This document shows, in pieces, positions 1-64,000 of a stretch of 64,000 nucleotides of DNA; positions within the stretch are counted from its first letter, which is position 1; every line of letters starts with the position of its first letter. The DNA comes from an uncultured Afifella sp. (GTDB lineage: Bacteria; Pseudomonadota; Alphaproteobacteria; Rhizobiales; Afifellaceae): positions 1 through 64,000 of the forward strand of contig CAMYKZ010000004.1 of the NCBI GenBank assembly GCA_947259045.1, given 5' to 3'. The translations under genes and the position numbers were made by a program. Under the pieces are notes generated by a model that saw only the letters and a list, made by a program, of their open reading frames with translations, did not search any database and was not told the DNA's origin.

Positions 1-701
1 TCCGCATTGCCTTCGAAGCCGGTGATCCGGCCGTCCTCGACATGGGCGAAAACCACATCGTCGAACAGCAGTTGGAACGGCTCGTAAAGTCGTGACCCGG
101 TGCCGATCAGCCAGCGCGACAGCGCCACGCGGCCGCGCATCGTGCCGGCCAGGACCGGCCGGTAGGTCAGCATCGGAAAGCGGTGCATCGCCACTTCGCC
201 GCCTTCATCGGGCGGCGGCAGGAACGTGCCGGCAATAACGGTGCCAAGCGGACAGGTCACCTGCCATATCTCCGCCGCATTGAAGGCTGCCTCCAGCAGG
301 CCCTTCAACCGGATCATTGCGACCTGGTCCAGTTCGGCGAACGGCGCGCGCAGATAATCGGCGTCAAGGGCATAACACATGGTCTTGCTGCCGCCGCCGG
401 CAATCCCCTGGAAGCGGACCTGATCGCCAAGCCTTGCCAGAAACACCGTATGGTCGGCGCGGCCGATCGCGGCCAGAATATCGTCGGGGAAATCCACCGG
501 ATCTTCCAGCACCGGCGCCTCGATCATGCGGACATCAAGACCCATTGCAGCGGCATGGCCGGCGATCAGACCCGGCGTCTCGGCACAGGCATAATTGTGC
601 GCCGGATCTTCCGTCACCAGCAGCAGGCTCTCCCCGGCTTTGGCCTGAACGCAGTTTTCCAGCAGGTTGCGGACACCGTTCACGGGATCAGTGGATCTCA
701 T
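1..701 (-). CDS. Aminopeptidase T/dihydroxypyridine dioxygenase-like metalloprotein (3' end outside window)
   Basis: A reading frame starts with ATG at 701 and stays open to the window edge, giving the first 233 residues (start MRSTDPVNGVRNLLENC). Its general layout and the stretch near FDDVVFAHVEDGRITGFEG resemble the C-terminal part of the leucyl aminopeptidase (aminopeptidase T)/2,5-dihydroxypyridine 5,6-dioxygenase superfamily, metal enzymes that act on peptides or open pyridine rings. The ATG overlaps the stop of the upstream RraA-type gene by 14 bases, so the two were made as one translationally coupled unit. The metal-binding C-terminus is not visible, so peptidase and dioxygenase cannot be told apart. 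Family placement is from memory of motif style. Confidence 0.6.
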   Translation of the reverse strand, partial: MRSTDPVNGVRNLLENCVQAKAGESLLLVTEDPAHNYACAETPGLIAGHAAAMGLDVRMIEAPVLEDPVDFPDDILAAIGRADHTVFLARLGDQVRFQGIAGGGSKTMCYALDADYLRAPFAELDQVAMIRLKGLLEAAFNAAEIWQVTCPLGTVIAGTFLPPPDEGGEVAMHRFPMLTYRPVLAGTMRGRVALSRWLIGTGSRLYEPFQLLFDDVVFAHVEDGRITGFEGNA

Positions 702-1312
702 CGCTTTGCGCAAACGCCTTGCGCAGTATGTCGGTGGAAAAGCCAGGCTTTCTGCAGGCATCCAGGATCACCGCTTCCTTGCGCACGATACGTGCAGCGG
801 CGGCAGAAATATCGCGCGCCACCTCGTGCGGAACGACCACCGCGCCATGCCGGTCGGCATGGATCAGATCGCCCGGTTTGACCTGCATGCCGGCAATGGA
901 GACGGGTACATCGATCGCCGTCAGGTCGGCCCAGACATGGGACGGCATGACGGACCCTGCGAGCGCGAAAAAACCGTCGGCCATTTCATTGATGTCGCGA
1001 ACCGAGCCGTCGGTGATGACGCCGAGGCAGCCGAGCGCCTTGTGGATGTTGCTCTGCACCTCGCCCCAGAAGGCGCCGATACCGGCGTCCGCGCCGTCGA
1101 TATCCTGGATCACCGAGATTGTCGGCGCCGGGCCGTTTTCGATCATTTCGTAGTACCGCAGCCGCAGCGCGCGCTTGTCTTTAGGCGTTGCGGTTCCCGG
1201 CTCGCGCGACTGGATCATCGCGGTGCAGGCAAATCCGACGATCGGCCCCCGGGCGGCGGCCGGACAGATCGAGGGCAGCAAGCGCTGCCAGGTCGTCTTT
1301 CGTAATCGTCAT
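688..1312 (-). pseudogene. RraA/4-hydroxy-4-methyl-2-oxoglutarate aldolase family gene, frameshifted and internally deleted
   Basis: RraA-fold proteins are class II aldolases or decarboxylases (HMG/CHA aldolase type) or RNase E inhibitors. A good ribosome site (GGAGGAAAC) precedes ATG at 1312, and the frame begins MTITKDDLAALAALDL, a typical family N-terminus. The rest of the family (PIVGFACTAMIQSREPGT, then IQDIDG and the signature GVITDGSVRDINEM) lies in a different frame, open from about 1281 to 688. Between LAALDL and PIVGF only a few codons remain where family members carry about 30 to 40 residues, so a deletion with frame change is inferred. The downstream open part could still start at TTG 1281 and give 197 residues, but it would lack the N-terminal part of the fold. 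A sequencing error alone would not explain the missing segment. Confidence 0.6.
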
Positions 1313-1534
1313 TGTTTCCTCCGGATCAATATCACTTTGCGCAGTCGCGGTTTTCTGTCTCAAGCCGCATTCGCGGCCCTCTATCTTAAAACCGCAGTTC
1401 GGTTCAGACGCCGGTTGCCAGCGGGTTTGCCTGCGGAAAGGTGGCGCTTCATGCCAGAATGGTAGATTGCGCAATGATCTGTTGCAATAATATCCGCCAT
1501 GGCCTCGGGTGGCAGCAGGAACGGATGGGTTGAA

Positions 1535-2500
1535 ATGACGACGGAAACCGCCGGGAATGAGACCGTGCACGGATATGGCGATCCGTGCCCGGTCGCCATG
1601 CGCGGGATCGTGCCCAGCCTCAACACACCCTTCGATGGCAACGGCCGGATCGACGAGGCTGCCGTTCGCCGGCTTGTGCACAAGACAATCGCAGCCGGAT
1701 GCCCGGGCGTGCTGGCGATCGCCGTCGCCGGCGAACAGGCAAGCCTGGAACCGGCGGAAAAAGACCGCATCGCCCGCATCGTGGCCGAGACGGCGGGTCG
1801 GCGGATCAAGGTGATCGTCAGTGTCACCTCGGCAAACGCAGACGCCAGCCGCAGGCTGTCGGCCATGGCGCGGGCGGCTGGAGCCGACGGCATTTGCTGC
1901 CAGGCGCCGGCCGGGTTGAGCGGGCAGCCTCTTTGCGATTATTTCGCCGGCGTCGCCGATGCCGGGCCGGAGCTGCTGATGATCCAGGACCTCGACTGGG
2001 GCGGCGGCGGGCTGGCGCTGGACGAGATTGCCCGCCTTTTCGACGACATCCCGCAGTTTCAATGCCTGAAAATCGAGACCGTGCCGGCGGGCCCGAAATA
2101 CAGCGAGGTGCTGCAAATGAGCGATGGGCGGCTGCATGTCAGCGGCGGATGGGCCGTCAGCCAGATGATCGACGCGCTTGACCGCAATGTCCACGCCTTC
2201 ATGCCGACGGGCCTCGACCCGGTCTATGTCGCGATCTACCGGGCCCACCGTTCAGGACAGCGCGAACAGGCCAGGCACTTGTTTGAGAAACTGCTGCCTG
2301 TTCTGGCGTTCGCCAACCAGCACATCGATGTCAGCATCCGCTTCTTCAAAATGCTGCGGCAGACCGAAGGCGTGTTTGCAACCGACCTCTGCCGCGATGC
2401 GGTTGCGCCGCTCGATCCGCTGCAGTTGGGAGAGGCTTTGCGGCTGGTGCAGTATGCGCTGGACCTGCAGACAGGGGCCGCCGGAAATCCGGCGGACTGA
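1535..2500 (+). CDS. DapA-superfamily (dihydrodipicolinate synthase/N-acetylneuraminate lyase) aldolase
   Basis: A 321-residue TIM-barrel lyase of the DapA superfamily, cytoplasmic, making or breaking a carbon-carbon bond next to a keto acid through a Schiff base. The family start VPSLNTPFDGNGRID and the predicted Schiff-base lysine in QFQCLKIETVPAGPKYS are visible. The canonical YNxP tyrosine region is replaced by MIQDLDWGG, so it is probably not true DHDPS but one of the side branches acting on sugar acids or related keto acids. ATG 1535 is preferred; ATG 1499 is in frame but adds an atypical tail. It is divergent from the broken RraA-type gene, and together they suggest a former keto-acid catabolic locus. 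The substrate is unknown. Confidence 0.8.
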   Translation: MTTETAGNETVHGYGDPCPVAMRGIVPSLNTPFDGNGRIDEAAVRRLVHKTIAAGCPGVLAIAVAGEQASLEPAEKDRIARIVAETAGRRIKVIVSVTSANADASRRLSAMARAAGADGICCQAPAGLSGQPLCDYFAGVADAGPELLMIQDLDWGGGGLALDEIARLFDDIPQFQCLKIETVPAGPKYSEVLQMSDGRLHVSGGWAVSQMIDALDRNVHAFMPTGLDPVYVAIYRAHRSGQREQARHLFEKLLPVLAFANQHIDVSIRFFKMLRQTEGVFATDLCRDAVAPLDPLQLGEALRLVQYALDLQTGAAGNPAD

Positions 2501-2632
2501 TCGCGACTTTTCCGGGCAGAAATCTTGTTAACACCGTCGAATCCGCCGATCCCGAAAAATAGTCGGATTTTTTTGAACCGTTTCGCCACTGCCTGCGTCC
2601 AATAGGCAGAAACCGAAATAAAGGGCGAAACA

Positions 2633-2761
2633 ATGCTGACAATCAATCACATGCTTACCGCGAGTATCCTGGTTCTTCTTGTCGCGTTTTCGCCAATGTC
2701 GGTTGGCATGTTTTACGGCGGCACGCAGGCGCCTTCGACGGTTGCTTTCATCGCGAACTGA
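2633..2761 (+). CDS. Small hydrophobic peptide, 42 residues (paralogue of the peptide at 16892)
   Basis: ATG 2633 follows AAGGGCG at a normal ribosome-site distance and runs 42 codons to TGA. The peptide has a hydrophobic segment (SILVLLVAFSPMSVG) followed by MFYGGTQAPSTVAF, so it looks like a membrane-embedded or exported mini-protein. A perfect hairpin (CTGCCT at 2589-2594 with AGGCAG at 2604-2609) lies just upstream, and a strong terminator follows at 2832, so it has its own transcription-unit layout. It aligns without gaps over most of its length with the 45-residue product at 16892-17029 (NxxL, then SP, YG, AP/GP and T positions match). Function is unknown. That an independent paralogue keeps the same design is the main argument that it is real. 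Confidence 0.6.
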   Translation: MLTINHMLTASILVLLVAFSPMSVGMFYGGTQAPSTVAFIAN

Positions 2762-2831
2762 GCCGACCGAACCGACGCCGAAGCCGGCGGCCCTCCAGGT
2801 CCTCCCCTCCAGATTTCACACGTCCAATCCC

Positions 2832-2857
2832 AGGCAGGCCTTGCGGGCCTGCCTTTT
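2832..2857 (+). terminator. Rho-independent terminator
   Basis: The arms AGGCAGGC and GCCTGCCT form a perfect 8-base-pair GC-rich stem around CTTGCGG, followed directly by a T run. It ends transcription of the small-peptide gene and insulates the TetR gene downstream. Confidence 0.85.
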
Positions 2858-2895
2858 TGCGCTCTTCTTTGCAAAGTGATTACGGCAGTAGTCAC

Positions 2896-2916
2896 AAATA
2901 ACAATTTATGTTATTT
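2896..2916. promoter_or_regulatory. Palindromic candidate operator for the adjacent TetR regulator
   Basis: AAATAACA and TGTTATTT form a perfect 8-base inverted repeat with a 5-base AT spacer, ending 7 bases before the TetR ATG at 2924. Position and symmetry fit a dimeric TetR repressor binding its own promoter. Binding itself is inference. Confidence 0.55.
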
Positions 2917-2923
2917 AATAAAA

Positions 2924-3526
2924 ATGCCCAGAACCGGTCTCCGGCCAGAGCAAATGCGCCTGGCGATCCTCGACGCCGCCGAAGTGCTGATCCGCCGGCA
3001 CGGTATCGACCGCACCCGTCTTGTCGATGTCGCCAAGTCGGTCGGCGTCAACCACGCCATGCTCTACCGCCACTTCGATGACAAGGCCGGCCTGATCGAT
3101 GCGGTATCGCAGCGCTGGCTGACACATTTGCACGACCGGCTCGCTCTGATCGTATCAGGCGAAGGACCGGCAACCAGCCGGCTGAAAGACTGGTTTCTCA
3201 CCCTGCACAGGTCCATGCGCGACAAATGCATCAGCGATCCGGAACTGTTCAACTGTTTCGCGCTGGCAACGCGGGACGGGCGCGCGTTTGCCGCAAGCCA
3301 CACCGCCGCCATCCGCTGGCAACTGGCAAAAATTGTCACGGCAGCCGTACAGGCCGGCGAGATCGATGACGGCGACCCGCTGGAGATCACGGTTCTGCTT
3401 TTTGAAGCCACATCCGGATTTCACCAGCCGGGCGCAGGGCTGGAAGCGGATGGCCGCGAACCGCTTCTGATTGCGCTGCTGGACATTCTGCTTGCCGGGC
3501 TTGGAAAGCCGGTCGTGACGCGTTAG
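2924..3526 (+). CDS. TetR/AcrR family transcriptional regulator
   Basis: A 200-residue one-component repressor. Residues 8 to 60 carry the TetR helix-turn-helix (AEVLIRRHGIDRTRLVDVAK, then VNHAMLYRHFDDKAGLID); the C-terminal half is the usual helical ligand-binding and dimer region. ATG 2924 (MPRTGLRPEQ) is chosen because an earlier in-frame start would place the perfect palindrome at 2896-2916 inside the coding region. It stands alone between a terminator and the convergent IclR gene, so its target beyond itself is not evident. The ligand is unknown. Confidence 0.85.
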   Translation: MPRTGLRPEQMRLAILDAAEVLIRRHGIDRTRLVDVAKSVGVNHAMLYRHFDDKAGLIDAVSQRWLTHLHDRLALIVSGEGPATSRLKDWFLTLHRSMRDKCISDPELFNCFALATRDGRAFAASHTAAIRWQLAKIVTAAVQAGEIDDGDPLEITVLLFEATSGFHQPGAGLEADGREPLLIALLDILLAGLGKPVVTR

Positions 3527-3541
3527 CCCGACCGCATTTGT

Positions 3542-4309
3542 CTAATCTTCAAATAAAAGCGCCTCAATCCGCGCAGCGGCGTCGAACAGCAGGTCGAGAT
3601 GCTGCATGGCTTCAGACAAGGCCATGCGCTGGGTTGGCGCATGAAAGGCAATCGCAGCATGGAAACGGCCGCCGGGATCGCGGATCGGCGCTGCCAGCGC
3701 AATCATTCCGGCCATGAACTCCTCATTGTCGACGGAATAACCGCGTTTGCGGATTTCGATGAGTTCACGCCGCAGATCGACCGGATCGGTTATGGTGTTG
3801 CGGGCATGGGCCTCCAGCGTCAGGACAGCGAGCATGGAGCTTAACTGCCGGTCAGGCAGGCTGGCCAGAAACATCTTGCCGCTTGCCGTGCAATGAAACG
3901 GCACATGGCTGCCGACGGGAAGCTGAATACGCAACGGCCATTGGGTTTCCACGCGGTCGATATAGAACATGCCCTCTTCTTCGGCGGCGACGAGATTGCA
4001 GGTCTCGCCGACGGAAGACGAAAGGGTCTGCAGAACCTTGCGCTGGGCGGCATGACTGCGCGATGCGGCCATCAGTCCCGATGAAATGGCCCGCAGCCGG
4101 CCTGTCGGCCGCAACCGGCGCGCATCCACATCGCGGATCAGAAACCCGGCTTCGATCAAAGTGGTGCAAAGACGGTGGATGGTCTGCTTCGGAAGGCCAA
4201 TTTCGGCATTGATCTCAGTCGGCGTCACAGGCCGGCCGGCCTTTGCCATGGCCTCGATAATCAGCAACATGCGCAGATTGGTCGGAATTCTCTCGTCACC
4301 GCTCAACAC
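3542..4309 (-). CDS. IclR family transcriptional regulator
   Basis: A 255-residue IclR-type regulator. The N-terminal winged helix (MLLIIEAMAKAGRPVTPTEI, then GLPKQTIHRLCTTLIEAGFL) covers roughly residues 10 to 75, and the GAF-like effector domain follows (GETCNLVAAEEEGMFYIDRV to the C-terminus). The start is GTG at 4309 behind a G-rich Shine-Dalgarno-like stretch. It is divergent from the GMC oxidoreductase/TRAP block at 4609, the usual layout for a local regulator of a catabolic operon, and inverted repeats lie in the shared intergenic region. The effector is probably the transported substrate or its oxidised product, which is inference. Confidence 0.88.
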   Translation of the reverse strand: MLSGDERIPTNLRMLLIIEAMAKAGRPVTPTEINAEIGLPKQTIHRLCTTLIEAGFLIRDVDARRLRPTGRLRAISSGLMAASRSHAAQRKVLQTLSSSVGETCNLVAAEEEGMFYIDRVETQWPLRIQLPVGSHVPFHCTASGKMFLASLPDRQLSSMLAVLTLEAHARNTITDPVDLRRELIEIRKRGYSVDNEEFMAGMIALAAPIRDPGGRFHAAIAFHAPTQRMALSEAMQHLDLLFDAAARIEALLFED

Positions 4310-4608
4310 CGTCCCCCCGTAAGTGTCACACTATGCTGTATAACCGTACCGGGAAATTTAGTCCCAGTTTTTTTACGAAATATCGCGCGATCCGGTAGGA
4401 TCAATCGCCGATGTGGCTGCAGCGAACCGTTTGAAAGTGGAGCAATGGCCATTCCGGCAGGACATCATCACAATACGATATGCGATTCTGTCGGAAACGT
4501 GCAAAACAGTCTCGGTTGCACCACGGCCTCATTCGTGTTTGTATACATGTAATGAGACAGAAAGTCTCAATTTATAATAAATTTGCCGGCTGGGGAGGAT
4601 AAACGGGC
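4310..4608. promoter_or_regulatory. Divergent control region between IclR and the GMC/TRAP operon
   Basis: This 299-base stretch without a gene is more AT-rich than its surroundings. It holds two symmetric sites: TGTATACA at 4540-4547 and TGAGAC-N5-GTCTCA at 4553-4569. Both lie within 70 bases upstream of the GMC start, so they are the likely IclR operators or promoter elements. A purine-rich ribosome site (GGGGAGGA) precedes TTG 4609. Confidence 0.5.
4553..4569. promoter_or_regulatory. Perfect inverted repeat TGAGAC-N5-GTCTCA, candidate IclR operator
   Basis: Two perfect 6-base arms are separated by 5 bases, 40 bases upstream of the GMC oxidoreductase start and opposite the IclR gene. Position suggests control of the + strand operon; it could also act as a small mRNA hairpin. 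Confidence 0.45.
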
Positions 4609-6195
4609 TTGGAATTCGACTATGTCATTGTCGGCGCCGGTTCGGCTGGCTGCGTTCTCGCCAATCGGCTGTCGGAAGACCCGTCCGTTCGCGTCGCCCT
4701 CCTGGAGGCCGGCGGCAGAGACTGGTATCCCTGGATCCATATTCCCGTCGGCTATTTCAAGACGATGCACAATCCGTCCTATGACTGGTGCCTGGAAACG
4801 GAACCGGACCCGGGCCTGAACGGACGTTCGATCCGCTGGCCTCGCGGCAAAGTGCTTGGCGGTTCAAGCTCAATCAACGGATTGCTCTACGTCCGCGGCC
4901 AGCCGCGCGATTATGATGTCTGGGCGCAGATGGGCAACAAAGGCTGGTCCTGGTCCGATGTCGAACCCTATTTCCGCCGGGCGGAAGGCAATGTCGACAT
5001 TGACGACGACGTGCTTGGCCGGGACGGCCCGCTGGCCGTCTCCGAACCCAGAATGGACAGCTCGGTCTGCAATGCCTGGGTGGAGGCCGCCGACAGGGCC
5101 GGATACCGGAAAAATCCGAATTACAACAGCGAGGACCAGGAGGGCGTCGGGCATTTTTTCCAGACGGCAAAGGGCGGATTGCGCTCTTCTTCGGCACGGG
5201 CGTTTCTGCGGCCGGCGCGCCGGCGCCGCAATCTGTCCGTGCTGACCCATCACCAGGTCCGCCGGATCGAAATTCAGGACGGACGGGCGACCGGTCTTGT
5301 GTGCAGCTATGGCGACGACGAACGCACGATCACGGCGCGGCGCGAGATCCTGCTCAGCGCCGGCGCCATCGGCTCGCCGCAGGCGCTAATGCTGTCGGGT
5401 ATCGGCCCGCCTGACCATCTTGCCGCGCTCGGCCTGGAAACCAAAGTTGCACTGCCGGGCGTCGGCGGCAATCTGCAGGACCATCTGCAGGCCCGGCCGA
5501 TCTTCAAATGCAAGAGCCCGACATTGAACAACCAGGTGAGTACGCTGGCCGGACGGATGCGCATTGCGCTGGAGTTTGCCCTCAGGCGGACAGGACCGAT
5601 GACCATGGCGGCCAGTCTCGGTGTCGGTTTCATCAAGACGCGTCCGGAAGTCGAAACGCCGGATATTCAGTTCCATGTCCAGCCCTTCTCAGCCGGTTCC
5701 GACATGCAGCCGCACCAATTTGCCGCCTTCACGGCTTCGGTCTGCCAGCTTCGACCGCAAAGCCGCGGCCGCTTGGGACTGAAATCGGCCGATCCGGCCG
5801 CGCCGCCGCGCATCGATCCGGGCTATCTTTCCAGCGAGATCGACTGCCAGACCATGGTTGAGGGCGTAAAAGTTGCGCGCAGGATCGCCGAATTCGAACC
5901 TCTGAAATCGGAAATCACCTCAGAATTCGCCCCCGGCGCAGATCTCGTCGATGACGATGACGTCCTCAACTGGGTGCGCGATACCGCGACGACGATCTAT
6001 CACCCGACCGGCACCTGCAAAATGGGCAACGATCCGGACGCCGTTGTCGACCAGCGGCTGCGGCTGCATGGCCTCGACGGCCTCAGGGTTGTCGATGCTT
6101 CTGTCATGCCGAACCTTGTTTCCGGCAATACCAATGGCCCGACGATCATGATCGCCGAAAAAGCCGCTGACATGATCCGGGAGGACGCCCGATGA
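4609..6195 (+). CDS. GMC family FAD-dependent oxidoreductase (choline/alcohol dehydrogenase type)
   Basis: A 528-residue flavoprotein that oxidises a primary or secondary alcohol. The ADP-binding motif [14 protein letters not shown] is at the N-terminus, [18 protein letters not shown] (GMC signature 1) near residue 85, and the C-terminal catalytic region reads [10 protein letters not shown] then [17 protein letters not shown]. The first motif carries the His and the second an Asn, the usual His/Asn pair. The start is TTG 4609 behind GGGGAGGA. The stop overlaps the TerC-like start by 4 bases. With the downstream TRAP transporter and dehydrogenases it probably oxidises an imported polyol or alcohol. 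Choline is less likely, since no betaine aldehyde dehydrogenase is adjacent. Confidence 0.9.
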
Positions 6196-6812
6196 ATTCC
6201 GACACCATGATTGACTTCATCCAGATCATCTTTGCCGATGTCGTTCTGTCCGGCGACAATGCACTGATCATCGGCATGGCGGCAGCCGGGCTTTCGCCTG
6301 AGTTCCGCCAGCGGGCGATTTTCATGGGCCTGGCGCTGGCCGCCGGACTGCGGATCGTCTTTGCGGCCCTTGCCTCCACCATGATGGGAATCCCCGGAAT
6401 TCTGTTTTTCGGCGGTCTGCTGCTGACATGGGTCTGCTGGCGGTTTTTCACCGAGCTGCGCAACAATGTTCCTGAATCCGCCGGACATGTGCTCGAAACA
6501 GCGGGTTATCAGGGGCCGCCGAGACGCCAGCTGATGTCGGCGCTGGTCACCATCACAATTGCCGACGTGTCGATGTCGATCGACAATGTCGTCGCTGTTG
6601 CAGCGATTGCGCGCGACAACACGGCTTTGCTGATATTCGGCCTCGGCCTGTCGATCGCCCTGATGGCTTTCTGCGCACAGATGGTCATGCGCCTGCTGAC
6701 CCGCTACCCTTGGATCTCTTATGTCGGCCTGGGCTTTCTCGTCTATCTGGCCGCCGACATGATGATCGACGGATGGCCGGATATCGCGCGTGCAACCGGT
6801 TTGATGGCATGA
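6192..6812 (+). CDS. TerC/YjbE family integral membrane protein
   Basis: A 206-residue membrane protein with about seven hydrophobic segments and the two TerC-type acidic motifs, [13 protein letters not shown] near residue 15 and [19 protein letters not shown] near residue 125. Such proteins are proposed metal (often Mn) exporters or assembly factors for exported metalloproteins. ATG 6192 overlaps the GMC stop (ATGA), so translation is coupled to an oxidoreductase gene, an unusual partner for TerC. The 164-base gap that follows separates it from the TRAP genes. Confidence 0.85.
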
Positions 6813-6976
6813 GCAACATTCAGACAAGGACCGACACTGTGCCGCATCTTGCAGGTAAGATCGGTCACAACGGGATCCTGGGAAACAAAGGTTCGGTTTT
6901 TCCCGGATAAACGGGCCGCAGGTCGTCACATCAAGCGGCTCGAAATGTAAGCAATGAAACAATGAGGGAGACTCAT

Positions 6977-8095
6977 ATGACCAACCTAGAATATCTGAAG
7001 CGGGGGGCCGCCGTTCTGGCGCTGGCCGCCAGCTTCGTGGCTGCACCGTTGCTGGCCCAGGCCAAGACGGTGATCCGTATCCAGTCGGTAATCCCGTCGA
7101 GCGCCGACGAAGTCACCATGCTGAACGATTTTGCCGACGACGTTCGGGAATTGACCGACGGCGAAGTATACTTCCAGGTTCTGCCTGCCGGCGCTGTTGT
7201 CGGCGTCGCCGAAACGCTTGATGCCGTCGACAAGGGCCTGATCGAGGCGGGCTTCGCCTGGACCCATTACTGGTCCGGCAAACATCCGGCCGCCATGCTG
7301 TTCGGTTCGCCGGTTGCCGGCGCCGGTGTCGGCATCGACAATATCGCCTTCGTCTCCTGGTTCATGTACGGCGGCGGCAAAGAGCTCTATGACGAGCTCT
7401 GGGACGAGATGGGCATGAATGTGAAGGGCTTCATGTTGCAGCCGGTTGGGCCGGAAGCGCTCGGCTGGTTCAAGGAGCCGATCGAGTCGATGGCGGATTT
7501 CCGAAAATACCGCTTCCGCACGCCTCCGGGCATACCCGGCCAGACCTACAAGGATATCGGCGTTGCATCGGTCTCCATGGGCGGCGGCGACATTCTGCCG
7601 GCGCTTGAAAAAGGCACCATCGACGCGGCCGAATGGTGCTGCCCGAAGCCGGATTCCGTATTCGGCTTCCAGAAGGTTCTGAAACATTATTATCTGCAGG
7701 GCCTGCACCAGGTGGTGGTCAATGCCGACATCTACATCAACAAGGATGTCTACAATTCATTGACACCACTGCAGCAGAAGGCGATCGAGGTTTCCGCCAA
7801 TGCATCGCTGATCAAGTCGCTGGCCTACCGGATCAATGAAAACGGCATCGCGCTGAAGGATCTGACGGAAAATCACGGCGTGATCCTGCACGACACACCG
7901 GCGGATTATTTCACCGAGTACATGAACGCCGCCAGGGCTTCGCTTGAAAAGAATGCGGCGGAAAACGCCTTCTTCAAGAAGGTCTGGGACAGCCAGAAGG
8001 CGTTTGCCGAAACGGCGGTTCCGTTCTGGGCCGGTGCGCAGACATCCAACGCGGCGCTCGGCCAGGCCTACGCCAAGCAGCTGAAGAAGCAATAA
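6977..8095 (+). CDS. TRAP transporter substrate-binding protein, DctP/TakP type
   Basis: A 372-residue periplasmic binding protein. A signal peptide is visible ([21 protein letters not shown], cleavage near residue 28). The DctP-fold body follows, with the family region [20 protein letters not shown] and [14 protein letters not shown], in which the conserved Arg that pairs with a carboxylate ligand sits near [11 protein letters not shown] 6977 is chosen over ATG 6962 because GGGAG lies just before it. It feeds the fused permease 25 bases downstream. Resemblance to the TakP group suggests a monocarboxylate or keto acid; that is inference. Confidence 0.9.
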
Positions 8096-8120
8096 CCTGA
8101 ACTGACATTGCAGGGGCGGC

Positions 8121-10433
8121 ATGAACGCCGCCCCTGCAGCAATTCAACGCGCAATGCGGGATGGGGCTGCGAGCCCGATCGGGGGAAACGTGACACTGGA
8201 AAATCTGGACCCTGCCGACGAACTGATTGCCGAGCGGCGCAGCGGCAGCCCCGGCGATCTGCCGCCGGATATGGCGAACTGGATGCGCGGCCCGATCACC
8301 ATCATCGATACGGTATCGCTCTGGTCCGGCCGGATTTTCTGCGTGCTGCTGATCCCGATGCTGTTTGCCATGGTCTACGAAGTGATTGCGCGCAAATTTT
8401 TTGTTGCGCCCACCCTTTGGGCCTATGACGTTTCCCGCATGGCCAATGGCGCGATGTTCATGTTCGGCGCCGCCTACGCCCTGATGCGCGGCGTTCATAT
8501 CCGTGCCGATTTTCTCTATCGCACCTGGAAGCCCGAAACCCAGGCCACCGTCGACGCACTGCTCTATCTGGCGTTCTATTTTCCGGCCATGCTGTTCTTT
8601 TTCTGGATCACGTTCGACTACACATACGATGCCTGGGTGAGGTGGGAACGGGCGGCGGATACGACCCTGATGGCGCCGCTGGCGCCAGCCCGTTCGGCCA
8701 TGCCGATCGGTGCTTTCCTGCTGATCCTGCAGGGCATTTCCGAACTTTTCAAATGTTTCCACGGCATGGGCGAACAGCGTGCGCGGACCTTTTTGCGCCT
8801 GGCGCCGGTCTATCTGATCCTGCTCGCCATGGTGTTCATGGGGGCGTTTTATCCCGATATCCTGCCGCTCGGAGACTGGTGGGCGTCAGCTGTTGCGCCG
8901 ACGGGGTTCGGCGATATCGCACCGGCGTGGATCGGCGTGATTATGATCGCAGTCATGCTGTTTGCGATTTTTATCGGTTTCCCGATCTCCTTCACGCTGA
9001 TCTTCCTGGCGTTCGTCTTCGGCGCCTGGGGTTTTGGCGGTCGGCTGGTGTTTTACCTGCAGGCATTCCAGTTCAACAATGTGATGCTGGAACAGACGCT
9101 CGCCGCCGTGCCGTTGTTCGTCTTTATGGGCATCCTGATGGAACAGGCCGGCCTGATGGAGCGGTTGTTCACATCGGTGCAGCTGATGCTGTCGCGCACC
9201 CGCGGTGCGCTCTATCTGGCAGTGCTGGTCGTTTCGACGATTTTTGCCGCCGCAACCGGTATTGTCGGTGCATCCGTTACCATCCTCGGCATCATGGCGG
9301 CAAAAACCATGAACCGGTCCGGTTACGACGTGCGCCTGGCCGCGGGAACGATCACCGCCGGCGGCACACTTGGCATCCTGATCCCGCCGTCGATCATGCT
9401 GGTCGTCATGGGCCCGGTGCTGGAAGTCCCGGTCACCGACCTGTTCTCGGCGGCGATCATCCCCGGCATCATGCTGGCCGTGCTTTACGCCGCCTATGCG
9501 CTGATCCGCTGCTGGCTGAACCCATCGCTCGGGCCGATCCTGTCGCCTGAGGACCAACCGGAGACATCGCCGTTCTATTGGCTTGAAGCAGTCCTCGTGA
9601 TGGCCTCGATCATCATCTTCTTCACAATCCTGGTGATGGCGCTGTTCGGCTCCCTGAATGGGCTGTTTCCGTTTGCCGGGCTGATCCTTTCGCTCGGCTG
9701 GATGGGCATCATGTTTGGTGGATCGCTCTGGGTTAAGAAGAACAAACCGGCCGGATTCTATTTTTCCGATCTCTGGTACGAATTTTTCATGGGGCTCGTG
9801 CCGCCGGCGACGCTTGTGTTTTTTGCGCTTGGCTCGATCCTGTTCGGCGTTGCGACACCCACCGAGGCGGCCGGCTGCGGCGCATTCGGCTCGATATTGC
9901 TGGCTCTGCTGTACCGCAAACTGACGCTTTCGGGCCTCTATGACGCGCTGATCAAGACGCTGGAAATTTCCGTCCTGATTCTTTTCCTGGTCGCTGCGTC
10001 GAATTTCTTCGGGGCGGTGTTCTCGCGGCTTGGAACGCCTATCGTGCTCACCGAGATGCTGCTGTCGTGGGATCTTTCCAAGACCATGGTGCTGATCATC
10101 ATCATGGCGCTGGTCTTCCTGCTTGGCTGGCCGCTTGAGTGGGTTCCGATCGTGCTGATCATCATTCCGATCCTGGTGCCCGTGCTTGTGGAATTCGACG
10201 TCAACCTGGTCTGGTTCGCCATTCTGGTGGCGGTCAACCTGCAAACCGCCTGGTTATCGCCACCGGTGGCGCTATCGGCCTATTTCCTCAAGGGCGTGGT
10301 GCCGGAATGGGATCTGAAGGATATCTATATCGGCATGATGCAGTTCATGGTAATCCAGCTGATCGGTCTGATATTGATCTTCAACTTCCCGCAGATCGCA
10401 CTCTGGCTGCCGGAGCATATTTACGGAAAATGA
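8121..10433 (+). CDS. TRAP transporter permease, fused DctQ-DctM
   Basis: A 770-residue inner-membrane protein joining the small (DctQ) and large (DctM) TRAP subunits. Residues 1 to 55 are a hydrophilic lead. Four membrane helices of the DctQ type end near residue 220 (FLLILQGISELFKCF). The DctM part then carries the family motifs AATGIVGASVTILGIMAAKTM and GTLGILIPPSIMLVVMGPV, with a second, inverted half containing GVATPTEAAGCGAFGS. There is no frame break between the halves, so it is a genuine fusion. The adjacent DctP supplies substrate and uptake is Na+-coupled. Confidence 0.93.
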   Translation: MNAAPAAIQRAMRDGAASPIGGNVTLENLDPADELIAERRSGSPGDLPPDMANWMRGPITIIDTVSLWSGRIFCVLLIPMLFAMVYEVIARKFFVAPTLWAYDVSRMANGAMFMFGAAYALMRGVHIRADFLYRTWKPETQATVDALLYLAFYFPAMLFFFWITFDYTYDAWVRWERAADTTLMAPLAPARSAMPIGAFLLILQGISELFKCFHGMGEQRARTFLRLAPVYLILLAMVFMGAFYPDILPLGDWWASAVAPTGFGDIAPAWIGVIMIAVMLFAIFIGFPISFTLIFLAFVFGAWGFGGRLVFYLQAFQFNNVMLEQTLAAVPLFVFMGILMEQAGLMERLFTSVQLMLSRTRGALYLAVLVVSTIFAAATGIVGASVTILGIMAAKTMNRSGYDVRLAAGTITAGGTLGILIPPSIMLVVMGPVLEVPVTDLFSAAIIPGIMLAVLYAAYALIRCWLNPSLGPILSPEDQPETSPFYWLEAVLVMASIIIFFTILVMALFGSLNGLFPFAGLILSLGWMGIMFGGSLWVKKNKPAGFYFSDLWYEFFMGLVPPATLVFFALGSILFGVATPTEAAGCGAFGSILLALLYRKLTLSGLYDALIKTLEISVLILFLVAASNFFGAVFSRLGTPIVLTEMLLSWDLSKTMVLIIIMALVFLLGWPLEWVPIVLIIIPILVPVLVEFDVNLVWFAILVAVNLQTAWLSPPVALSAYFLKGVVPEWDLKDIYIGMMQFMVIQLIGLILIFNFPQIALWLPEHIYGK

Positions 10434-10437
10434 TACG

Positions 10438-11187
10438 ATGAACGGTGATCTGTTTTCGCTTGCAGGGCAGACCGCTCTCATCACCGGCGGCGGTTCCGGC
10501 ATTGGCCGGGCAATCGCCGGCGGCCTAGCCAGAGCCGGCGCACGGGTGCTGTTGGCCGGACGCCGCGAAGACCGGCTGCGCGAGGCTCTCGGCGAACTCG
10601 ATGGCGACGTTTTTGCCGGCGATGTGGCGACGCAAGACGGCATTGCCGCCCTGGCCGAATGGGCGCTGTCGCAGAACAGTCCACCGGATATTCTGGTCAA
10701 TGCCGCCGGTATCAATCTGCGCCAGCCGGCCGACGAGCTGACGCCGGAGGGCTGGGACCAGACGCTGGACATCAACCTAAAAGCGCCGTTTTTTCTGGCC
10801 CAGGCGCTGGTGCCGGAGATGCGCGGCAGGGGCTGGGGCCGGATCATCAACATCGCCTCGCTGCAGAGCGCGCGGGCATTTGAGAACGGCCTCGCTTACG
10901 GCGCATCGAAGGGCGGCGTGGCGCAACTGACCCGGGCAATGGCGGAAGCCTGGTCGCGCTACGGCATCAATGCCAACGCCCTGGCGCCGGGTTTCTTCCC
11001 CACAGAACTCACCGGGGCGGTATTCGCCGACCGGAAGCGCGCAGACGCATTGGCCGCGCAGACGGCGATCGGCCGCAACGGCCAGCTTTCCGACCTTGTC
11101 GGCCCGGCGGTTTTCCTGGCCTCCGCTGCCAGCGATTATGTCACCGGGCAGGTGCTCTATGTCGACGGAGGTTTCACCGCCAAATGA
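10438..11187 (+). CDS. Short-chain dehydrogenase/reductase (gluconate/idonate pathway-like)
   Basis: A 249-residue NAD(P)-dependent SDR. The cofactor motif TGGGSGIGRAIAGG is at residues 13 to 26, NAAG follows, then the catalytic Ser (NIASLQSAR) and the YGASK pair near residue 155. The C-terminus VTGQVLYVDGGFTAK is typical of classical SDRs. It starts 4 bases after the TRAP permease and overlaps the next dehydrogenase by 4 bases. The pairing of an SDR with a zinc dehydrogenase resembles the IdnO/IdnD arrangement for L-idonate, so a sugar acid is a reasonable guess for the substrate. Confidence 0.88.
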   Translation: MNGDLFSLAGQTALITGGGSGIGRAIAGGLARAGARVLLAGRREDRLREALGELDGDVFAGDVATQDGIAALAEWALSQNSPPDILVNAAGINLRQPADELTPEGWDQTLDINLKAPFFLAQALVPEMRGRGWGRIINIASLQSARAFENGLAYGASKGGVAQLTRAMAEAWSRYGINANALAPGFFPTELTGAVFADRKRADALAAQTAIGRNGQLSDLVGPAVFLASAASDYVTGQVLYVDGGFTAK

Positions 11188-12173
11188 GGGCTTTGTTCTA
11201 TACCGGCACCCAGGCCATGGAGATGCGCGATACAGTTGCGCCGGAACCGGCGCAGGGCGAAATTGTCGTTGATCTGTCGCACTGCGGCATCTGCGGCTCC
11301 GACATGCATGCCTATCACGGCAAGGATCCGCGCCGGGTGCCGCCACTGATCCTTGGCCACGAAGCCGCCGGCGTTGCGCTGTCGGGCGATCATGCCGGAA
11401 AACGCATTGCTCTCAACCCGCTGATGTCGTGCGGAACCTGTTCGTTCTGCCGATCCGGCCGCGACAATCTTTGTGTGTCGCGCGAACTGATCGGCATGCG
11501 GCTGCCCGGCGCTTATGCCGAGCAGGTGGCGATTGCCGAACGCAACCTCTATCCGGTGGCCGACAGCCTGACGTCGGAAGATGCAGCACTTGCCGAGCCG
11601 CTGGCCTGCGCGGTTCACGCGGTCCGGCTGGGACAGAACCTGATCGGCCAGGCGATGACGGACAGCCGGGCCGTGGTGCTTGGCGGCGGGGCAATCGGCG
11701 TATTGAGCGCGCTGGTGCTTGCGCATCGGGGCGTTGCCGATCTTTGGATCGCCGAACCCAATGCCGGCCGCGCCGGGCTGTTGCAAAAATCGCTCAACGC
11801 AAACATCTATGATCCGCGCGCCGCCGGGCCGGAATCCGCATCCGCCGATCTGGTGATTGACGCGGTTGGCGCGGGTGCAACGCGAAAGGCCGCGTCTGCG
11901 CTGGCGAAACCCGGCGGCTGGATCGTCCATATCGGCCTGCAGGACGACGAACCCGGCCTCGATACCCGCCGCCTGACGCTGCAGGAAGTCGGCTTTATCG
12001 GCACCTATACCTATACGCGGAACGATTTCGCCGAGGCGCTGGTGCTGCTGCAAGGCGGCCTGATCGCCAGCCACGACTGGATCGAAATCCGCGATCTGGA
12101 GCACGGCGCGCAGGCCTTTGCCGATATCCACAACGGCACAGCGCCGCCGAAAATCATCCTGGCGACGGGTTAA
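11184..12173 (+). CDS. Zinc-dependent medium-chain alcohol dehydrogenase (L-idonate/sorbitol dehydrogenase-like)
   Basis: A 329-residue MDR enzyme. The catalytic zinc motif is HCGICGSDMHAYHG with GHEAAG following, and the structural zinc cysteines are in SCGTCSFCRSGRDNLC. The Rossmann motif appears as VLGGGAIGVLSALV. Such enzymes oxidise a secondary hydroxyl of polyols, sugar acids or threonine. ATG 11184 overlaps the SDR stop (ATGA), and this gene ends the + strand operon, which meets the opposing operon 15 bases further on. The substrate is inferred from context only. Confidence 0.88.
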   Translation: MRALFYTGTQAMEMRDTVAPEPAQGEIVVDLSHCGICGSDMHAYHGKDPRRVPPLILGHEAAGVALSGDHAGKRIALNPLMSCGTCSFCRSGRDNLCVSRELIGMRLPGAYAEQVAIAERNLYPVADSLTSEDAALAEPLACAVHAVRLGQNLIGQAMTDSRAVVLGGGAIGVLSALVLAHRGVADLWIAEPNAGRAGLLQKSLNANIYDPRAAGPESASADLVIDAVGAGATRKAASALAKPGGWIVHIGLQDDEPGLDTRRLTLQEVGFIGTYTYTRNDFAEALVLLQGGLIASHDWIEIRDLEHGAQAFADIHNGTAPPKIILATG

Positions 12174-12188
12174 GCACCCATTGAGCAA

Positions 12189-13193
12189 TCAGGCGCTCAG
12201 CGCTTTGATCTTTTCCAGCAATGACGCATCGACGCTGATCCCTTCGGCATCGGACCGGGCCCGCGCCGCATGCCGGCGGCTGCCGGGCAAACGCGCGTCC
12301 TTCTGATCGCCGATCGCCGCAACCAGCGCCTCTATCCGGCTGGCGAAGCCGCCGCCTGATGTCGCGCCCGGATCGATGGCGATGAAGAACTGGCCGGTTT
12401 TCGGCGGCCCGCCGGCAGTGCCGGAAAACGGGCTTGCGTCGATACCAAGCGTCGCGCCGGCAAGTGCGGCCGCCATCACCTCCGTCATCAGGCCGATGCC
12501 GACACCCTTGTAACCGCCGCTTGGCGCCATTGTGCCGGCCAGCGCCTCATCCGGACTGGTGGTCGGATTGCCGTCGGCATCGAGTGCCCAGCCAGGCGGC
12601 AGGTCACGGCCTTCGCGGGCATGTTTCATCACTTCCGATTTTGCCACGACACTGGCGCTCTGGTCGATCAGGATCGACGCGCCGCCTTTGCCGTCGGGTG
12701 TCGCCAGCGAAAACGGATTGGTGCCGATCACCGGGCGTTTGCCGCCGGCCGGCGCGATCGAGGCCGGTGCGTTGGTGAAACCGAGACCGACAAGACCGTC
12801 TGCGGCCAGCCTTTCCGTGTGATAGCCAAGGACGCCGCAATTGTAGGAATTGCGGATTGCAAGTGCGGCAATGCCGTATTCGCGGGCTGCTGGCACCAAC
12901 GCCTCAAACCCCAGATCGATGGCCGGATGGGCAAAGCCGGTCGCCGCGTCAACGCAGACCGTTGCCGGTCGCGGCCGCTCCATGCGCGGCTCGGCCCGGC
13001 CGTCGACCTTGGCGCAGCGCACATGTTCAGCATAGATCGGCACATAGAGCAGGCCGTGGCTGGCAATGCCATCGCGTTCGGCAGCCGCCACGGCGCGTGC
13101 CAGCGGCGCCGCGTTTTCCGGCGTTGTTCCGGCGGAAATGAGGGCGACTTCTGCAAGTTCAGCAATGTCTTCGACACGCATAAGGTCAGGCAT
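12189..13193 (-). CDS. Ldh-family (malate/L-lactate dehydrogenase-like) oxidoreductase with altered active-site motif
   Basis: A 334-residue protein of the Ldh/YlbC/AllD oxidoreductase family. The N-terminal DGIASHGLLYVP and the cofactor loop GTNPFSLATPDG are recognisable, as is the Gly-rich end SGGYKGVGIGLMTEV. Where family members have a catalytic His in an R-N-S-x-H-F-G or G-H-S-G context, this protein reads IRNSYNCGVLGYH, so the His appears replaced by Asn. It may be a divergent subfamily with another chemistry or a partner subunit. AAGGAA precedes ATG 13193, 14 bases after the DUF3726-like gene. It is last in a four-gene operon. Confidence 0.82.
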   Translation of the reverse strand: MPDLMRVEDIAELAEVALISAGTTPENAAPLARAVAAAERDGIASHGLLYVPIYAEHVRCAKVDGRAEPRMERPRPATVCVDAATGFAHPAIDLGFEALVPAAREYGIAALAIRNSYNCGVLGYHTERLAADGLVGLGFTNAPASIAPAGGKRPVIGTNPFSLATPDGKGGASILIDQSASVVAKSEVMKHAREGRDLPPGWALDADGNPTTSPDEALAGTMAPSGGYKGVGIGLMTEVMAAALAGATLGIDASPFSGTAGGPPKTGQFFIAIDPGATSGGGFASRIEALVAAIGDQKDARLPGSRRHAARARSDAEGISVDASLLEKIKALSA

Positions 13194-13207
13194 TCATTGT
13201 TCCTTCG

Positions 13208-13837
13208 TCAGTCATTGTCTCCGGTTCCGGCTCCGGCGCCTGAGCGCCGCGACGCTTCGCTCGCCGGCACATAGGTCTTGCTGGCAAAGCGGCCAAGCAC
13301 GCCGGTGACAGCCGGATCGATGGCGCGGCGTTTTGCGCAAACGGCATTCGGCCAGTGGCCGGCACCGGTGATGGTGACGACCGGGGCAAAGTCCGCCGTC
13401 AGATCGCCACCGGCATCAACGCCGGAGCGGCCGCAGACGATCTGTGTGCCGGACCAGCCGACGGCAAGCGGCTGGCCGAGGCGGCTGGCGGCACGGTCAA
13501 CGAACGGCACCAGCAGCAGTGGGCACCAGACCGGCTCAAGTGTGAGCAGATCCGGCAGGATGCCGGCATGATCGGATAAGGCGACACCGGTAATCAGCGG
13601 ACAGAGCGCCTCGCCTTCCGACCACCAGCGTGTGCTGCCTGGATGCGGCCGCAGCAGGTCATAATCCCGGCCGGCGATGTTCGGCAGATGAGCGGCGAGG
13701 ATTTCCGGCCCCGCAAGCCCGTGTTCCGACAGCCAGCGCACGGCCTTGCCGGCCTCCTCAGCCAGACCCCAGGTGAGCCCGGCGCCGCGCGCCGCCTTCA
13801 GGGACAGCGATTCGATCTCGCCGAATGACAGGGTCAC
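13208..13837 (-). CDS. DUF3726-like protein of unknown function
   Basis: A 209-residue cytoplasmic protein beginning TLSFGEIESLSLKAARGAG, the start I associate with DUF3726. No catalytic motif is recognised. GTG 13837 is chosen because it overlaps the stop of the preceding gene by 4 bases (GTGA), which fits the coupling seen elsewhere in this operon; longer in-frame starts would run far into that gene. The Ala-rich N-terminal half resembles a helical bundle and the C-terminal end is charged and probably disordered. Its place between an unknown 577-residue protein and an Ldh-family enzyme suggests a shared pathway. Confidence 0.75.
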   Translation of the reverse strand: MTLSFGEIESLSLKAARGAGLTWGLAEEAGKAVRWLSEHGLAGPEILAAHLPNIAGRDYDLLRPHPGSTRWWSEGEALCPLITGVALSDHAGILPDLLTLEPVWCPLLLVPFVDRAASRLGQPLAVGWSGTQIVCGRSGVDAGGDLTADFAPVVTITGAGHWPNAVCAKRRAIDPAVTGVLGRFASKTYVPASEASRRSGAGAGTGDND

Positions 13838-15567
13838 GGAATTGGTCCCTGCTGTTCTTCTGCCGCCATCAGCGGCGGCCAGACCCAATCGTCGGCATCG
13901 TGATTTGACAGTTCGTCGGGAAACGGCGCGCCGCGATACATGGAAATGCGGACCCAGCGGTCGGAGCGCGGATCAAATGCCGTGGCGCCGAAAAACGACA
14001 ATTTGCAGCGCAGCATGTCGATGGGAAGCGTATCGGCAGCAATCAGATTTTCGCGGATTTCGGCAAACGGGTAATTGGCGGCAATCTGGACCCGCCGCAC
14101 CGCGTGGCGGTGTTCGGGATGGGTCAGAAGGAATTCCGCCAGCATTTCCTGCGGCTGACGTGCTGCAAGCGCCCGGGCCAGTGCAGCGATATCCCGTCCG
14201 GTGGCCAAGGGCTGTTCCAGCTCCGCGCCCGGCTCGTCAAACCGCTCACCGAGGCGGGGTTCCAGCTTTTCTTCCGAGACATACCAGAACCGGGCCTGGC
14301 CGGCCGGCTCGTCATAATCGGTGTCAAGCGCCCAGGGATAATGTTGATCGATCAGCTCCGATGTCGTGCCGACGCTGATGCTGCCGTCAATTTCAAAAGC
14401 CGACTCTTCGTTGGCGTCCATGCAATCAGCCAATGCGTCGACGAGGTCGCCATGCGGTTCGATGATCAGCGAAACCAGCATCTCCTGGCCTTCCAGGCCA
14501 AGATTGGCCTCGCCCCAGCGGTAAAGCCGGTCCCACGGAAGTCCGTCAGCCAGACCGATATCTTCGACATGGGCCTCAAGCCTCTCAAGATCCGCCCGAA
14601 GCCCTGCGATCCGCGTGCTCTGCAGATCGTGGCCGGAGATCCAGAGCGCCGCCTGCAGTCTGGCCCGGCGGAGATAATCGCGGAAACCGGCTATCGCCTC
14701 CGGTCTGGCGTCCGATTGCGCGCGAACCCGCGCCAGCGCTTCTTCGCGCGCCAGCATCCAATTGTTGATCAAGGCCGGATGGGAAACCAGAAACGGCGCC
14801 ATGCCGAGGCCGGTGGAATTGCCGACACCGAAGCGGCGTCTGACGTCCGTATCCAGTCGCACCGCTGTGTCCGGCGCCCGCAGGCCGGCCATATGTTCAA
14901 CCAGATCGAGGGTAAAGGCCCGGATCAGCCATACGCTCAGCATTTCCGCCCGGAACGGCCCGGACAGTTCCGGCCTGTCGGCAATCAATTGACGGTCGGC
15001 GGCGCCGAACTTGCCGGAACCGTATACCGCAGTGGTGCGCATCAGGTAACCGCACATCTCCACCAGATCCGGATCGGGCTGGCGGCCGGCGGACAATCGC
15101 CCGATCACATGGTCAAACATCCTGACCGACCGGTTGGCCCGCGACAGGACAAGCTCGCGCTCCGACACCCGCCCGGCTTCCTGCAAGGGCACATTGGCTG
15201 CAAGCCGGGTGATATCGGCCTGATCCGGCTCACCGTCGAAAAGCGTGAATGTAGCATCCCAGGCTTCGGCGATCACCCGGTCGGAGCGAAAAGCGGGATC
15301 GAGATCATGACCGAAGGCGACCAGTGTATAGGTCCGCTGCGGGCCGATTGCGCGGTAGAGCGCCTTGCCCACGCCCTTGGCGTCGATATCCCACAAAGGC
15401 CGGTCGAACCGCCAGCCCTCATGTTTCAGCCGCCGGAGCAGGGCGCGCATGAAAGACAGGCGGGTCTGGTGAAAGACGCCCATCCGCGCCAACCGCATGA
15501 CCGTCTCCGGCGTGCGCCGGAATCTCGCGCTGTCGGGAACGGGGTTGGATTCGCCGCAATTGTTCAT
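13834..15567 (-). CDS. Conserved protein of unknown function, 577 residues
   Basis: A large soluble protein without signal peptide or membrane helices. Recognisable blocks are MGVFHQTRLSFMRALLRRL near residue 28, VYGSGKFGAADR near 200 and RRFGVGNSTGLGMAPFLVSH near 270, the last a Gly-rich loop that could bind a phosphate or cofactor. I recall similar proteins as 'hypothetical' in other alphaproteobacteria, but I know no function. ATG 15567 overlaps the M19-like gene stop by 4 bases (ATGA); the reading frame extends further upstream but there it would sit inside that gene. Translational coupling on both sides marks it as a core member of the operon. Confidence 0.85.
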   Translation of the reverse strand: MNNCGESNPVPDSARFRRTPETVMRLARMGVFHQTRLSFMRALLRRLKHEGWRFDRPLWDIDAKGVGKALYRAIGPQRTYTLVAFGHDLDPAFRSDRVIAEAWDATFTLFDGEPDQADITRLAANVPLQEAGRVSERELVLSRANRSVRMFDHVIGRLSAGRQPDPDLVEMCGYLMRTTAVYGSGKFGAADRQLIADRPELSGPFRAEMLSVWLIRAFTLDLVEHMAGLRAPDTAVRLDTDVRRRFGVGNSTGLGMAPFLVSHPALINNWMLAREEALARVRAQSDARPEAIAGFRDYLRRARLQAALWISGHDLQSTRIAGLRADLERLEAHVEDIGLADGLPWDRLYRWGEANLGLEGQEMLVSLIIEPHGDLVDALADCMDANEESAFEIDGSISVGTTSELIDQHYPWALDTDYDEPAGQARFWYVSEEKLEPRLGERFDEPGAELEQPLATGRDIAALARALAARQPQEMLAEFLLTHPEHRHAVRRVQIAANYPFAEIRENLIAADTLPIDMLRCKLSFFGATAFDPRSDRWVRISMYRGAPFPDELSNHDADDWVWPPLMAAEEQQGPIP

Positions 15568-16592
15568 GATCGGGAACCGGCGCCCTCCTCGCCAAAACTC
15601 TGATCGAAAAACCGCAGCCAGTTTCCGCCCATGATCTGATCCGTCTCGGCCTGCGAAAAGCCGGTCGCCAGCAAACCCTCGGCAATGCCGGCGAAATTGC
15701 GATTGTCGCGGAACCAGTCCGGTTGCGGCGGGAAGCCGGGATTGTCGGCAGAGCCTTCGCCGTAATCGACCTGTTTCGTCCAGCGCCCGGTGCGCATCCA
15801 CTCGACAATCGAGTCCGGCTGGTCCTGGCAAAGGTCGGAGCCGATGCCCAGCCGGTCGACGCCGATCATCTCGGCGGTGCGCGCCATGGCTTCGCAGAAG
15901 CTGGCCAATGTGCAGGCCGAACCGTCTTTCAGGTGATGCGGATAGAGCGAAAAACCCAGCATGCCGCCGCTTTGCCCGAGCGCTTTCAGCACGGTATCGG
16001 ATTTGTTGCGCAGCGCCGGGTGCCAGAAAGCCGGATTGGCATGGGTGATGGCGATCGGCCGGCTTGAAAGTTCAATCGCCTCGAGAGTGGAACGTTCGGC
16101 GGAATGGCTCATGTCGATCACCAGACCGACGCGGTTCATTTCGGCAATCACCGCCCGGCCCATCCGGGTAATGCCCGGATCTTCGGCCTCGTAACAGCCG
16201 GTCGCCAGCAGCGACTGATTATTGTAGCTGAGCTGCATGAACCGGGCGCCGAGCGCATGCATGATCTGGACAAGGCCGATATCGTCCTCGATCGGCGACG
16301 GATTCTGAAACCCGAACAGGATCGCGGTGCGGCCGTCCTTGCGGGCCTGACGGATATCGTCACCGGTGCGGGCATGAACGATCAGATCGGGGTGGCGCTC
16401 AAACCACAGGTTCCACTGTTCGATATTGGCGACGGTTTCGCGGAACGTCTCGTGGTAGGCGATGGTGACGTGGACCGCGTCCATGCCGCCCTCGCGCATC
16501 TGGCGGAATATGGTTTCCGACCAGGCCGCATATTGCAGGCCGTCGATTTGCAGCCGTCCGGGCCGGAATGCGGTTTTGTCCTGGTCTGTCAT
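15564..16592 (-). CDS. M19 membrane dipeptidase-like protein lacking the first metal-binding motif
   Basis: A 342-residue TIM-barrel amidohydrolase-like protein of the renal dipeptidase (M19) family. Later family motifs are present: VIDMSHSAERS, ITHANPAFWHP and RLGIGSDLCQD. The N-terminal HxD zinc motif, normally D-G-H-N-D, reads IDGLQYAAW, and the bridging-Glu region reads FGFQNPSPIED, so at least two metal ligands look lost. It therefore probably does not act as an ordinary dinuclear zinc dipeptidase. It is first in the four-gene operon and starts at ATG 16592. M19-like proteins also occur beside methylated-amine catabolism genes, so amide or amine chemistry is one option. Confidence 0.82.
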   Translation of the reverse strand: MTDQDKTAFRPGRLQIDGLQYAAWSETIFRQMREGGMDAVHVTIAYHETFRETVANIEQWNLWFERHPDLIVHARTGDDIRQARKDGRTAILFGFQNPSPIEDDIGLVQIMHALGARFMQLSYNNQSLLATGCYEAEDPGITRMGRAVIAEMNRVGLVIDMSHSAERSTLEAIELSSRPIAITHANPAFWHPALRNKSDTVLKALGQSGGMLGFSLYPHHLKDGSACTLASFCEAMARTAEMIGVDRLGIGSDLCQDQPDSIVEWMRTGRWTKQVDYGEGSADNPGFPPQPDWFRDNRNFAGIAEGLLATGFSQAETDQIMGGNWLRFFDQSFGEEGAGSRS

Positions 16593-16891
16593 TTGCCGGT
16601 TATCCCGCTTTTCTGGCCGTATCCTGGCCGTTTTACTCGCCTATTTTCCGGTCTATTTTCCGGCCGGTTTTCCTGCCGTTTCCCGGCGATCCCCGTTGCC
16701 GCCAGGCTCACTTGTTGCGGTGCAAAAACCCGAACGCGGCAAACGGAAGTTTACCCTATCGCTCAACCATCATTGCCGACAATGATTGCGCATTAACGAA
16801 AGAATAACCATATCTACCCTGCACCAAGGTAAAGGCTGCAAGCCAGAAGACAGCTCCGGATGCATTGAAAACGAACAGGGAGCTGGGACCC
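16593..16891. other. Intergenic region with a 12-base tandem repeat
   Basis: This stretch separates the divergent M19-like operon and the small-peptide gene. It holds two adjacent 12-base units (CTATTTTCCGGT at 16641-16652 and CTATTTTCCGGC at 16653-16664) in a T/C-rich tract, and nearer the peptide gene the arm CAGCTCC at 16851, which can pair with the ribosome site. No other gene was recognised. Confidence 0.5.
16851..16885 (+). promoter_or_regulatory. Leader hairpin that could hide the ribosome-binding site of the small peptide
   Basis: CAGCTCC at 16851-16857 is fully complementary to GGAGCTG at 16879-16885, which contains the likely Shine-Dalgarno (GGGAG, 16878-16882) of the GTG start at 16892. 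If it forms in the mRNA, translation would be restrained until the structure opens. The loop is 21 bases. This is read by eye only. Confidence 0.4.
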
Positions 16892-17029
16892 GTGAAAAGC
16901 GTCAATTTCATACTTGCCTTTGGACTTGTTGCCGCCCTTGCAGCCGTGTCGCCGCCTGCCATTTCCTATTATTACGGTTATGCCGGTCCGACTGCGACGA
17001 CGATTGCATTGGCCGAACCGGCGAAATAA
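16892..17029 (+). CDS. Small hydrophobic peptide, 45 residues (paralogue of the peptide at 2633)
   Basis: GTG 16892 follows GGGAG and runs 45 codons to TAA. The product has a charged start (VKSVNF), a hydrophobic stretch (ILAFGLVAALAAVSP), then ISYYYGYAGPTATTIALAE. It resembles a short signal-anchor peptide, or an exported peptide with a Tyr/Gly-rich core. It aligns with the 42-residue product at 2633-2761 across the hydrophobic segment, the SP pair, the YG pair and the following P-T region, so the two form a small family about 14 kb apart. The ribosome site can pair with an upstream arm (16851-16857). No function is known. Confidence 0.6.
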   Translation: MKSVNFILAFGLVAALAAVSPPAISYYYGYAGPTATTIALAEPAK

Positions 17030-17403
17030 TCCAGGCTTGTCTCCGGCGGCACGTCCCGCCGCACAATGTGCATCAGGCGTAACCGTCGCCGCCGCTGCGC
17101 TGCTCATTCAGTCAACAATTTGTCATCGCAACGGCCCCGCGCGCAACAAAGCGCGCCGGTCCGCCAAGGTTGCCGATTGCGCCCGAATGTCGTGTTCCAG
17201 GCGCCATATTTCTGCCAGCCATATTTTTGCCAAGGGGGCCGCAAAACCATCATCGGATGACCTTTGCGCGCGCACTTCGCCGCCGCAATCAGCCGCCACC
17301 TTCCGCCTCGAGGCTGGATGAACCGGTCTTCGGACAGCCGGATCAAAATCCTCCCGGTTTGATGAAAAGGCTGTCCGGTTCCAGTTGAACAGGAGAACTT
17401 GTA
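17030..17403. other. Intergenic region with 15-base tandem repeat and a structured leader
   Basis: No convincing gene lies in these 374 bases. They hold a weak hairpin just after the small-peptide gene (GCGGC 17046-17050 with GCCGC 17058-17062), two tandem 15-base units GCCATATTTYTGCCA at 17203-17217 and 17218-17232 differing at one base, and a strong two-part inverted repeat at 17331-17377. A ribosome site (AGGAG) sits directly before the EF-hand gene. Confidence 0.5.
17331..17377 (+). promoter_or_regulatory. Two-tier hairpin in the leader of the EF-hand gene
   Basis: CGGACAGCC at 17331-17339 pairs perfectly with GGCTGTCCG at 17369-17377, and inside it ATCAAA at 17342-17347 pairs with TTTGAT at 17358-17363. 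There is no T run after it, and it lies 26 bases before ATG 17404, so it is more likely an mRNA leader structure than a terminator. Confidence 0.5.
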
Positions 17404-17655
17404 ATGATCAGAAAACTGCTTGCCGTGACCGCAGTCACGCTGTTTGCGTCCACATCGGTCCATGCGGCGGAGGCCTTCAAGCAGGCCGACGTCAATGCCG
17501 ACGGTGCGCTGTCGATGGAAGAGGTTGCCAAGATCTTCCCGGATACCACCGAAGACCAGTTCAAGGCCGCAGATGCAGACGGTAACGGCGCGCTCTCTGA
17601 AGAAGAGTTCGCAGCCGCTGTCCCCGCCGAAGGCGGAACGGTCAAAACCAACTGA
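17404..17655 (+). CDS. Small exported EF-hand calcium-binding protein
   Basis: An 83-residue protein with a signal peptide (IRKLLAVTAVTLFASTSVHA) and two EF-hand loops in the mature part: DVNADGALSMEE and DADGNGALSEEE. The Asp/Asn/Glu positions expected for Ca2+ coordination are present in both. AGGAG precedes ATG 17404. It probably acts as a periplasmic or secreted calcium-binding protein; its partner is unknown. It is a single-gene unit with a structured leader and a terminator at 17693. Confidence 0.88.
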   Translation: MIRKLLAVTAVTLFASTSVHAAEAFKQADVNADGALSMEEVAKIFPDTTEDQFKAADADGNGALSEEEFAAAVPAEGGTVKTN

Positions 17656-17692
17656 CGAGATCATGTTCCCGTCCATCCCCAGGACGGACCTT

Positions 17693-17725
17693 GCCCCCGC
17701 TGCGCGTCCCCCTCGCGGCGGGGGC
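17693..17725 (+). terminator. Probable terminator between EF-hand gene and convergent metalloprotease gene
   Basis: GCCCCCG at 17693-17699 pairs with CGGGGGC at 17719-17725, with further pairing inside the stem, and GTTTGTT follows. It sits between convergent genes and may serve the + strand gene; the T run is imperfect. Confidence 0.6.
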
Positions 17726-17756
17726 GTTTGTTAAGCGTCTTTTCCATCCGGAAACG

Positions 17757-18536
17757 TCAGCCGCCGGATTCTCTGCCGACGGCAAAAAGTCCCGCGCCCT
17801 CGCGCTTCAGCCAGATCTGCGCTGTCTTGTAATCGGCGTCCAGCATAGCCACCAATTGCCAGAATTTCGCGCTGTGGTTCATTTCCCTCAGATGCGCCAC
17901 TTCGTGCGCGGCGAGATAATCGAGCACATTGGGCGGCGCCAGGATCAGCCGCCAGGAGAACGACAATGTGCGCCGGCTTGAACACGATCCCCAGCGGCTG
18001 CCGGTGTCGCGCACGCGGATTGCGGCCGGTCTGACGCCAAGCTCTGCGGCGTGGCGCTCGACCGCTGCCGTCAGATCGTGCCGCGCCTGATCCTTCAGCC
18101 AGTCGGTGAGCCGCCGGCTGAGATGTTCCGCGCGGCCATGCACAAGCACTTGCTGCTCGTCCGGCGGCCCATCCGGCATGTCGCAAAATTGCACGGTTCC
18201 GCGCCCGGCCCGGTGGACGATGCGAACGGTCCGGCCGCGCAGCGGGAACGTGCCGCCATCGATAAAGGGGATGGCTGCCGGAAGCTGTTCAAGCCGGTGC
18301 TGCAGCCAGCCGGAATGGCTAGTCAGGAACCGTTCCGCCTCCGCCCTGGAGACCCTCTCGGGCAGCGTCAGCACCGGTCCGCCGTTGCGGCTGTCGATGC
18401 GCAATGTCATCCGTCTCGCCCGGTCGCTGCGCCTGACCGGAACGGCATGGCGCTCGGCGCCGATGTCGACGCTCAGCGTCTCCGGCGTTTTTGTCCGTTC
18501 CGCTGGCTGGCGAGATTTTCTGAAAGCGAATCGCAT
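17757..18536 (-). CDS. YgjP/SprT-like zinc metalloprotease (M48/DUF45 family)
   Basis: A 259-residue cytoplasmic protein of the YgjP (DUF45) family. The zinc-protease motif HEVAHLREMNHSAKFW lies near residue 215, with the two His and the Glu of HExxH plus a downstream His in NHSAKFW. The usual SRWGSCSS element precedes it. Members are conserved but poorly characterised predicted proteases, some linked to restriction systems or protein quality control. It starts at ATG 18536 and its 3' end meets the EF-hand unit. Nothing nearby indicates a partner. Confidence 0.87.
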   Translation of the reverse strand: MRFAFRKSRQPAERTKTPETLSVDIGAERHAVPVRRSDRARRMTLRIDSRNGGPVLTLPERVSRAEAERFLTSHSGWLQHRLEQLPAAIPFIDGGTFPLRGRTVRIVHRAGRGTVQFCDMPDGPPDEQQVLVHGRAEHLSRRLTDWLKDQARHDLTAAVERHAAELGVRPAAIRVRDTGSRWGSCSSRRTLSFSWRLILAPPNVLDYLAAHEVAHLREMNHSAKFWQLVAMLDADYKTAQIWLKREGAGLFAVGRESGG

Positions 18537-18594
18537 GGCGTCATTATGCCGGTCGCGATGCCGGTTGGACCATTGTTTTATTGCGTTTCGATCG

Positions 18595-19710
18595 TCAGGC
18601 GGATGGCGATTGCGGCGAGATATTCAGCGCTGCACCTGCGTCGACGATATTCTGCCAGACTTCGACCGGCACCGGCATGCCGTTTTCCGTCCGCTCGGCA
18701 AACCGGCGGCGCTCCGGGTCGCCTGGAACCAGAACCGCTTCATGGCCGTCGGCCGGCGGGCAGGCGCGGACAAAATCGACATAATCCTGCACCGCCTGCG
18801 CCGTGCCCGGTCCATTCTCCACGGGACTATTGAGGGCATCCGCCTTCATGTAGACCGACAACATACCGTTCCAGATACGGTCTTCCGGGCCGCCATTGCC
18901 TGACCCGGTCAGCGCCCCGGCAAGCAGTTCGCAGGCCAGCGCCAGGCCGGAGCCCTTATGCTCGCCCATGGCGACGAGCGCGCCGGACCCGCCGCGCGGA
19001 TTGGGAACCGTGCCCGGCGGAACCTCGCCGTAAAGCGCATGCGGATCGCGGGTCAGCGCGCCGTTGGCGTCCACCAGATCGTCACCGGGCATCGGCTTGC
19101 CGCTTTTCAACGCCATCAGCGCCTTGCCCTCCGCCACCCGTGAGGTGGCGAAATCGAGAATGAAATGCTGCCCGTCCAGACAGGGCACGCCGATGGTCAC
19201 CGGCGCCGTCGACATGCGCCGGCCGGCGCCGCCGAACGGCGCCACCAGCAGCGAATTGCGCACATTGACGAAATGGATGGAGACAAACCCGGCGTCGGCT
19301 GCAAGTTCCGCCCAGGCGCCGATGCGGCCGAGATGGCCGGCATGGCGCAAACCGACCAGCGCCACGCTCTGCTTTTCGGCCTTTTCAAGCCCGGCTTCGA
19401 CGGCCTCGCGGCCGAGCACCTGACCGAAACCATGCTGGCCATCGAGCAGCACGAAGGCGTCATTGTCGATCACCCGGCTGACATGGCGGTCGAAAAAGAC
19501 ATGGCCGCGCTCCGCCGCCTCCAGATAACGCGGCACGCGGACAATCCCGTGGCTGTCATGGCCGCGGGCGCTGGCGCCGACAAGGTTGCCGGCAATCGCC
19601 GATGCTTCCGCAAGATCTGCGCCGGCGGCCTGGAATATCCGCGTAATGAAGTCCTCCGCATGATCCGGCATGATCATCAGATTGTCCGAACCGGCCTGTT
19701 GCTGCGCCAT
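18595..19710 (-). CDS. Ldh-family (malate/L-lactate dehydrogenase type) NAD(P)-dependent oxidoreductase
   Basis: A 371-residue member of the Ldh/MDH2 family, which reduces 2-keto acids or cyclic imines with NAD(P)H. The DSHGIVRVPRYLE block and the probable catalytic His in LRHAGHLGRIG are present, unlike in the paralogue at 12189, and AMGEHKGSGLALACELLAG matches the C-terminal family motif. The start is ATG 19710 after GGGGGC; the frame continues far upstream without a gene-like start. It faces the Kazal-type gene across a 131-base divergent region. The substrate is unknown. Confidence 0.88.
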   Translation of the reverse strand: MAQQQAGSDNLMIMPDHAEDFITRIFQAAGADLAEASAIAGNLVGASARGHDSHGIVRVPRYLEAAERGHVFFDRHVSRVIDNDAFVLLDGQHGFGQVLGREAVEAGLEKAEKQSVALVGLRHAGHLGRIGAWAELAADAGFVSIHFVNVRNSLLVAPFGGAGRRMSTAPVTIGVPCLDGQHFILDFATSRVAEGKALMALKSGKPMPGDDLVDANGALTRDPHALYGEVPPGTVPNPRGGSGALVAMGEHKGSGLALACELLAGALTGSGNGGPEDRIWNGMLSVYMKADALNSPVENGPGTAQAVQDYVDFVRACPPADGHEAVLVPGDPERRRFAERTENGMPVPVEVWQNIVDAGAALNISPQSPSA

Positions 19711-19841
19711 GATGCCCCCGTTATTCCGTTCTGTACCGGCCCAGATTAACGTCTGCCGGCACCCAGACAATCGCAATTCGCGGTTCTGTTCGCAATAAGG
19801 ATCGATTTGATGACGACGGCGGACCGGTGTATCCGTTGTGT

Positions 19842-20171
19842 ATGAGAGCCCTGCTGCTGATTGCGATGATCGCATTTGCGCCGCCTGCCGTTGCAGTGGA
19901 AATTCTGCTTGACGGCGAGACCGTCGATCTTCCGGTCTGCGGCGGGATCGCCAACATACAGTGCAGCGGATCTGAATGGTGCGATTACCCGGCTGAGCAC
20001 GCCTGCGACGTGGCGGGTTATTTCGGCACCTGCCGGCCGCGGCCGGAGGCCTGCACGCAGATCTACCAGCCGGTCTGCGGCTGTGACGGCAAGACCTACG
20101 GCAATTCCTGCACGGCAAAATCGGCCGGCACCGACATCGCCCACGACGGCGCCTGCCAGTCGGGTGGATGA
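19842..20171 (+). CDS. Secreted Kazal-type serine protease inhibitor domain protein
   Basis: A 109-residue exported protein. The signal peptide is RALLLIAMIAFAPPAVA, with cleavage near residue 18. The mature part is Cys-rich: a first block (VCGGIANIQCSGSEWCDYP) and a Kazal domain recognisable by QPVCGCDGKTYGNSC and the following Cys spacing up to DGAC. Kazal domains inhibit serine proteases by loop insertion; in bacteria they may protect against host, predator or the cell's own proteases. ATG 19842 is chosen because it opens the signal peptide. An AT-rich terminator follows at once. Confidence 0.88.
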   Translation: MRALLLIAMIAFAPPAVAVEILLDGETVDLPVCGGIANIQCSGSEWCDYPAEHACDVAGYFGTCRPRPEACTQIYQPVCGCDGKTYGNSCTAKSAGTDIAHDGACQSGG

Positions 20172-20181
20172 ACTTGTTTCG

Positions 20182-20214
20182 ATAAAAATAATCGATTTTC
20201 GATCTTATTTTTAT
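20182..20214 (+). terminator. AT-rich terminator after the Kazal-type gene
   Basis: ATAAAAATAA at 20182-20191 is the exact inverse complement of TTATTTTTAT at 20205-20214, with an inner ATCGA/TCGAT pairing, and more T-rich sequence follows. The AT content of 20172-20250 is far above the local average, which makes the stretch stand out. Confidence 0.65.
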
Positions 20215-20346
20215 TTTTTTATCGATTTTCCCGCGAAATTCGGTATTTTTCCGGAACGCATATCCAACCTGAGCGGCGGATATGTCAGTCTGGTTCGGCA
20301 AGATCAGCTTAAGCTGGCGGAACCCATTCATCACCGGGAGGAAAAG

Positions 20347-21285
20347 ATGGCGAAATTTCAGAAACATGCGGCGGCTTTGGGTCTCACCCTGGGCCTGGCA
20401 ATCGGATCGGCAGGCTTGGCCGATGCGGAGGAACTGCGGATCGGAACGGCCAGCCAGGGCGGCGCTTTCTATCCGGTTGGCCAGGCGATCTCGACATTGG
20501 TCAATGATCATGCCGAGGGCCTGACGATGGTCCCGATCGTCACTGAGGGTTCGGTGCAGAATCCGCGTCTGGTGCACAGCGGCGAAGTGGATATCGCCAT
20601 CACCAACAACAATCTCGCCGTTCTCGCCAACAAGGGCGCGGCGATGTACAAAAAGAGCGGCAAGATGAACCTGACGGCCATCGGATCGCTGCATTTCAGC
20701 GTCCTGCACATGATGACGCTTGAGGATTCCGATATCAACACGATCGAGGATCTGAAGGGCAAGCGGATCGCGGTGGGACCAGCCGGCGGCGGCACGATAC
20801 CGTTTCTCAAGCAGGTTCTTGATCTGCACGGCATGACGATCGACGACATCACGCCGAGCTTTCTGTCCTATGGCGACGGTTTCAGCCAACTGGCCGACGG
20901 CAATGTCGATGCCGCTTTTGCGCTCAGCGGTTATCCGGCCGGCGCCGTCATGCAGGCCCGCGCCAACAAGCCGCTGAAGTTCATCAGTCTGTCGGACGAG
21001 ACGATGGAAAAGGCTTTGGAAAAATACCAGAACTACAATCGCGTCGTCGTGCCCAAGGACGTTTATGATACCGCAGACGACGGCGTCATTCTCGGCGTCA
21101 ACAACATGCTGATTGTCAATGCCGACGCCGATGCCGACAAGGTCTACAAGATCACTGCGGCGATCTACGATCATATGGACGAGTTCCGGGCGAGTAACGC
21201 GATTGCAAACCAGATCGATCCGGGACGGTCGCTCAGCCTGCGCATCCCGCTGCACCCGGGCGCTGCCCGCTATTTCAACAAATAG
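20347..21285 (+). CDS. TAXI family TRAP transporter solute receptor
   Basis: A 312-residue periplasmic binding protein of the TAXI (TRAP-associated extracytoplasmic immunogenic) family. The signal peptide ends in GSAGLADA; the mature protein starts EELRIGTASQGGAFYPVGQA, the hallmark of the family, and carries VHSGEVDIAITNNN and GKRIAVGPAGGGT. It starts at ATG 20347 behind GGGAGG. The fused TAXI permease follows 77 bases downstream, so the two form one uptake system for an organic anion or amino acid. Glutamate/glutamine-type ligands are known for some relatives; the ligand here is not determined. Confidence 0.93.
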   Translation: MAKFQKHAAALGLTLGLAIGSAGLADAEELRIGTASQGGAFYPVGQAISTLVNDHAEGLTMVPIVTEGSVQNPRLVHSGEVDIAITNNNLAVLANKGAAMYKKSGKMNLTAIGSLHFSVLHMMTLEDSDINTIEDLKGKRIAVGPAGGGTIPFLKQVLDLHGMTIDDITPSFLSYGDGFSQLADGNVDAAFALSGYPAGAVMQARANKPLKFISLSDETMEKALEKYQNYNRVVVPKDVYDTADDGVILGVNNMLIVNADADADKVYKITAAIYDHMDEFRASNAIANQIDPGRSLSLRIPLHPGAARYFNK

Positions 21286-21362
21286 CGTCCGGATCGGAAC
21301 ACCTGCGGCAAGGCCGGTTCACCGGGCCTTCTTGCCTGATCTGAAACGGGCCGGGGAGCTTG

Positions 21363-23246
21363 ATGGCTGAAAAATTCGACAACGGGCTGGACTGGACCGT
21401 CTCGATCCTGGCGTTCGGGATCGGCGCGTTCCATCTGCTCAACGTTTCGGGCATCATCGTTCTGTCGACGGCCGACATCCGCATTGTCCATCTCATGACG
21501 ATGCTGGCGATGCTGTTTCTGACCCGGCCGACCCTGAAACGGCTCGACGGCAATCTGCCGGACAGGCTGTTCAGCCTGGTGCTGGTCGCCGCTTCCGTTG
21601 CCAGCGGCATCTATCTGCTGAGCCGCTGGCAGGATATCGCCATGAGCGGCGGCGAGACCGAAGCGCTGGACGCCTGGGTCGGCATCGTCCTGCTGGCGCT
21701 GGTTCTGGAGGGCGCGCGGCGCGGCGTGGGCGCGGCACTGGCGATCATCTGTCTGGTCTTCTTCACCTACCCGTTTTACAGCGCCTGGCTGCCCGGCGTG
21801 CTGCAGGGCCGCGGTTACAGCCTGACGCGGATGTCTGAATTTCTGACGACCACATCACAGGGGGTCTACGGCATTCCGCTCGGCGTATCGTCGACTTACA
21901 TCATCCTGTTTGCCATATTCGGTGCTTTCCTGAGCGAGTTCGGCGCCGGCGATTTTTTCTTCCGCCTCGCCAGCCGGCTGACCCGCAACATGCGTGCCGC
22001 CGGCGCCAAGACCGCGGTGATCTTCAGCGCCCTGCTGGGCATGATTTCCGGATCGGCAGCCGGCAATGTCGCCGTCACCGGCACGCTGACGATCCCGATG
22101 ATGAAGCGCGAGGGTTATCAGAGCCACCAGGCCGGCGCGATCGAGGCGGTGGTCTCCACCGGCGGCCAGATCATGCCGCCGGTGATGGGGGCGGCCGCCT
22201 TCCTGATGGCCGAAATCGTCGGCACGCCGTATACGCAGATCATGCGCGCTGCGCTGGTGCCGGCATTATTGTTCTTTGCATCGCTGTTTTTCGTCGTCCA
22301 TCTGCAGGCGGCCAGGAGCGGCCTGAAACCGATGGCCAGGCCCGAAAACGACACGGAGCCGGTCTGGATGATCATCGCCAAAGGCGGGCAGTTCATCATC
22401 CCTTTCGTCACCCTGATCGCCATGATGCTGAACGGCTATTCGCCGTTCAAGGCGTCTTTCGTCGCGATCCTGGTTCTGCTCGCCGCCCACGTCATCTGGA
22501 CGCGGCAGATCGACCGGAACCTGTTCATCCGCTCCGCCCGCGCCATTGCCAACGGATCGAAAAGCGTCATCCCGATCGCAATTGCCTGTGCCGCGGCGGG
22601 CATCATCGCCGGGACGCTCGGCATCACCGGGCTGGGTTCGAAAATATCCGGTCTGATCATTTCCGCCTCCGGCGGCATCGCCATCATCGCCCTGCTCCTG
22701 ACGATGGCGACGGCGATCATTCTCGGCATGGGCTTGCCGACAACCGCCGCCTATCTGATCCTGGCGACCGTGGTCGCCCCGGCTCTGTCGAAGCTCGGCG
22801 TGCCGATGCTGACGGCGCATATGTTCGTGTTTTTCTTCGGCTGCGTGTCGACCATCACGCCGCCCGTCGCGCTGGCCTCCTATGTCGCCGCCGGCATTGC
22901 CGGCGCCGACATCAACAAGGTCGGCTGGACGGCGTTTTTCTACGGCATTACGTCGTTCATCCTGCCTTACATGTTTTTCTTCGGCCCGGCGCTGATGCTC
23001 GATGGTACATTTCCGGAGATCGGCCTGGCGGCGGCCAGCGGCTTGCTGGGCACCTTCTGCATCGCGACCTTCGTCGTCGGTTATCTGAAAACTGCGTTAC
23101 CGATGGGGCAACGGATTGTGCTCGCCATTGCCGGCCTTGCTCTTCTGCATCAGGGTATTGCAACTGATGCGGCGGGTCTGGGACTGCTCGCACTGATCCT
23201 TTTTATCGGCCGCATCGGCGTCAAAACCGCCAACCGGGAGAACTGA
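21363..23246 (+). CDS. TRAP transporter fused permease, TAXI type (4TM/12TM)
   Basis: A 627-residue membrane protein with many hydrophobic helices. The DctM-like core motif GMISGSAAGNVAVTGTLTIPM and STGGQIMPPVMGAAAFLMAE are present, and the second half carries GMGLPTTAAYLILATVVAPA and STITPPVALASYVAAGIAG. The N-terminal four helices replace a separate DctQ subunit, as usual for TAXI-type systems. ATG 21363 is taken as start; a TTG precedes it directly. It works with the receptor at 20347, and the cupin gene follows after one base. Confidence 0.92.
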   Translation: MAEKFDNGLDWTVSILAFGIGAFHLLNVSGIIVLSTADIRIVHLMTMLAMLFLTRPTLKRLDGNLPDRLFSLVLVAASVASGIYLLSRWQDIAMSGGETEALDAWVGIVLLALVLEGARRGVGAALAIICLVFFTYPFYSAWLPGVLQGRGYSLTRMSEFLTTTSQGVYGIPLGVSSTYIILFAIFGAFLSEFGAGDFFFRLASRLTRNMRAAGAKTAVIFSALLGMISGSAAGNVAVTGTLTIPMMKREGYQSHQAGAIEAVVSTGGQIMPPVMGAAAFLMAEIVGTPYTQIMRAALVPALLFFASLFFVVHLQAARSGLKPMARPENDTEPVWMIIAKGGQFIIPFVTLIAMMLNGYSPFKASFVAILVLLAAHVIWTRQIDRNLFIRSARAIANGSKSVIPIAIACAAAGIIAGTLGITGLGSKISGLIISASGGIAIIALLLTMATAIILGMGLPTTAAYLILATVVAPALSKLGVPMLTAHMFVFFFGCVSTITPPVALASYVAAGIAGADINKVGWTAFFYGITSFILPYMFFFGPALMLDGTFPEIGLAAASGLLGTFCIATFVVGYLKTALPMGQRIVLAIAGLALLHQGIATDAAGLGLLALILFIGRIGVKTANREN

Positions 23247-23247
23247 A

Positions 23248-23781
23248 GTGGGGCGAAAAATCAGACGCGTGGTCACCGGCCACGACGAGAACGGCAAAGC
23301 GACTGTAATCATGGACGGCGATGCGGCATGCGTGCTGCAGCGGCCAAACCGGCCCGGCGTGACGCTGACGAATCTCTGGCAGGCGGACCGGACACCGGCA
23401 GCGATGGAGCGCCATGACGACCCGGTCGAAGGGCCGCTTGTGCTGCATCCGCCGAAAAACGGTTCGGTGTTCCGGATCGTCCAGTTCGACCCGGAGGACC
23501 CGGAGGTGCTGGCCGGGCTCGACGGCAAGGCCGCGTTCGCTGAAATGGGCGCCGGCGCCAATGTCGTCGAAGGCGCCCGCCATCCGTTCATGCACCGCAC
23601 CGACTCGCTCGATTATGCAATCGTGCTCACCGGCGAGATCACCATGATGATGGATGAGGAGGATTATCTGCTCAAGGCGGGTGACACGGTGGTTCAGCAG
23701 GGCACCAACCATGCCTGGTCGAACCGGGGCACGGAACCCTGCCAGATCGCCTTTATCCTTGTGGATGCGGTCAAGGATTGA
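23248..23781 (+). CDS. Cupin-domain protein
   Basis: A 177-residue small soluble protein with a C-terminal single cupin barrel (roughly residues 100 to 170). The motif HRTDSLDYAIVLTGEITMMM carries the first cupin-type His and Glu, and GDTVVQQGTNHAWSN the second His. The N-terminal 90 residues are an extra segment. It starts at GTG 23248, directly after the TRAP permease stop, so it belongs to the TAXI-TRAP operon. Cupins in such places usually sense or modify the transported compound; that is inference. Confidence 0.85.
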   Translation: MGRKIRRVVTGHDENGKATVIMDGDAACVLQRPNRPGVTLTNLWQADRTPAAMERHDDPVEGPLVLHPPKNGSVFRIVQFDPEDPEVLAGLDGKAAFAEMGAGANVVEGARHPFMHRTDSLDYAIVLTGEITMMMDEEDYLLKAGDTVVQQGTNHAWSNRGTEPCQIAFILVDAVKD

Positions 23782-23813
23782 GCCGTCGCCAATGCAGGCG
23801 GCGGGCGTTATGA

Positions 23814-24281
23814 TTGTTTCACGACGATAATCCGCGCAGCACCAGCCAGCTTGGCAAGCCGACCGAACAGCCGCAAAGCCCGGACGCGGCCGTGCTGGAG
23901 CGGGTGCCCAATTCTCAGGCCGGCACCGACTATCTGGTTCGTGTTACCACGCCGGAATTTACCTCGCTGTGTCCGATGACCGGCCAGCCGGACTTTGCCC
24001 ATCTGGTAATCGATTATGTGCCGGACGCCTGGCTGGTGGAATCGAAAAGCCTGAAACTCTATCTGACCTCGTTCCGCAATCACGGCGCGTTCCACGAGGA
24101 TTGCACGATTGCCATCGCCAGGCGCCTGGTCGGCGAACTGGCGCCCAGATGGCTGCGCATCGGCGGTTACTGGTATCCGCGCGGCGGCATGCCGATCGAC
24201 GTGTTCTGGCAGACCGGCGCACCACCCGACAGTCTCTGGCTGCCCGACCAGAACGTTGCGCCCTATCGCGGACGGGGCTGA
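23814..24281 (+). CDS. queF: NADPH-dependent 7-cyano-7-deazaguanine reductase QueF
   Basis: A 155-residue unimodular QueF, which reduces preQ0 to preQ1 in queuosine synthesis. The thioimide Cys lies in [16 protein letters not shown], and the family motif [20 protein letters not shown] carries the catalytic and substrate-binding residues. The start is TTG 23814: a stop sits immediately upstream in frame, so no longer start exists, and the nearby ATG is in another frame. The product is tRNA modification in the cytoplasm. It lies between the TAXI-TRAP unit and a convergent membrane-protein gene. Confidence 0.93.
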
Positions 24282-24371
24282 CGATACAATGGCCGAGATC
24301 GGCTCCATGACCGCGGTTGCCGGGATCGCAGTCGTGCTTGGCCCTGTTTGCCGCCGGCCTGCCAACCGGAC

Positions 24372-24794
24372 CTAGCTGATCCAACCCCGGTTCACGGCCC
24401 GCTTCGAATACCAGACCAAGAACACCGCCACCACCAGAGGCATCAGGATCATCATGAAGATTTCAAACAGACTGAAGTCGATACCGATCCCAAGTGCATG
24501 GGTCATTGTCACGATCACGCCAAGCAGCGATGCGATAAACAGATAATATGCAGCCTGTTTCCTGAGCAGAAGCAGAAGGCAGCCAAGCGCGCCGCCGAAA
24601 ACGGCTATCGCAAAACCTGCGGTGGCCCAAGCGGGCCGGCCTTCAATGATCGCACGAGCCGAACCGGAATATCCGGCAAGAACATCCGGATTCATCTGCA
24701 CGAAATAATTTATCACGCCCATAAAATTCCAGACCAGCGCGACAACGCCGATTATCCAGAAACTCCAGTGAACACCAACGATTTTATCGTTCAT
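24372..24794 (-). CDS. Small four-helix membrane protein of unknown function
   Basis: A 140-residue protein with about four hydrophobic helices (WIIGVVALVWNFMGVINYF, then FAIAVFGGALGCLLLLL, YLFIASLLGVIVTMTHAL and FMMILMPLVVAVFLVWY). No signature of a named family is recognised. ATG 24794 is preferred over the adjacent GTG 24797. It ends 90 bases from queF on the opposite strand and lies directly downstream of gshB, from which it may be co-transcribed. Confidence 0.75.
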   Translation of the reverse strand: MNDKIVGVHWSFWIIGVVALVWNFMGVINYFVQMNPDVLAGYSGSARAIIEGRPAWATAGFAIAVFGGALGCLLLLLRKQAAYYLFIASLLGVIVTMTHALGIGIDFSLFEIFMMILMPLVVAVFLVWYSKRAVNRGWIS

Positions 24795-24821
24795 CACGTC
24801 CGCCTATGTATTTTCTGCTTG

Positions 24822-25766
24822 TCAGGCGTCCCGTTTTGCCTCGATCGCGTCCCAGACCAGCCCGGCGGCATTGATGCCGTCGAAGCGCGAAAGCTCGCGG
24901 ATGCCGGTCGGCGAGGTGACGTTGATCTCCGTCATCACGTCGCCGATGATGTCGATGCCGACCAGGATGAACCCGCGTTTCTTGAGTTCCGGGCCGATGC
25001 GGGCGCAGATCTCCCGGTCGCGGTCATTCAGCCGGTAGGCCTCCGCCCTGCCGCCGGCATGCATGTTGGAACGCGCATCGCCGGGTTTCGGCACCCGGTT
25101 GATACCGCCGGCCGCCTCGCCGTCGATGATAAGGATGCGCCGGTCGCCCTGGCGTACCGCCGGCAGGTAGCGCTGCACCACATAGGGCTCGCGGAAATTG
25201 ATCGCGAACAGCTCCAGCAGCGCCGACAGGTTCTCATCGTCCTCGCGCACCCGGAACACGGCCGCACCGCCATTGCCGTAAAGCGGCTTGACGATGATAT
25301 CGCCATATTCGGCCCGGAACGAGCGGATCACCTCAGGGTCGCGGGTGATCAGCGTTTCCGGCATCAGGTCGCCATATTCGGTGACAAAAAGCTTTTCCGG
25401 CGCGTTGCGCACATGCTCCGGATCATTGACCACCAGGGTCGCAGGATGGAGCCGTTCCAGAATATGCGTCGTGGTGATATAGGCCATGTCGAACGGCGGA
25501 TCCTGGCGCAGCATGATCACGTCCATGCTCGCCAGATCCGTATGCACAATGTCGCCGAGTTCCGCATGGGCGCCCTTGACGTCTGCGACCGTGACGGCTT
25601 CGACGCCAGCTTCAACCTTGCCGTTGCGCATGGAAAGCCGTTCCGGCGTGTAGTGAAACAGCTTGTGGCCGCGCGCCTGCGCCTCCAGCATCAGCGCGAA
25701 GCTCGTATCGCCGGTTATATCGATGCCGGATATGTGGTCCATCTGGAAGGCGACCTTGAGGGCCAT
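24822..25766 (-). CDS. gshB: Glutathione synthase
   Basis: A 314-residue ATP-grasp ligase that joins gamma-glutamylcysteine and glycine to glutathione. Family signatures are the N-terminal [36 protein letters not shown], the ATP-grasp loop [14 protein letters not shown] and [20 protein letters not shown] near the C-terminus. AGGAGAA precedes ATG 25766. Its place downstream of yraN and rsmI is the conserved arrangement in Hyphomicrobiales. Confidence 0.95.
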
Positions 25767-25913
25767 GCGGTTCTCCTGAAATGATTGTCATCGCTTAGCG
25801 GCTTGCGGCCTGTGGCGCAATCCTGCCGGCCGCATCGCATTGGACAGGTCGGCCCTGCCGCGGCTGAACGGGTTCTTTTGGAGACCCGAAGTCCGTCGGG
25901 AATAAATACCCAT

Positions 25914-25946
25914 TCGTCATTGCCGGAACAAGTCCGGCAAAGACGA
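25914..25946. repeat. Palindromic intergenic repeat-like hairpin
   Basis: TGCCGGA (25921-25927) and TCCGGCA (25933-25939) form a perfect stem, flanked by TCGTC and GACGA. The sequence belongs in style to the short palindromic elements scattered between Hyphomicrobiales genes. It lies between gshB and yraN and may also act as an mRNA structure. Confidence 0.55.
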
Positions 25947-25983
25947 AACGGGGCAGCGGCCGCCCTACAAATTCAGTCGACGC

Positions 25984-26349
25984 TCAAAACGCATTCACCA
26001 GATGTTTCGGCAAACGCCAAGAGGCAATCAGCACAATGTCAAACCGGAACGTCAGGCCTTCGGCCGCCGGATGACGCGCAAGCCAGACGTCGGCGGCGTT
26101 GCGGATGCGCCGTTCCGCCGCCGCTGTGATCGCGTCCTCTGCCGCCTCAACGCTTGCACGCGCCTTGACCTCGACAAAGGCCACCGTGCCGCCGCGCTTG
26201 ACGATCAGGTCGATCTCGCCGAGCTTCGTGCGGTATCGCCGCGCCAGCAATCTGTAACCATGCGCCATCAGCCAGAGCGCCGCGGCCCACTCCGCCACAT
26301 GGCCAAGCCGGTAAGCGCGCTTTTTCGTCTTTGCGGGAATTGCGCTCAT
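25984..26349 (-). CDS. yraN: YraN family protein (UPF0102)
   Basis: A 121-residue restriction-endonuclease-fold protein. It has the UPF0102 pattern ARRYRTKLGEIDLIVKRGGT then VAFVEVKARAS, with the D-(x)n-E-x-K nuclease-like residues. Its role is uncertain, probably nucleic-acid handling. Its start (ATG 26349) overlaps the rsmI stop by 4 bases, so the two are coupled; the rsmI-yraN-gshB order is conserved. Confidence 0.9.
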   Translation of the reverse strand: MSAIPAKTKKRAYRLGHVAEWAAALWLMAHGYRLLARRYRTKLGEIDLIVKRGGTVAFVEVKARASVEAAEDAITAAAERRIRNAADVWLARHPAAEGLTFRFDIVLIASWRLPKHLVNAF

Positions 26350-27419
26350 ATTTCTTTTTTATCGCGCAATTCCAGCGCCCGCCGGTAGAGCAGCCGGCGC
26401 TTCATCCCGGTTTGTGCGGCAACCTGATCGGCTGCATGACGCACCGTTCCGCCTGCCAGCGCGGCCTCAAGCAGCGCGTCCACTGCCGCCGGATCGGCTT
26501 CCCTCTCCTGTGCGCCGCGCGAGCGGATCAGCAGCACAATCTCGCCCTTGACCGGCTGGCCGTGATATTTTTCCGCCAGTTCCGCCAGAGGCCCCCTGTC
26601 GAAGGTCTCATAAAGTTTGGTCAGCTCACGGCAGACGCAGGCCATTGTTTCGCCGCCGAAGATCTCGGCCGCATCGGCAAGACATGCCGGCAGGCGGCGT
26701 GGCGACTCCAGCAACACAAGAGTCGTTTCAGAGCGCGCCAGATCGGTGAACTGCCGGCGACGGGCGCCGGCCTTGCTGGCGGCAAACCCGGCAAAATGCA
26801 CCTGATCCGTCGGCAGCCCGGCCCCGGCCAGCGCCGCCAGAAGCGATGACGGGCCCGGAACCGGGACAACCGGCAGGCCGCGCTGCAGCAGGGCCTCGAC
26901 CAGGCGGTAACCCGGGTCTGAAATCAGCGGCGTGCCGGCATCGGAGACCAGCGCAACGGCCTGTCCGCTCTCCACCGCCTGAACGACTCTGTCGCGCTCT
27001 TTATCGTCACTATAGTCATGATAGGACATCAGACTCGCACGAATATCGTAGCGCGCCAGAAGCTTTCGCGTGACCCGCGTATCCTCGCAGGCAATGCGGT
27101 CGGCCGCCGCCAGCGTATCCAGAGCGCGAATGGTAATATCCGAAAGATTGCCGATCGGCGTGGCGACGATATAAAGCCCCGGCGTCAGTTGCGGCGCCTG
27201 GATGATCTGGCTGCGGATGATATAAGTCGCGCTCTTGCGGTCATTTCGCCGATCACTGGGCCGATCACTGGGCCGATTACTGGGCCGATTACTGGGCCGA
27301 TCATGGGATTGCGCACCGGACTGTCCTCCGGCGCGCTCCGGCGAACGGCTTGCGGTCTGTTCTGCCGGGTCCTGCCCGCTGGTGCCCCGACCGTCTTGCG
27401 GATTGCGCCGAACCGCCAT
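26346..27419 (-). CDS. rsmI: 16S rRNA (cytidine1402-2'-O)-methyltransferase RsmI with an unusual charged N-terminal extension
   Basis: A 357-residue SAM-dependent methyltransferase that modifies C1402 of 16S rRNA. The core begins near residue 77 with GLYIVATPIGNLSDITIRAL, and LVSDAGTPLISDPGYRLVEA follows, both classic RsmI signatures. Before it lies a hydrophilic extension of about 75 residues rich in Arg, Ser and Asp, including repeats of the type NRPS/DRPS made by a 12-base tandem repeat at 27249-27307. ATG 27419 is chosen because the extension is encoded in frame there. Core RsmI proteins are usually near 280 residues, so the extension is extra. Confidence 0.93.
   Translation of the reverse strand: MAVRRNPQDGRGTSGQDPAEQTASRSPERAGGQSGAQSHDRPSNRPSNRPSDRPSDRRNDRKSATYIIRSQIIQAPQLTPGLYIVATPIGNLSDITIRALDTLAAADRIACEDTRVTRKLLARYDIRASLMSYHDYSDDKERDRVVQAVESGQAVALVSDAGTPLISDPGYRLVEALLQRGLPVVPVPGPSSLLAALAGAGLPTDQVHFAGFAASKAGARRRQFTDLARSETTLVLLESPRRLPACLADAAEIFGGETMACVCRELTKLYETFDRGPLAELAEKYHGQPVKGEIVLLIRSRGAQEREADPAAVDALLEAALAGGTVRHAADQVAAQTGMKRRLLYRRALELRDKKEI
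27249..27307. repeat. Tandem 12-base repeat inside rsmI
   Basis: Four consecutive 12-base units of the type CCGATYACTGGG (27249-27296) and a shorter degenerate fifth copy (27297-27307) lie in frame with rsmI. They encode repeated Arg-Pro-Ser-Asn/Asp residues on the minus strand. Because the unit length is a multiple of three, copy-number change would leave the frame intact. Confidence 0.9.
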
Positions 27420-27531
27420 TGTGATGCCTTTTTCAAGCTCGATTACAGGTTTTGGCGCGAACATCTTGCCGCGCCATGGAATTAACTTTACGTTCGTAGC
27501 CGCGGGGAAGGCATTTGAAAAGGAGAAGGCC

Positions 27532-28824
27532 GTGAAGGTCTTGTATAGCGGCGTAACGGCGTCCGTCACGGAATACGCTCACGCAATTGCCAAAAGTGCG
27601 ATGTTCAAACGGCCTGATATCATGAGCCGGGCGATCATCGCCGGGGGCTGGATTCGTGCCAGGGTTTCAACCGCCCTGGTTTGCCTGCTCGCTTTGTTTG
27701 CCGTTCACGCCTGTACGCCGGTCACCGGTCCGGCCGGGCCGGACAGCACGGTCGGCGATCCGGGTCTTGCATCCGGCGAAACGCTGGGAACCGGGTCTGT
27801 CCGGGTCGCACTGCTGGTATCGCGCAGCGCAACCGGCAATGCCGGCAGTACCGCGCTGGCCTACCGCAACGCGGCGGAACTGGCGCTGAAGGATTTTCCC
27901 AACGCCGATATTCAGCTCGTGGTCTATGATACCGGCGGTACGCCGGAATCCGCCCTGACGGCTGCCAACCGGGCGGTATCTGAGGGTGCTGAACTGATCC
28001 TTGGCCCGCTGTTTTCAAGCGAGGTTCGCGCGGTCGCACCGATCGCCCGCAGGGCGGGCATTCCGGTTGTGGCGTTTTCATCCGACAGCGCGGTGGCCGG
28101 AAACGGTGTTTATCTGCTCTCCTTCCTGCCTGCCAACAATATCGACGCCATTATCGATTATGCCGCCTCCAAGGGTCAGCGTTCCTATGCCGCCATCCTG
28201 CCCGACGACGGCTACGGCGCAGTCGTGGAAGCGGCGTTCCGCGCGCGGGTTGCCGCAACCGGCGGACGGATCCTGGTGATCGAAAAATACCAGCTCGACA
28301 AGATCGACATCCAGGCCAAGGCGGCCAAGATTGCCGAAATAGGCGATCAGATCGACACTCTGCTGATACCCGGAACCGGCGAGGAAGTGCCGCTGATCAC
28401 CGGAATCCTGTCGACCTCTGGCATGTCCGGCAACGATGTCTTGTATCTTGGCAGCGGTCAGTGGGACGACCGGCGGATCCATAACGATCAGGCGCTGGCC
28501 GGCGCAGTCTACCCGGCGCCCGACCGCAGGGGTTTCGACACTTTCGCCCAGCGCTACAAGGCCGCCTATCAGGCCGAACCGCCGCGCCGGGCATCACTCG
28601 CCTATGACGGTGTCGTACTCGCCGCAGGCCTTGTGCGCCAGTTCGGCAATGAGCGGTTTTCCCAGACCGTGCTGACCAATTCGAACGGTTTTGCCGGCAT
28701 CGACGGTGTCTTCCGGTTCCTGACCAACGGCGCCAACCAGCGCCAGTTGAACATCTACGGGGTCACCGGCTCCGGAACCCGGCTGGTGAAACCGGCGCCG
28801 CGAGCCTTCGGTTCAGGGACCTGA
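27532..28824 (+). CDS. LppC/YraM-type lipoprotein (penicillin-binding protein activator-like)
   Basis: A lipoprotein of the LppC/YraM (LpoA-like) family with a periplasmic-binding-protein fold, implicated in activating peptidoglycan synthases at the outer membrane. The signal stretch TALVCLLALFAVHAC ends at the lipobox Cys, followed by a binding domain (VALLVSRSATGNAGSTALAY, GAELILGPLFSSEVRAVAPI). GTG 27532 has a strong AGGAGAAGG ribosome site and is proposed, giving 430 residues. The signal peptide alone would suggest ATG 27601 or ATG 27622, so the start is uncertain. It is divergent from rsmI, a common pairing. Confidence 0.88.
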   Translation: MKVLYSGVTASVTEYAHAIAKSAMFKRPDIMSRAIIAGGWIRARVSTALVCLLALFAVHACTPVTGPAGPDSTVGDPGLASGETLGTGSVRVALLVSRSATGNAGSTALAYRNAAELALKDFPNADIQLVVYDTGGTPESALTAANRAVSEGAELILGPLFSSEVRAVAPIARRAGIPVVAFSSDSAVAGNGVYLLSFLPANNIDAIIDYAASKGQRSYAAILPDDGYGAVVEAAFRARVAATGGRILVIEKYQLDKIDIQAKAAKIAEIGDQIDTLLIPGTGEEVPLITGILSTSGMSGNDVLYLGSGQWDDRRIHNDQALAGAVYPAPDRRGFDTFAQRYKAAYQAEPPRRASLAYDGVVLAAGLVRQFGNERFSQTVLTNSNGFAGIDGVFRFLTNGANQRQLNIYGVTGSGTRLVKPAPRAFGSGT

Positions 28825-28844
28825 AACGTTTGTCCTGACAGGCT

Positions 28845-30017
28845 TCAAGCCGCCAGATCGGCAACCACCGCGTCAAGAACCGAACTGCCGGCGCGGGTGA
28901 CCCTGAGCCGGCCGCCGCCCGCTGCCTGACTGTCCAGAACCTCGATCATGCCATGGGTGGTGAGCGCGCTGATGCGCTCCGGATCGAATGGCCTGCCGCT
29001 GATTTCCGTGTAACGGCCAATCTCCAGGCCTTCGTCGAGCCGCAGGCCCATCAGCAGCATTTCATCCGCTGCCTCTTCCAATGTCAGCACATCGTCGGTC
29101 ACAAGCCCGTGCCCGTCGCTCTCGACCCGCTTCAGCCAGTTTTCCGGGTGCAGTTCGGTGGCCGTGGCGTGTTTTTCGCCATCGATGGTCAGCCGGCCAT
29201 GGGCGCCGGGGCCGACGCCGACATAATCGCGGTAGCGCCAATAGGTCATATTGTGCCGGCTTTCCGCGCCCGGGCTGGCATGATTGGAGATCTCATAGGC
29301 GGGCAGGCCATGCGCGGCGGTAACGGACTGCGTAACCTCGTAAAAATCCGCCTGGCGGTCATCATCGGGCATGGTCAGACGTCCGGCCTGAAACAGAGCC
29401 GCAAACGGCGTGCCGGGTTCGATCGTCAGCTGGTAGAGCGACAGATGATCGGCCGCCATGGCAATCGCCTGCTCCAGTTCGCCCTGCCATTCATCGGGTG
29501 TCTGCTCCGGCCGGCCGTAAATCAGGTCGAATGACAGCCGCGGAAATGTGCTGCGGGCAATTTCGACGGCGGCTTTGGCCTCCGCCACATTGTGCAGCCG
29601 CCCAAGCCGCTTCAGATCCGGATCGTTGAGCGCCTGCACGCCGAGCGAGACGCGGTTGACGCCGGCGGTCCGGTAGCCGCGGAAACGCTCCGCCTCGACG
29701 CTGGACGGATTGGCCTCAAGGGTGATTTCGGCGCCGTCTGCGACCGTCCACAAGGCGCCGATCCGCGACAGAACATCGTCCACCGTCTCCGGCGCCATCA
29801 GCGAGGGCGTACCGCCGCCCAGAAAGATGCTCGTCACCGTCCGTCCGGCGGTCCGTTCGGCAAAATGGCTTAGTTCGGCGGCAAAGGCGCGTACGAAGCG
29901 CGGCTGATCGACGGCGCGGTGGGGGACATGCGAATTAAAATCGCAATAGGGGCATTTGGCGGCACAGAACGGCCAGTGCACATAGACGCCGAACCGGGTT
30001 TCACGCTCATCGATCAT
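28845..30017 (-). CDS. hemW: Radical SAM heme chaperone HemW
   Basis: A 390-residue radical SAM protein of the HemW (oxygen-independent coproporphyrinogen III oxidase-like) family. The iron-sulfur motif CAAKCPYCDF is in YVHWPFCAAKCPYCDFNSH, then GGGTPSL and SFDLIYGRPEQTPDEW. HemW inserts heme into target proteins rather than oxidising coproporphyrinogen; absence of the extra HemN Cys fits this. It follows rdgB after 3 bases on the minus strand and is the last gene of rph-rdgB-hemW. Confidence 0.93.
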   Translation of the reverse strand: MIDERETRFGVYVHWPFCAAKCPYCDFNSHVPHRAVDQPRFVRAFAAELSHFAERTAGRTVTSIFLGGGTPSLMAPETVDDVLSRIGALWTVADGAEITLEANPSSVEAERFRGYRTAGVNRVSLGVQALNDPDLKRLGRLHNVAEAKAAVEIARSTFPRLSFDLIYGRPEQTPDEWQGELEQAIAMAADHLSLYQLTIEPGTPFAALFQAGRLTMPDDDRQADFYEVTQSVTAAHGLPAYEISNHASPGAESRHNMTYWRYRDYVGVGPGAHGRLTIDGEKHATATELHPENWLKRVESDGHGLVTDDVLTLEEAADEMLLMGLRLDEGLEIGRYTEISGRPFDPERISALTTHGMIEVLDSQAAGGGRLRVTRAGSSVLDAVVADLAA

Positions 30018-30020
30018 ATC

Positions 30021-30698
30021 TTATGCTTTTGCCGGATTACGCGTCAGGCCGGACAGGCATGCTGCGGCAAACACGGCGAAGGCGCGGGCGCGGTGCGACA
30101 AGGGCGGTGCCTGGTCGTCACCGGGCGTCCAGCCATGTTTTTCGTCCGCGTCCATTTCGCCGAACGTGCGCTCGAACCCGTCCGGCAGGAACGCCGGATC
30201 ATATCCGAAACCCTGGCTGCCGCGCGGCGGCCAGACCATCGTGCCGCCGACAATGCCGGCAAACGTCACCGTCTCCACACCCGGGCGCGCCAGAGCCAGG
30301 ACACAGACAAATTGCGCGCCGCGATTGATCTCGGCCGCGCCTTTGCCCTGCATCTTTTCTTCCACATTGCGCATCGCCATGGCGAAATCCCGGCTGCCGT
30401 CGGCAGCCTCCGCCCAGCGCGCCGAATAGATGCCGGGATCGCCGCCCAGCGCATCGACCGCCAGGCCGGAATCGTCGGCCAGCGCCGGCAGCCCGCTGCC
30501 AAGGCAGGCGGTTTCGGCTTTCAGAACCGCATTTTCCTCAAATGTCGACCCGGTCTCTTCCGGATCGATCAGGCCAAGCTCTGCCGCCGTGCGGATTTCA
30601 AAACCGTAGGGTTCCAGCAGTTCGCGGATTTCGCGCACCTTGCCGTCATTGTGGCTGGCGATGACCAGCGGTCCCGGTTCCAAGACGATATCGGCCAT
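30021..30698 (-). CDS. rdgB: XTP/dITP diphosphohydrolase (non-canonical purine NTP pyrophosphatase)
   Basis: A 225-residue Ham1/RdgB enzyme that removes deaminated purine nucleotides. Motifs are [20 protein letters not shown] at the N-terminus and [20 protein letters not shown] near residue 75, with [12 protein letters not shown] later. It lies between rph and hemW, the conserved order, with only 9 bases after rph. Confidence 0.95.
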
Positions 30699-30707
30699 GC
30701 GTCGCCC

Positions 30708-31430
30708 TCAGCCGGCAGCCATTTTCTGCAGGTCAACCAGTTTGCCGATACCCTCGCCGGCGAGATCCATCAGCGCATTGAACTCGTCGCGCGAGAACGG
30801 CGCGCCTTCGGCGGTGCCCTGGATTTCCACCAGTCCGCCGGAACCGGTCATGACAAAATTGGCGTCGGTCTCTGCATTGCTGTCTTCGTCATAATCGAGA
30901 TCGAGCACCGGCGTCCCCTTGTAGATGCCGCACGAGATCGCCGCGACATGGTCGATAAGCACCTTGTCGCCGACCATGTGCCGCGTCTGCATCCACATCA
31001 GCGCATCCTTCAGCGCCACCCAGGCGCCGGTAATGGAGGCTGTGCGGGTACCGCCGTCGGCCTGGATGACATCGCAGTCGACCGTGATCTGGCGTTCACC
31101 GAGCGCCTTCAGGTCAACGACGGAGCGCAGCGAGCGACCGATCAGCCGCTGGATTTCCTGCGTCCGGCCGCTCTGTTTGCCCGATGCCGCCTCGCGCCGC
31201 ATCCGCTCGCCGGTGGAGCGCGGCAACATGCCGTATTCCGCCGTCACCCAACCCTTGCCGCTGCCGCGCATCCAGCCCGGCACCTGTTCGATCACGCTGG
31301 CGGTGCACAAAACATGGGTTTCGCCGAAGCGCACCATGCAGGAGCCTTCCGCATGGCGGGAAAAGCCGCGTTCCAGGGTCACCGCCCGCATTTCGCCGGG
31401 CGCCCGTCTTGATGGTCTTGTCGCTGTCAT
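30708..31430 (-). CDS. rph: Ribonuclease PH
   Basis: A 240-residue phosphorolytic 3'-5' exoribonuclease that trims tRNA 3' ends. It matches the family along its length: [20 protein letters not shown], then [35 protein letters not shown] and [23 protein letters not shown] 31430 opens the operon rph-rdgB-hemW, divergent from hrcA across 216 bases. Confidence 0.96.
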
Positions 31431-31646
31431 GAGCCGGTCAATCGTCTTGTTAAATCAAGCCCGTCTGTTACGCCGATACGGCGTTGGCGTAAAGCCCGCA
31501 CAGGCTGCACGAGGACCAAACCGTGCGATGGCGGCGATTGCCCCCTTGCAGAGCCGGTGCGGGTCTCAATATGATTATGGTATCGCAGCCCTGCGCGCAT
31601 CTGTGCGTCACCGGGTTTGGCAGACGAACAGGTTGGTGTGGTGCGC

Positions 31647-32711
31647 ATGCATTCAGAATCGCTTTCAGCCCTCGACGATCGGACACGGCAGATTTTCCGC
31701 GCCATCGTGGAGAGTTTTCTCGATACCGGCGATCCCGTCGGGTCGCGCAATATCAGCCGTCTGCTGCCGCGCTCGCTGTCGCCGGCATCGGTGCGCAACG
31801 TGATGGCCGACCTGGAGCAGATCGGCCTGATCTACGCCCCCCATACCAGCGCCGGCCGGCTGCCGACGGAATTGGGCCTGCGCATGTTTGTCGACAGTTT
31901 CCTGGAAACCGGCGAACTGTCGGCCGGCGAACGCAGCCGCATCGAGGCGGAAGTCCGCGCCCGCGGCGATGACACGTCGGTGGAAAACCTTCTGACGGAA
32001 GCCAGCCAGATGCTGTCGGGCATGTCGCACGGCGCCGGTGTCGTGCTGGCCGCCAAGGCCGATGTGCGGCTGCGGCATGTGGAATTTGTCCGCCTGGAGC
32101 CGACCAAGGCGCTGGTGGTGCTGGTTTCCGACAGCGGTTCGGTGGAAAACCGGGTGATCGACATTCCAAACGGGCTGCCCGCGTCGGCGCTGACGGAAGC
32201 CTCCAACTATCTCAACGCCCATATTCACGGCCGCACCCTGTCGGAGGCCCGCGCCGAGCTGGAACGGCTCGCCGATGCGCGGCGCAAGGAAATCGATGCG
32301 CTGACGGACAAGGTGATCGCCGACGGCGTCGCGACATGGTCGGGCGCCGCACAGGACGCGCCGACCCTGATCGTGCGCGGCCGCTCCAACCTTCTCGACA
32401 ATCTGACGGCAACCGAGGATCTGGAGCGGGTGCGGATGCTGTTCGACGATCTGGAGGCCAAGACCGACCTGATCCAGCTCTTGGGGCTGGCGGAGGGCGG
32501 CGAGGGCGTGCGCATCTTCATCGGCTCGGAAAACAAGCTTTTTTCCATGTCCGGTTCGTCGCTGATCGTAGCTCCATTCCAGGATTCCGCCGATCAGGTT
32601 GTCGGCGTGCTCGGCGTGATCGGCCCCACCCGGCTGAATTATGCCCGGGTGATTCCCGCCGTCGATTATACCGCCCAGCTGATCGGGCAATTGGTCGGGC
32701 GCAAGGGATAA
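31647..32711 (+). CDS. hrcA: Heat-inducible transcription repressor HrcA
   Basis: A 354-residue repressor of chaperone genes that senses free GroEL. The N-terminal winged helix is visible ([20 protein letters not shown], then [18 protein letters not shown]), the GAF-like part carries [17 protein letters not shown], and the C-terminal end [20 protein letters not shown] is highly conserved. ATG 31647 fits the usual start; upstream in-frame GTG/TTG codons would lengthen it by 2 to 10 residues. It sits between divergent rph and grpE, the order of most alphaproteobacteria. No CIRCE element was found next to it. Confidence 0.95.
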
Positions 32712-32837
32712 CGCCGCAAAAAGCCGGCAAAATGCCCGTTTCCCGTCAATTCCGGCATGTCAGTGCTTGATTTTCTTTGCCGAAGCCTCGATATCCGCTG
32801 CGAACGAAAAGCTGCGAACACAAACCGGTGAGCTTTC

Positions 32838-33614
32838 ATGAGTAACCCAGAAAACAAAAACGATCCCGACAGCCTGGCCGCCGAAGAGGCTGCCGCTGCC
32901 GACGCGGCAGCCGATGCTGCCGCCGACTATGCCGCGCGCAATGCGGCCCATTATGCCGCCGAAGCCGAACCCGGAGGCACGCCCTACGATCCGGCAACCG
33001 ACGCAAATGCTGCGGAAGACGAACGGATCCTGCAACTTGAGGCGGAAAAGGCCCAATTGGCTGAGCGTTATGTGCGCATCGCAGCCGATATGGACAACCT
33101 GCGCAAGCGCACCGAGCGCGAAGCGGCCGATGCGCGCAAATACGCCGTCAGCAAGTTCGCCGCCGATATTCTCGGCGTCAGCGACAATCTGCAGCGCGCC
33201 AAGGAGGCTGCCGGCCAGGGCGAAGGCGCGCTTGAGGCGATCATCGAGGGCATCGACGTGACGACCCGCGAAATGGAGCGGATCCTGGCAAAACACGGTG
33301 TGGTAAAAATCCCGGCCGAGGGCGAAAAGTTCGACCCCAATCACCATCAGGCGATGTATGAAGTGCCCGATGAAAGCGTGCCGTCGGGCACCGTCGTGCA
33401 GCTTGTCCAGGACGGTTACACGATCGGCGAGCGGGTGCTGCGCGCAGCCCTTGTCGGCGTTTCCAAGGGCGGGCCGAAATCCGCGCCACAGCCGGTAGCG
33501 GAAGCCCAGGGATCTGCGCAATCTGCCGCTGAAATTTCTGATGGGACTTCTGACGGAACTTCAGGCGAGACCGGCGAGGCCGGTGACGATGACGGCTCGC
33601 CGCAGGCGGCCTGA
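32838..33614 (+). CDS. grpE: Nucleotide exchange factor GrpE
   Basis: A 258-residue DnaK cofactor. The central coiled coil and family core start at YVRIAADMDNLRKRTEREAA, and the signature FDPNHHQAMYEVPDESVPSG lies near residue 158, with VVQLVQDGYTIGERVLRAAL following. The N-terminal 60 residues and the C-terminal 50 are low-complexity, rich in Ala, Asp and Ser/Gly/Thr, likely unstructured. It follows hrcA, so it shares heat-shock control. Confidence 0.95.
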   Translation: MSNPENKNDPDSLAAEEAAAADAAADAAADYAARNAAHYAAEAEPGGTPYDPATDANAAEDERILQLEAEKAQLAERYVRIAADMDNLRKRTEREAADARKYAVSKFAADILGVSDNLQRAKEAAGQGEGALEAIIEGIDVTTREMERILAKHGVVKIPAEGEKFDPNHHQAMYEVPDESVPSGTVVQLVQDGYTIGERVLRAALVGVSKGGPKSAPQPVAEAQGSAQSAAEISDGTSDGTSGETGEAGDDDGSPQAA

Positions 33615-33693
33615 CCTGCGCCGGCCGCTTCAGCGGTAAAAGAATTGGGCCGTTCGGGCGGCCTGATCGATATCGGCAATCCGGGCTGTCTGC

Positions 33694-34305
33694 ATGCTTC
33701 TGATCCTTGATTATCTCGGCGTTGCGGTGTTTGCCGCAACCGGCGCGCTGGCGGCCTCCAGGCGCAATCTCGATCTCGTCGCTTTCGGATTTTTCGCCAG
33801 CGTCACCGGCATCGGCGGCGGCACGCTGCGCGACATGATGCTGGGCCGGCTGCCGGTTTTCTGGGTCCAGGAACCATCCTACATCGCCGTTTGCCTCGCC
33901 ATGGCGCTGCTGGTCTGGTTCGTCGCCGAACGGCTGGCCTCCAGGCTGACGATCCTTCTGTGGGCCGATGCCATCGGCATGGCCGGCTTTGCGGTGATGG
34001 GCGCGGCGGTGGCGCTGTCGGCCGGCGTCGGCCATGGTCCGGCGATCCTGATGGGCGTGATGACGGCCACCTTCGGCGGCATCATCCGCGATGTGATCGG
34101 CGGCGAACCCTCGGTGCTGCTGAAAAAGGAAATCTATGTCACCGCGGCACTGGCCGGTTCGGCGCTCTATGTCGGCCTGAGTTTTTTCGGCGTGACGCTG
34201 TGGCCTGCGGCGACAATCGGCGCAGGGACGGCGTTCGTCATCCGCGGCGGCGCCATCCGCTACGGCTGGACCCTGCCGACCCATACGCTGCCGCCCAGGG
34301 CATGA
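33694..34305 (+). CDS. TRIC/UPF0126 family trimeric cation channel-like protein
   Basis: A 203-residue inner-membrane protein with about seven hydrophobic helices in two repeated halves. The UPF0126 motif GIGGGTLRDMMLGRLP and its counterpart GGIIRDVIGGEPSVLLKKEI are both present, as in prokaryotic TRIC-type K+ channels. Physiological role in bacteria is little known. It stands downstream of grpE with a 79-base gap. Confidence 0.9.
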   Translation: MLLILDYLGVAVFAATGALAASRRNLDLVAFGFFASVTGIGGGTLRDMMLGRLPVFWVQEPSYIAVCLAMALLVWFVAERLASRLTILLWADAIGMAGFAVMGAAVALSAGVGHGPAILMGVMTATFGGIIRDVIGGEPSVLLKKEIYVTAALAGSALYVGLSFFGVTLWPAATIGAGTAFVIRGGAIRYGWTLPTHTLPPRA

Positions 34306-34319
34306 GGGTTATTGTCGGA

Positions 34320-34415
34320 ACGCAGACTTCCATCTGCGTCCTTCCCTTCGACGGGCGCAGGACAGGAGGCTCGCTCCACTCGCACCTCAGCAACCCGAAG
34401 GGGAGCCTCGAAGGG
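34320..34415. repeat. Intergenic palindromic repeat element
   Basis: Nested palindromes fill this stretch: ACGCAGA (34320-34326) with TCTGCGT (34333-34339), CCCTTCGA (34344-34351) with TCGAAGGG (34408-34415), and GAGGCTC (34366-34372) with GAGCCTC (34403-34409). The motif GAGGCTCGCTCCACTCGCAC resembles the widespread Hyphomicrobiales 'aggctcgc...cacctcag' repeat. It lies between convergent genes and can fold into a large hairpin. Confidence 0.7.
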
Positions 34416-34443
34416 CCGGATATGAACTGCCGCTGAAACCCGC

Positions 34444-35397
34444 TTACCCCGCAAGCGCCAACTCCGGCTCGCCGGCAAATGCCGCGATCTCGCTGACAAC
34501 CGATGCTGCCCCGATGATGCGGCGGTGGCCGAGACCGTCTGCGCGGCTGAGGGTCACGTGCGGCCCCGCCGCAGCATAGGTTTCGGCATTCTCAAATGCC
34601 ACTTCCCGGTCTTCGCGCGCATGCAGGACCAGGATCGGAACGCCGATGTCCGCCAGTTGCGAGACACCGTCGAAGCTGCCGATTGGCCGGCCTGCCAGGC
34701 GTTCAACCTCGCCTTCAAACCTCGCCTGCGCCGGCCGCGTCAGACCGAAAAAGGCGCCGACACCGGCAAACAGTTTCGGAATCGAGGCCGGGGCCGCGAT
34801 CAGAACCAGTTTTTCCGGCCGCATGGCGGGAATGTTGCGTACCGATCCCTGCGCCGCGTTGACGATCACGACACCGCCGAAAGAATGGCCGATCATGGTT
34901 TCAAACGGCCCGAAGCGCGCCCATGCGGCTGCAACCGCCTGCACACCCATCGGCACGGTCAGCGTTCGGCCGGACGAGCGGCCGTGGCCGGGCAGATCGA
35001 TGGCAACGACAGCGCGGCCGCTTTGCCGCAAGCCGCCGATAATGGCCAGCATATGTTCCGACCGCGAGGCCCAGCCGTGCACCACCAGGACAGGCGCCGC
35101 AGATTTTCTGGCCGGATCTGCGTCGCCACCCATCCCGCCATCCATTTCGCCATCCAGGGACGCAGGTTCGAACCGGTACGCGGCAATCGTGCCGCCGGGG
35201 ATTTCAAGCCTGCCGACTTCTGCCTCGGCCATCCGCCGTCCGGCGGCAGCCAGAACACGGCGCTCCTTGTCGGAGCGGACCTTGCGCGAGGGCGTCATGC
35301 AGAAAAGGCGAAACGCCAGCTTGCCGGCCAGCACCGGCGACAGACGGTCAAGGATCGAAAATCCTGTACGGATGACGCGAACTGAAATAGGGGTCAT
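34444..35397 (-). CDS. Alpha/beta hydrolase
   Basis: A 317-residue serine hydrolase. VVHGWASRSEHM is the oxyanion region, GHSFGGVVIV holds the nucleophile Ser, VLHAREDREVAF the Asp, and DGLGHRRIIG the His. The N-terminal 80 residues are an extra basic segment. The gene is divergent from a MarR regulator with a palindromic site in the 47-base gap, so that regulator probably controls it. Substrate is not indicated; esterase or lactonase activity is likely. Confidence 0.87.
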   Translation of the reverse strand: MTPISVRVIRTGFSILDRLSPVLAGKLAFRLFCMTPSRKVRSDKERRVLAAAGRRMAEAEVGRLEIPGGTIAAYRFEPASLDGEMDGGMGGDADPARKSAAPVLVVHGWASRSEHMLAIIGGLRQSGRAVVAIDLPGHGRSSGRTLTVPMGVQAVAAAWARFGPFETMIGHSFGGVVIVNAAQGSVRNIPAMRPEKLVLIAAPASIPKLFAGVGAFFGLTRPAQARFEGEVERLAGRPIGSFDGVSQLADIGVPILVLHAREDREVAFENAETYAAAGPHVTLSRADGLGHRRIIGAASVVSEIAAFAGEPELALAG

Positions 35398-35410
35398 AAT
35401 CGGATAAACC

Positions 35411-35438
35411 TATAATGTTCAACAATGAACAATATTGT
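35411..35438. promoter_or_regulatory. MarR operator/promoter candidate in the hydrolase-MarR intergenic region
   Basis: ACAATATTGT (35429-35438) is a perfect 10-base palindrome, and GTTCA/TGAAC arms lie just to its left (35417-35429). TATAAT at 35411-35416 matches a consensus -10 on the + strand. The sites overlap the only space available for both divergent promoters, so one repressor dimer could shut both genes. Confidence 0.5.
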
Positions 35439-35444
35439 ACAAAG

Positions 35445-35969
35445 ATGAACAAAACACAAGTCAAAAAGACATCCGGCCGGTCACAACCGGCTGACGAACT
35501 GTCCCCGGACGAACTGCCCCCGAACGAACTTCCGTGGGACAATCCGCGCTTCCGCAACTGGATCGCCGTCGGGCGCGCCTGCCATCTGATGCAGGCGACC
35601 TTGTCGCGCATGCTGCAGCCGCTCGATCTGAAGGTGCCGCATCTCGATATTCTGGCCAATCTCTACCGCTTCGAAGGCCTGACCCAGCAGGAGCTTGCCC
35701 GCAAACTGCTGGTTGGCCGCTCCAACATGTCGATGCTGTTGCCGCAGATGGAAAAGCGCGGCCTGATCGAACGCCGCAGCGACGCCCGCGACAAAAGGGT
35801 TCTGCGGCTTTACCTGACGGAGCCCGGCGCCACCCTGACCCGCCAGGCGATGCAGATCCAGATGCAACTGGTCGACCGGTCGATGCAGATTTCAGGCGCG
35901 GACGAATGCGACATGGTCGGTGAGGTGATGGGCCGGATTATCGCCGAACTGAAGGACGATCTCAGCTAG
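35445..35969 (+). CDS. MarR family transcriptional regulator
   Basis: A 174-residue winged-helix regulator. The MarR fold is visible from LKVPHLDILANLYRFEGLTQ through LARKLLVGRSNMSMLLPQME and the wing RRSDARDKRVLRLYLTEPG. The N-terminal 40 residues are hydrophilic with repeated ELS/ELP-type residues. ATG 35445 is chosen because ATG 35415 would put the operator palindrome inside the coding region. It likely represses itself and the divergent hydrolase; the ligand is unknown. Confidence 0.87.
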   Translation: MNKTQVKKTSGRSQPADELSPDELPPNELPWDNPRFRNWIAVGRACHLMQATLSRMLQPLDLKVPHLDILANLYRFEGLTQQELARKLLVGRSNMSMLLPQMEKRGLIERRSDARDKRVLRLYLTEPGATLTRQAMQIQMQLVDRSMQISGADECDMVGEVMGRIIAELKDDLS

Positions 35970-36017
35970 CCTGGCAGCACACACTCTCGTGGGTTTGGTT
36001 TGTTGACCGCTCGTGCG

Positions 36018-37178
36018 TTATTGCAATGCCACAAGGATTGGGATCATCCCGCGGCCTTTTGCCAGAGGGGCCAACGCCTTGCCGATAATTGCACCAAACG
36101 CCCGCTGCGGGTCTGCGGCCTTCATCGCATGACCGGGTATGGCGGCGGTGGTGAGCAGGTCTCCGACGCCGACCGCACCGCAATCAGCATCAACCTTACA
36201 GGAAACCTTGCCGATTAACGCTATCGGCTTGCAATCAGCATCTGCTGGCTGTTTGCCGAGCACAATGCCAGGGCCGAAACTGCCCCCGCCGGACACGACG
36301 CCGGCGACGCGGCGGTCGTATGCCGTCACGCTGACGCGCAACGCTCCGGTATCGTCGATCACCAGCACCGAGCCGGGATCGATCATCTCCGCGTCGATGA
36401 CGGTGAAATCTTCCGCACAATCAGCACCCAGCGTAATGACCTGGCCGCTGGCGCCGTCGAGATGGATCCGCAGATCGCCGTCTGCATCAAAGACGCGGAC
36501 ATCGCCTTCATTTCCCTCCGTACCAACATCGACGACCGCCTTGTCACCACTGAGATGGACAACTTGGCGGCCCTCGCCGTCGCGCACAATGATATCGCCT
36601 TCGTTGCCTTCCGTGCCGGCGAAAATCGCCGCCCGATTAGCATCGAGACGCAGTGCGTCCCGGCCGTCACCATCTCTCACGAACAGGTCGCCTTCAAAGC
36701 CTTCGCCGCCAATGCGAAGAGCGCCAGTCGCGCCTTCGAACGTCATTGCGTCACGCAGCGTGCCATCCACATTCCGGCGTATAGTCACGTCACCCTCGGC
36801 ATCGAGGATCAGAGTGTCGTCGCCGTCACCGTTGCGGAGATTGATCTTTCCAGGAGTGATCTCACCTCCGATCGACAACGATCCCTGCGGTGGCAGAAAC
36901 TCAAAAACCGGGTAATAGTCTGCGCCCAATTGCCTGCTGATAAAGATCTGACCGTTGCCGGCAAGCGTCATAATCGAAACAGCGGCTGCATCGCGTGATA
37001 TGATGCTGCCTTCGTTGCTAAGCATGATACGCGCCACGCCGGCTGCGTCACTGACATGTAAATTTCCGTCCTGACCGCCACCGCCAACAGTCAGGTGACC
37101 GCGATCGCCATCCGCAATCACCGTTGTGTTGCCACTGCCATCCTGAATATCAACGGTTCCCTCAAAAATTTCACTCAT
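36018..37178 (-). CDS. Repeat-rich predicted beta-solenoid protein with phage-tail-like C-terminal domain
   Basis: A 386-residue protein with no signal peptide. From about residue 120 to 260 it has imperfect repeats of about 30 residues of the type GD(I/L/V)xVRDGxGRxxxxLxxxxAxxxxGTEGNE, Gly- and Asp-rich, as in a right-handed beta-solenoid. The N-terminal 90 residues hold looser copies (GNLHVSDAAGVARIML). The C-terminal 120 residues, from GSVLVIDDTGALRVSVTAYD to KALAPLAKGRGMIPILVALQ, resemble a domain I associate with phage-tail-like and other large extracellular proteins. The start is ATG 37178 behind GGAGG; longer in-frame starts lack this. Function unknown; cell surface or spore/stress role is speculation. 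Confidence 0.75.
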   Translation of the reverse strand: MSEIFEGTVDIQDGSGNTTVIADGDRGHLTVGGGGQDGNLHVSDAAGVARIMLSNEGSIISRDAAAVSIMTLAGNGQIFISRQLGADYYPVFEFLPPQGSLSIGGEITPGKINLRNGDGDDTLILDAEGDVTIRRNVDGTLRDAMTFEGATGALRIGGEGFEGDLFVRDGDGRDALRLDANRAAIFAGTEGNEGDIIVRDGEGRQVVHLSGDKAVVDVGTEGNEGDVRVFDADGDLRIHLDGASGQVITLGADCAEDFTVIDAEMIDPGSVLVIDDTGALRVSVTAYDRRVAGVVSGGGSFGPGIVLGKQPADADCKPIALIGKVSCKVDADCGAVGVGDLLTTAAIPGHAMKAADPQRAFGAIIGKALAPLAKGRGMIPILVALQ

Positions 37179-37418
37179 CACATCCTCCGTGGACTGGTTG
37201 GCTCCGGCTTTGTCGGCGGATGGCGCGGAAGGGCAGGAATCGAGTGTCGCCTGCACAAAATATGCGCCAGGATTGAGGCCGCGAACAACCGGAACGCGAA
37301 TATCTCATTGAACTCGCCAATGCGTCAAGATGACGTCAGGTTCTCAGGCGGTGCAGCTTACGGAGTGCCAAAAGCCGCGCAAATCGCAGGTGACGCGTTT
37401 CGATTTGGGCGGGTTGCG

Positions 37419-37667
37419 TCAGTCCCGCTCAGGCCACGGGATCACCGCCAGGCCAATGATCGCTCCGGTTAACGCCCAGAAGCCGGACGGGCCGCCAAAC
37501 ACGATTCGTTTGCCAAAGACGACAGCCAGAAAAGCCGATCCCGACAAAACCAGCGGGAGACAGCTGAGAATTATGAATTTGCGGTCAAAGCCGGCCTTGC
37601 GAAACAGAAACGGAAGACAGATCGAGCTGACGACAATTGGCAGCAAGATCATGATCAGATCAGCCAC
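37419..37667 (-). CDS. Small three-helix membrane protein
   Basis: An 82-residue protein starting at GTG 37667 with AGAGGA upstream. Three hydrophobic stretches (LIMILLPIVVSSICLPFLF, IILSCLPLVLSGSAFLAVVF, WALTGAIIGLAVIP) are separated by short basic loops. No family is recognised. It lies between the repeat-rich protein and an SDR gene, on the same strand as both, and may be co-transcribed. Confidence 0.6.
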   Translation of the reverse strand: MADLIMILLPIVVSSICLPFLFRKAGFDRKFIILSCLPLVLSGSAFLAVVFGKRIVFGGPSGFWALTGAIIGLAVIPWPERD

Positions 37668-37715
37668 TGTTCAATCCTCTTTACCTTCCTTGATTTCCTC
37701 GGACTATTTGCCTCT

Positions 37716-38522
37716 CTACCTCTCCGCATCCCTTCTCAGCGTCGGCAATCCAATCCCCGTCGCCTCGAAGCCGCCATCCACGGAGAGCATCTGGCCGTTG
37801 ATGTAACTGGCGGCATCGGAACACAGGAACCGGATCGCCGCGGCGATTTCCTCTTCCAGGCCGTAGCGGTTGAGCGGGATGGCGTCGTGATAATCGGCCC
37901 GGATTTCCGGCGTGTGGACCTTCTTCGCCATCGCCGTGTCGACCGGGCCGGGCGCCACCGCATTGACGCGGATTCCGAGGCCGCCAAGCTCCACCGCCTG
38001 TTGCTGCGTAAGGTGGGCCAGGCCGGCCTTGCTGGTGCCGTAGGCGACGCGCAGCGTGCTGGCGCGCAGGCTGGAGATGGAAGTTATGTTGACGACGCTG
38101 CCGCCGCCGTTCTGCAGCATCAGGGGCACTGCCGCCTTTGTGCAGATGAACGGCCCCGACAGGTTGACCGCCATGACCCGCGACCAGTCTTCCAGGCTGG
38201 TTTCCATCAGCGGCCCGAAGATCGCGATGCCGGCATTGTTGACCAGCGCGTCGAGCCGGCCGAAACGCTCACCGACTTCGGCGATCGCCGCATCGACCTG
38301 GTCCGGTTCGGAAACATCGGCATCGAGCTTCAAGACCTGATCGGCGCTGTTACCCAGCGCCTGCATGGTGGCGGCCAGTGTTTCGGCGTCATTGTCGAGC
38401 AGCGCAACCCGCCAGCCGTCGGCGAGAAAGCTCTTTGCCGTCGCCAGCCCGATGCCGCGGGCGGCGCCGGTGACAAGGGCGGTCTTTTGCGTTTCTGAAT
38501 TCAATTGGGTATCTGAAGCCAA
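37716..38522 (-). CDS. SDR family oxidoreductase
   Basis: A 268-residue NAD(P)-dependent SDR. The cofactor motif VTGAARGIGLATA is at residues 18 to 30, NNAGIA later, SISSLRA contains the catalytic Ser, and AYGTSKAGLA the Tyr-x-x-x-Lys pair. INGQMLSVDGGFEATG is the typical C-terminus. The frame opens with TTG 38522; a start a few codons downstream is possible. It is divergent from the aldo-keto reductase and MFS genes, suggesting sugar or aldehyde oxidation. Confidence 0.88.
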   Translation of the reverse strand: MASDTQLNSETQKTALVTGAARGIGLATAKSFLADGWRVALLDNDAETLAATMQALGNSADQVLKLDADVSEPDQVDAAIAEVGERFGRLDALVNNAGIAIFGPLMETSLEDWSRVMAVNLSGPFICTKAAVPLMLQNGGGSVVNITSISSLRASTLRVAYGTSKAGLAHLTQQQAVELGGLGIRVNAVAPGPVDTAMAKKVHTPEIRADYHDAIPLNRYGLEEEIAAAIRFLCSDAASYINGQMLSVDGGFEATGIGLPTLRRDAER

Positions 38523-38608
38523 GGTCTTTTCCCGTGATGATTTTGCCGCCCATCTGCCATAAGATGGCCTTCGATTGCCATCAAGGGCAGTTTATCGAAA
38601 GGTCGGAT

Positions 38609-39583
38609 ATGGCGCACGCAAATCTTGAGAAAACCAGACTGGGCGACACCGGGCTCAGCGTCTCGCCGATCTGCTTTGGCACCTCGGCACTCGGCAACAT
38701 GCCCGATACCTACGGCTACGAGGTTGGCGAGGCGCAGGCGCACGAGACGGTGCGGGCGATTTTCGACGGTCCGGTCAATTTTCTCGATGTCTCGCGCAAT
38801 TACGGTTTCGGCCGATCCGAACGGCGCATCGGCGACGTGATCCGCGAACGCGGCGGCCTGCCGGAAGGCTTTGTCGTCTCCACCAAGCTTGACCGTGCTT
38901 CAGACGACAGGTTCGACGTCGACCGTGTCCGCCGGTCGCTGGAGGAAAGCCTGCAGGCGCTCGGCCTGGAGAAGGTGCAGATCCTGCACCTGCACGATCC
39001 GGAATATGCCGCCTCGCCCGATGACGTGACGCGAAAGGGCGGATCCGTCGACGAACTGTTCAAGATGAAGGAAGAAGGGCTTGCCGATGCGGTCGGACTG
39101 GCCGCCGGGCGCACCGACATCATGATGCCGATCCTGCGCGACTGGGATTTCGACGTGCTGATCACCCACAATCGTTTCACCCTGACCAACCGTCACGCCG
39201 AAGAGATGATCGACTTTGCGACCGGCAAGGGAACGGCGGTTTTCAACGCCGCGCCCTATAGCGGCGGCGTGCTCGCCAAGGGGTCGGCCGAATTCCCCCG
39301 TTACGTCTATCAGCAGGCCAGTGACGAAGCGCTCGATCCGGTGCGGCGTGTCGAGGCGGTCTGCGCGAAGTACAATATCCCGCCGGGCGCCGCGGCATTG
39401 CAGTTTTCCATGCGCGACGATCGCATAGCCTCCACAATCTGCGGCGTCAGCAAACCGGAGCGCATCACCCAGACGCTGGAATGGGCGGCTTTCCCGATCC
39501 CCGACGAGGCCTGGGCGGAACTTCTGGCGCTGCCCTATGAGACCGGCGATCCGGAGGCCAACCGCGATTATGTCCTGGGATAG
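38609..39583 (+). CDS. Aldo/keto reductase (D-threo-aldose/L-fucose dehydrogenase-like)
   Basis: A 324-residue TIM-barrel NAD(P) oxidoreductase. The catalytic Asp/Tyr are in FLDVSRNYGFGRSERRIG, Lys in VVSTKLDR and His in ILHLHDPE. THNRFTLTNRHAEEMIDFA matches the D-threo-aldose 1-dehydrogenase/pyridoxal dehydrogenase-like branch. ATG 38609 follows AAGG at correct spacing. It precedes an MFS transporter by 4 bases, so uptake and oxidation of an aldose such as fucose is a plausible role. Confidence 0.86.
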   Translation: MAHANLEKTRLGDTGLSVSPICFGTSALGNMPDTYGYEVGEAQAHETVRAIFDGPVNFLDVSRNYGFGRSERRIGDVIRERGGLPEGFVVSTKLDRASDDRFDVDRVRRSLEESLQALGLEKVQILHLHDPEYAASPDDVTRKGGSVDELFKMKEEGLADAVGLAAGRTDIMMPILRDWDFDVLITHNRFTLTNRHAEEMIDFATGKGTAVFNAAPYSGGVLAKGSAEFPRYVYQQASDEALDPVRRVEAVCAKYNIPPGAAALQFSMRDDRIASTICGVSKPERITQTLEWAAFPIPDEAWAELLALPYETGDPEANRDYVLG

Positions 39584-39587
39584 ATCC

Positions 39588-40844
39588 ATGCCCGCAATCG
39601 TCACCCGCGACCGGCTGCACTTTCTGTTCCTCAATGTCGGGCATTTTCTCGACCATCTGTTCATGCTGGTATTTGCCACCGTGGCGGCGCTGGCGCTGTC
39701 GCGCGAATGGGGCGTTTCCTATGGTGCGCTGCTGGCCTATGCGACGCCAGGCTTTTTCGCCTTCGGCGTTTTCGCCCTGCCGGCCGGCTGGCTGGCCGAC
39801 CGCTGGAGCCGCGACGGCATGATGGCGGTGTTTTTTGTCGGTGCCGGGCTTTCCGCCATCGCCACAGGTTTTGCCGCAACGCCATTGCAGGTCGGCGCCG
39901 GGCTGTTCGTCATCGGTGTTTTCGCCGCCATCTATCATCCGGTCGGCCTCGCCATCGTCACCGCGAAATGGAAAAACACCGGCATGCGTATTGCCGCAAA
40001 CGGCGTCTGGGGAAACCTCGGCGTCGCCAGCGCCGCGCTTTTGACCGGCAGTTTTATCGACAATGGCGGCTGGCGCGCCGCCTTTATCGTGCCAGGGCTG
40101 GTCTCCGTCGCGCTCGGGCTGGCCTACTGGCTGCTGTTTCGCGCCGAGATCGCAGCCGGAACCGAACCGCATGCGGCGGCAAAAAAATCCGCTGCGGCAA
40201 CCGCCGGCCGCAGATCGATATTGTTGCGCGTCACCGGCATCGTCTTCCTGACAACCGCCGTGACCAGCATCATCTTCCAATCGACGACTTTCGCATTGCC
40301 GAAAATATTCGACGAACGGCTGCGGGGCCTTGCCGCCAGTTTCGCCGCCCGCGCCGATGGCGTCGGCCTGGCCGATGCGGAACTGGCCACCATGATCGGC
40401 TCGCTGGCGTTTATCGTCTTCGCCGTCGGCTCGTTCGCGCAACTTATCGTCGGCGCCCTGCTCGACCGGCTCGGCGCGCGCCAGGTGTTCATGGGCGTGG
40501 CGCTGATGCAGGTGGTTTTTTTCGCCGCCATGCCCGGATTGACCGACGGCACTGCCTTCGCGGTGGCGCTCGGTTTCATGATCGGCGCCTTCGGCCAGAT
40601 CCCGATCAACGATTACATGATCGGCAAGATGGCGAGCGGCGCCAACCGGGCGCGCATCTATGCCGTGCGTTATGTGCTCGCCTTCACGATGCTGGCCGCC
40701 ACCCTGCCGCTGGTCGCCTTCGTCTACGAGAATTGGGGTTTTGACACCCTGTTTCTGATTCTTGCAACGGCCGCCTTCGTCATTCTCGCCGCAGTGTCCT
40801 GCCTGCCGCGGCGGCTGCCGGTGGCGGAGCCGGCGAGCGCATAA
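39588..40844 (+). CDS. MFS transporter
   Basis: A 418-residue inner-membrane permease with about twelve hydrophobic helices in two halves. The cytoplasmic loop motif GWLADRWSRDGMMAVFF matches the family's G-x-x-x-D-(R/K)-x-G-R region, and a charged central loop (RAEIAAGTEPHAAAKKSA) separates the halves. It starts 4 bases after the aldo-keto reductase. The substrate is not shown; neighbours suggest a sugar or its acid. Confidence 0.85.
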   Translation: MPAIVTRDRLHFLFLNVGHFLDHLFMLVFATVAALALSREWGVSYGALLAYATPGFFAFGVFALPAGWLADRWSRDGMMAVFFVGAGLSAIATGFAATPLQVGAGLFVIGVFAAIYHPVGLAIVTAKWKNTGMRIAANGVWGNLGVASAALLTGSFIDNGGWRAAFIVPGLVSVALGLAYWLLFRAEIAAGTEPHAAAKKSAAATAGRRSILLRVTGIVFLTTAVTSIIFQSTTFALPKIFDERLRGLAASFAARADGVGLADAELATMIGSLAFIVFAVGSFAQLIVGALLDRLGARQVFMGVALMQVVFFAAMPGLTDGTAFAVALGFMIGAFGQIPINDYMIGKMASGANRARIYAVRYVLAFTMLAATLPLVAFVYENWGFDTLFLILATAAFVILAAVSCLPRRLPVAEPASA

Positions 40845-40862
40845 AGTCTGGATTGCCATCGA

Positions 40863-40927
40863 AAGACCCCACCCGACCTCCGCTTTGCTTCGGCCACCCT
40901 CCCCACAAGGGCCCACAAGGGGGAGGG
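40863..40927. repeat. Palindromic repeat element, copy A
   Basis: CCCTCCCC (40897-40904) pairs with GGGGAGGG (40920-40927) around a CCCACAAGG-type double unit, preceded by ACCCCACCCG and a CGGCC-rich stretch. It is matched by an inverted, more symmetrical copy at 41016-41075. Confidence 0.75.
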
Positions 40928-41015
40928 AATGGTGCCTGCCATTCCCAGGTCGCATAATGTTGAACCTCGGTAAAGGTAACGTCCGTTCATTGCCGGTTGA
41001 TCATCGATCGTTCTT

Positions 41016-41075
41016 CACCCTCCCACCTGTGGGCACCTGTGGGGAGGGTCGGCGCGAAGCGCCGGGGTGGGGCCT
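41016..41075. repeat. Palindromic repeat element, copy B (inverted relative to copy A)
   Basis: ACCCTCCC (41017-41024) pairs with GGGAGGGT (41042-41049), and GGCGC-GAA-GCGCC follows at 41051-41063, then GGGGTGGGG. Read on the other strand it lines up with copy A, so the two face each other around about 90 bases. No transposase is nearby. Confidence 0.75.
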
Positions 41076-41205
41076 GCGCAAACGGTTTTGATGCCCGCTG
41101 ACCCCTCAAAATCTGCAACCGGCGGCAGGCGCATCCGCTCCATTGACAGGGCTCCCCGCAGCCTGTCATCTGACTGAAAGCCCAACCCCTTTGGAGACCC
41201 GCGCC

Positions 41206-42606
41206 ATGGCCGCCGATCTTTTGCACAATCAGAGCCTGGAAGAGATGGATCTGCGCACCATGCTGCATCCGGCAACGTCGATCGCCGATCATCTGGCGAA
41301 CGGCCCGCGCATCATGGCGCAAGCCAGCGGTGTACATATCACTGATACAAAGGGCCGGCGCTATCTCGACGGTGCCGCCGGTCTGTGGTGCGTCAATGTC
41401 GGTTATGGCCGTCAGGAAATCGCCGAGGCGATTGCCGCCCAGGCGGCGGCGCTGCCGTTTTTCCATTCCTTCACGTCGATGGCCAACGAACCGTCGATCC
41501 GGCTGGCCGACCGGGTGCTGCGCTGGGCTCCTGACGGCATGAGCAAGGTGCTGTTCGGCAGCGGCGGGTCGGATGCCAACGATACCAATGTCAAGCTGGT
41601 CTGGTATTACAACAATCTGCGCGGCAAGCATGAGAAAAAGAAGATCATCTCGCGCGAACGCGCCTATCACGGCGTCACGATTGCGTCCGGCAGCCTGACA
41701 GGCCTGGCCGTATTCCACGAAAAATTCGATCTGCCGCTGCCGATGGTGCGGCACACAAAGTCCGTCGATCAGTACCGCGATAAACCGGCCGGTATGAGCG
41801 AGGCGGACTATTCCGCTCATCTTGCCGACGAACTGGAAAAGCTGATCCTGGCCGAAGGCCCGGAGACGGTCGGCGCCTTCATCGCCGAACCGGTGATGGG
41901 CACCGGCGGCGTGCTGGTTCCGCCGGCGGGTTATTTCCCGGCCATCCAGGCGGTGCTCGACAAATATGACGTGCTGATGATCGCCGACGAGGTGATCTGC
42001 GGGTTCGGCCGGCTCGGCGCTGCCTTCGGCTGCCACAAATACGGTATCCGCCCGGATATCATGACCATGGCCAAGGGCCTGTCCAGCGGTTATCTGCCGA
42101 TCTCGGCCAGCGTGATTTCAGAGCGCATCTGGGCTGTGTTGGAAGACACCGCGCCGGAGATGGCGGCATTCGGTCACGGTTTCACCTATTCCGCCCATCC
42201 GACCTGCGCCGCAGCCGCCCTTGCCAACCTGGATATCATCGAGCGCGAGGATCTGGTCGGCAATGCCGCGCGCGCCGGCGATATGCTGAAAGCCCGGCTC
42301 AATGCCGATCTCGGCGATCATCCGCTCGTCGGCGACATTCGCGGCGACGGCCTGATGATCGGCGTCGAACTGGTCGCCGACAGAAAGAGCCGGGCGATGA
42401 TCGACCTGGCCCACAAGGCGGCGATCCGGGTGATGAAGCGCGGTTACGAGGAGAATATTCTGGTGCGCGCCCTGCCGCACGGCAATACCATCGCCATGTC
42501 GCCGCCGCTGACCCTGTCGGATGAGAATATCGACGAACTGGTGCCGGCGCTGAAGCGGGCAATCGACCATGTGCATGGCGAACTGCGGGCTGAAAACATC
42601 GTCTGA
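41206..42606 (+). CDS. Class III (omega) aminotransferase
   Basis: A 466-residue PLP enzyme of the ornithine/4-aminobutyrate/beta-alanine:pyruvate type. Features are YLDGAAGLWCVNVGYGRQEI at the N-terminus, FIAEPVMGTGGVLVPPAGYF, the PLP-phosphate region IADEVICGFGRLG and the Schiff-base Lys in TMAKGLSSGYLPIS. FTYSAHPTCAAAALANL is typical of the omega-aminotransferases that use pyruvate. It probably transfers amino groups from an omega-amino acid, taurine or a polyamine. The neighbours do not fix the substrate. Confidence 0.9.
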   Translation: MAADLLHNQSLEEMDLRTMLHPATSIADHLANGPRIMAQASGVHITDTKGRRYLDGAAGLWCVNVGYGRQEIAEAIAAQAAALPFFHSFTSMANEPSIRLADRVLRWAPDGMSKVLFGSGGSDANDTNVKLVWYYNNLRGKHEKKKIISRERAYHGVTIASGSLTGLAVFHEKFDLPLPMVRHTKSVDQYRDKPAGMSEADYSAHLADELEKLILAEGPETVGAFIAEPVMGTGGVLVPPAGYFPAIQAVLDKYDVLMIADEVICGFGRLGAAFGCHKYGIRPDIMTMAKGLSSGYLPISASVISERIWAVLEDTAPEMAAFGHGFTYSAHPTCAAAALANLDIIEREDLVGNAARAGDMLKARLNADLGDHPLVGDIRGDGLMIGVELVADRKSRAMIDLAHKAAIRVMKRGYEENILVRALPHGNTIAMSPPLTLSDENIDELVPALKRAIDHVHGELRAENIV

Positions 42607-42688
42607 CGAATTTTTCCAGAAGCGCCAAGAATCGGGTGGTTTCCGTGCCCGCAGGGCGTAGATTGGGATCAACGCAACGGAGGTTCCG

Positions 42689-43576
42689 ATGATCCCGCAA
42701 GCCATATCAATGCAAGACTGTACCGACGACACGCCGCAGGGCGACGATTATTCAACCGTGCGCGAGGTCGTCTCCTATCTCAGCGAAAACTGGCGCGAGC
42801 AGCCGCCGCTGGAAGATATTGCCGGCCATGTCGGCATGGAGCCGACCCGGCTGCACAAACTGTTTTCGCGCTGGGCCGGCCTGTCGCCGAAAGCCTTTCT
42901 GCAGGCTATCACCCTGGACAACGCCCGCGCCATGCTGGAACAGTCGGCGACCGTACTTGATACGGCCTATGAGGTCGGTCTCTCCGGCCCGAGCCGGCTG
43001 CACGATCTGTTTGTTACCCATGAAGCGGTGACGCCGGGCGATTACCGTTCGCGCGGCGAAGGCCTGACGGTGCGTTACGGCTTTCACCCCTCACCCTTCG
43101 GCAGCGCCCTGATCATGGCAACCGAACGGGGTCTGGCCGGGCTCGGTTTTGCCGATCCGGGCGACGAGCGCGCCGCACTTGAGGATATGCGCCGGCGCTG
43201 GCCGCGGGCGACCTGCGTCGAGGACAGCGCCTTTACCGCGCCGCTGGCTGCACGGATTTTCGAGCCGGGCCGCTGGTCGCCTGAAACACCGCTTCGGGTC
43301 GTCATGATCGGCACCGATTTCGAAATCCGGGTCTGGCAGAGTCTGTTGCGCATTCCGTTCGGCCAGGCGACGACCTATTCCGATATTGCCCGTCATCTCG
43401 ACAAGCCGAAAGCGGCGCGCGCCGTCGGCGCGGCGGTCGGCCGCAATCCGATTTCCTTCGTCGTGCCCTGTCACCGGGTGCTCGGACGATCCGGCGGTCT
43501 GACCGGTTATCATTGGGGCCTGACCCGAAAGCGCGCAATTCTGGGCTGGGAGGCCGGCCTTTCCGGGGCAGATTGA
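42689..43576 (+). CDS. AraC-type DNA-binding/methylated-DNA-protein-cysteine methyltransferase fusion (Ada-like, no N-terminal sensor)
   Basis: A 295-residue fusion. Residues 20 to 120 carry an AraC-like helix-turn-helix (LEDIAGHVGMEPTRLHKLFS), and the C-terminal half is an O6-alkylguanine DNA methyltransferase with the alkyl-acceptor Cys in VVPCHRVLGRSGGLTGY. The Ada sensor domain with its four zinc cysteines is absent. It removes O6-methylguanine damage and may regulate adaptive-response genes. It starts at ATG 42689 and stands alone. Confidence 0.9.
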   Translation: MIPQAISMQDCTDDTPQGDDYSTVREVVSYLSENWREQPPLEDIAGHVGMEPTRLHKLFSRWAGLSPKAFLQAITLDNARAMLEQSATVLDTAYEVGLSGPSRLHDLFVTHEAVTPGDYRSRGEGLTVRYGFHPSPFGSALIMATERGLAGLGFADPGDERAALEDMRRRWPRATCVEDSAFTAPLAARIFEPGRWSPETPLRVVMIGTDFEIRVWQSLLRIPFGQATTYSDIARHLDKPKAARAVGAAVGRNPISFVVPCHRVLGRSGGLTGYHWGLTRKRAILGWEAGLSGAD

Positions 43577-43685
43577 CGTTTTCCCCGCATTGCATCTTGA
43601 CGTTTGCCGCGGATCGGCCCATTTTTTAGAATAGTTCCAGATTACCGTGCCGTCTGACATCTTTCCGGCATTTGCGGAGACGATC

Positions 43686-44237
43686 ATGTTCATCCAGACC
43701 GAAGAAACGCCGAACCCGGCGACGCTCAAATTCATTCCGGGCCGTGTTGTGCTCGATAATGACACGCGGGAATTTCTCTCCAGCGAGGATGCCCAGGCGT
43801 CGCCGCTGGCCAGCCGGATTTTCGCCATTGCCGGCATTACCGGCGTGTTTTTCGGCCAGGATTTCATCACCGTCACCAAGGACGCCACCGAATGGCCGCA
43901 TATCAAGCCGGCGGTGCTTGGCGCGATCATGGAACATTACATGTCCGGCGCGCCGATCGTCTCCGACGGCGGCGCTGCTGCCGAGGAGGAATTCTTTGAC
44001 GAGGCCGACGCCGAAACCGTCTCCGTCATCAAGGAACTGATCCACGACAGGGTCCGCCCCGCAGTTGCCAATGATGGCGGCGACATCACCTTTCAGGGCT
44101 ACCGGGATGGCATTGTCTATCTGAGCATGCGCGGCGCCTGTGCTGGATGCCCGTCGTCGACGGCAACGCTGAAATACGGCATTGAAAACCTGCTCAAGCA
44201 TTTTGTTCCCGACGTCCAGGAAGTCCGCCCGGTTTAA
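43686..44237 (+). CDS. NfuA-like iron-sulfur scaffold/carrier protein
   Basis: A 183-residue Nfu-type protein that carries iron-sulfur clusters. The N-terminal Nfu_N domain begins FIQTEETPNPATLKFIPGRV, and the C-terminal NifU-like domain ends with the cluster motif RGACAGCPSSTATLKYGIEN (CxxC). ATG 43686 is chosen because it opens Nfu_N and has GGAG upstream; a longer frame is unlikely. It precedes tsaB, a conserved Hyphomicrobiales order. Confidence 0.93.
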   Translation: MFIQTEETPNPATLKFIPGRVVLDNDTREFLSSEDAQASPLASRIFAIAGITGVFFGQDFITVTKDATEWPHIKPAVLGAIMEHYMSGAPIVSDGGAAAEEEFFDEADAETVSVIKELIHDRVRPAVANDGGDITFQGYRDGIVYLSMRGACAGCPSSTATLKYGIENLLKHFVPDVQEVRPV

Positions 44238-44291
44238 CCCACATTGGAGCAACCGCTCGACAGGATGCCGTCGAGCCGCTAATCGGTTGGC

Positions 44292-44966
44292 ATGATCTGC
44301 CTTGCCATCGATACAGCCGGTCCGTGCTGCAGCGCCGCCCTTGTTTCGCGCTCTGGGCCGACGCGGCTGCTTGCGGCTGAAAGCGAGCGAATCGGCCGCG
44401 GTCATGCCGAACGGCTGATGCCGATGATTGCAAGTGTGCTGGCGCAGGCCGGCCGGACCTACCAGGATCTGGATCGCATTGCCGTCACCACAGGGCCCGG
44501 TTCGTTCACCGGGCTGCGGATCGGCATATCGGCAGCGCGCGGGCTGGCTCTGGCGCTTGGCGTGGAGGCGTTCGGAATCGGTGTGCTTGACGTGATCACG
44601 CAGCAGGCGCTGGAAACCGGACCGGCGTTCGAAGTCACCATTGTTGCCGCGCTTGATGCCGGTCGTGGCGACGTTTTTATCCAGGCGATGCACGGGACCG
44701 ACCAGATGATTATCCTTCCCGCCGCGAGAATGCCGATCGCCGGGGCCCGGCAATGGATCGCCGGGCTTGGCGGGCACGTGCATCTGATTGGCGCCGCCGA
44801 CCTGATCGCGGTCCCGACCCTGTCGGTGACACAGGCCGATCATGCCGATATCGAAGTGGCGGGGCGGATGGCCGCGTCCAGCGCCGGTGTTTTGCCGCCG
44901 CGGCCGCTTTACCTCAGATCTCCCGATGCCAAACCGCAGGCCGGCAAGGCGGTCGCCCGCGCATGA
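44292..44966 (+). CDS. tsaB: tRNA threonylcarbamoyladenosine biosynthesis protein TsaB
   Basis: A 224-residue ASKHA-fold protein required with TsaD for t6A37 tRNA modification. N-terminal LAIDTAGPCCSAAL and VTTGPGSFTGLRIGISAARG are family hallmarks. It overlaps rimI by 4 bases (ATGA), the usual tsaB-rimI coupling. Confidence 0.94.
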   Translation: MICLAIDTAGPCCSAALVSRSGPTRLLAAESERIGRGHAERLMPMIASVLAQAGRTYQDLDRIAVTTGPGSFTGLRIGISAARGLALALGVEAFGIGVLDVITQQALETGPAFEVTIVAALDAGRGDVFIQAMHGTDQMIILPAARMPIAGARQWIAGLGGHVHLIGAADLIAVPTLSVTQADHADIEVAGRMAASSAGVLPPRPLYLRSPDAKPQAGKAVARA

Positions 44967-45460
44967 TCAGTCTTCCGCACTGGCTTGACCCGCCGGAAAT
45001 TCGCACTCGCCCCGCAACTGCGGACGATTGTGCCGACCTGGCCGGGATCCACGCCGGCAGTTTTGGCCGTGACTGGTCGGAGGCGGAATTCGAAGCGCTT
45101 CTCAGACAGGACAATATCCATGGCTTTCTGGCGCTTCGGCGCAGGACGTTCCGCAGATCGGCTCCCGTCGGTTTTGTACTGGTCCGCATAGCCGGATCGG
45201 ATTCGGAAATCCTGACGATCGCGGTCGCAAAACCCAATCAGGGTAACGGAATCGGCCGCCAGCTGATGGAAGAGGCCCTGCGCCTCGTCTACCGCGAAAG
45301 CGTGCAAACCCTGCACCTGGAGGTCGAGGCGGAAAATGATCCGGCGGTCGGATTGTATACCTCGCTTGACTTTGAGACCGTGGGTGAACGCAAGGCCTAT
45401 TACAGCCAGGGGCAGACAGAAGGCCGGACGGCGCTTGTCATGTGTTTGCAAGTTCGGTAG
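44963..45460 (+). CDS. rimI: Ribosomal-protein-alanine N-acetyltransferase RimI-like
   Basis: A 165-residue GNAT acetyltransferase. The acetyl-CoA motif PNQGNGIGRQLMEEAL follows the A-box strand EILTIAV, and LEVEAENDPAVGLYTSLDFE is typical of RimI. It modifies the ribosomal protein S18 N-terminus in relatives. Start ATG 44963 overlaps the tsaB stop; it precedes the Fur-family gene. Confidence 0.9.
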   Translation: MISLPHWLDPPEIRTRPATADDCADLAGIHAGSFGRDWSEAEFEALLRQDNIHGFLALRRRTFRRSAPVGFVLVRIAGSDSEILTIAVAKPNQGNGIGRQLMEEALRLVYRESVQTLHLEVEAENDPAVGLYTSLDFETVGERKAYYSQGQTEGRTALVMCLQVR

Positions 45461-45494
45461 GTCGGGCTCAGAATGCGGCATTTGGAGTTCTAAT

Positions 45495-45938
45495 GTGAGC
45501 CAGGAAAAGCTCTCGAGCCTCGAAGAGGCCTGTATCGCCAAGGGCATGCGGATGACCGAACAAAGGCGCGTCATCGCAAGTGTGCTGGAGAGTGCGGACG
45601 ATCATCCGGATGTGGAAGAACTGTATCACCGGGCGGTCAAGGTGGATCCGAAGATATCCATATCGACAGTCTACCGGACGATGCGCCTGTTTGAAGATGC
45701 CGGCATCATCGAAAAACACGATTTCGGCGACGGCCGGTCGCGTTACGAGACAATTCCCGATGAGCATCATGACCATCTGATCGACCTGAAGTCCGGTCAG
45801 GTGATCGAGTTCCGCAACGAAGAGATTGAGGCGCTGCAGGAGCGGATCGCCCGGGAGCTCGGATATACGATCGTCGATCACAGGCTTGAGCTTTTCGCCG
45901 TGCCGCTGAAAAACGGGCCGCGGAAGGAAGACGAATAG
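45495..45938 (+). CDS. Fur-family metalloregulator (probably Mur, manganese-responsive)
   Basis: A 147-residue Fur-superfamily repressor. The helix-turn-helix MRMTEQRRVIASVLESADDH and VDPKISISTVYRTMRLFEDA are present, as are DEHHDHLIDLKSGQVIEF metal-site histidines. The CxxC structural-zinc pair of enteric Fur is absent (DLKSG in its place), as in the Fur-type proteins of Hyphomicrobiales that respond to Mn (Mur). GTG 45495 is chosen since ATG 45493 is out of frame. The neighbourhood fits the rhizobial locus; Fe versus Mn is not shown. Confidence 0.9.
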   Translation: MSQEKLSSLEEACIAKGMRMTEQRRVIASVLESADDHPDVEELYHRAVKVDPKISISTVYRTMRLFEDAGIIEKHDFGDGRSRYETIPDEHHDHLIDLKSGQVIEFRNEEIEALQERIARELGYTIVDHRLELFAVPLKNGPRKEDE

Positions 45939-45943
45939 GTTCG

Positions 45944-46747
45944 ATGATTGGGACGCTCCGGTTTGTCCTGACGGTCGTTGCCGCGGCCGTGTCGCTGGCG
46001 GCCCTGCTGCCGGTTTATGGTATCGTCCGCGCAATCAATGGCCGGGCGGCGATGCGGGTCGCCAGGCTTTGGCATGCGACGATATTGTCGGTGATGGGCG
46101 TTCGTGTCATCGTCCATGGCAACGTCAGTTCCCAACGGCCTCTGCTTCTTCTCGCCAACCATATTTCATGGCTCGATATCATCGTTCTTGCCGGCACGCT
46201 GCCGGTATCCTTCATCGCCAAGAAGGAAGTCGGCACATGGCCGGTTTTCGGCTGGCTGGCCAGGCTGCAGCGCTCGATATTCGTTGATCGCGAACGCCGG
46301 CAGCAGACAGTCGCAGCCTCCGACCATGTCGCCTGCCGGATGGCTGATGGCGAGATCATCGTTCTGTTTGCCGAAGGCACGTCGAGCGACGGGAACCGGG
46401 TTCTGCCGTTCCGCTCCGCCCTTGTCGGGGCTGCCCAACGCGCTGTCGACGGCGATCAGGCGGCTTTGCTGCAACCTGTTGCCATAGCCTATACGCGCCT
46501 GCACGGGCTGCCGATCGGCCGCCGCCAACGGGCACGAATCGGCTGGTACGGCGACATGGATCTTTTGCCGCATCTGCACAGGATCCTGTCCGACGGCGGT
46601 CTCGATGTGCATCTGGTGTTTGCCGAACCGATCGGGCTTGGCCGCGATGGCGACAGAAAGGCCGCGGCGAAAGCTGCCGGCGATCAGGTTGCGCAGCTGG
46701 TGTCACAGCTGAATTCCGGCCAGTTTACCGGGCCCGCATCCCGATAA
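45944..46747 (+). CDS. olsA: Lysophospholipid/lyso-ornithine-lipid acyltransferase (PlsC family)
   Basis: A 267-residue membrane-associated acyltransferase. A signal-anchor helix (LRFVLTVVAAAVSLAALLPV) precedes the PlsC signature block I LANHISWLDII (H-x4-D), block II FIAKKEVGTWPVFGWL and block III VLFAEGTSSDGN. It esterifies a lyso lipid with an acyl-ACP or acyl-CoA. A homologous gene directly upstream of miaB in Sinorhizobium is olsA, which makes ornithine lipid; that position supports the symbol, but generic phosphatidic-acid synthesis is possible. Confidence 0.85.
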   Translation: MIGTLRFVLTVVAAAVSLAALLPVYGIVRAINGRAAMRVARLWHATILSVMGVRVIVHGNVSSQRPLLLLANHISWLDIIVLAGTLPVSFIAKKEVGTWPVFGWLARLQRSIFVDRERRQQTVAASDHVACRMADGEIIVLFAEGTSSDGNRVLPFRSALVGAAQRAVDGDQAALLQPVAIAYTRLHGLPIGRRQRARIGWYGDMDLLPHLHRILSDGGLDVHLVFAEPIGLGRDGDRKAAAKAAGDQVAQLVSQLNSGQFTGPASR

Positions 46748-46883
46748 TCGGCGGTCGGGCGGTTTAATCGGCTGCAAAAAGAGTTTAACCGGCAGGCCGT
46801 GAAAAGCTGGCGGTGGGGCGCCAATTGGTTTAAACCCCGCTGGAAACCCGTTTTAAGACATTACCGGCGACGATACCTTCCGA

Positions 46884-48296
46884 ATGAGTGAAGCCAAAAA
46901 GTCATTGTTTATCAAGACCTACGGGTGCCAGATGAACGTCTACGATTCCGATCGTATGGCGGACGTGCTGGCGCGCGACGGGTATCGCCGTGTCGATTCT
47001 GCCGATCAGGCCGATCTGATTCTGCTCAACACCTGTCATATTCGCGAAAAGGCGGCTGAGAAAGTCTATTCCGAAGTCGGACGGCTGAAAAAGCTGAAAG
47101 ATGCCGCGGCAAGCGAAGGGCGCACGGTTTCAATCGCAGTCGCCGGATGCGTTGCCCAGGCGGAGGGCGAAGAAATCATGGCCCGGGCGCCGGCCGTTGA
47201 TGCGGTGATCGGCCCGCAAAGCTACCACCGGCTGCCCCAGGTTCTGGAACGGGTGCAGCGCGACGGCCACGCCATCGAGACCGAATTTCCGGCAGAGGAC
47301 AAGTTCGACCATATGCCGGCACCGGGAAGCGCCCGGCCAAAGGGCCAGATCAGCGCGTTTCTGACGGTTCAGGAGGGTTGCGACAAATTCTGCACATTCT
47401 GTGTCGTGCCCTATACCCGCGGTTCGGAAGCCTCCCGTCCGGTCGACCGGATCGTTGAAGAAGCCCGCGGCCTGGTTGAACGCGGCGCCCGCGAAATCAT
47501 GCTGCTTGGCCAGAACGTCAATGCGTTTCACGGTTCAGGCCCCGACGGCGAGGACTGGTCGCTGGCCCGCCTTTTGGCCCGATTGAGCGAAATCGACGGG
47601 CTGGAACGGTTGCGCTACACCACCAGCCATCCCCGCGACATGCGCGACGATCTGATCGGCGCGCACCGGGATCTGGCCAAAGTGATGCCCTATCTGCACC
47701 TGCCCGTGCAGTCCGGTTCGGATCGCATTCTCAAGGCGATGAACCGCCGGCACGGCCGCGACGATTATCTTCAGCTGATCGACCGGCTGCGCGCGGCAAG
47801 GCCGGACCTTGCGCTTTCAGGCGATTTCATTGTCGGATTCCCTGGCGAGACGGATGCCGATTTTGCGGCCACCATGGAGCTGATCAGGACGGTCGGTTAC
47901 GCCCAGGCCTATTCGTTCAAATACAGCCCGCGGCCGGGAACGCCCGCCGCCGATCGGGCCGATCAGGTCGACGAATCGGTGAAAAGCGAGCGGCTTGCCG
48001 GACTGCAGACGCTGCTCGGCGACCAGCAGAGGGCGTTCAATGCGCAGATGCAGGGGCGCATGATGGACGTGCTGCTGGAAAAACCGGGCCGCGAAACCGG
48101 CCAGCTTACCGGGCGTTCGCCCTGGCTGCAGCCCGTACAGGTCGACGCACCGGCGGCTCTGATCGGCAGCATCGTCCCTGTCCGGATCGACCGGATCGGC
48201 GCCAACAGCCTGTTCGGCACCATGCTCGATCCGGTGTCAGGCGATGCCGGTGACGGGGAAACTGCCGCGACACTTCGGCCGGGAGCTGCTGCCTGA
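46884..48296 (+). CDS. miaB: tRNA-2-methylthio-N6-dimethylallyladenosine synthase
   Basis: A 470-residue radical SAM methylthiotransferase acting on A37 of tRNA. The UPF0004 N-terminal cysteines are in [25 protein letters not shown] and [11 protein letters not shown]. The radical SAM motif is [17 protein letters not shown] (CxxxCxxC), followed by [18 protein letters not shown] and a C-terminal TRAM domain. It starts at ATG 46884 and ends overlapping the phoH start by one base. Confidence 0.96.
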
Positions 48297-49357
48297 TGGC
48301 AAATGACGGTCGTCCGGCCACTAAAGTCATGGATCGCCAGATGGAATTGGCCTTCGATGACAATCAGCTGGCAATCATGCTTTTCGGCGAATTCGACCAG
48401 AATCTTGCGCTGGTGGAAAAGCGGCTCGGCGTTCACGCCGTCGCCCACGGCAATGTCGTGACGCTGTCCGGCTCAGGCGAGCAGATCGCCCAGGCCAAAC
48501 GTGTTCTGGAGGCGCTCTACGACCGGCTGCTGGAGGGCCACGACGTTTTGCAGGGTGATGTCGAAGGCGCGATTCGGATGACCGAAGCGCCCGATTCCCA
48601 GCTTTCGCTGCCGACAATGGATGAAAGCAACCGGATGCAGTTTGCCCGGGTCGCCACGCGCAAAAAGTCGATCGTCGCCCGGACGCCGAGACAGGATGAT
48701 TATATTCGCGCCATGGACCGCAGCGAGCTTGTGTTCGGAATCGGACCTGCGGGCACCGGCAAGACCTATCTTGCGGTGGCCTTTGCCGCGGCTTTGCTGG
48801 AACGCGGCGACGTGGAGCGGATCATCCTGTCGCGGCCGGCGGTGGAAGCCGGCGAGCGGCTTGGATTCCTGCCCGGCGACATGCGCGAGAAGGTCGATCC
48901 CTATCTCCGGCCGCTTTATGACGCCCTGTATGACATGATGCCCGGCGACAAGGTGGAAAAGGCGCTGATTGCCCAGCCGCCGGTGATTGAGGTCGCTCCG
49001 CTGGCGTTCATGCGCGGACGCACTTTGTCCAACGCCGTTATCATCCTCGACGAGGCGCAGAATTCCACCTCGATGCAAATGAAGATGTTTCTCACCCGGC
49101 TTGGCGAGAATTCCAAGATGATCGTCACCGGCGACCCGAGCCAGGTTGATTTGCGGCCGGGCGAAGTGTCCGGCCTGGCTGAGGCGACAACATTGCTTCA
49201 TGGCATCGAAAGTGTTGGTATCGTTGAGTTTACGTCTGTCGACGTTGTCCGTCACGCCTTGGTCCAGCGCATTGTCGAAGCCTATGACCGGGTCAGGCCG
49301 GCGCCCTCGCAGGGCCGCCCGCACACCGGACGCGAGGACGGGAGCAATGGGCGTTAA
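48296..49357 (+). CDS. PhoH family protein (YbeZ-type ATPase)
   Basis: A 353-residue cytosolic ATPase. The Walker A loop GIGPAGTGKTYLAVA and Walker B VIILDEAQNS are visible, with the conserved TGDPSQVDL. An N-terminal KH-like part precedes it. YbeZ-type PhoH proteins act with the endoribonuclease YbeY in rRNA processing, and the adjoining ybeY supports that role. It is co-translated with miaB and overlaps ybeY by 11 bases. Confidence 0.94.
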   Translation: MANDGRPATKVMDRQMELAFDDNQLAIMLFGEFDQNLALVEKRLGVHAVAHGNVVTLSGSGEQIAQAKRVLEALYDRLLEGHDVLQGDVEGAIRMTEAPDSQLSLPTMDESNRMQFARVATRKKSIVARTPRQDDYIRAMDRSELVFGIGPAGTGKTYLAVAFAAALLERGDVERIILSRPAVEAGERLGFLPGDMREKVDPYLRPLYDALYDMMPGDKVEKALIAQPPVIEVAPLAFMRGRTLSNAVIILDEAQNSTSMQMKMFLTRLGENSKMIVTGDPSQVDLRPGEVSGLAEATTLLHGIESVGIVEFTSVDVVRHALVQRIVEAYDRVRPAPSQGRPHTGREDGSNGR

Positions 49358-49856
49358 GACAGTAAATGTCGATATTGCCGTTGATGCCGGCGACTGGCCC
49401 GATCACCGGGCACTGGCGGTTTTGGCAGAACGGGCAATGGATGCGGCCTATGCGGCCGCGACCGGCGACGGCGTTCCGCCGCGCGACGATTATGAGGTCA
49501 GCCTGGTATTTACCGACGATGCCGCGATCCAGGCGCTGAACCGGCAATGGCGCGACAGGGACCGGCCAACCAACGTCCTGTCGTTTCCGCAATCGGCTGT
49601 GCTGGCCGGCCCCGCGCCGCAGATGCTCGGCGACATCGTGCTTGGATGTGAAACCGTGCGGCGGGAAGCTGCCCTTGAACACAAGCCGCTCGATCATCAT
49701 ATCGCCCATCTGATCGTTCACGGTTTTTTGCATCTTGTCGGTTACGATCATGAAAATATAGAAGACGCGGAGCGAATGGAACAATTGGAGCGCAATGGCC
49801 TGTCGAAAATCGGTGTCGCGGACCCTTACGCAACGATTGCCATGATTGATGGATAA
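49347..49856 (+). CDS. ybeY: Endoribonuclease YbeY (rRNA maturation)
   Basis: A 169-residue metal-dependent single-strand RNase. The H3xH5xH zinc motif is HGFLHLVGYDH. RDRPTNVLSFPQ is typical. It is needed for 16S rRNA 3' maturation. ATG 49347 is chosen: GGGAG lies before it, although it overlaps the phoH stop. It in turn overlaps the CorC gene by 8 bases. Confidence 0.95.
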   Translation: MGVKTVNVDIAVDAGDWPDHRALAVLAERAMDAAYAAATGDGVPPRDDYEVSLVFTDDAAIQALNRQWRDRDRPTNVLSFPQSAVLAGPAPQMLGDIVLGCETVRREAALEHKPLDHHIAHLIVHGFLHLVGYDHENIEDAERMEQLERNGLSKIGVADPYATIAMIDG

Positions 49857-50946
49857 AGACCGAAGTATCATCATTCCCGAGAACGGCGAAGCCGACGCGG
49901 AGGAAAGCTTCCTGCAGCGGCTGGGCAGCCGCGTGCGCGGTTTTTTCGCGCGCTCAAACGGCTCGGCCCGGCGCGATATCGAAGATGCGATCGCTGCCGA
50001 CGAGGAAAGCGGCGAATCCTTTGCGCCTGAGGAACGGGCAATGTTGCGCGCGATTTTGCGGATGGGAGATCTGCGCGTTGAAGACGTGATGGTTCCGCGC
50101 GCCGATATCGAGGCCGTCGACATCAATATCCCGATCGCGCGGCTGATTGCCGAATTTCACGATGCCAGCCATTCGCGCATGCCGGTTTACCGGGAAACGC
50201 TCGATGATCCGATCGGCATGGTCCACATCAAGGACGTGATGAAATGGATCTTCGAAACCGCCGCGAAGGGTAAATCCAAAAAAGCCAGGGCGGAAAACAC
50301 CCTCGATCTGAGCGGCGTCGATCTGCAGCAGTCGCTGCATCTGACCGGCGCGGCGCGCCCGGTACTGTTCGTTCCGCCATCCATGCCGGCGCGCATCCTG
50401 CTTGAGCGCATGCAGGCGAGCCGGACGCAGATGGCCCTGGTGATCGACGAATATGGCGGGACTGACGGGCTGGTTTCACTGGAAGACCTGGTGGAGATCA
50501 TTGTCGGCGAGATCGAAGACGAACATGATGACGCGGAAGAGGCGACCATCGTCAAGGTTGGCGAAGGCCTGTTTGTCGCCGATGCCCGCGCCCCGATCGA
50601 AGACGCAGTGAAGATCATCGGTCCAGGTTTCGATGTCGGCGATTTCGGCGAAGACGCGGATACCGTCGGCGGCCTGATCTTCACGGCAATCGGACGAATT
50701 CCGGTACGCGGTGAAATCATCCACCCGATCGACAGATTCGAATTCGAGATTCTCGATGCCGATCCGCGCCGGATCAAGCGGATCCGGATCCGCGAACGGC
50801 GCAAGGTCAAGACGCCCGCCCGCGGGCGCGCCCGGCCGTCTAGCGACCCTGCGGAACCGGCGGTCGGTCCAGCCGGGCCGGCAGGCGATCCGGCGGCACC
50901 GGCAAGCGAGGATACGGCAGTCAAGCGCAGCGCGGTTTCAGGCTAG
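49849..50946 (+). CDS. corC: Hemolysin C/CorC family CBS-domain protein
   Basis: A 365-residue cytoplasmic protein. Two CBS repeats (MRVEDVMVPRADIEA-like start; MQASRTQMALVIDEYGGTDG) precede a CorC_HlyC domain (GEIEDEHDDAEEATIVK). It is implicated in Mg/Co homeostasis. The C-terminal 60 residues, after VKTPARG, are a Pro/Ala-rich tail absent from most relatives. ATG 49849 is preferred over the upstream TTG. Confidence 0.92.
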   Translation: MDKDRSIIIPENGEADAEESFLQRLGSRVRGFFARSNGSARRDIEDAIAADEESGESFAPEERAMLRAILRMGDLRVEDVMVPRADIEAVDINIPIARLIAEFHDASHSRMPVYRETLDDPIGMVHIKDVMKWIFETAAKGKSKKARAENTLDLSGVDLQQSLHLTGAARPVLFVPPSMPARILLERMQASRTQMALVIDEYGGTDGLVSLEDLVEIIVGEIEDEHDDAEEATIVKVGEGLFVADARAPIEDAVKIIGPGFDVGDFGEDADTVGGLIFTAIGRIPVRGEIIHPIDRFEFEILDADPRRIKRIRIRERRKVKTPARGRARPSSDPAEPAVGPAGPAGDPAAPASEDTAVKRSAVSG

Positions 50947-51089
50947 GCATCGGCCGGGCTGCGCCGCATCTTCGGTCGGTCCGGCAGCTCGCGGATTGGC
51001 GATTGTGCGAAGTTTTGCACACTGCGCTTGCTTTTCTTTCCGTCACACCGTCATTTAGCCGTTCTTGAAGCGGCGATTCGGCGGAAGAA

Positions 51090-52688
51090 ATGGACCGTTT
51101 GGCCAATGCGGTCATACTGGCCTGGGGCATACGCCGGTGGGCAATTGCGTGGTTTGCAGGAGCGGTTTCCGCTTTTGCCCAGGCGCCTTTTTTTGCGTTT
51201 TTCCTGCTCTGGCTGACCATGCCCGTACTGGTCTGGCTGATCGATGGATCGGTCAGCAACAAAAAGGCCGGGCACGTCAGGCGGTTGCGGCCGGCATTCG
51301 CTGCAGGCTGGTGGTTCGGCTTCGGATATTTCCTGGTTTCGCTCTGGTGGCTCGGCAGCGCCTTTCTGGTCGAAGCGGAGACATTTGCCTGGGCGATCCC
51401 GCTTGGGATCATCGGCCTTCCGGCCGGCCTGGCGATATTCTGGGGTCTGGCGGCGGTTCTGGCCCGCATGATGTGGAGCGAGGACTGGCGGCGGGTGTTT
51501 GCACTGGCGGCCGCTTTCGGCGCCATGGAATGGCTGCGCGGGACAATCTTCACCGGGTTTCCCTGGAACGCCATCGGTTATGCGCTGACGGCGGGCGAGG
51601 TGATGATGCAATCCGCCTCGCTGATCGGCATATACGGCCTGAACGTGATCGCGGTGGTCGTGTTCGCCGCGCCCGCAACCCTGTTCCCGGGTCCGGAACG
51701 CGGACGCCGCCCGATTATCGTCGCCGCATTGTCAGTGGTCCTGGTCGGCCTGCTCGGCCTGTATGGGTTCCTGCGGCTGTCGCACGCCGACAACAGGATG
51801 GTTGAGGGCGTCGCCCTGCGCCTGGTCCAGCCATCGATCGCCCAGGCGGATAAATGGAAGCCGGAAAACAAGGCAAGGATATTCCGCACCTATCTTGCGC
51901 TGAGCGCTGACAAGAGACTTGCGCCGATGGGACCGGAAACGGTTCTGATCTGGCCGGAATCGGCGTTTCCATTTGTCCTGACCCAGGAGCCGGGCGCCTT
52001 GGCCGCCATTGGCGAGCTGCTTCCCGACGGCGCGACTTTGGTGACAGGTGCAGCGCGGCTTGAAACGGTGAGCGGCAGTCGTCCCCGCGCTTTCAATTCG
52101 ATGTATGTGATCAATCATGAAGGCGTCATCGAAGACGCTTATGACAAGATCCATCTCGTCCCGTTCGGCGAATACCTCCCGTTTCAGGATTTTCTGGAAT
52201 CCCTCGGGCTGGAACAATTGACCAGACTGCGCGGCGGATTCTCCGCCGGCTCCAGGCGCCGGCCGATGACATTGCCGGGCGCACCGTCATTTGCGCCGCT
52301 GATCTGCTATGAAATCATCTTTCCGGGCGCTGCCGTACCCGACGGGCCGCGGCCGGGATTTTTGCTCAATCTGACAAACGATGCATGGTTTGGCGAGACA
52401 CCCGGACCCTATCAGCATTTCTATCATGCACGGGTCCGTGCGGTGGAAGAGGGGCTGCCGCTGGTGCGTTCGGCGAATACGGGCATATCTGCGGTCACCG
52501 ATGCCTACGGTCGGGTTCTTGCTTTCACGAAACTTAACGAGAAACGGGCGATCGATGCGCAACTGCCGGTTTCACTTGCTCCGCCACCGGCGGCGAAATA
52601 TGGCGGCATTATGTTGTTAAGCTTAATTTTCTGTTGCTTTTTTGTTTCTATTACGATCCTTTTTACCCTTGGTAGAACCTCTGATTGA
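51090..52688 (+). CDS. lnt: Apolipoprotein N-acyltransferase
   Basis: A 532-residue inner-membrane enzyme that N-acylates lipoproteins. About seven hydrophobic helices lead to the nitrilase-like domain with the catalytic Glu in VLIWPESAFPF, Lys in DKIHLVPFGEYLPF and the Cys in APLICYEIIFPG. It follows corC, the conserved order. The end of the protein is a hydrophobic segment (MLLSLIFCCFFVSITILFTL). Confidence 0.95.
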   Translation: MDRLANAVILAWGIRRWAIAWFAGAVSAFAQAPFFAFFLLWLTMPVLVWLIDGSVSNKKAGHVRRLRPAFAAGWWFGFGYFLVSLWWLGSAFLVEAETFAWAIPLGIIGLPAGLAIFWGLAAVLARMMWSEDWRRVFALAAAFGAMEWLRGTIFTGFPWNAIGYALTAGEVMMQSASLIGIYGLNVIAVVVFAAPATLFPGPERGRRPIIVAALSVVLVGLLGLYGFLRLSHADNRMVEGVALRLVQPSIAQADKWKPENKARIFRTYLALSADKRLAPMGPETVLIWPESAFPFVLTQEPGALAAIGELLPDGATLVTGAARLETVSGSRPRAFNSMYVINHEGVIEDAYDKIHLVPFGEYLPFQDFLESLGLEQLTRLRGGFSAGSRRRPMTLPGAPSFAPLICYEIIFPGAAVPDGPRPGFLLNLTNDAWFGETPGPYQHFYHARVRAVEEGLPLVRSANTGISAVTDAYGRVLAFTKLNEKRAIDAQLPVSLAPPPAAKYGGIMLLSLIFCCFFVSITILFTLGRTSD

Positions 52689-52849
52689 CTTTCGCGTCGA
52701 AACTCAACAATTTGGATGGCATCGAAGGAGCGCGAAACCAATAACAACCGAAATTGTATTGTCAGAAACCGCGATAGAATCAGACAATCCGCAAGTTGTA
52801 TATTGATGCTCTCTGTTATTTGTAGGTATTAAGCAAGAAGAACGGGCAA

Positions 52850-53269
52850 ATGATCAAAAAAGAACGTAGTGGGACCAAGCGTCCGAATGATGTTGATGTT
52901 TATGTTGGAAGCCGCGTCCGGATGCGTCGCAAGATGCTCGGCATGAGCCAGGAAAAACTCGGCGACCAATTGGGCATCACATTTCAGCAGATCCAGAAAT
53001 ACGAAAAAGGGACCAACCGGGTTGGCGCCAGCCGGCTGCAGAACATCTCTGAAATTCTCGATGTACCGGTGTCATTTTTCTTTCCCCCGTCCGAGCGGTC
53101 CGATGATTCATCGGAAAACGGATTGTATGATCAGAAGACCCTGATGGAATTTCTGGCGACGTCTGAGGGTATCGAACTGAACAAGGCCTTTTCCCAGATC
53201 AAGGACACAAAAGTCCGGCGCCGGGTTATCGAGCTTGTTCGTTCAATTGCCGTTGGTGAAACCATTTGA
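52850..53269 (+). CDS. XRE-family helix-turn-helix regulator
   Basis: A 139-residue DNA-binding protein. The HTH_XRE domain (RMRRKMLGMSQEKLGDQLGI, then TFQQIQKYEKGTNRVGASRL) occupies residues 20 to 80. A highly similar small XRE protein stands in the same place, between lnt and metK, in rhizobia, where some are called PhrR (pH-regulated). Its proximity to metK raises the option that it controls SAM synthesis; that is inference. It has its own 161-base AT-rich upstream region. Confidence 0.88.
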   Translation: MIKKERSGTKRPNDVDVYVGSRVRMRRKMLGMSQEKLGDQLGITFQQIQKYEKGTNRVGASRLQNISEILDVPVSFFFPPSERSDDSSENGLYDQKTLMEFLATSEGIELNKAFSQIKDTKVRRRVIELVRSIAVGETI

Positions 53270-53284
53270 GGTTTTCCCGGTACG

Positions 53285-53389
53285 GAGACTTGTGTCTCGT
53301 GAGCGCGTTGATTAAATCTCGCTCATAATTCCTTCACTGTTCTGTAAGATGAAGGGCATAGAAGTGCGCAGCCGGTACGTTGCGCACTT
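53285..53389 (+). promoter_or_regulatory. metK leader with four successive predicted hairpins
   Basis: Four perfect stems follow one another: GAGAC/GTCTC (53285-53298), GAGCG/CGCTC (53301-53324), CCTTCA/TGAAGG (53331-53355) and AAGTGCGCA/TGCGCACTT (53362-53389), the last ending 31 bases before the metK start. Density of stems suggests a structured 5' leader, possibly a regulatory RNA. It does not match the SAM-II (metA) consensus I know. No folding was computed. Confidence 0.5.
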
Positions 53390-53420
53390 TTCCGTGCACA
53401 GAATTCAAAGCGAGGCCCCG

Positions 53421-54590
53421 GTGTCAGAACGTCATTATCAATTCACCAGCGAATCCGTCTCAGAGGGCCATCCGGACAAGGTCTGCGACCGGATATCGGA
53501 TGCGATCGTCGACGCCCATCTGCAGGCAATGCCGGAAGCGCGGGTTGCCGTTGAAACATTAACGACGACAAACCGGGTCATTATTGCCGGCGAGGCGCGT
53601 GGATCTGCCGACGTTGACGCGGATTTGATGGCGCAGCTTGCCCGCGAGGCCATTCGCGACATCGGCTACGAGCAGGAAGGATTTCACTGGGAAACCGCAG
53701 AGGTGGAAGTCCTTGTCCATGAACAGTCAGCGGATATTGCCCAGGGTGTCGACCAGAGCGGCAACAAGGATGAAGGCGCTGGCGATCAGGGCATCATGTT
53801 CGGATATGCCTGCCGCGAAACGCCGGAACTGATGCCGGCGCCGGTGCTCTATGCCCATCGCATCCTGCAGAGACTTGCGCAAGCGCGGCACAGCGGCGAG
53901 GCGCCGACACTGAGACCCGATTCCAAATCCCAGGTGACAGTCGCCTATGACGACGGCAAGCCGACCGGGGCAACATCCATCGTCGTATCGACACAGCACA
54001 GCGAAGAAAGCGAGAGCTCGGAGGATATCCGCGCGATCGTCGAACCGTATGTGCGTGAGGTTCTCCCCGAAGGCTGGATCAGCGGCGAAACCGTCTGGCA
54101 TGTCAATCCGACCGGCAAGTTCATCATTGGCGGTCCGGACGGTGATTGCGGGCTGACGGGCCGCAAGATCATTGTCGACACCTATGGCGGCGCCGCGCCC
54201 CATGGCGGCGGCGCATTTTCCGGCAAGGACCCGACAAAAGTCGATCGCTCGGCCGCCTACGCCGCTCGCTATCTGGCGAAGAATGTCGTCGCCGGCGGAT
54301 TTGCCGATCGATGCACGATCCAGCTCTCCTATGCCATCGGCGTCTCCCAGCCGTTGTCGGTCTATGTCAATCTGCATGATTCCGGCCGGGTCGGAGAAGA
54401 GGCCATGGAGAAGGCGCTGAGGCAGGTGTTCGACATGTCGCCACGCGGCATTCGCCAGCATCTTCAGCTCAACCGGCCGATCTACGCCCGCACCGCCGCA
54501 TATGGCCATTTCGGCCGCGAACCCGATAAAGACGGCGGTTTTTCCTGGGAAAAGACCGATCTGATCGACGCCATCGAAAATGCCCTCTGA
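53421..54590 (+). CDS. metK: S-adenosylmethionine synthase
   Basis: A 389-residue enzyme making SAM from methionine and ATP. Motifs are [33 protein letters not shown] (ATP) and [19 protein letters not shown] (phosphate). GTG 53421 is chosen because MetK homology starts there; the upstream in-frame region overlaps the hairpin leader. It is followed 12 bases later by trmB. Confidence 0.96.
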
Positions 54591-54602
54591 AGATCCGGAC
54601 TG

Positions 54603-55280
54603 ATGCACCCGCAACGCCGGGATTCGTTTTTCGGCCGCCGCAAAGGCAAACCGCTGCGCCCCCGCCAACAGGCGCTGATGGACAGTCTGCTGCCCCGACT
54701 GCGGATTGATATCACCGCAGCCCGGCCAGACAGCCTGGCTGAATTCTTCAAACGGAAACCGGATGATGTCCGGATGGAAATCGGCTTTGGCGGCGGTGAA
54801 TATCTGACCGGACAGGCCCTGGAACAGCCCGATTGCGGATTTATCGGCGTGGAACCGTTTCAATCCGGCATGGCCAAGGCCCTGAGCGCCATTGAACGGC
54901 TCGGCCTGGAAAATGTCAGGCTCTACGATCAGGATGCGGGACCGCTTCTGGAGTGGCTGCCGGCACAATGTCTCGGCTGTGTCGATCTGCTTTATCCCGA
55001 TCCGTGGCCGAAAAAACGCCATTGGAAACGCCGGTTCGTCAGTGACGACAATATTGCCCGCATCGCCCGTATTCTGAAACCCGGCGGCCAGTTCCGGTTT
55101 GCAAGCGACATAGAAGCCTATGTGGACTGGACGCTGGCGCATCTCGGGCGACGGAACGATTTCGTCGCGCTTGCGCGCTCCGCAGACGAACCATGGCCGG
55201 GCTGGAAACCGACACGCTATGAAGCCAAGGCGCTGCGGGAAGGCAGAACACCGGCCTACCTGATATTTGAGAAGACCTGA
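54603..55280 (+). CDS. trmB: tRNA (guanine-N7)-methyltransferase
   Basis: A 225-residue class I SAM methyltransferase modifying G46 of tRNA. EIGFGGGEYL is the SAM motif, and VDLLYPDPWPKKRHWKRRFV carries the family signature DPWPKKRH. It follows metK, which supplies its cofactor. Start ATG 54603 fits the family's N-terminus. Confidence 0.95.
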   Translation: MHPQRRDSFFGRRKGKPLRPRQQALMDSLLPRLRIDITAARPDSLAEFFKRKPDDVRMEIGFGGGEYLTGQALEQPDCGFIGVEPFQSGMAKALSAIERLGLENVRLYDQDAGPLLEWLPAQCLGCVDLLYPDPWPKKRHWKRRFVSDDNIARIARILKPGGQFRFASDIEAYVDWTLAHLGRRNDFVALARSADEPWPGWKPTRYEAKALREGRTPAYLIFEKT

Positions 55281-55295
55281 CCGCTCCAGCGCCGG

Positions 55296-56762
55296 TCAGG
55301 CCAACCGGAATACACCCTCGCGGCGCGGATCGCCGGCGCCGGCAAATGTTCCCTCCGCACTGCGGGTCACACAATGGACGCCGCCGAAATAGAGCGATTG
55401 CCCGGGCCAGCGGACAATGTCGGCGAAGGCGGCGCCGAGCGCATCCAAATCGGATCGCTGGTCTGCGCTTTCAATATCAAGCCGGCCTTTCTCAAAATGA
55501 ATCCGCGGCGCAACAACCGCTTCCGCCAGCGGCAGACCTTGTGCCAGGCTTCGGGTCAGAACCTGGAAAATCGCGGTCCGGATCCGGTTGGATCCACCCG
55601 ATCCGAGCGCATAGAGCGTGCCGTCGCCGGCTTCGGCGATCACCGGCGTCATCATCGACGACAGCCTCCGGCCCGGCGCCCAATTGTGGAAACCGTCCGG
55701 ATTGACGTCCTCCTCGCCCAGCATATTGTTCATCATGAAACCGCAGCCCGGCACGATGCGCCCATTGCCCTCGCCGTTGGAAACCGTCACCGACACCGCA
55801 TTGCCGGACCTGTCGATAATGCTGACCTGGGTGGTGCCGCGATAGGCCTGACCGCCATCTGAAGTCTTCGCCCCCTGCGGCCAGACCGCGTCAATGCCGT
55901 TCGTGCGCCATGTCCGGTCAACGGCAGCCATTGCCGCAGCCGCCGCCGCAGCGTCTGACCCGGTGACGCGATCCAGCATCGCGGCAACCAGTGCGCCGCC
56001 GGACGCCGGGCGGGGATTGAGATACACGTCTGCCCTGCCGCAGGGAACCTGGATCGGCTCACGAAAAACCGGCGTATATGAAGCCAGATCACGGGCGGAT
56101 AAATGCGACAGGCCGGGCTCCATCGCCGCCGCCATCGTTGAGCGAAGATGGTCGTATTTGCCCTCGCCCAGCGCTGAAAGCGCGTCGGCCAGAGCCGGAT
56201 TGACCAGCCGGTTTCCCGCCTTCAGCATGTTTCCCTCCGGCGCGAACAGCGCACCGGCCTCGGCAGTCCAGGTCAGGATCGGCGCAACAACTTCGAACAG
56301 GAAGGCCTGGAACGGCGTCATTGCGACGCCCTGGCGGGCGGCGGTGACCGCAGGCGCCGCCAGATCGGCCATCGGCATGGTGCCGAATGTTTCGGCAATT
56401 GCCGTGAGCCCGGGAATCATGCCGGGCGTTGCCGTTGCGCCGCAACCGATGTGGAACGGCTGCTTGAGGGTGCCGAAATCGGCATGCACTTCAACGAATT
56501 CGACCTGGTCGGCGGGCTGTTTTTCAATCGGCGTATCGCAGAAAAAATCGAGCAGCCGAACCTTGCCGTCGGCGGTTCGCGCCGTCATGAACCCGCCGCC
56601 GCCAAGCGAGGCCAGCACCGGCTCGCAGACACAGGCCGTCAGCAACGCGGCAATCGCGGCATCAAACGCATTGCCGCCCTCTGCCAGAACGGTCGCGGCG
56701 GCGCGCGCGGTAACGTCATGGCCGGCAGCGACCGCGCCATTATGGCCTGGATGCTTTTTCAT
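55296..56762 (-). CDS. ggt: Gamma-glutamyltransferase
   Basis: A 488-residue Ntn hydrolase that cleaves gamma-glutamyl bonds, for instance of glutathione. The self-cleavage site and catalytic Thr are in YRGTTQVSIIDRSGNAVS, and GFMMNNMLGEEDVNPDG with SSMMTPVIAE follow. No clear signal peptide is seen, so a cytoplasmic or periplasmic site is open. ATG 56762 is chosen over the adjoining GTG. It lies downstream of pckA on the same strand. Confidence 0.88.
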   Translation of the reverse strand: MKKHPGHNGAVAAGHDVTARAAATVLAEGGNAFDAAIAALLTACVCEPVLASLGGGGFMTARTADGKVRLLDFFCDTPIEKQPADQVEFVEVHADFGTLKQPFHIGCGATATPGMIPGLTAIAETFGTMPMADLAAPAVTAARQGVAMTPFQAFLFEVVAPILTWTAEAGALFAPEGNMLKAGNRLVNPALADALSALGEGKYDHLRSTMAAAMEPGLSHLSARDLASYTPVFREPIQVPCGRADVYLNPRPASGGALVAAMLDRVTGSDAAAAAAAMAAVDRTWRTNGIDAVWPQGAKTSDGGQAYRGTTQVSIIDRSGNAVSVTVSNGEGNGRIVPGCGFMMNNMLGEEDVNPDGFHNWAPGRRLSSMMTPVIAEAGDGTLYALGSGGSNRIRTAIFQVLTRSLAQGLPLAEAVVAPRIHFEKGRLDIESADQRSDLDALGAAFADIVRWPGQSLYFGGVHCVTRSAEGTFAGAGDPRREGVFRLA

Positions 56763-56827
56763 CACAGCGCCGTAGCCGAGCTGGCCGCCATGTTCAACCG
56801 GATTGCATTGCGATCCTGAGACAATTG

Positions 56828-58438
56828 CTATTCGGCAGCAGCCCGGACCTGCGGTGCAGCAGCCCGAATGGCGGCGTCGACATTGTCTTCATAGCGCGCG
56901 AAATTCGCACTGAACCGGCTGACAAGATCCGCTGCCTGCCGGTCATAGGCCTCAGGGTCATTCCAGGTTGAGCGCGGATGCAGCACTTCGGCATCCACGC
57001 CCGGCACCTCTTCAGGAACGCTGAACCCGAAATGCGGGTCGGCATAAACCGGCGCCTGCGTCAGGCTGCCATCAAGGGCCGCCGACAAAAGCTTGCGGGT
57101 CACGGCAATCGGCATCCGGCTGCCCGCGCCATAGGCGCCGCCGGTCCAGCCCGTGTTGACAAGCCAGCAGGTAACGCCGTGCCGGTTGATCAGGTCCCGC
57201 AGCAATGCACCGTAGACTTCCGGCGGCCGCGGCATGAAAGGCGCGCCGAAACAGGTGGAGAAGGTCGCCTGGGGTTCCGTCACGCCCTTTTCGGTACCGG
57301 CGACCTTGGCGGTATAACCGGACAGGAAATGCACCACGGCCTGTTCCGGGGTCAGGCGCGCAATCGGCGGAAGGACCCCGAACGCGTCGCATGTCAGCAT
57401 GACAATATTGGCCGGCCGGCCGGCGAGCCCGGTCACAGAGGCATTGTCGATAAAGTGCACCGGATAGGCGCAACGGGTGTTTTCCGTCAGGCTGCCATCG
57501 TCGAAATCCGGTTGCCGGTTTTCGTCCAGCACGACGTTCTCAAGCACGGTGCCGAACCGTTGGGTGGTTGAATAGATTGCCGGTTCCGCCGCCTGCGAAA
57601 GGCGGATCGTCTTGGCGTAACAGCCGCCTTCGAAATTGAAAATCCCGTCAGCGCCCCAGCCGTGTTCGTCATCGCCGATCAATGTCCGCGCCGGGTCGGC
57701 CGACAATGTTGTCTTGCCGGTGCCCGACAGGCCGAAAAAGACAGCGACGTCGCCGCCGGGCCCCTGGTTGGCCGAGCAATGCATCGGCATAACGGCTTTT
57801 TCCGGCAACAGATAATTCAGAACCGTGAACACCGATTTTTTCATTTCACCGGCATAGGACGTTCCGCCGATCAGGATGATCCGGCGCGACAGGTCGCAGG
57901 CGATCACGGTTTCCGACCGGCAGCCGTGGCGTTCGGGATCGGCCTTGAAGCTCGGCAAATCGATGATCGTGAAATCCGGGACAAAGGCGGCAAGCGCGGT
58001 GCGCTCGGGACGGATCAGCAGATTGCGGATGAACAAAGCGTGCCAGGCATGTTCGGTATAGACCCGCACCGAAATCCGGTGATCGGCATCGGCGCCGCCG
58101 TAAAGGTCCTGCCCGAAGAGCGACATGCCCTCCGAATGGGCCAGGACGTCGGACAAAAGCGTTTCAAACACGGCCGGATCCATGGCCTTGTTGCCGTCCC
58201 ACCAGATCGCCCCGTCCGTCATCTCATCGCGGACGATGAATTTGTCGAGCGGCGAGCGGCCGGTATGCTGGCCTGTGGTGACGGCAAGCGCGCCGGTATT
58301 CGTCAACACGCCTTCTTCAAGCCGCAAGGCTTCTTCGTAAAGCGCCGCAGCGCCGAGATTCCAGTGAACGGCCGCAAGCCGGTCCATGCCGATCAGTTCG
58401 CTGCCCGCCGCTTCGTTTCGTGTTCCGGTTTCCAGCAT
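56828..58438 (-). CDS. pckA: Phosphoenolpyruvate carboxykinase (ATP)
   Basis: A 536-residue gluconeogenic enzyme converting oxaloacetate and ATP to phosphoenolpyruvate. The P-loop is [19 protein letters not shown], with IGDDEHGWG (kinase-2/metal) after it, and [17 protein letters not shown] in the N-terminal domain. The gene faces chvI-chvG across a pyridoxamine-oxidase-type gene, the rhizobial order where ChvI controls pckA in some species. Confidence 0.95.
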
Positions 58439-58568
58439 TCTTCAAATTCCCTGTATGTTGGCCTTTTCCGGCTCTTTTCTATGCTGATAGGTGTCTGCGC
58501 AGGACTTCACAACACGACTCATGGATTTCGTGACGATTAATTGTCGCACCGGTTACCGATAGGCTGCT

Positions 58569-59033
58569 TTAACCATCCACGGCTGCAAACAGCCGATCGA
58601 CGGGTATTGTCGCAATCCGGCCAAAGCCGGCAACGATGTGTGCGCCGCGGCTCTCCATCCGATAATACGCGAAATCGGCGAAACCGGCATAGGATGATGC
58701 GAGCGGATGATGGCGGAGATACTGCTCTTTCGCATGCTTCTGGTCGGCGCAGACGAGGATCCGGCCGGTCAGTGTCAAGCGTGTCCGGACCAGCGGGTCG
58801 GCAGCCTGTTCATCCTCATCCGCCAGCAGCAGCGAGGCCGCAGGCCGTTGCTTGAGATTTTGCGTATGCACGGCAAGATCGGACAAGAGCAGGATCGGCT
58901 CCCCGTCGCGTGCCGATATGCCGACCAGGGATGCAAATGGCATCATGTCATCTGCAAGGGTCGCAAGAGCCGCAAAACTGCAGGTTTTCAGCAGTTTCAG
59001 AGCGTTTGACCGGGCGTCGAACTCTTCAGCCAT
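58569..59033 (-). CDS. Pyridoxamine 5'-phosphate oxidase-fold protein (HugZ-like)
   Basis: A 154-residue split-barrel flavin-binding-type protein. [20 protein letters not shown] and the later [20 protein letters not shown] match HugZ/PPOX-type small proteins. Such proteins bind FMN or heme. AGGAA precedes ATG 59033. It lies between pckA and the divergent chvI. No heme-degradation genes are adjacent, so the ligand is open. Confidence 0.8.
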
Positions 59034-59163
59034 CGGGTTTGTGGTTCCTGTTATTCATCGAGGCAATTGCCATTTGCCACAATTTGTTCGTATTCTGTAC
59101 ATATCCCGCAGCCGGTTTCAGTTTCGTAACCGGCCGCGTGCGGCAAACTCCAGGAGACCGACA

Positions 59164-59865
59164 ATGCCAACTATTGCTCTTGTCGATGACGATCGCAACA
59201 TTCTGACATCAGTGTCGATGACGCTGGAATCGGAAGGCTACAGGGTCAACACCTACAATGACGGATCCAGCGCCCTTGACGGCCTGTCCACCAATCCGCC
59301 GGACCTTGCCATTCTTGATATCAAGATGCCACGCATGGACGGGATGGAACTGTTGCGCAAACTGCGTCAGAAATCCGATCTTCCGGTGATTTTCCTGACA
59401 TCCAAGGATGACGAGATCGACGAACTTTTCGGTCTCAAGATGGGCGCCGACGATTATATCCGCAAACCGTTTTCCCAGCGCCTGCTTGTTGAACATGTCA
59501 AGGCGGTGCTGCGGCGGGCGCAACCGCGCGATCCCTCGCTTGTGCGCGAGGGCGAAGTCGCCCGCGTTCTGGAACGCGGTTCGCTGGTCATGGATCAGGA
59601 GCGCCATACCTGCACCTGGAATGGTGAAAACGTGGTTTTGACGGTCACCGAGTTTCTCATTCTTTTTGCACTTGGACAGCGTCCGGGTGTCGTGAAAAGC
59701 CGCAATGCTTTGATGGATGCGGCCTATGACGATCAAGTCTATGTCGATGACCGCACCATCGACAGTCATATCAAGCGGCTGCGCAAGAAATTCAAAGCCG
59801 TCGACGACGATTTCAATATGATCGAAACACTCTATGGTGTCGGATACCGGTTCAGGGAATCCTGA
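59164..59865 (+). CDS. chvI: Response regulator ChvI
   Basis: A 233-residue OmpR/PhoB-type regulator. The receiver has the phosphoacceptor Asp in [17 protein letters not shown] and Lys in [10 protein letters not shown]; the winged-helix effector ends with [20 protein letters not shown]. With ChvG it forms the acid- and envelope-stress system of rhizobia. ATG 59164 fits; GGAGA precedes it. Confidence 0.94.
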
Positions 59866-59886
59866 GACGTTTTGTAATGAGGGCCT

Positions 59887-61677
59887 ATGGTAGAGGAGCC
59901 GGCAAACCGGCAGCCGCGGAAAATGCAGGCCGGCTCCGTTCTGCAGACCGTCATGCGGCTCGGCCGGCGCGCGATAGCGCCGGCGGGCGCTGTGATGGGC
60001 ATGATTGCCCAGGTCACCCTGTCGAGCCTGACACGGCGTATCCTGATCCTCAATCTGGCAGCGCTGATCACCCTTGTCGGCGGTATCCTCTATCTCAACA
60101 AGTTCCGCGCCGGACTGATCGATGCCCGGGTTGAAAGCCTTCGCACCCAGGGCCAGATCATTGCCGCTGCGGTTGCAGCCCAGGCATCGGTGGAAACCGA
60201 TTCCATTACCATCGATCCGGACGCATTGCTGGAACTGCAGGCCGGCGAAAGCCTGTCGCCATTCGACATGGGCGATGGAACGGCCGATTTCCCGATCAAC
60301 CCGGAACGTGTCGCGCCGCTGCTGAAACGCCTGATCTCGCCGACCAGAACCCGGGCCCGGGTCTATGATCAGGAGGGAACCCTGTTGCTCGATTCACGCG
60401 GACTGTATGCACAGGGCCAGATCCTGCGCATCGCGCTGCCGCCGCTGGACCGGGAAGAACGCTGGTATGACGATCTGCAGAAGACCTTCAAACTGTGGTT
60501 GCGAAGGGGAGACCTGCCGGCCTACCGGGAAATCGGCGCCGGCAATGGCCGGGAATATCCGGAGGTCGTCAATGCGCTGAACGGCCAGTCTCCAAGCATC
60601 GTGCGCATCAGCGACGACGGCGGTCTGATTGTATCCGTCGCTGTGCCGATCCAGCGGTTCCGGGCCGTGCTCGGGGCGCTTTTATTATCAACGGAATCCG
60701 GCGATATCGACTCCATTGTCGCGGCCGAGCGCACGGCGATCGTGCGGGTGTTTCTGGTGGCGGCGGGCGTCACCATCCTGCTGTCGATGCTGCTGGCAAG
60801 CACGATCGCCGGGCCGGTCAGGCGATTGTCCAGTGCTGCCCAGAAGATTCGCCGTGGCGTCAACAAGCGCGTCAAGATTCCCGATTTCAGCCACCGCAAT
60901 GATGAGATCGGCCATCTGGCGCAATCGCTGCAGGACATGACCACCGCACTTTATAATCGCATGGAAGCGATCGAGGCGTTTGCAGCCGATGTCAGCCACG
61001 AACTGAAGAACCCGCTGACCTCGCTGCGCAGTGCCGTGGAAACCTTTCCGATCGTCAAGTCGGACGAAGCCCGCGCCCGGCTGCTGGCCGTGATCCAGCA
61101 TGATGTCAGGCGCCTCGACCGGCTGATCACCGATATTTCCGATGCGTCGCGGCTCGATGCGGAACTGGCCCGGGCCGATACCGGTCCGGTGGATATCGCG
61201 CTGCTGCTCGATGCGGTTGTATCGGTGGCGCGCGATGCCCGTCTTGTCAGCCATTCCGAAATCACTCTGTCGATCGATCCCGGCCGCTACGGCAAGGATG
61301 CATTTCTGGTGCTCGGACACGACAGCCGGCTGGCTCAGGTGGTCAACAATCTGATCGACAATGCCCGCTCCTTTTCGCTGCCCGGCGGCACCGTGAGGAT
61401 CGCCGCCAGGCGGGATCCGGGTGAAATCCGCGTCGTCATCGACGACGACGGCCCGGGCATCACAGGCGAGAATATCGACCGGATCTTCGAGCGGTTTTAT
61501 ACGGACCGGCCGGGCGCCGACGATTTTGGCAAGAATTCGGGACTTGGGCTGGCGATAACGCGACAGATCATCGACGCCCATAACGGGCGTGTGGTGGCGG
61601 AAAACCGCACGGGCCCGGATGGCTGCGTCACCGGCGCGCGGTTTACGGTAACCCTGCCTGCGGCGAGCCGGAAATGA
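59887..61677 (+). CDS. chvG: Sensor histidine kinase ChvG
   Basis: A 596-residue inner-membrane kinase. A first membrane helix (RRILILNLAALITLVGGILY), a long periplasmic sensor, a second helix (VRVFLVAAGVTILLSMLLAS), a HAMP domain and the H box ADVSHELKNPLTSLRSAVET follow. The ATP-binding lid DDDGPGITGENIDRIFERFY and GLGLAITRQI are present. It senses acidity and envelope state in relatives. Its stop overlaps hprK by 4 bases. Confidence 0.94.
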   Translation: MVEEPANRQPRKMQAGSVLQTVMRLGRRAIAPAGAVMGMIAQVTLSSLTRRILILNLAALITLVGGILYLNKFRAGLIDARVESLRTQGQIIAAAVAAQASVETDSITIDPDALLELQAGESLSPFDMGDGTADFPINPERVAPLLKRLISPTRTRARVYDQEGTLLLDSRGLYAQGQILRIALPPLDREERWYDDLQKTFKLWLRRGDLPAYREIGAGNGREYPEVVNALNGQSPSIVRISDDGGLIVSVAVPIQRFRAVLGALLLSTESGDIDSIVAAERTAIVRVFLVAAGVTILLSMLLASTIAGPVRRLSSAAQKIRRGVNKRVKIPDFSHRNDEIGHLAQSLQDMTTALYNRMEAIEAFAADVSHELKNPLTSLRSAVETFPIVKSDEARARLLAVIQHDVRRLDRLITDISDASRLDAELARADTGPVDIALLLDAVVSVARDARLVSHSEITLSIDPGRYGKDAFLVLGHDSRLAQVVNNLIDNARSFSLPGGTVRIAARRDPGEIRVVIDDDGPGITGENIDRIFERFYTDRPGADDFGKNSGLGLAITRQIIDAHNGRVVAENRTGPDGCVTGARFTVTLPAASRK

Positions 61678-62210
61678 CCTCCCGTTCGCGCAAACCGCAA
61701 AAGCCGCGCGGGCAGCCTGCCCGGAACAGGACATGGCCGGCCGGCGCATGCCATGCAACGGCGGTGCTTGCCGGCAGCGTCGGCATTTTGCTGCGCGGCC
61801 CCTCCGGCAGCGGCAAATCCACGCTGGCGGCGATGTTGACGGAAACCGGCGCAACCCTGATCGCCGATGATTACGTCTATCTGACCGCGCGCAGCGGACG
61901 GCTTGTCGCCCGTACGCCCGCAGCCATCGCCGGGTTGATCGAATTGCATGGTCTGGGAATCGTCGCGCGGCCGTTTGAATCCGCTGCGATCATACGGCTT
62001 CTGGTGGATCTGGTCGAACCCGGCCAGATGCAGCGAATGCCGGCGCCGGACGCCGCATGGGCGACGCTTGCCGGCGTCAAACTTGCCCGGCAGGCCGTAC
62101 CTGCGCCGGGTCTCACCGGCACCGCTGAACCCGCATTGGTGCTGATCCGGCAGGCAATTGCGGCGGCCGATGATCATAAATCCTTGCACTTGGCGCAAGT
62201 TTCGCCATGA
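61674..62210 (+). CDS. hprK: HPr kinase/phosphorylase, short alphaproteobacterial form
   Basis: A 178-residue protein containing the HprK kinase core without the N-terminal domain found in Firmicutes. The P-loop is LLRGPSGSGKSTLAAMLTE. LIADDYVYL and ELHGLGIVARPFE are the family's later motifs. It phosphorylates Ser of HPr. ATG 61674 overlaps the chvG stop (ATGA), so sensor kinase and HprK are coupled, as in other Hyphomicrobiales. Confidence 0.93.
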   Translation: MTSRSRKPQKPRGQPARNRTWPAGACHATAVLAGSVGILLRGPSGSGKSTLAAMLTETGATLIADDYVYLTARSGRLVARTPAAIAGLIELHGLGIVARPFESAAIIRLLVDLVEPGQMQRMPAPDAAWATLAGVKLARQAVPAPGLTGTAEPALVLIRQAIAAADDHKSLHLAQVSP

Positions 62211-62241
62211 TTGCGCTCCGTTCGGAAGTTGGCAGATAAAA

Positions 62242-62643
62242 ATGATTGGCCTTGTACTTGTAACCCACGGCAAACTGGCGGCAGAATTCCGTGCAGCCCT
62301 CGAACATGTGATGGGACCGCAGGAGCATTGCGAAACCATCTCTATCGGACCCGATGACGATATGGACGAACGCCGGCATGATATTGTCGATGCTGTCGGC
62401 CGCGTCGATCAGGGGCAGGGCGTCATTCTGTTGACGGATATGTTCGGCGGGACGCCGTCCAACCTGGCCATTTCCGTGATGGAAAAGGGCCGGGTGGAGG
62501 TCGTGGCCGGCGTCAACCTGCCGATGCTGATCAAGCTTGCCAATGTGCGCAATTCCGCAGGACTGGAAGAGGTTGCCATTGCCGCCCAGGAATGGGGCCG
62601 CAAATATATCAACGTCGCCAGCCAGATCCTGTCGACGGAATAG
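62242..62643 (+). CDS. PTS system EIIA component, mannose family
   Basis: A 133-residue cytoplasmic phosphocarrier. The phosphoacceptor His is in IGLVLVTHGKLAAEF. LTDMFGGTPSNLAISVM is the EIIA-Man signature. No EIIB or membrane component is nearby, so it belongs to a regulatory, not transporting, PTS (as PtsN/EIIA-Man in alphaproteobacteria). Confidence 0.93.
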   Translation: MIGLVLVTHGKLAAEFRAALEHVMGPQEHCETISIGPDDDMDERRHDIVDAVGRVDQGQGVILLTDMFGGTPSNLAISVMEKGRVEVVAGVNLPMLIKLANVRNSAGLEEVAIAAQEWGRKYINVASQILSTE

Positions 62644-62651
62644 TGACCGAC

Positions 62652-63011
62652 ATGAAGACGCAGGCGGCGGAAAAAAATCAAACCGGCAATCAGGGTCAGG
62701 GCCGCGGAGAAGCGGGTCAGGGCCAGGCGGGTGAGGGCAAGGCGATCGTCCGTTCGCTGACGATCTGCAACAAGCGCGGCCTGCATGCCCGCGCATCGGC
62801 GAAGTTCGTCAAATGCGCGGAAAGTTTCAGCGCCAACATTATCGTCAGCCGGGACGGCCAGAGTGTCGGCGGCACGTCGATCATGGGCCTGATGATGCTG
62901 GCCGCAGCCCCGGGCTGTTCGATCGAGGTCGCAGCCGAGGGTCCCGACGCCGAAGCCGCGCTGGATGCGCTGACGGATCTGGTTGAATGCGGGTTCGGCG
63001 AAGACGATTAG
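62652..63011 (+). CDS. HPr phosphocarrier protein
   Basis: A 119-residue HPr with a 35-residue Gln/Gly/Glu-rich N-terminal extension. The catalytic His lies in NKRGLHARASAKFVK, and the regulatory Ser that HprK modifies in GGTSIMGLMMLAAA. ATG 62652 is preferred; GTG 62643 directly after the EIIA stop is possible and would add three residues. Confidence 0.92.
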   Translation: MKTQAAEKNQTGNQGQGRGEAGQGQAGEGKAIVRSLTICNKRGLHARASAKFVKCAESFSANIIVSRDGQSVGGTSIMGLMMLAAAPGCSIEVAAEGPDAEAALDALTDLVECGFGEDD

Positions 63012-63098
63012 GCGCCGGGGCGCCGCGCGAACGGCGCTGGCAGGCATTGTGCAAGACAACCGGATCGATCATGCCGAGGCAGGCCATTCGCAGGCCGG

Positions 63099-63130
63099 AA
63101 GACAATAATGCCATAAGACAATAATGCCAT
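63099..63130. repeat. Two tandem 16-base repeats
   Basis: AAGACAATAATGCCAT occurs twice without gap (63099-63114 and 63115-63130), identical. It lies after HPr and before the convergent malic-enzyme gene. Confidence 0.9.
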
Positions 63131-63134
63131 CTGA

Positions 63135-63169
63135 ACCGGCCAGGCGGCATGATCCTGACACTGGCCGGT
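63135..63169. terminator. Bidirectional hairpin between HPr and the convergent malic enzyme gene
   Basis: ACCGGCCAG (63135-63143) pairs perfectly with CTGGCCGGT (63161-63169) around a 17-base loop. A T run is absent on both sides, so it may be a weak terminator or an mRNA 3' end structure for both convergent genes. Confidence 0.5.
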
Positions 63170-63196
63170 CCTGACTGACCTTTCGCGCAGCCTTTC

Positions 63197-64000
63197 TCAG
63201 CCGCTGATATTATAGGCCGCCAGCGTCGCCATGTTGGCGATGTCGGCGTCGCGCGCATTCAGCGGCAGGATCTGCACCGGCCGGTCGAAACCGACGAGCA
63301 GCGGCCCGATCACCGTCGAGCCACCCAGTTCCTGCAGCATCTTGGTGGCGATCGAGGCGGAATGATAGGCCGGCATGACCAGCACATTGGCCGGCTCCGA
63401 CAGGCGGCAGAACGGATAGGCGGCCATCAGATCGGCATTCAGCGCGACATCGGCTGCCATGTCGCCGTCATACTCGAAATCGACCCGGCGTTTATCGAGC
63501 AGCCTGACCGCTTCCTGGACCCGTTCGGCGCGCTCGCCCGGCGGATTGCCGAAGGTGGAATAGGCCAGCAGCGCCACCCGCGGTTCGTAACCGAGCCGGC
63601 GGGCAACACCGGCCGCCTCTTCGGCAATGCCGGCAATTTCGGCCGCACTTGGCATTTCGTGCACTGCCGTGTCGGCGATGATCACCGTGCGGCCGCGCGC
63701 CAGTGCGATCGACACGCCGATAATGCGGTGGCCGGGCTTGGGGTCGATGCACCGGCGGACATCTTCCAGCACGGTGGAATAATTGCGCGTCAGGCCGGTC
63801 ACCATGGCGTCGGCTTCGCCCAGCGCCAGCATGCAGGCGGCAAAATGGTTGCGGTCGGTGTTGATCAGCCGCTGGCAGTCGCGATGCAGATAGCCTTCGC
63901 GCTGCAGCCGGGCATAGAGATAATCGGTGTAGGCGTCGCGGCGCTTGGAAATCCGCGCATTGGCGATTTCTATGCCGGCGCCGAGCTCCACGCCAAGGTT
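63197..64000 (-). CDS. NADP-dependent malic enzyme, C-terminal phosphotransacetylase-like part (5' end outside window)
   Basis: An open frame running in from the window end and stopping at 63197, 267 residues visible. It matches the phosphotransacetylase-like domain fused to bacterial malic enzymes: GLTRNYSTVLEDVRRCIDPK, IIADTAVHEMPSA, YDGDMAADVALN and the closing PAYHSASIATKMLQELGGST. The catalytic malic-enzyme half must lie beyond 64000. The domain is thought to be regulatory (acetyl-CoA sensing). Full genes are near 760 residues. Confidence 0.93.
   Translation of the reverse strand, partial: NLGVELGAGIEIANARISKRRDAYTDYLYARLQREGYLHRDCQRLINTDRNHFAACMLALGEADAMVTGLTRNYSTVLEDVRRCIDPKPGHRIIGVSIALARGRTVIIADTAVHEMPSAAEIAGIAEEAAGVARRLGYEPRVALLAYSTFGNPPGERAERVQEAVRLLDKRRVDFEYDGDMAADVALNADLMAAYPFCRLSEPANVLVMPAYHSASIATKMLQELGGSTVIGPLLVGFDRPVQILPLNARDADIANMATLAAYNISG

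Follow-up and report, generated by a model that had tools for sequence, protein, structure and literature searches.

What do four closely packed genes, one of them coding for an orphan protein, accomplish together in an uncultured Afifella sp.? The genes lie within the window, the 64,000-nucleotide stretch of DNA that was analysed as a whole, and in their order of transcription they are as follows:

15564..16592, minus strand: M19 protein ("membrane dipeptidase", amidohydrolase superfamily), 342 aa; Pfam PF01244, 248 bits against a cut-off of 26, the match beginning at profile position 32
13834..15567, minus strand: U577, the orphan, 577 aa, to which Pfam gives no match
13208..13837, minus strand: DUF3726 protein, 209 aa, GTG start; PF12525, 67 bits
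12189..13193, minus strand: Ldh_2 protein (Ldh), 334 aa; PF02615, 319 bits

The M19 and U577 genes overlap by 4 bp (ATGA), U577 and DUF3726 by another 4 bp (GTGA), and a gap of 14 bp lies between DUF3726 and Ldh_2. The tight packing described in an earlier, sequence-only reading of this DNA is thus borne out. Translational coupling of the genes is likely; the "obligate" co-translation put forward in the same reading exceeds what the data support. A neighbouring TRAP-SDR-ADH operon on the plus strand was set aside as a partner, as it is convergent and missing from the other U577 loci.

The surroundings of U577 were compared in 64 related loci of the same type (A-type), and 385 alphaproteobacterial genomes were surveyed. 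DUF3726 lies directly after U577 on the same strand in the window and in all 64 A-type loci, and U577 is present in 43 of 43 genomes bearing DUF3726. At least 23 of 62 relatives share the 4-bp overlap between the two genes. M19 adjoins U577 in about 60 of the 64 relatives and, with an altered active site, in the window too. The neighbourhood comparison recommended earlier has therefore yielded two constant partners, and the constant core, as judged from gene neighbourhoods, is M19-U577-DUF3726, with U577-DUF3726 as an obligate pair. The full order M19-U577-DUF3726-Ldh is seen again in alpha-, beta- and gammaproteobacteria, which argues that the four-gene arrangement is not due to chance. The proposed set of four holds as a conserved functional unit in which the orphan and the DUF are constant, but not in its last member, as no more than 25 of the 64 relatives possess Ldh. 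A scan of viral contigs revealed no relatives.

The M19 protein has 2i5g as its best solved relative (E 9e-62), an amidohydrolase of the same subgroup, and DGL replaces DGH in both. The canonical DGHxD of the metal site reads DGLQY in the operon protein and the bridging Glu is replaced by Gln96, while His163, His184 and Asp253 are retained; the dinuclear site (HxD, bridging Glu and two His) is consequently incomplete. Across 66 loci, both β-metal ligands of the HxD motif are lost family-wide and Gln stands in place of the bridging Glu. The family name M19, and the suggestion of the sequence-only reading, would lead one to a locus for the synthesis or breakdown of a small molecule that resembles a peptide or contains an amide, by means of a true dipeptidase and an imine reductase. 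The family-wide loss of these ligands speaks against such a role, as does the partnership of most loci with betaine transporters and N-methylglutamate dehydrogenase (Mgd) rather than with peptide transporters, and of all the readings considered this one is given the least credence.

Ldh passes the Pfam cut-off for its family and is, by family, an NAD(P)-dependent reductase/dehydrogenase, as predicted from its sequence. Its closest solved relative is the Δ1-piperideine-2-carboxylate reductase DpkA (1wtj, E 1e-59), with which it shares the catalytic SHG motif (His46). The substrate Arg of SHGxxRxP is however replaced by Tyr50, a change conserved throughout the operon subfamily as evident from the subfamily alignment, and YNC takes the place of the neighbouring HHF motif of DpkA. 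The earlier remark that two of the enzymes have changed active sites is hence well founded for both M19 and Ldh.

The DUF3726 protein also leads back to the dehydrogenase. Its AF2 model (pLDDT 81) matches 15 Ldh_2 entries with Z 8.5-10.4 as compared to 2.9 for the next unrelated structure, the alignments covering 150-182 residues at an rmsd of 3.3-4.0. Comparison with Ldh by hhalign gave E 4.7e-4 for the A-type and 1.3e-3 for the B-type proteins, figures that are to be read as P values of single comparisons, and B-type members, which belong to a sister module described below, match PF02615 weakly (E 0.011). DUF3726 corresponds to about 170 of the approximately 340 Ldh residues; some 150 residues of the dehydrogenase are missing, a full-length cofactor domain is absent, and the conserved catalytic His of SHG was not found in the DUF3726 alignments (A3, A4). 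The C-terminal tail is conserved as (S/T)xxSRxxGAGAGxxDND. On sequence comparison and the predicted model, DUF3726 is a reduced, catalytically stripped homologue of Ldh_2, the dehydrogenase encoded beside it. A literature search for DUF3726 returned no mention of it; its assignment as a reduced Ldh_2 homologue, fused to U577 into a single open reading frame in two lineages, is new here.

U577 itself gave only scattered chance matches in sequence and profile searches of Pfam, NCBIfam and PDB, and Foldseek with its low-confidence AF2 model (pLDDT 65) gave no match at E ≤ 1e-3; the top-ranking structures of this search and of a VIA search with the model are too uncertain to be interpreted. An alignment of 48 homologues (A2) contains 28 invariant residues, eight of which are Arg, and no invariant Cys or His.

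Complete versions of the operon add a LysR regulator, an aldehyde dehydrogenase (ALDH) resembling 2,5-dioxovalerate dehydrogenase, and betaine-type transporters, so the search for transporters suggested earlier was rewarded. The core genes keep their order and are joined by LysR, ALDH and transporters, either BCCT or ABC transporters of glycine-betaine type, in Phaeobacter, Ruegeria TM1040, Sulfitobacter and Tritonibacter, and also in Mesorhizobium, Aminobacter and Roseateles. In P. inhibens 2.10 the proteins are WP_044041060 (ALDH), WP_014889342 (M19), WP_014889341 (U577), WP_014889340 (DUF3726) and WP_044041059 (Ldh). The highest scores of the operon ALDH are with dehydrogenases of 2,5-dioxovalerate and ketoglutaric semialdehyde; roughly half of the A-type loci have this gene. 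The window holds no ALDH, LysR or transporter for the U577 operon, and its copy therefore represents the core of the operon and not the complete one. The best ALDH elsewhere in the genome is only 54% identical to that of Phaeobacter and lies on a contig without linked genes; the sole BCCT is 33% identical. These local absences and low identities count against the homarine reading given below. The idea that operons lacking ALDH form a separate clade was rejected, since the tree needs at least seven changes under starred branches (with locus L063 counted as ALDH-bearing, although its ALDH is only 29% identical) and the window U577 nests within a clade made up mostly of ALDH-bearing operons.

Several complete operons adjoin the genes of Mgd and an AraC/GlxA-type regulator resembling TmaR of Ruegeria pomeroyi, and such a regulator is also present in the window's genome. 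In R. pomeroyi, the N-methylglutamate pathway (gmaS-mgsABC-mgdABCD), which is accompanied by TmaR, starts from methylamine (PMC13390433). The same Mgd occurs in the surroundings of these operons and in the window's genome, where a full mgd-mgsABC-gmaS set lies elsewhere (G000:C37); the U577 operon would differ in supplying N-methylglutamate from another substrate. PGAP gives the label sarcosine oxidase to the tetramer encoded next to the operon in Ruegeria and Phaeobacter, and GbcA-like and dimethylglycine-dehydrogenase-like genes lie near the operon in Phaeobacter 2.10, as would befit an accessory of glycine-betaine, dimethylglycine and sarcosine catabolism with a true sarcosine oxidase next to it. 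The tetramer is however 65-67% identical to the mgsABC/gmaS-linked copy of the window's genome and only 43-45% identical to the other copy, a possible sarcosine oxidase, and is therefore to be regarded as Mgd; the sarcosine oxidase reading of it is rejected for Rhodobacterales. Furthermore, an ALDH-M19-Ldh set would be superfluous for the known catabolism of glycine betaine, and an accessory role of this kind is very unlikely. Identity to the mgs-linked protein is no higher than 41-46% for the Mgd-like copies that adjoin SAR11-like loci, which weakens the link to Mgd there. The SoxA/MgdC family co-occurs with U577 in 45 of 53 genomes as compared to 90 of 332 (Fisher p 9e-16, phylogeny ignored).

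Homarine (N-methylpyridinium-2-carboxylate, or N-methylpicolinate) is a methylated pyridine of marine algae and animals. The linkage to Mgd together with the betaine transporters points to its catabolism, and the four genes are probably, on the strength of these sequence linkages, a catabolic core that converts homarine, or an N-methylated 2-carboxy N-heterocycle closely resembling it, into N-methylglutamate. A conserved operon of marine bacteria for homarine catabolism, with a pathway involving Mgd, is reported in a 2026 study (Nature Microbiology, doi 10.1038/s41564-026-02313-7) that PMC13390433 cites. The homarine operon, homABCDER, reportedly consists of five catabolic genes and a regulator, a layout that the complete relatives (LysR, ALDH, M19, U577, DUF3726 and Ldh) would match; of these six genes the window copy includes four, and it lacks a transporter. 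Another N-methylated betaine, for instance of the pipecolate or proline type, may instead be converted to N-methylglutamate or methylamine, with Ldh acting as a cyclic-imine reductase like DpkA. The kinship of Ldh to that enzyme favours this alternative, and several relatives have in their vicinity MttB-like methyltransferases, GbcA-like Rieske proteins and flavoproteins resembling dimethylglycine dehydrogenase, which points the same way, as does the lack of a classical ring-cleaving oxygenase in the operon. But Ldh is missing in about 60% of the relatives, which suggests that the reductase is not central, and the constant orphan pair suggests an unusual chemistry for which a saturated ring gives no occasion. 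Homarine catabolism with its reported link to Mgd fits more simply, and we consider another betaine an unlikely substrate. The pathway as a whole, which had been thought possibly undescribed, has thus probably been described by now.

For the homarine reading we infer the following enzyme steps, the core, the pair and the operon linkages themselves being read from sequence. Uptake of the betaine would be followed by a first attack on the pyridinium ring by U577 with DUF3726 as a subunit of dehydrogenase fold and stripped catalytic centre; in some organisms Ldh may reduce the ring or an iminium beforehand, and a cationic substrate bearing an N-methyl group would be compatible with the Tyr that replaces its carboxylate-binding Arg. 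Since homarine, counting ring and N-methyl group, exceeds N-methylglutamate by one carbon, the route must release one. A five-carbon semialdehyde would then be oxidised by ALDH, the remaining C-N bond, of formyl or enamide type, hydrolysed by M19, and N-methylglutamate demethylated by Mgd, encoded elsewhere in the genome, to glutamate and a C1 unit. The amide or imine chemistry anticipated earlier agrees with this C-N chemistry.

In trigonelline degradation (Tgn enzymes), a two-component flavin monooxygenase opens an N-methylpyridinium carboxylate ring, and an ALDH and a hydrolase follow. The route proposed here would be alike in ring opening and in the ALDH and hydrolase steps, but the Tgn monooxygenase has no counterpart in the U577 operon. 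The B-type sister module has the same core with IclR, a PotABCD-type transporter and GABA enzymes, and probably acts on another substrate. It is possible, though doubtful, that U577-DUF3726 is a new enzyme opening N-heteroaromatic rings, with an orphan catalytic subunit and a non-catalytic partner of dehydrogenase fold, and that the B-type module uses the same pair with M19 on a different N-heterocycle to give GABA-type products. Should the homarine assignment hold, a dehydrogenase fold would be shown to have been reduced to the non-catalytic partner of an orphan enzyme, the sister module would readily serve to examine whether the pair opens rings in general, and two "hypothetical" families of many alphaproteobacteria, including small genomes of oceanic type, would gain a role in the cycling of a nitrogen compound that is abundant in the sea.

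The four genes reported in the sequence-only reading as an overlapping, co-translated set were found at the same coordinates, all on the minus strand, with junctions (M19/U577, U577/DUF3726 and DUF3726/Ldh_2) of −4, −4 and +14 bp, respectively, and with Pfam support for M19, DUF3726 and Ldh_2. The operon and other features of the window are as follows.

16592-15564, minus: M19, Pfam match
15567-13834, minus: U577, the orphan 577-residue protein, without family match
13837-13208, minus: DUF3726, Pfam match
13193-12189, minus: Ldh_2 (operon Ldh), Pfam match
6962-12173, plus: TRAP transporter (DctP, fused DctQM), SDR and zinc alcohol dehydrogenase operon
18595-19680, minus: second Ldh_2 gene, malate/lactate/ureidoglycolate (YbiC/HcxB-like) type, canonical Arg
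19827-20171, plus: small cysteine-rich secreted protein whose motif (VCGCDGKTYGNSC) resembles Kazal serine-protease inhibitors, judged only by eye
20200-23246, plus: TRAP transporter of the TAXI type (substrate-binding protein, fused permease), judged only by eye

Neither the single U577 sequence nor a 48-sequence profile matched Pfam, NCBIfam or PDB sequences. The gene content of the window shows no ALDH, LysR or transporter attached to the operon. The TRAP-SDR-alcohol dehydrogenase operon is convergent with it, with 15 bp between the end of its last gene and the stop codon of Ldh; the second Ldh_2 is unrelated to the operon Ldh (24% identical).

U577 homologues occur in 53 of 385 alphaproteobacterial genomes, in beta- and gammaproteobacteria, and in 168 plasmid records. 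A-type proteins are 41-66% identical to the window protein, in the order [LysR divergent] ALDH-M19-(BCCT)-U577-DUF3726-Ldh, while B-type proteins (∼30%; Sinorhizobium, Variovorax, Alloyangia) follow the order IclR-U577-DUF3726-like-M19-transporter, several loci having a PotABCD-type ABC transporter, GabT and SSADH. DUF3726 adjoins U577 in 64/64 A-type and 6/7 B-type loci, the two form one fused protein in Mesorhizobium sp. 131-2-1 (A-type) and in L073 (B-type), and each of the 43 genomes among the 385 that match PF12525 is U577-positive; U577-DUF3726 is an obligate pair. As M19 is adjacent in ∼60 of 64 A-type loci, against 25 of 64 for Ldh and about half for ALDH, the constant unit is M19-U577-DUF3726, so that of the four partners first proposed only Ldh does not recur constantly.

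The B-type sister module (U577-like, DUF3726-like and M19) was seen in L098, L070, L101, L102 and L073, mostly with IclR and, except in L101, a PotABCD-type transporter; L098 also has GabT, SSADH and RidA. Its products may be GABA-like. In one small-genome family (f86; L068 9961-10281, L060), U577 either contains inserted tandem repeats (36/39-bp units) or is broken in two by a stop codon, and neighbouring genes contain further repeats. Phaeobacter inhibens DSM 17395 (L040, NC_018291; L123) has two copies on a 262-kb plasmid, one adjoining DMSP demethylation genes without Ldh and the other near an Mgd-like tetramer.

Foldseek with the DUF3726 AF2 model (pLDDT 81) gave weak matches, mostly to Ldh_2 enzymes; on realignment, 15 Ldh_2 entries scored Z 8.5-10.4 over 150-182 residues, the next unrelated entry scoring 2.9. 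Profile comparison with the operon's own Ldh gave E 4.7e-4 for A-type and 1.3e-3 for B-type DUF3726 with the same alignment start; the two types are related to each other (E 1.5e-10), and two B-type members weakly match PF02615 in Pfam. Judged from profiles and the predicted model, DUF3726 is a reduced Ldh_2 homologue: it lacks about half of the dehydrogenase chain, and the family alignments show no conservation of the catalytic SHG. Conservation is seen in the N-terminal helical part and the C-terminal tail SRxxGAGAGxxDND; the middle is dispensable, since versions of 140-148 residues exist in L008 and L055. The literature searched does not mention DUF3726.

In both A- and B-type M19 the canonical DGHxD is replaced by DGLQY and the bridging Glu by Gln96, with His163, His184 and Asp253 retained; the enzyme likely holds at most one metal. 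The operon Ldh retains His46 of SHG, and Tyr50 takes the place of the SHGxxRxP Arg throughout its subfamily, the second window Ldh_2 having Arg. These substitutions are family-wide; thus the suggestion of two enzymes with changed active sites was right, and the alignments mark the changes as characteristic of the family rather than as decay.

The operon's neighbours in Ruegeria TM1040, Phaeobacter 2.10 and Roseateles XES5 include a 'sarcosine oxidase' of four subunits and a regulator of the GlxA/AraC type. The large subunit (Ruegeria, Phaeobacter) is 65-67% identical to the copy on contig C37 of the window genome and 43-45% to that on C64. After the C37 copy come genes with the three glutamate synthase domains (mgsABC layout) and a glutamine-synthetase-like gmaS, neighbours that identify the copy as N-methylglutamate dehydrogenase (Mgd); the names Mgs and GmaS are presumed from domain layout. 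This full mgd-mgs-gmaS cluster (L112, L115) has a TmaR-like and an XRE-cupin regulator between mgd and mgs. Of 53 U577-positive genomes 45 carry the SoxA/MgdC family, as do 90 of the 332 U577-negative ones (n=385; Fisher p 9e-16, phylogeny ignored). The operon ALDH most resembles 2,5-dioxovalerate and ketoglutaric-semialdehyde dehydrogenases, whose substrates are five-carbon semialdehydes. The transporters adjoining A-type operons are BCCT or glycine-betaine-type ABC systems, a good fit for zwitterions like homarine (N-methylpyridinium-2-carboxylate). Homarine catabolism involves Mgd, and TmaR is an AraC-type activator beside mgd (PMC13390433). A conserved homarine pathway is the subject of a 2026 Nature Microbiology paper cited in PMC13390433. 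The putative pathway of the operon has probably been reported already, its genes being candidate counterparts of the published ones. The fold assigned to DUF3726, its obligate pairing with U577 and two fusions to it, the changed sites of M19 and Ldh, and the B-type module are findings of the present analysis, with no earlier account in the literature searched.

The window protein falls inside a supported set of the U577 tree (28 rows, 20 from ALDH-bearing operons). As U577 occurs in 0/10 genomes of the organism's family and 4/30 of its order, the operon is patchy in distribution and was probably acquired horizontally. The best ALDH of the window genome lies alone on contig C88 and shares 54% identity with that of the Phaeobacter operon.

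Going from homarine (seven carbons) to N-methylglutamate (six) would release one carbon. By the calculated balance, homarine + 4 H2O = N-methylglutamate + formate + 2 [H], there is no strict need for O2, though the balance is compatible with O2 use too; the operon encodes no ring-cleaving oxygenase. ALDH would oxidize a semialdehyde, M19 would hydrolyse a C-N bond and Ldh would perform an optional reduction; since enzymes of known type cover these steps, attack on the pyridinium ring would fall, by elimination, to U577-DUF3726. The operon most likely degrades homarine to N-methylglutamate.

Follow-up and report, generated by a model that had tools for sequence, protein, structure and literature searches.

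The gene at 36018–37178 on the minus strand of the window (64,000 nucleotides of contig CAMYKZ010000004.1, positions 1 to 64,000, from an uncultured Afifella sp.) encodes a protein of 386 residues that comprises a repeat shaft and a C-terminal cap domain and has relatives in many other genomes. On balance, we favor the reading that it is an orphan of a widespread and apparently unnamed family of carriers, derived from phage spikes, whose relatives dock partner proteins that bear a common tag. The interest lies in the family with its tag-sharing partners; the window gene alone is an orphan. No description of the carrier family or of the tag was found in the literature searched, from which most subscription journals were missing.

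The carrier starts at the ATG at 37178, with a GGAGG, read directly on the minus strand at 37184–37188 and a likely ribosome-binding site, 5 bases ahead of it. A longer ORF starting with GTG is less likely because the GGAGG precedes the ATG and because the equivalent start is seen in relatives (MPEVFTGKV, MAEQLIGKV, MAENFSGKV). By reading, the protein has no Sec-type N terminus. The gene lies among ordinary chromosomal genes. A Pfam scan of eight neighbors identified GrpE, Gly_transporter, an alpha/beta hydrolase, MarR, an ORF of 82 residues without a family, SDR, an aldo/keto reductase, and MFS, and PHROGs matches for the six neighbors scanned were only to an esterase, a regulator, a reductase, and entries of unknown function, with no phage genes. 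The non-phage setting described in the first-pass annotation is therefore confirmed for the neighbors scanned, and it recurs in the relatives that were read. The downstream neighbor is a convergent MarR gene (35415–35969, plus strand), which occupies the position taken by the partner gene in relatives, and no partner gene adjoins the window carrier. The 82-residue ORF (37419–37667), upstream of the carrier on the same strand, is hydrophobic and has no match in Pfam or PHROGs. Elsewhere in the window, the AT skew of positions 8001–10000 is -0.24, far off the rest, and ARAGORN places a tRNA-Glu at 41841–41938 that, with 98 bases, is longer than usual.

Searches with the whole protein against Pfam, PHROGs, NCBIfam, and PDB sequences returned nothing usable, and the two parts of the protein are described separately. 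The N-terminal repeat region (residues 1–250; 36429–37178, minus strand) was delimited by autocorrelation and from a structural model. It has a period of 31 residues with a z of 7.6 (the highest z in 500 shuffles was 4.4), rising to 10.4 for residues 151–250. Three clean 31-residue repeats, apparent in both the autocorrelation and the model, span residues 153–245 (36444–36722, minus strand), each with the motif G[GT]EGxEGD and with three predicted strands. GTEGNEGD begins at residues 188 and 219, GGEGFEGD at 157, and GGGGQDGN at 32, and VRDGDGR and VRDGEGR come after two of these G-rich motifs. The repeats of about 30 residues with GTEGNEGD and VRDGxGR that had been noted earlier are therefore real. 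Only three of them are clean, and the central stretch of the N-terminal region is irregular. The description of the region as β-solenoid-like holds as far as repetitive β structure is concerned, but the solenoid itself is modeled at moderate confidence only (pLDDT about 73–83 for residues 160–250 and below 50 over much of 36–152). The periodicity is observed; that the repeats form a β shaft is predicted at that moderate confidence. The top Foldseek matches of the full-length model (Rhs and Tc shells; TM-score about 0.1) are so weak as to be uninformative.

The conserved C-terminal domain (residues 240–386; 36021–36461, minus strand) was delimited by conservation, a model, and a profile match. 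Its 147 residues are 47–56% identical to those of nine plasmid relatives and 48–66% identical to 80 further rows, in agreement with the conservation previously proposed. The model built with 81 related rows has a pLDDT of 91.6 and a pTM of 0.86. The closest structure is the C-terminal fragment of phi29 gp12 (3gqh; Z 14.1, 2.1 Å over 111 residues, 22% identity), followed by uncleaved gp12 (3suc; Z 14.0, 2.4 Å over 123 residues) and then by phage capsid proteins from Z 12.5 down. The modeled domain shows the fold of the gp12 intramolecular chaperone, and the suggestion of a phage-tail-type C terminus is upheld by this fold match, the Pfam Peptidase_G2 match being weak or absent in most rows. PF11962 (Peptidase_G2) is matched weakly by 21 of the 81 rows (best E 9.8e-5); the window domain matches no Pfam family at E 1, and the PF11962 model does not recognize it. 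Because of this we describe the cap as a fold relative of the Peptidase_G2 chaperone and do not call it a member. A profile search of PDB sequences gave only a chance ribosomal match, and PHROGs searched with the 81 C-terminal rows gave scattered weak matches only.

Residue 14 of the cap model pairs with residue 692 of gp12, in register with the cleavage boundary, and Ala252-Asp253 (36420–36425, minus strand) aligns with the gp12 cleavage site Ser691-Asp692. The mature gp12 model is reported to stop at residue 691 (PMC6542822). Across this boundary gp12 reads S691-D692-F-A-E-Y-F and the window protein A-D-C-A-E-D-F, and a profile comparison with seven phage rows aligned the same residues (E 4e-5, probability 70%). 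The motif D-x-A-E-x-F is nearly invariant, with Asp14 in 80 of 81 rows and Ala16, Glu17, and Phe19 in all 81. This Asp is preceded by Ala in the window protein and in 68 of the 81 rows, and by Ser in four; in the seven phage rows the residue before the cleaved bond varies too (S, Q, S, G, A, A, T).

An alignment-based genome scan returned at least 464 relatives from 584 candidate stretches; a single-sequence scan, which required exact peptides, found none. Locus statistics are based on the best 80 of these relatives together with one viral contig and nine plasmid loci. For the taxon count, L061 is left out, which leaves 79 genome loci from the best 80 (the viral contig and the window stand besides); these loci are distributed over 17 phyla, 75 being bacterial and four archaeal. 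Among the best 80, the closest to the window domain is from a Chloroflexi MAG (66% identity). Matches were present in 11 plasmid records from eight genera or groups. A match in one further genome (G048) covered the repeats only and was dropped. The carrier is uncommon within the window's lineage, the window's genome being the only one with it among 101 relatives and among 398 genomes of the phylum. In a tree of the domain the phyla are mixed, with 46 label changes against a least possible 16; the tree has few columns and 54 of its 78 inner branches are open, so that it shows mixing only and not the direction of transfer. The patchy spread suggests horizontal transfer, for which the tree is too weak to serve as proof.

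The cap is the final element of nearly all ORFs read among the relatives, and it follows shafts of several types. By a crude rule applied to 90 carriers, 21 have a GGxGxDGD solenoid, the type found in the window carrier, 43 have GVxGxS, seven have VGIGT, and 19 have others. Two local arrangements were also observed. The Bipolaricaulota genome of locus L059 (G133) contains 12 cap-domain matches on contigs C35, C38, C41, C63, C69, and C82, of which 11 are divergent and lie on ORFs of 474–1565 residues, a local family expansion. In Methylomonas koyamae (L024:5359-7559), two tandem carrier genes precede a tagged partner of the phosphoesterase family.

That the carrier is a decayed prophage tail-spike or fiber gene left in the chromosome is, in our estimate, very improbable indeed. 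The shared fold of the phage spike chaperone is consistent with such an origin, as are 12 more distant relatives on viral contigs (32–37% identity), which have the domain at the end of a long protein or close to it, most of these proteins being very large. The one close match on a viral contig (L093, 61% identity) is from a contig of 4.9 kb whose viral nature is putative only. However, the window ORF is intact, its neighbors are not phage genes, a search of 50,697 phage records gave no match, even at E 10 for the domain, and a partner gene is kept by relatives across 17 phyla. The first-pass annotation had raised the prospect that relatives would be found in phage remnants; instead, they lie beside partner genes of many kinds.

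The genes next to the relatives' carriers provide the evidence for a carrier with partners. The downstream neighbor is on the same strand at 77 of 88 loci, and within 150 bases at 74, as compared with 47 and 19 of 84 loci for the upstream neighbor (Fisher, 4e-6 for same strand and 2e-16 for within 150 bases). When 10 of the 11 exceptions were re-read, seven had a same-strand ORF missed by the longest-ORF rule, bringing the count to 84 of 88. At the eleventh locus (L007), metallopeptidase and HEAT genes instead lie upstream, and L075 has a relative of one partner family upstream on the opposite strand. Genes were called mechanically, and the partner call is doubtful at six loci or more (L049, L060, L064, L071, L089, and L093). 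In the corrected set of 84 partners, the seven re-read genes were added and the partner of L011 was swapped for the annotated gene. These 84 proteins fall into 37 sequence clusters by BLASTP. Those that could be named include M12- and M6-like metallopeptidases, a phosphoesterase, a calcineurin-like phosphoesterase, an acyltransferase-like protein, and a kelch/glyoxal-oxidase-like (propeller-like) protein; in a Pfam tally of 51 selected from the 84, most match nothing. A metallopeptidase is the partner of 14 of 21 solenoid carriers as compared with 4 of 63 others, and a HEAT-repeat-type protein follows the metallopeptidase at 11 loci.

At their start or end, many partners carry a tag in which S-[LVI]-R segments, such as ISVRALL and TSLRQLA, recur about three times; typically there are three segments, separated by about 13–16 and then 10–18 residues. 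The triple is present in 20 of 77 immediate partners, where 0.64 would be expected from shuffling, and in none of 124 opposite-strand downstream genes. A hidden Markov model (HMM) built from 23 segments and then iterated matched 30 of the 77 immediate partners. Among other same-strand genes it matched 8 of 169 that lie later and 2 of 190 that lie upstream, and it matched none of the 267 genes on the opposite strand. In the corrected set it matched 36 of 84 partners, belonging to 11 BLASTP clusters, and detected no tag in the other 48. By a looser count, which accepts two or more short motifs within a terminus of 75 residues, 45 of 84 partners are positive (mean 5.7 and maximum 13 in 200 shuffles), as are 20 of 256 upstream genes. 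In 49 whole carrier genomes, the tag profile at E 0.001 gave 18 matches in 15 genomes, all on the carrier's contig and within about 6 kb of the carrier. The profile had been trained on carrier neighbors, and 14 of the 18 are training stretches; four are independent (one each in G114 and G131 and two in G142). No other evidence ties tag and carrier to each other as strongly as the location of these matches, the independent part of which is small. The window's genome contains no convincing tag protein (best E 0.74), and a tag shared by unrelated partners was seen in relatives only. Because the window copy has neither an adjoining partner nor a tag protein in its genome, the claim of a carrier with a partner rests on the relatives.

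The same data bear on whether carrier and partner are simply co-expressed without contact, as pairs of genes within a stress, surface, or conflict island, with the tag used for folding, for a receptor of its own, or for some other purpose. The 48 partners without a detectable tag and the solitary window copy would fit such an arrangement, which we nevertheless regard as unlikely; a tag common to 11 unrelated partner clusters and absent from all 267 opposite-strand neighbors is not easily accounted for unless the partners share something to which they bind.

The N termini of both proteins bear on the route that they take. The first-pass annotation had suggested a secreted or surface protein, which in the usual sense is unsupported, the window protein having by reading no Sec-type N terminus. 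Among the 79 relatives with a complete 5′ end, a crude rule found a hydrophobic N terminus in one (L052, probably with a mis-set start), and the same rule found one among 77 partners. These counts argue against a surface adhesin or cell-wall structural protein using an ordinary export route, a role that a repetitive β shaft could otherwise suit. In Runella (L010, whose carrier is outside the 79), carrier and partner both have Sec-like N termini by reading, and the partner is annotated with a T9SS sorting domain. Overall, we give the adhesin explanation very little credence.

We also consider it improbable that the carriers belong, as fibers or cargo, to extracellular contractile injection systems (eCIS) whose genes lie elsewhere in the genome. 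The markers PF13699 and PF14065 are present in 27 and 22, respectively, of the 49 carrier genomes (G101–G149); in genomes from the window's phylum the corresponding counts are 16 of 200 and 18 of 398, the sets being unmatched for phylum, size, and habitat. However, either marker is absent from about half of the carrier genomes, only two of the eight Pseudomonadota carrier genomes (assigned by their titles) have PF14065, no marker adjoins a carrier in any of the 49, and the window's genome has neither PF13699 nor PF14065. The co-occurrence is a lead only.

In the favored reading, of a carrier with docked, tagged partners, the C-terminal cap probably puts three chains in register and trimerizes the shaft, as the gp12 chaperone does, and the tag would attach the partner to the carrier by docking; a single cap could in this way be combined with many shafts and many cargoes. 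Because a Sec-like N terminus is missing from almost all of the carriers and partners read, assembly is probably cytosolic, and any release would be by lysis or by some exporter. The window copy may have lost its partner or may never have had one; since solenoid carriers go with metallopeptidases, a metallopeptidase is the most likely candidate for the absent protein. A more specific form, which we put forward tentatively and hold to be possible rather than probable, is a phylum-crossing carrier in which a trimeric, spike-derived rod is loaded with exchangeable enzymes, at the gp12-type cap or the adjoining shaft, through a triple SLR docking tag whose three segments perhaps match the three chains. 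If docking occurs, a phage-spike chaperone fold would have become a modular enzyme carrier in microbes of at least 17 phyla, and the tag would serve as a sequence handle for cargo proteins left unnamed by family models and might be a portable loading tag. The role of an intramolecular chaperone that is kept, not shed, would then become testable.

Several known systems resemble the carriers in part. The Peptidase_S74/MYRF autocleavage proteins are described as having a C-terminal intramolecular chaperone of a trimeric β shaft and as a Ser-Lys dyad family, unlike the carrier cap (PMC8326128); the carrier matches them neither in sequence nor in the structure rows shown. The payload loading of eCIS and the Photorhabdus virulence cassette has a phage-tail parentage, as the carriers do. 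The systems are reported to be spread patchily over bacteria and archaea (PMC8213781), and short terminal signals are reported on diverse payloads (PMC11495950), which recalls the spread of the carriers and the tag, respectively. In contrast to eCIS, no marker adjoins the carriers, either terminus of a partner may bear the tag, and injection is unsupported. Phage decoration and cement proteins (Sf11, XM1, Pam3, SHP, and lambda gpD) have the same general β fold (Z 12.5 to about 5), and their Pfam models are weakly touched by a few carrier rows, but they score lower than gp12, are about 10–17% identical to the cap, and are free-standing on capsids. The phi29 gp12 pre-neck appendage chaperone (PF11962) shares the fold of the cap (Z 14.1), its position at the extreme C terminus after a β shaft, and D-x-A-E-x-F in register with the cleavage boundary. 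The carrier cap differs in having no counterpart of the long insert of the phage domain (147 as compared with about 163 residues), in its spacing, and in the Ala that replaces Ser ahead of the Asp in 68 of 81 rows, and most carrier rows fall below or outside the Pfam model. Unlike gp12, the carriers are not in phages, and a partner gene adjoins them.
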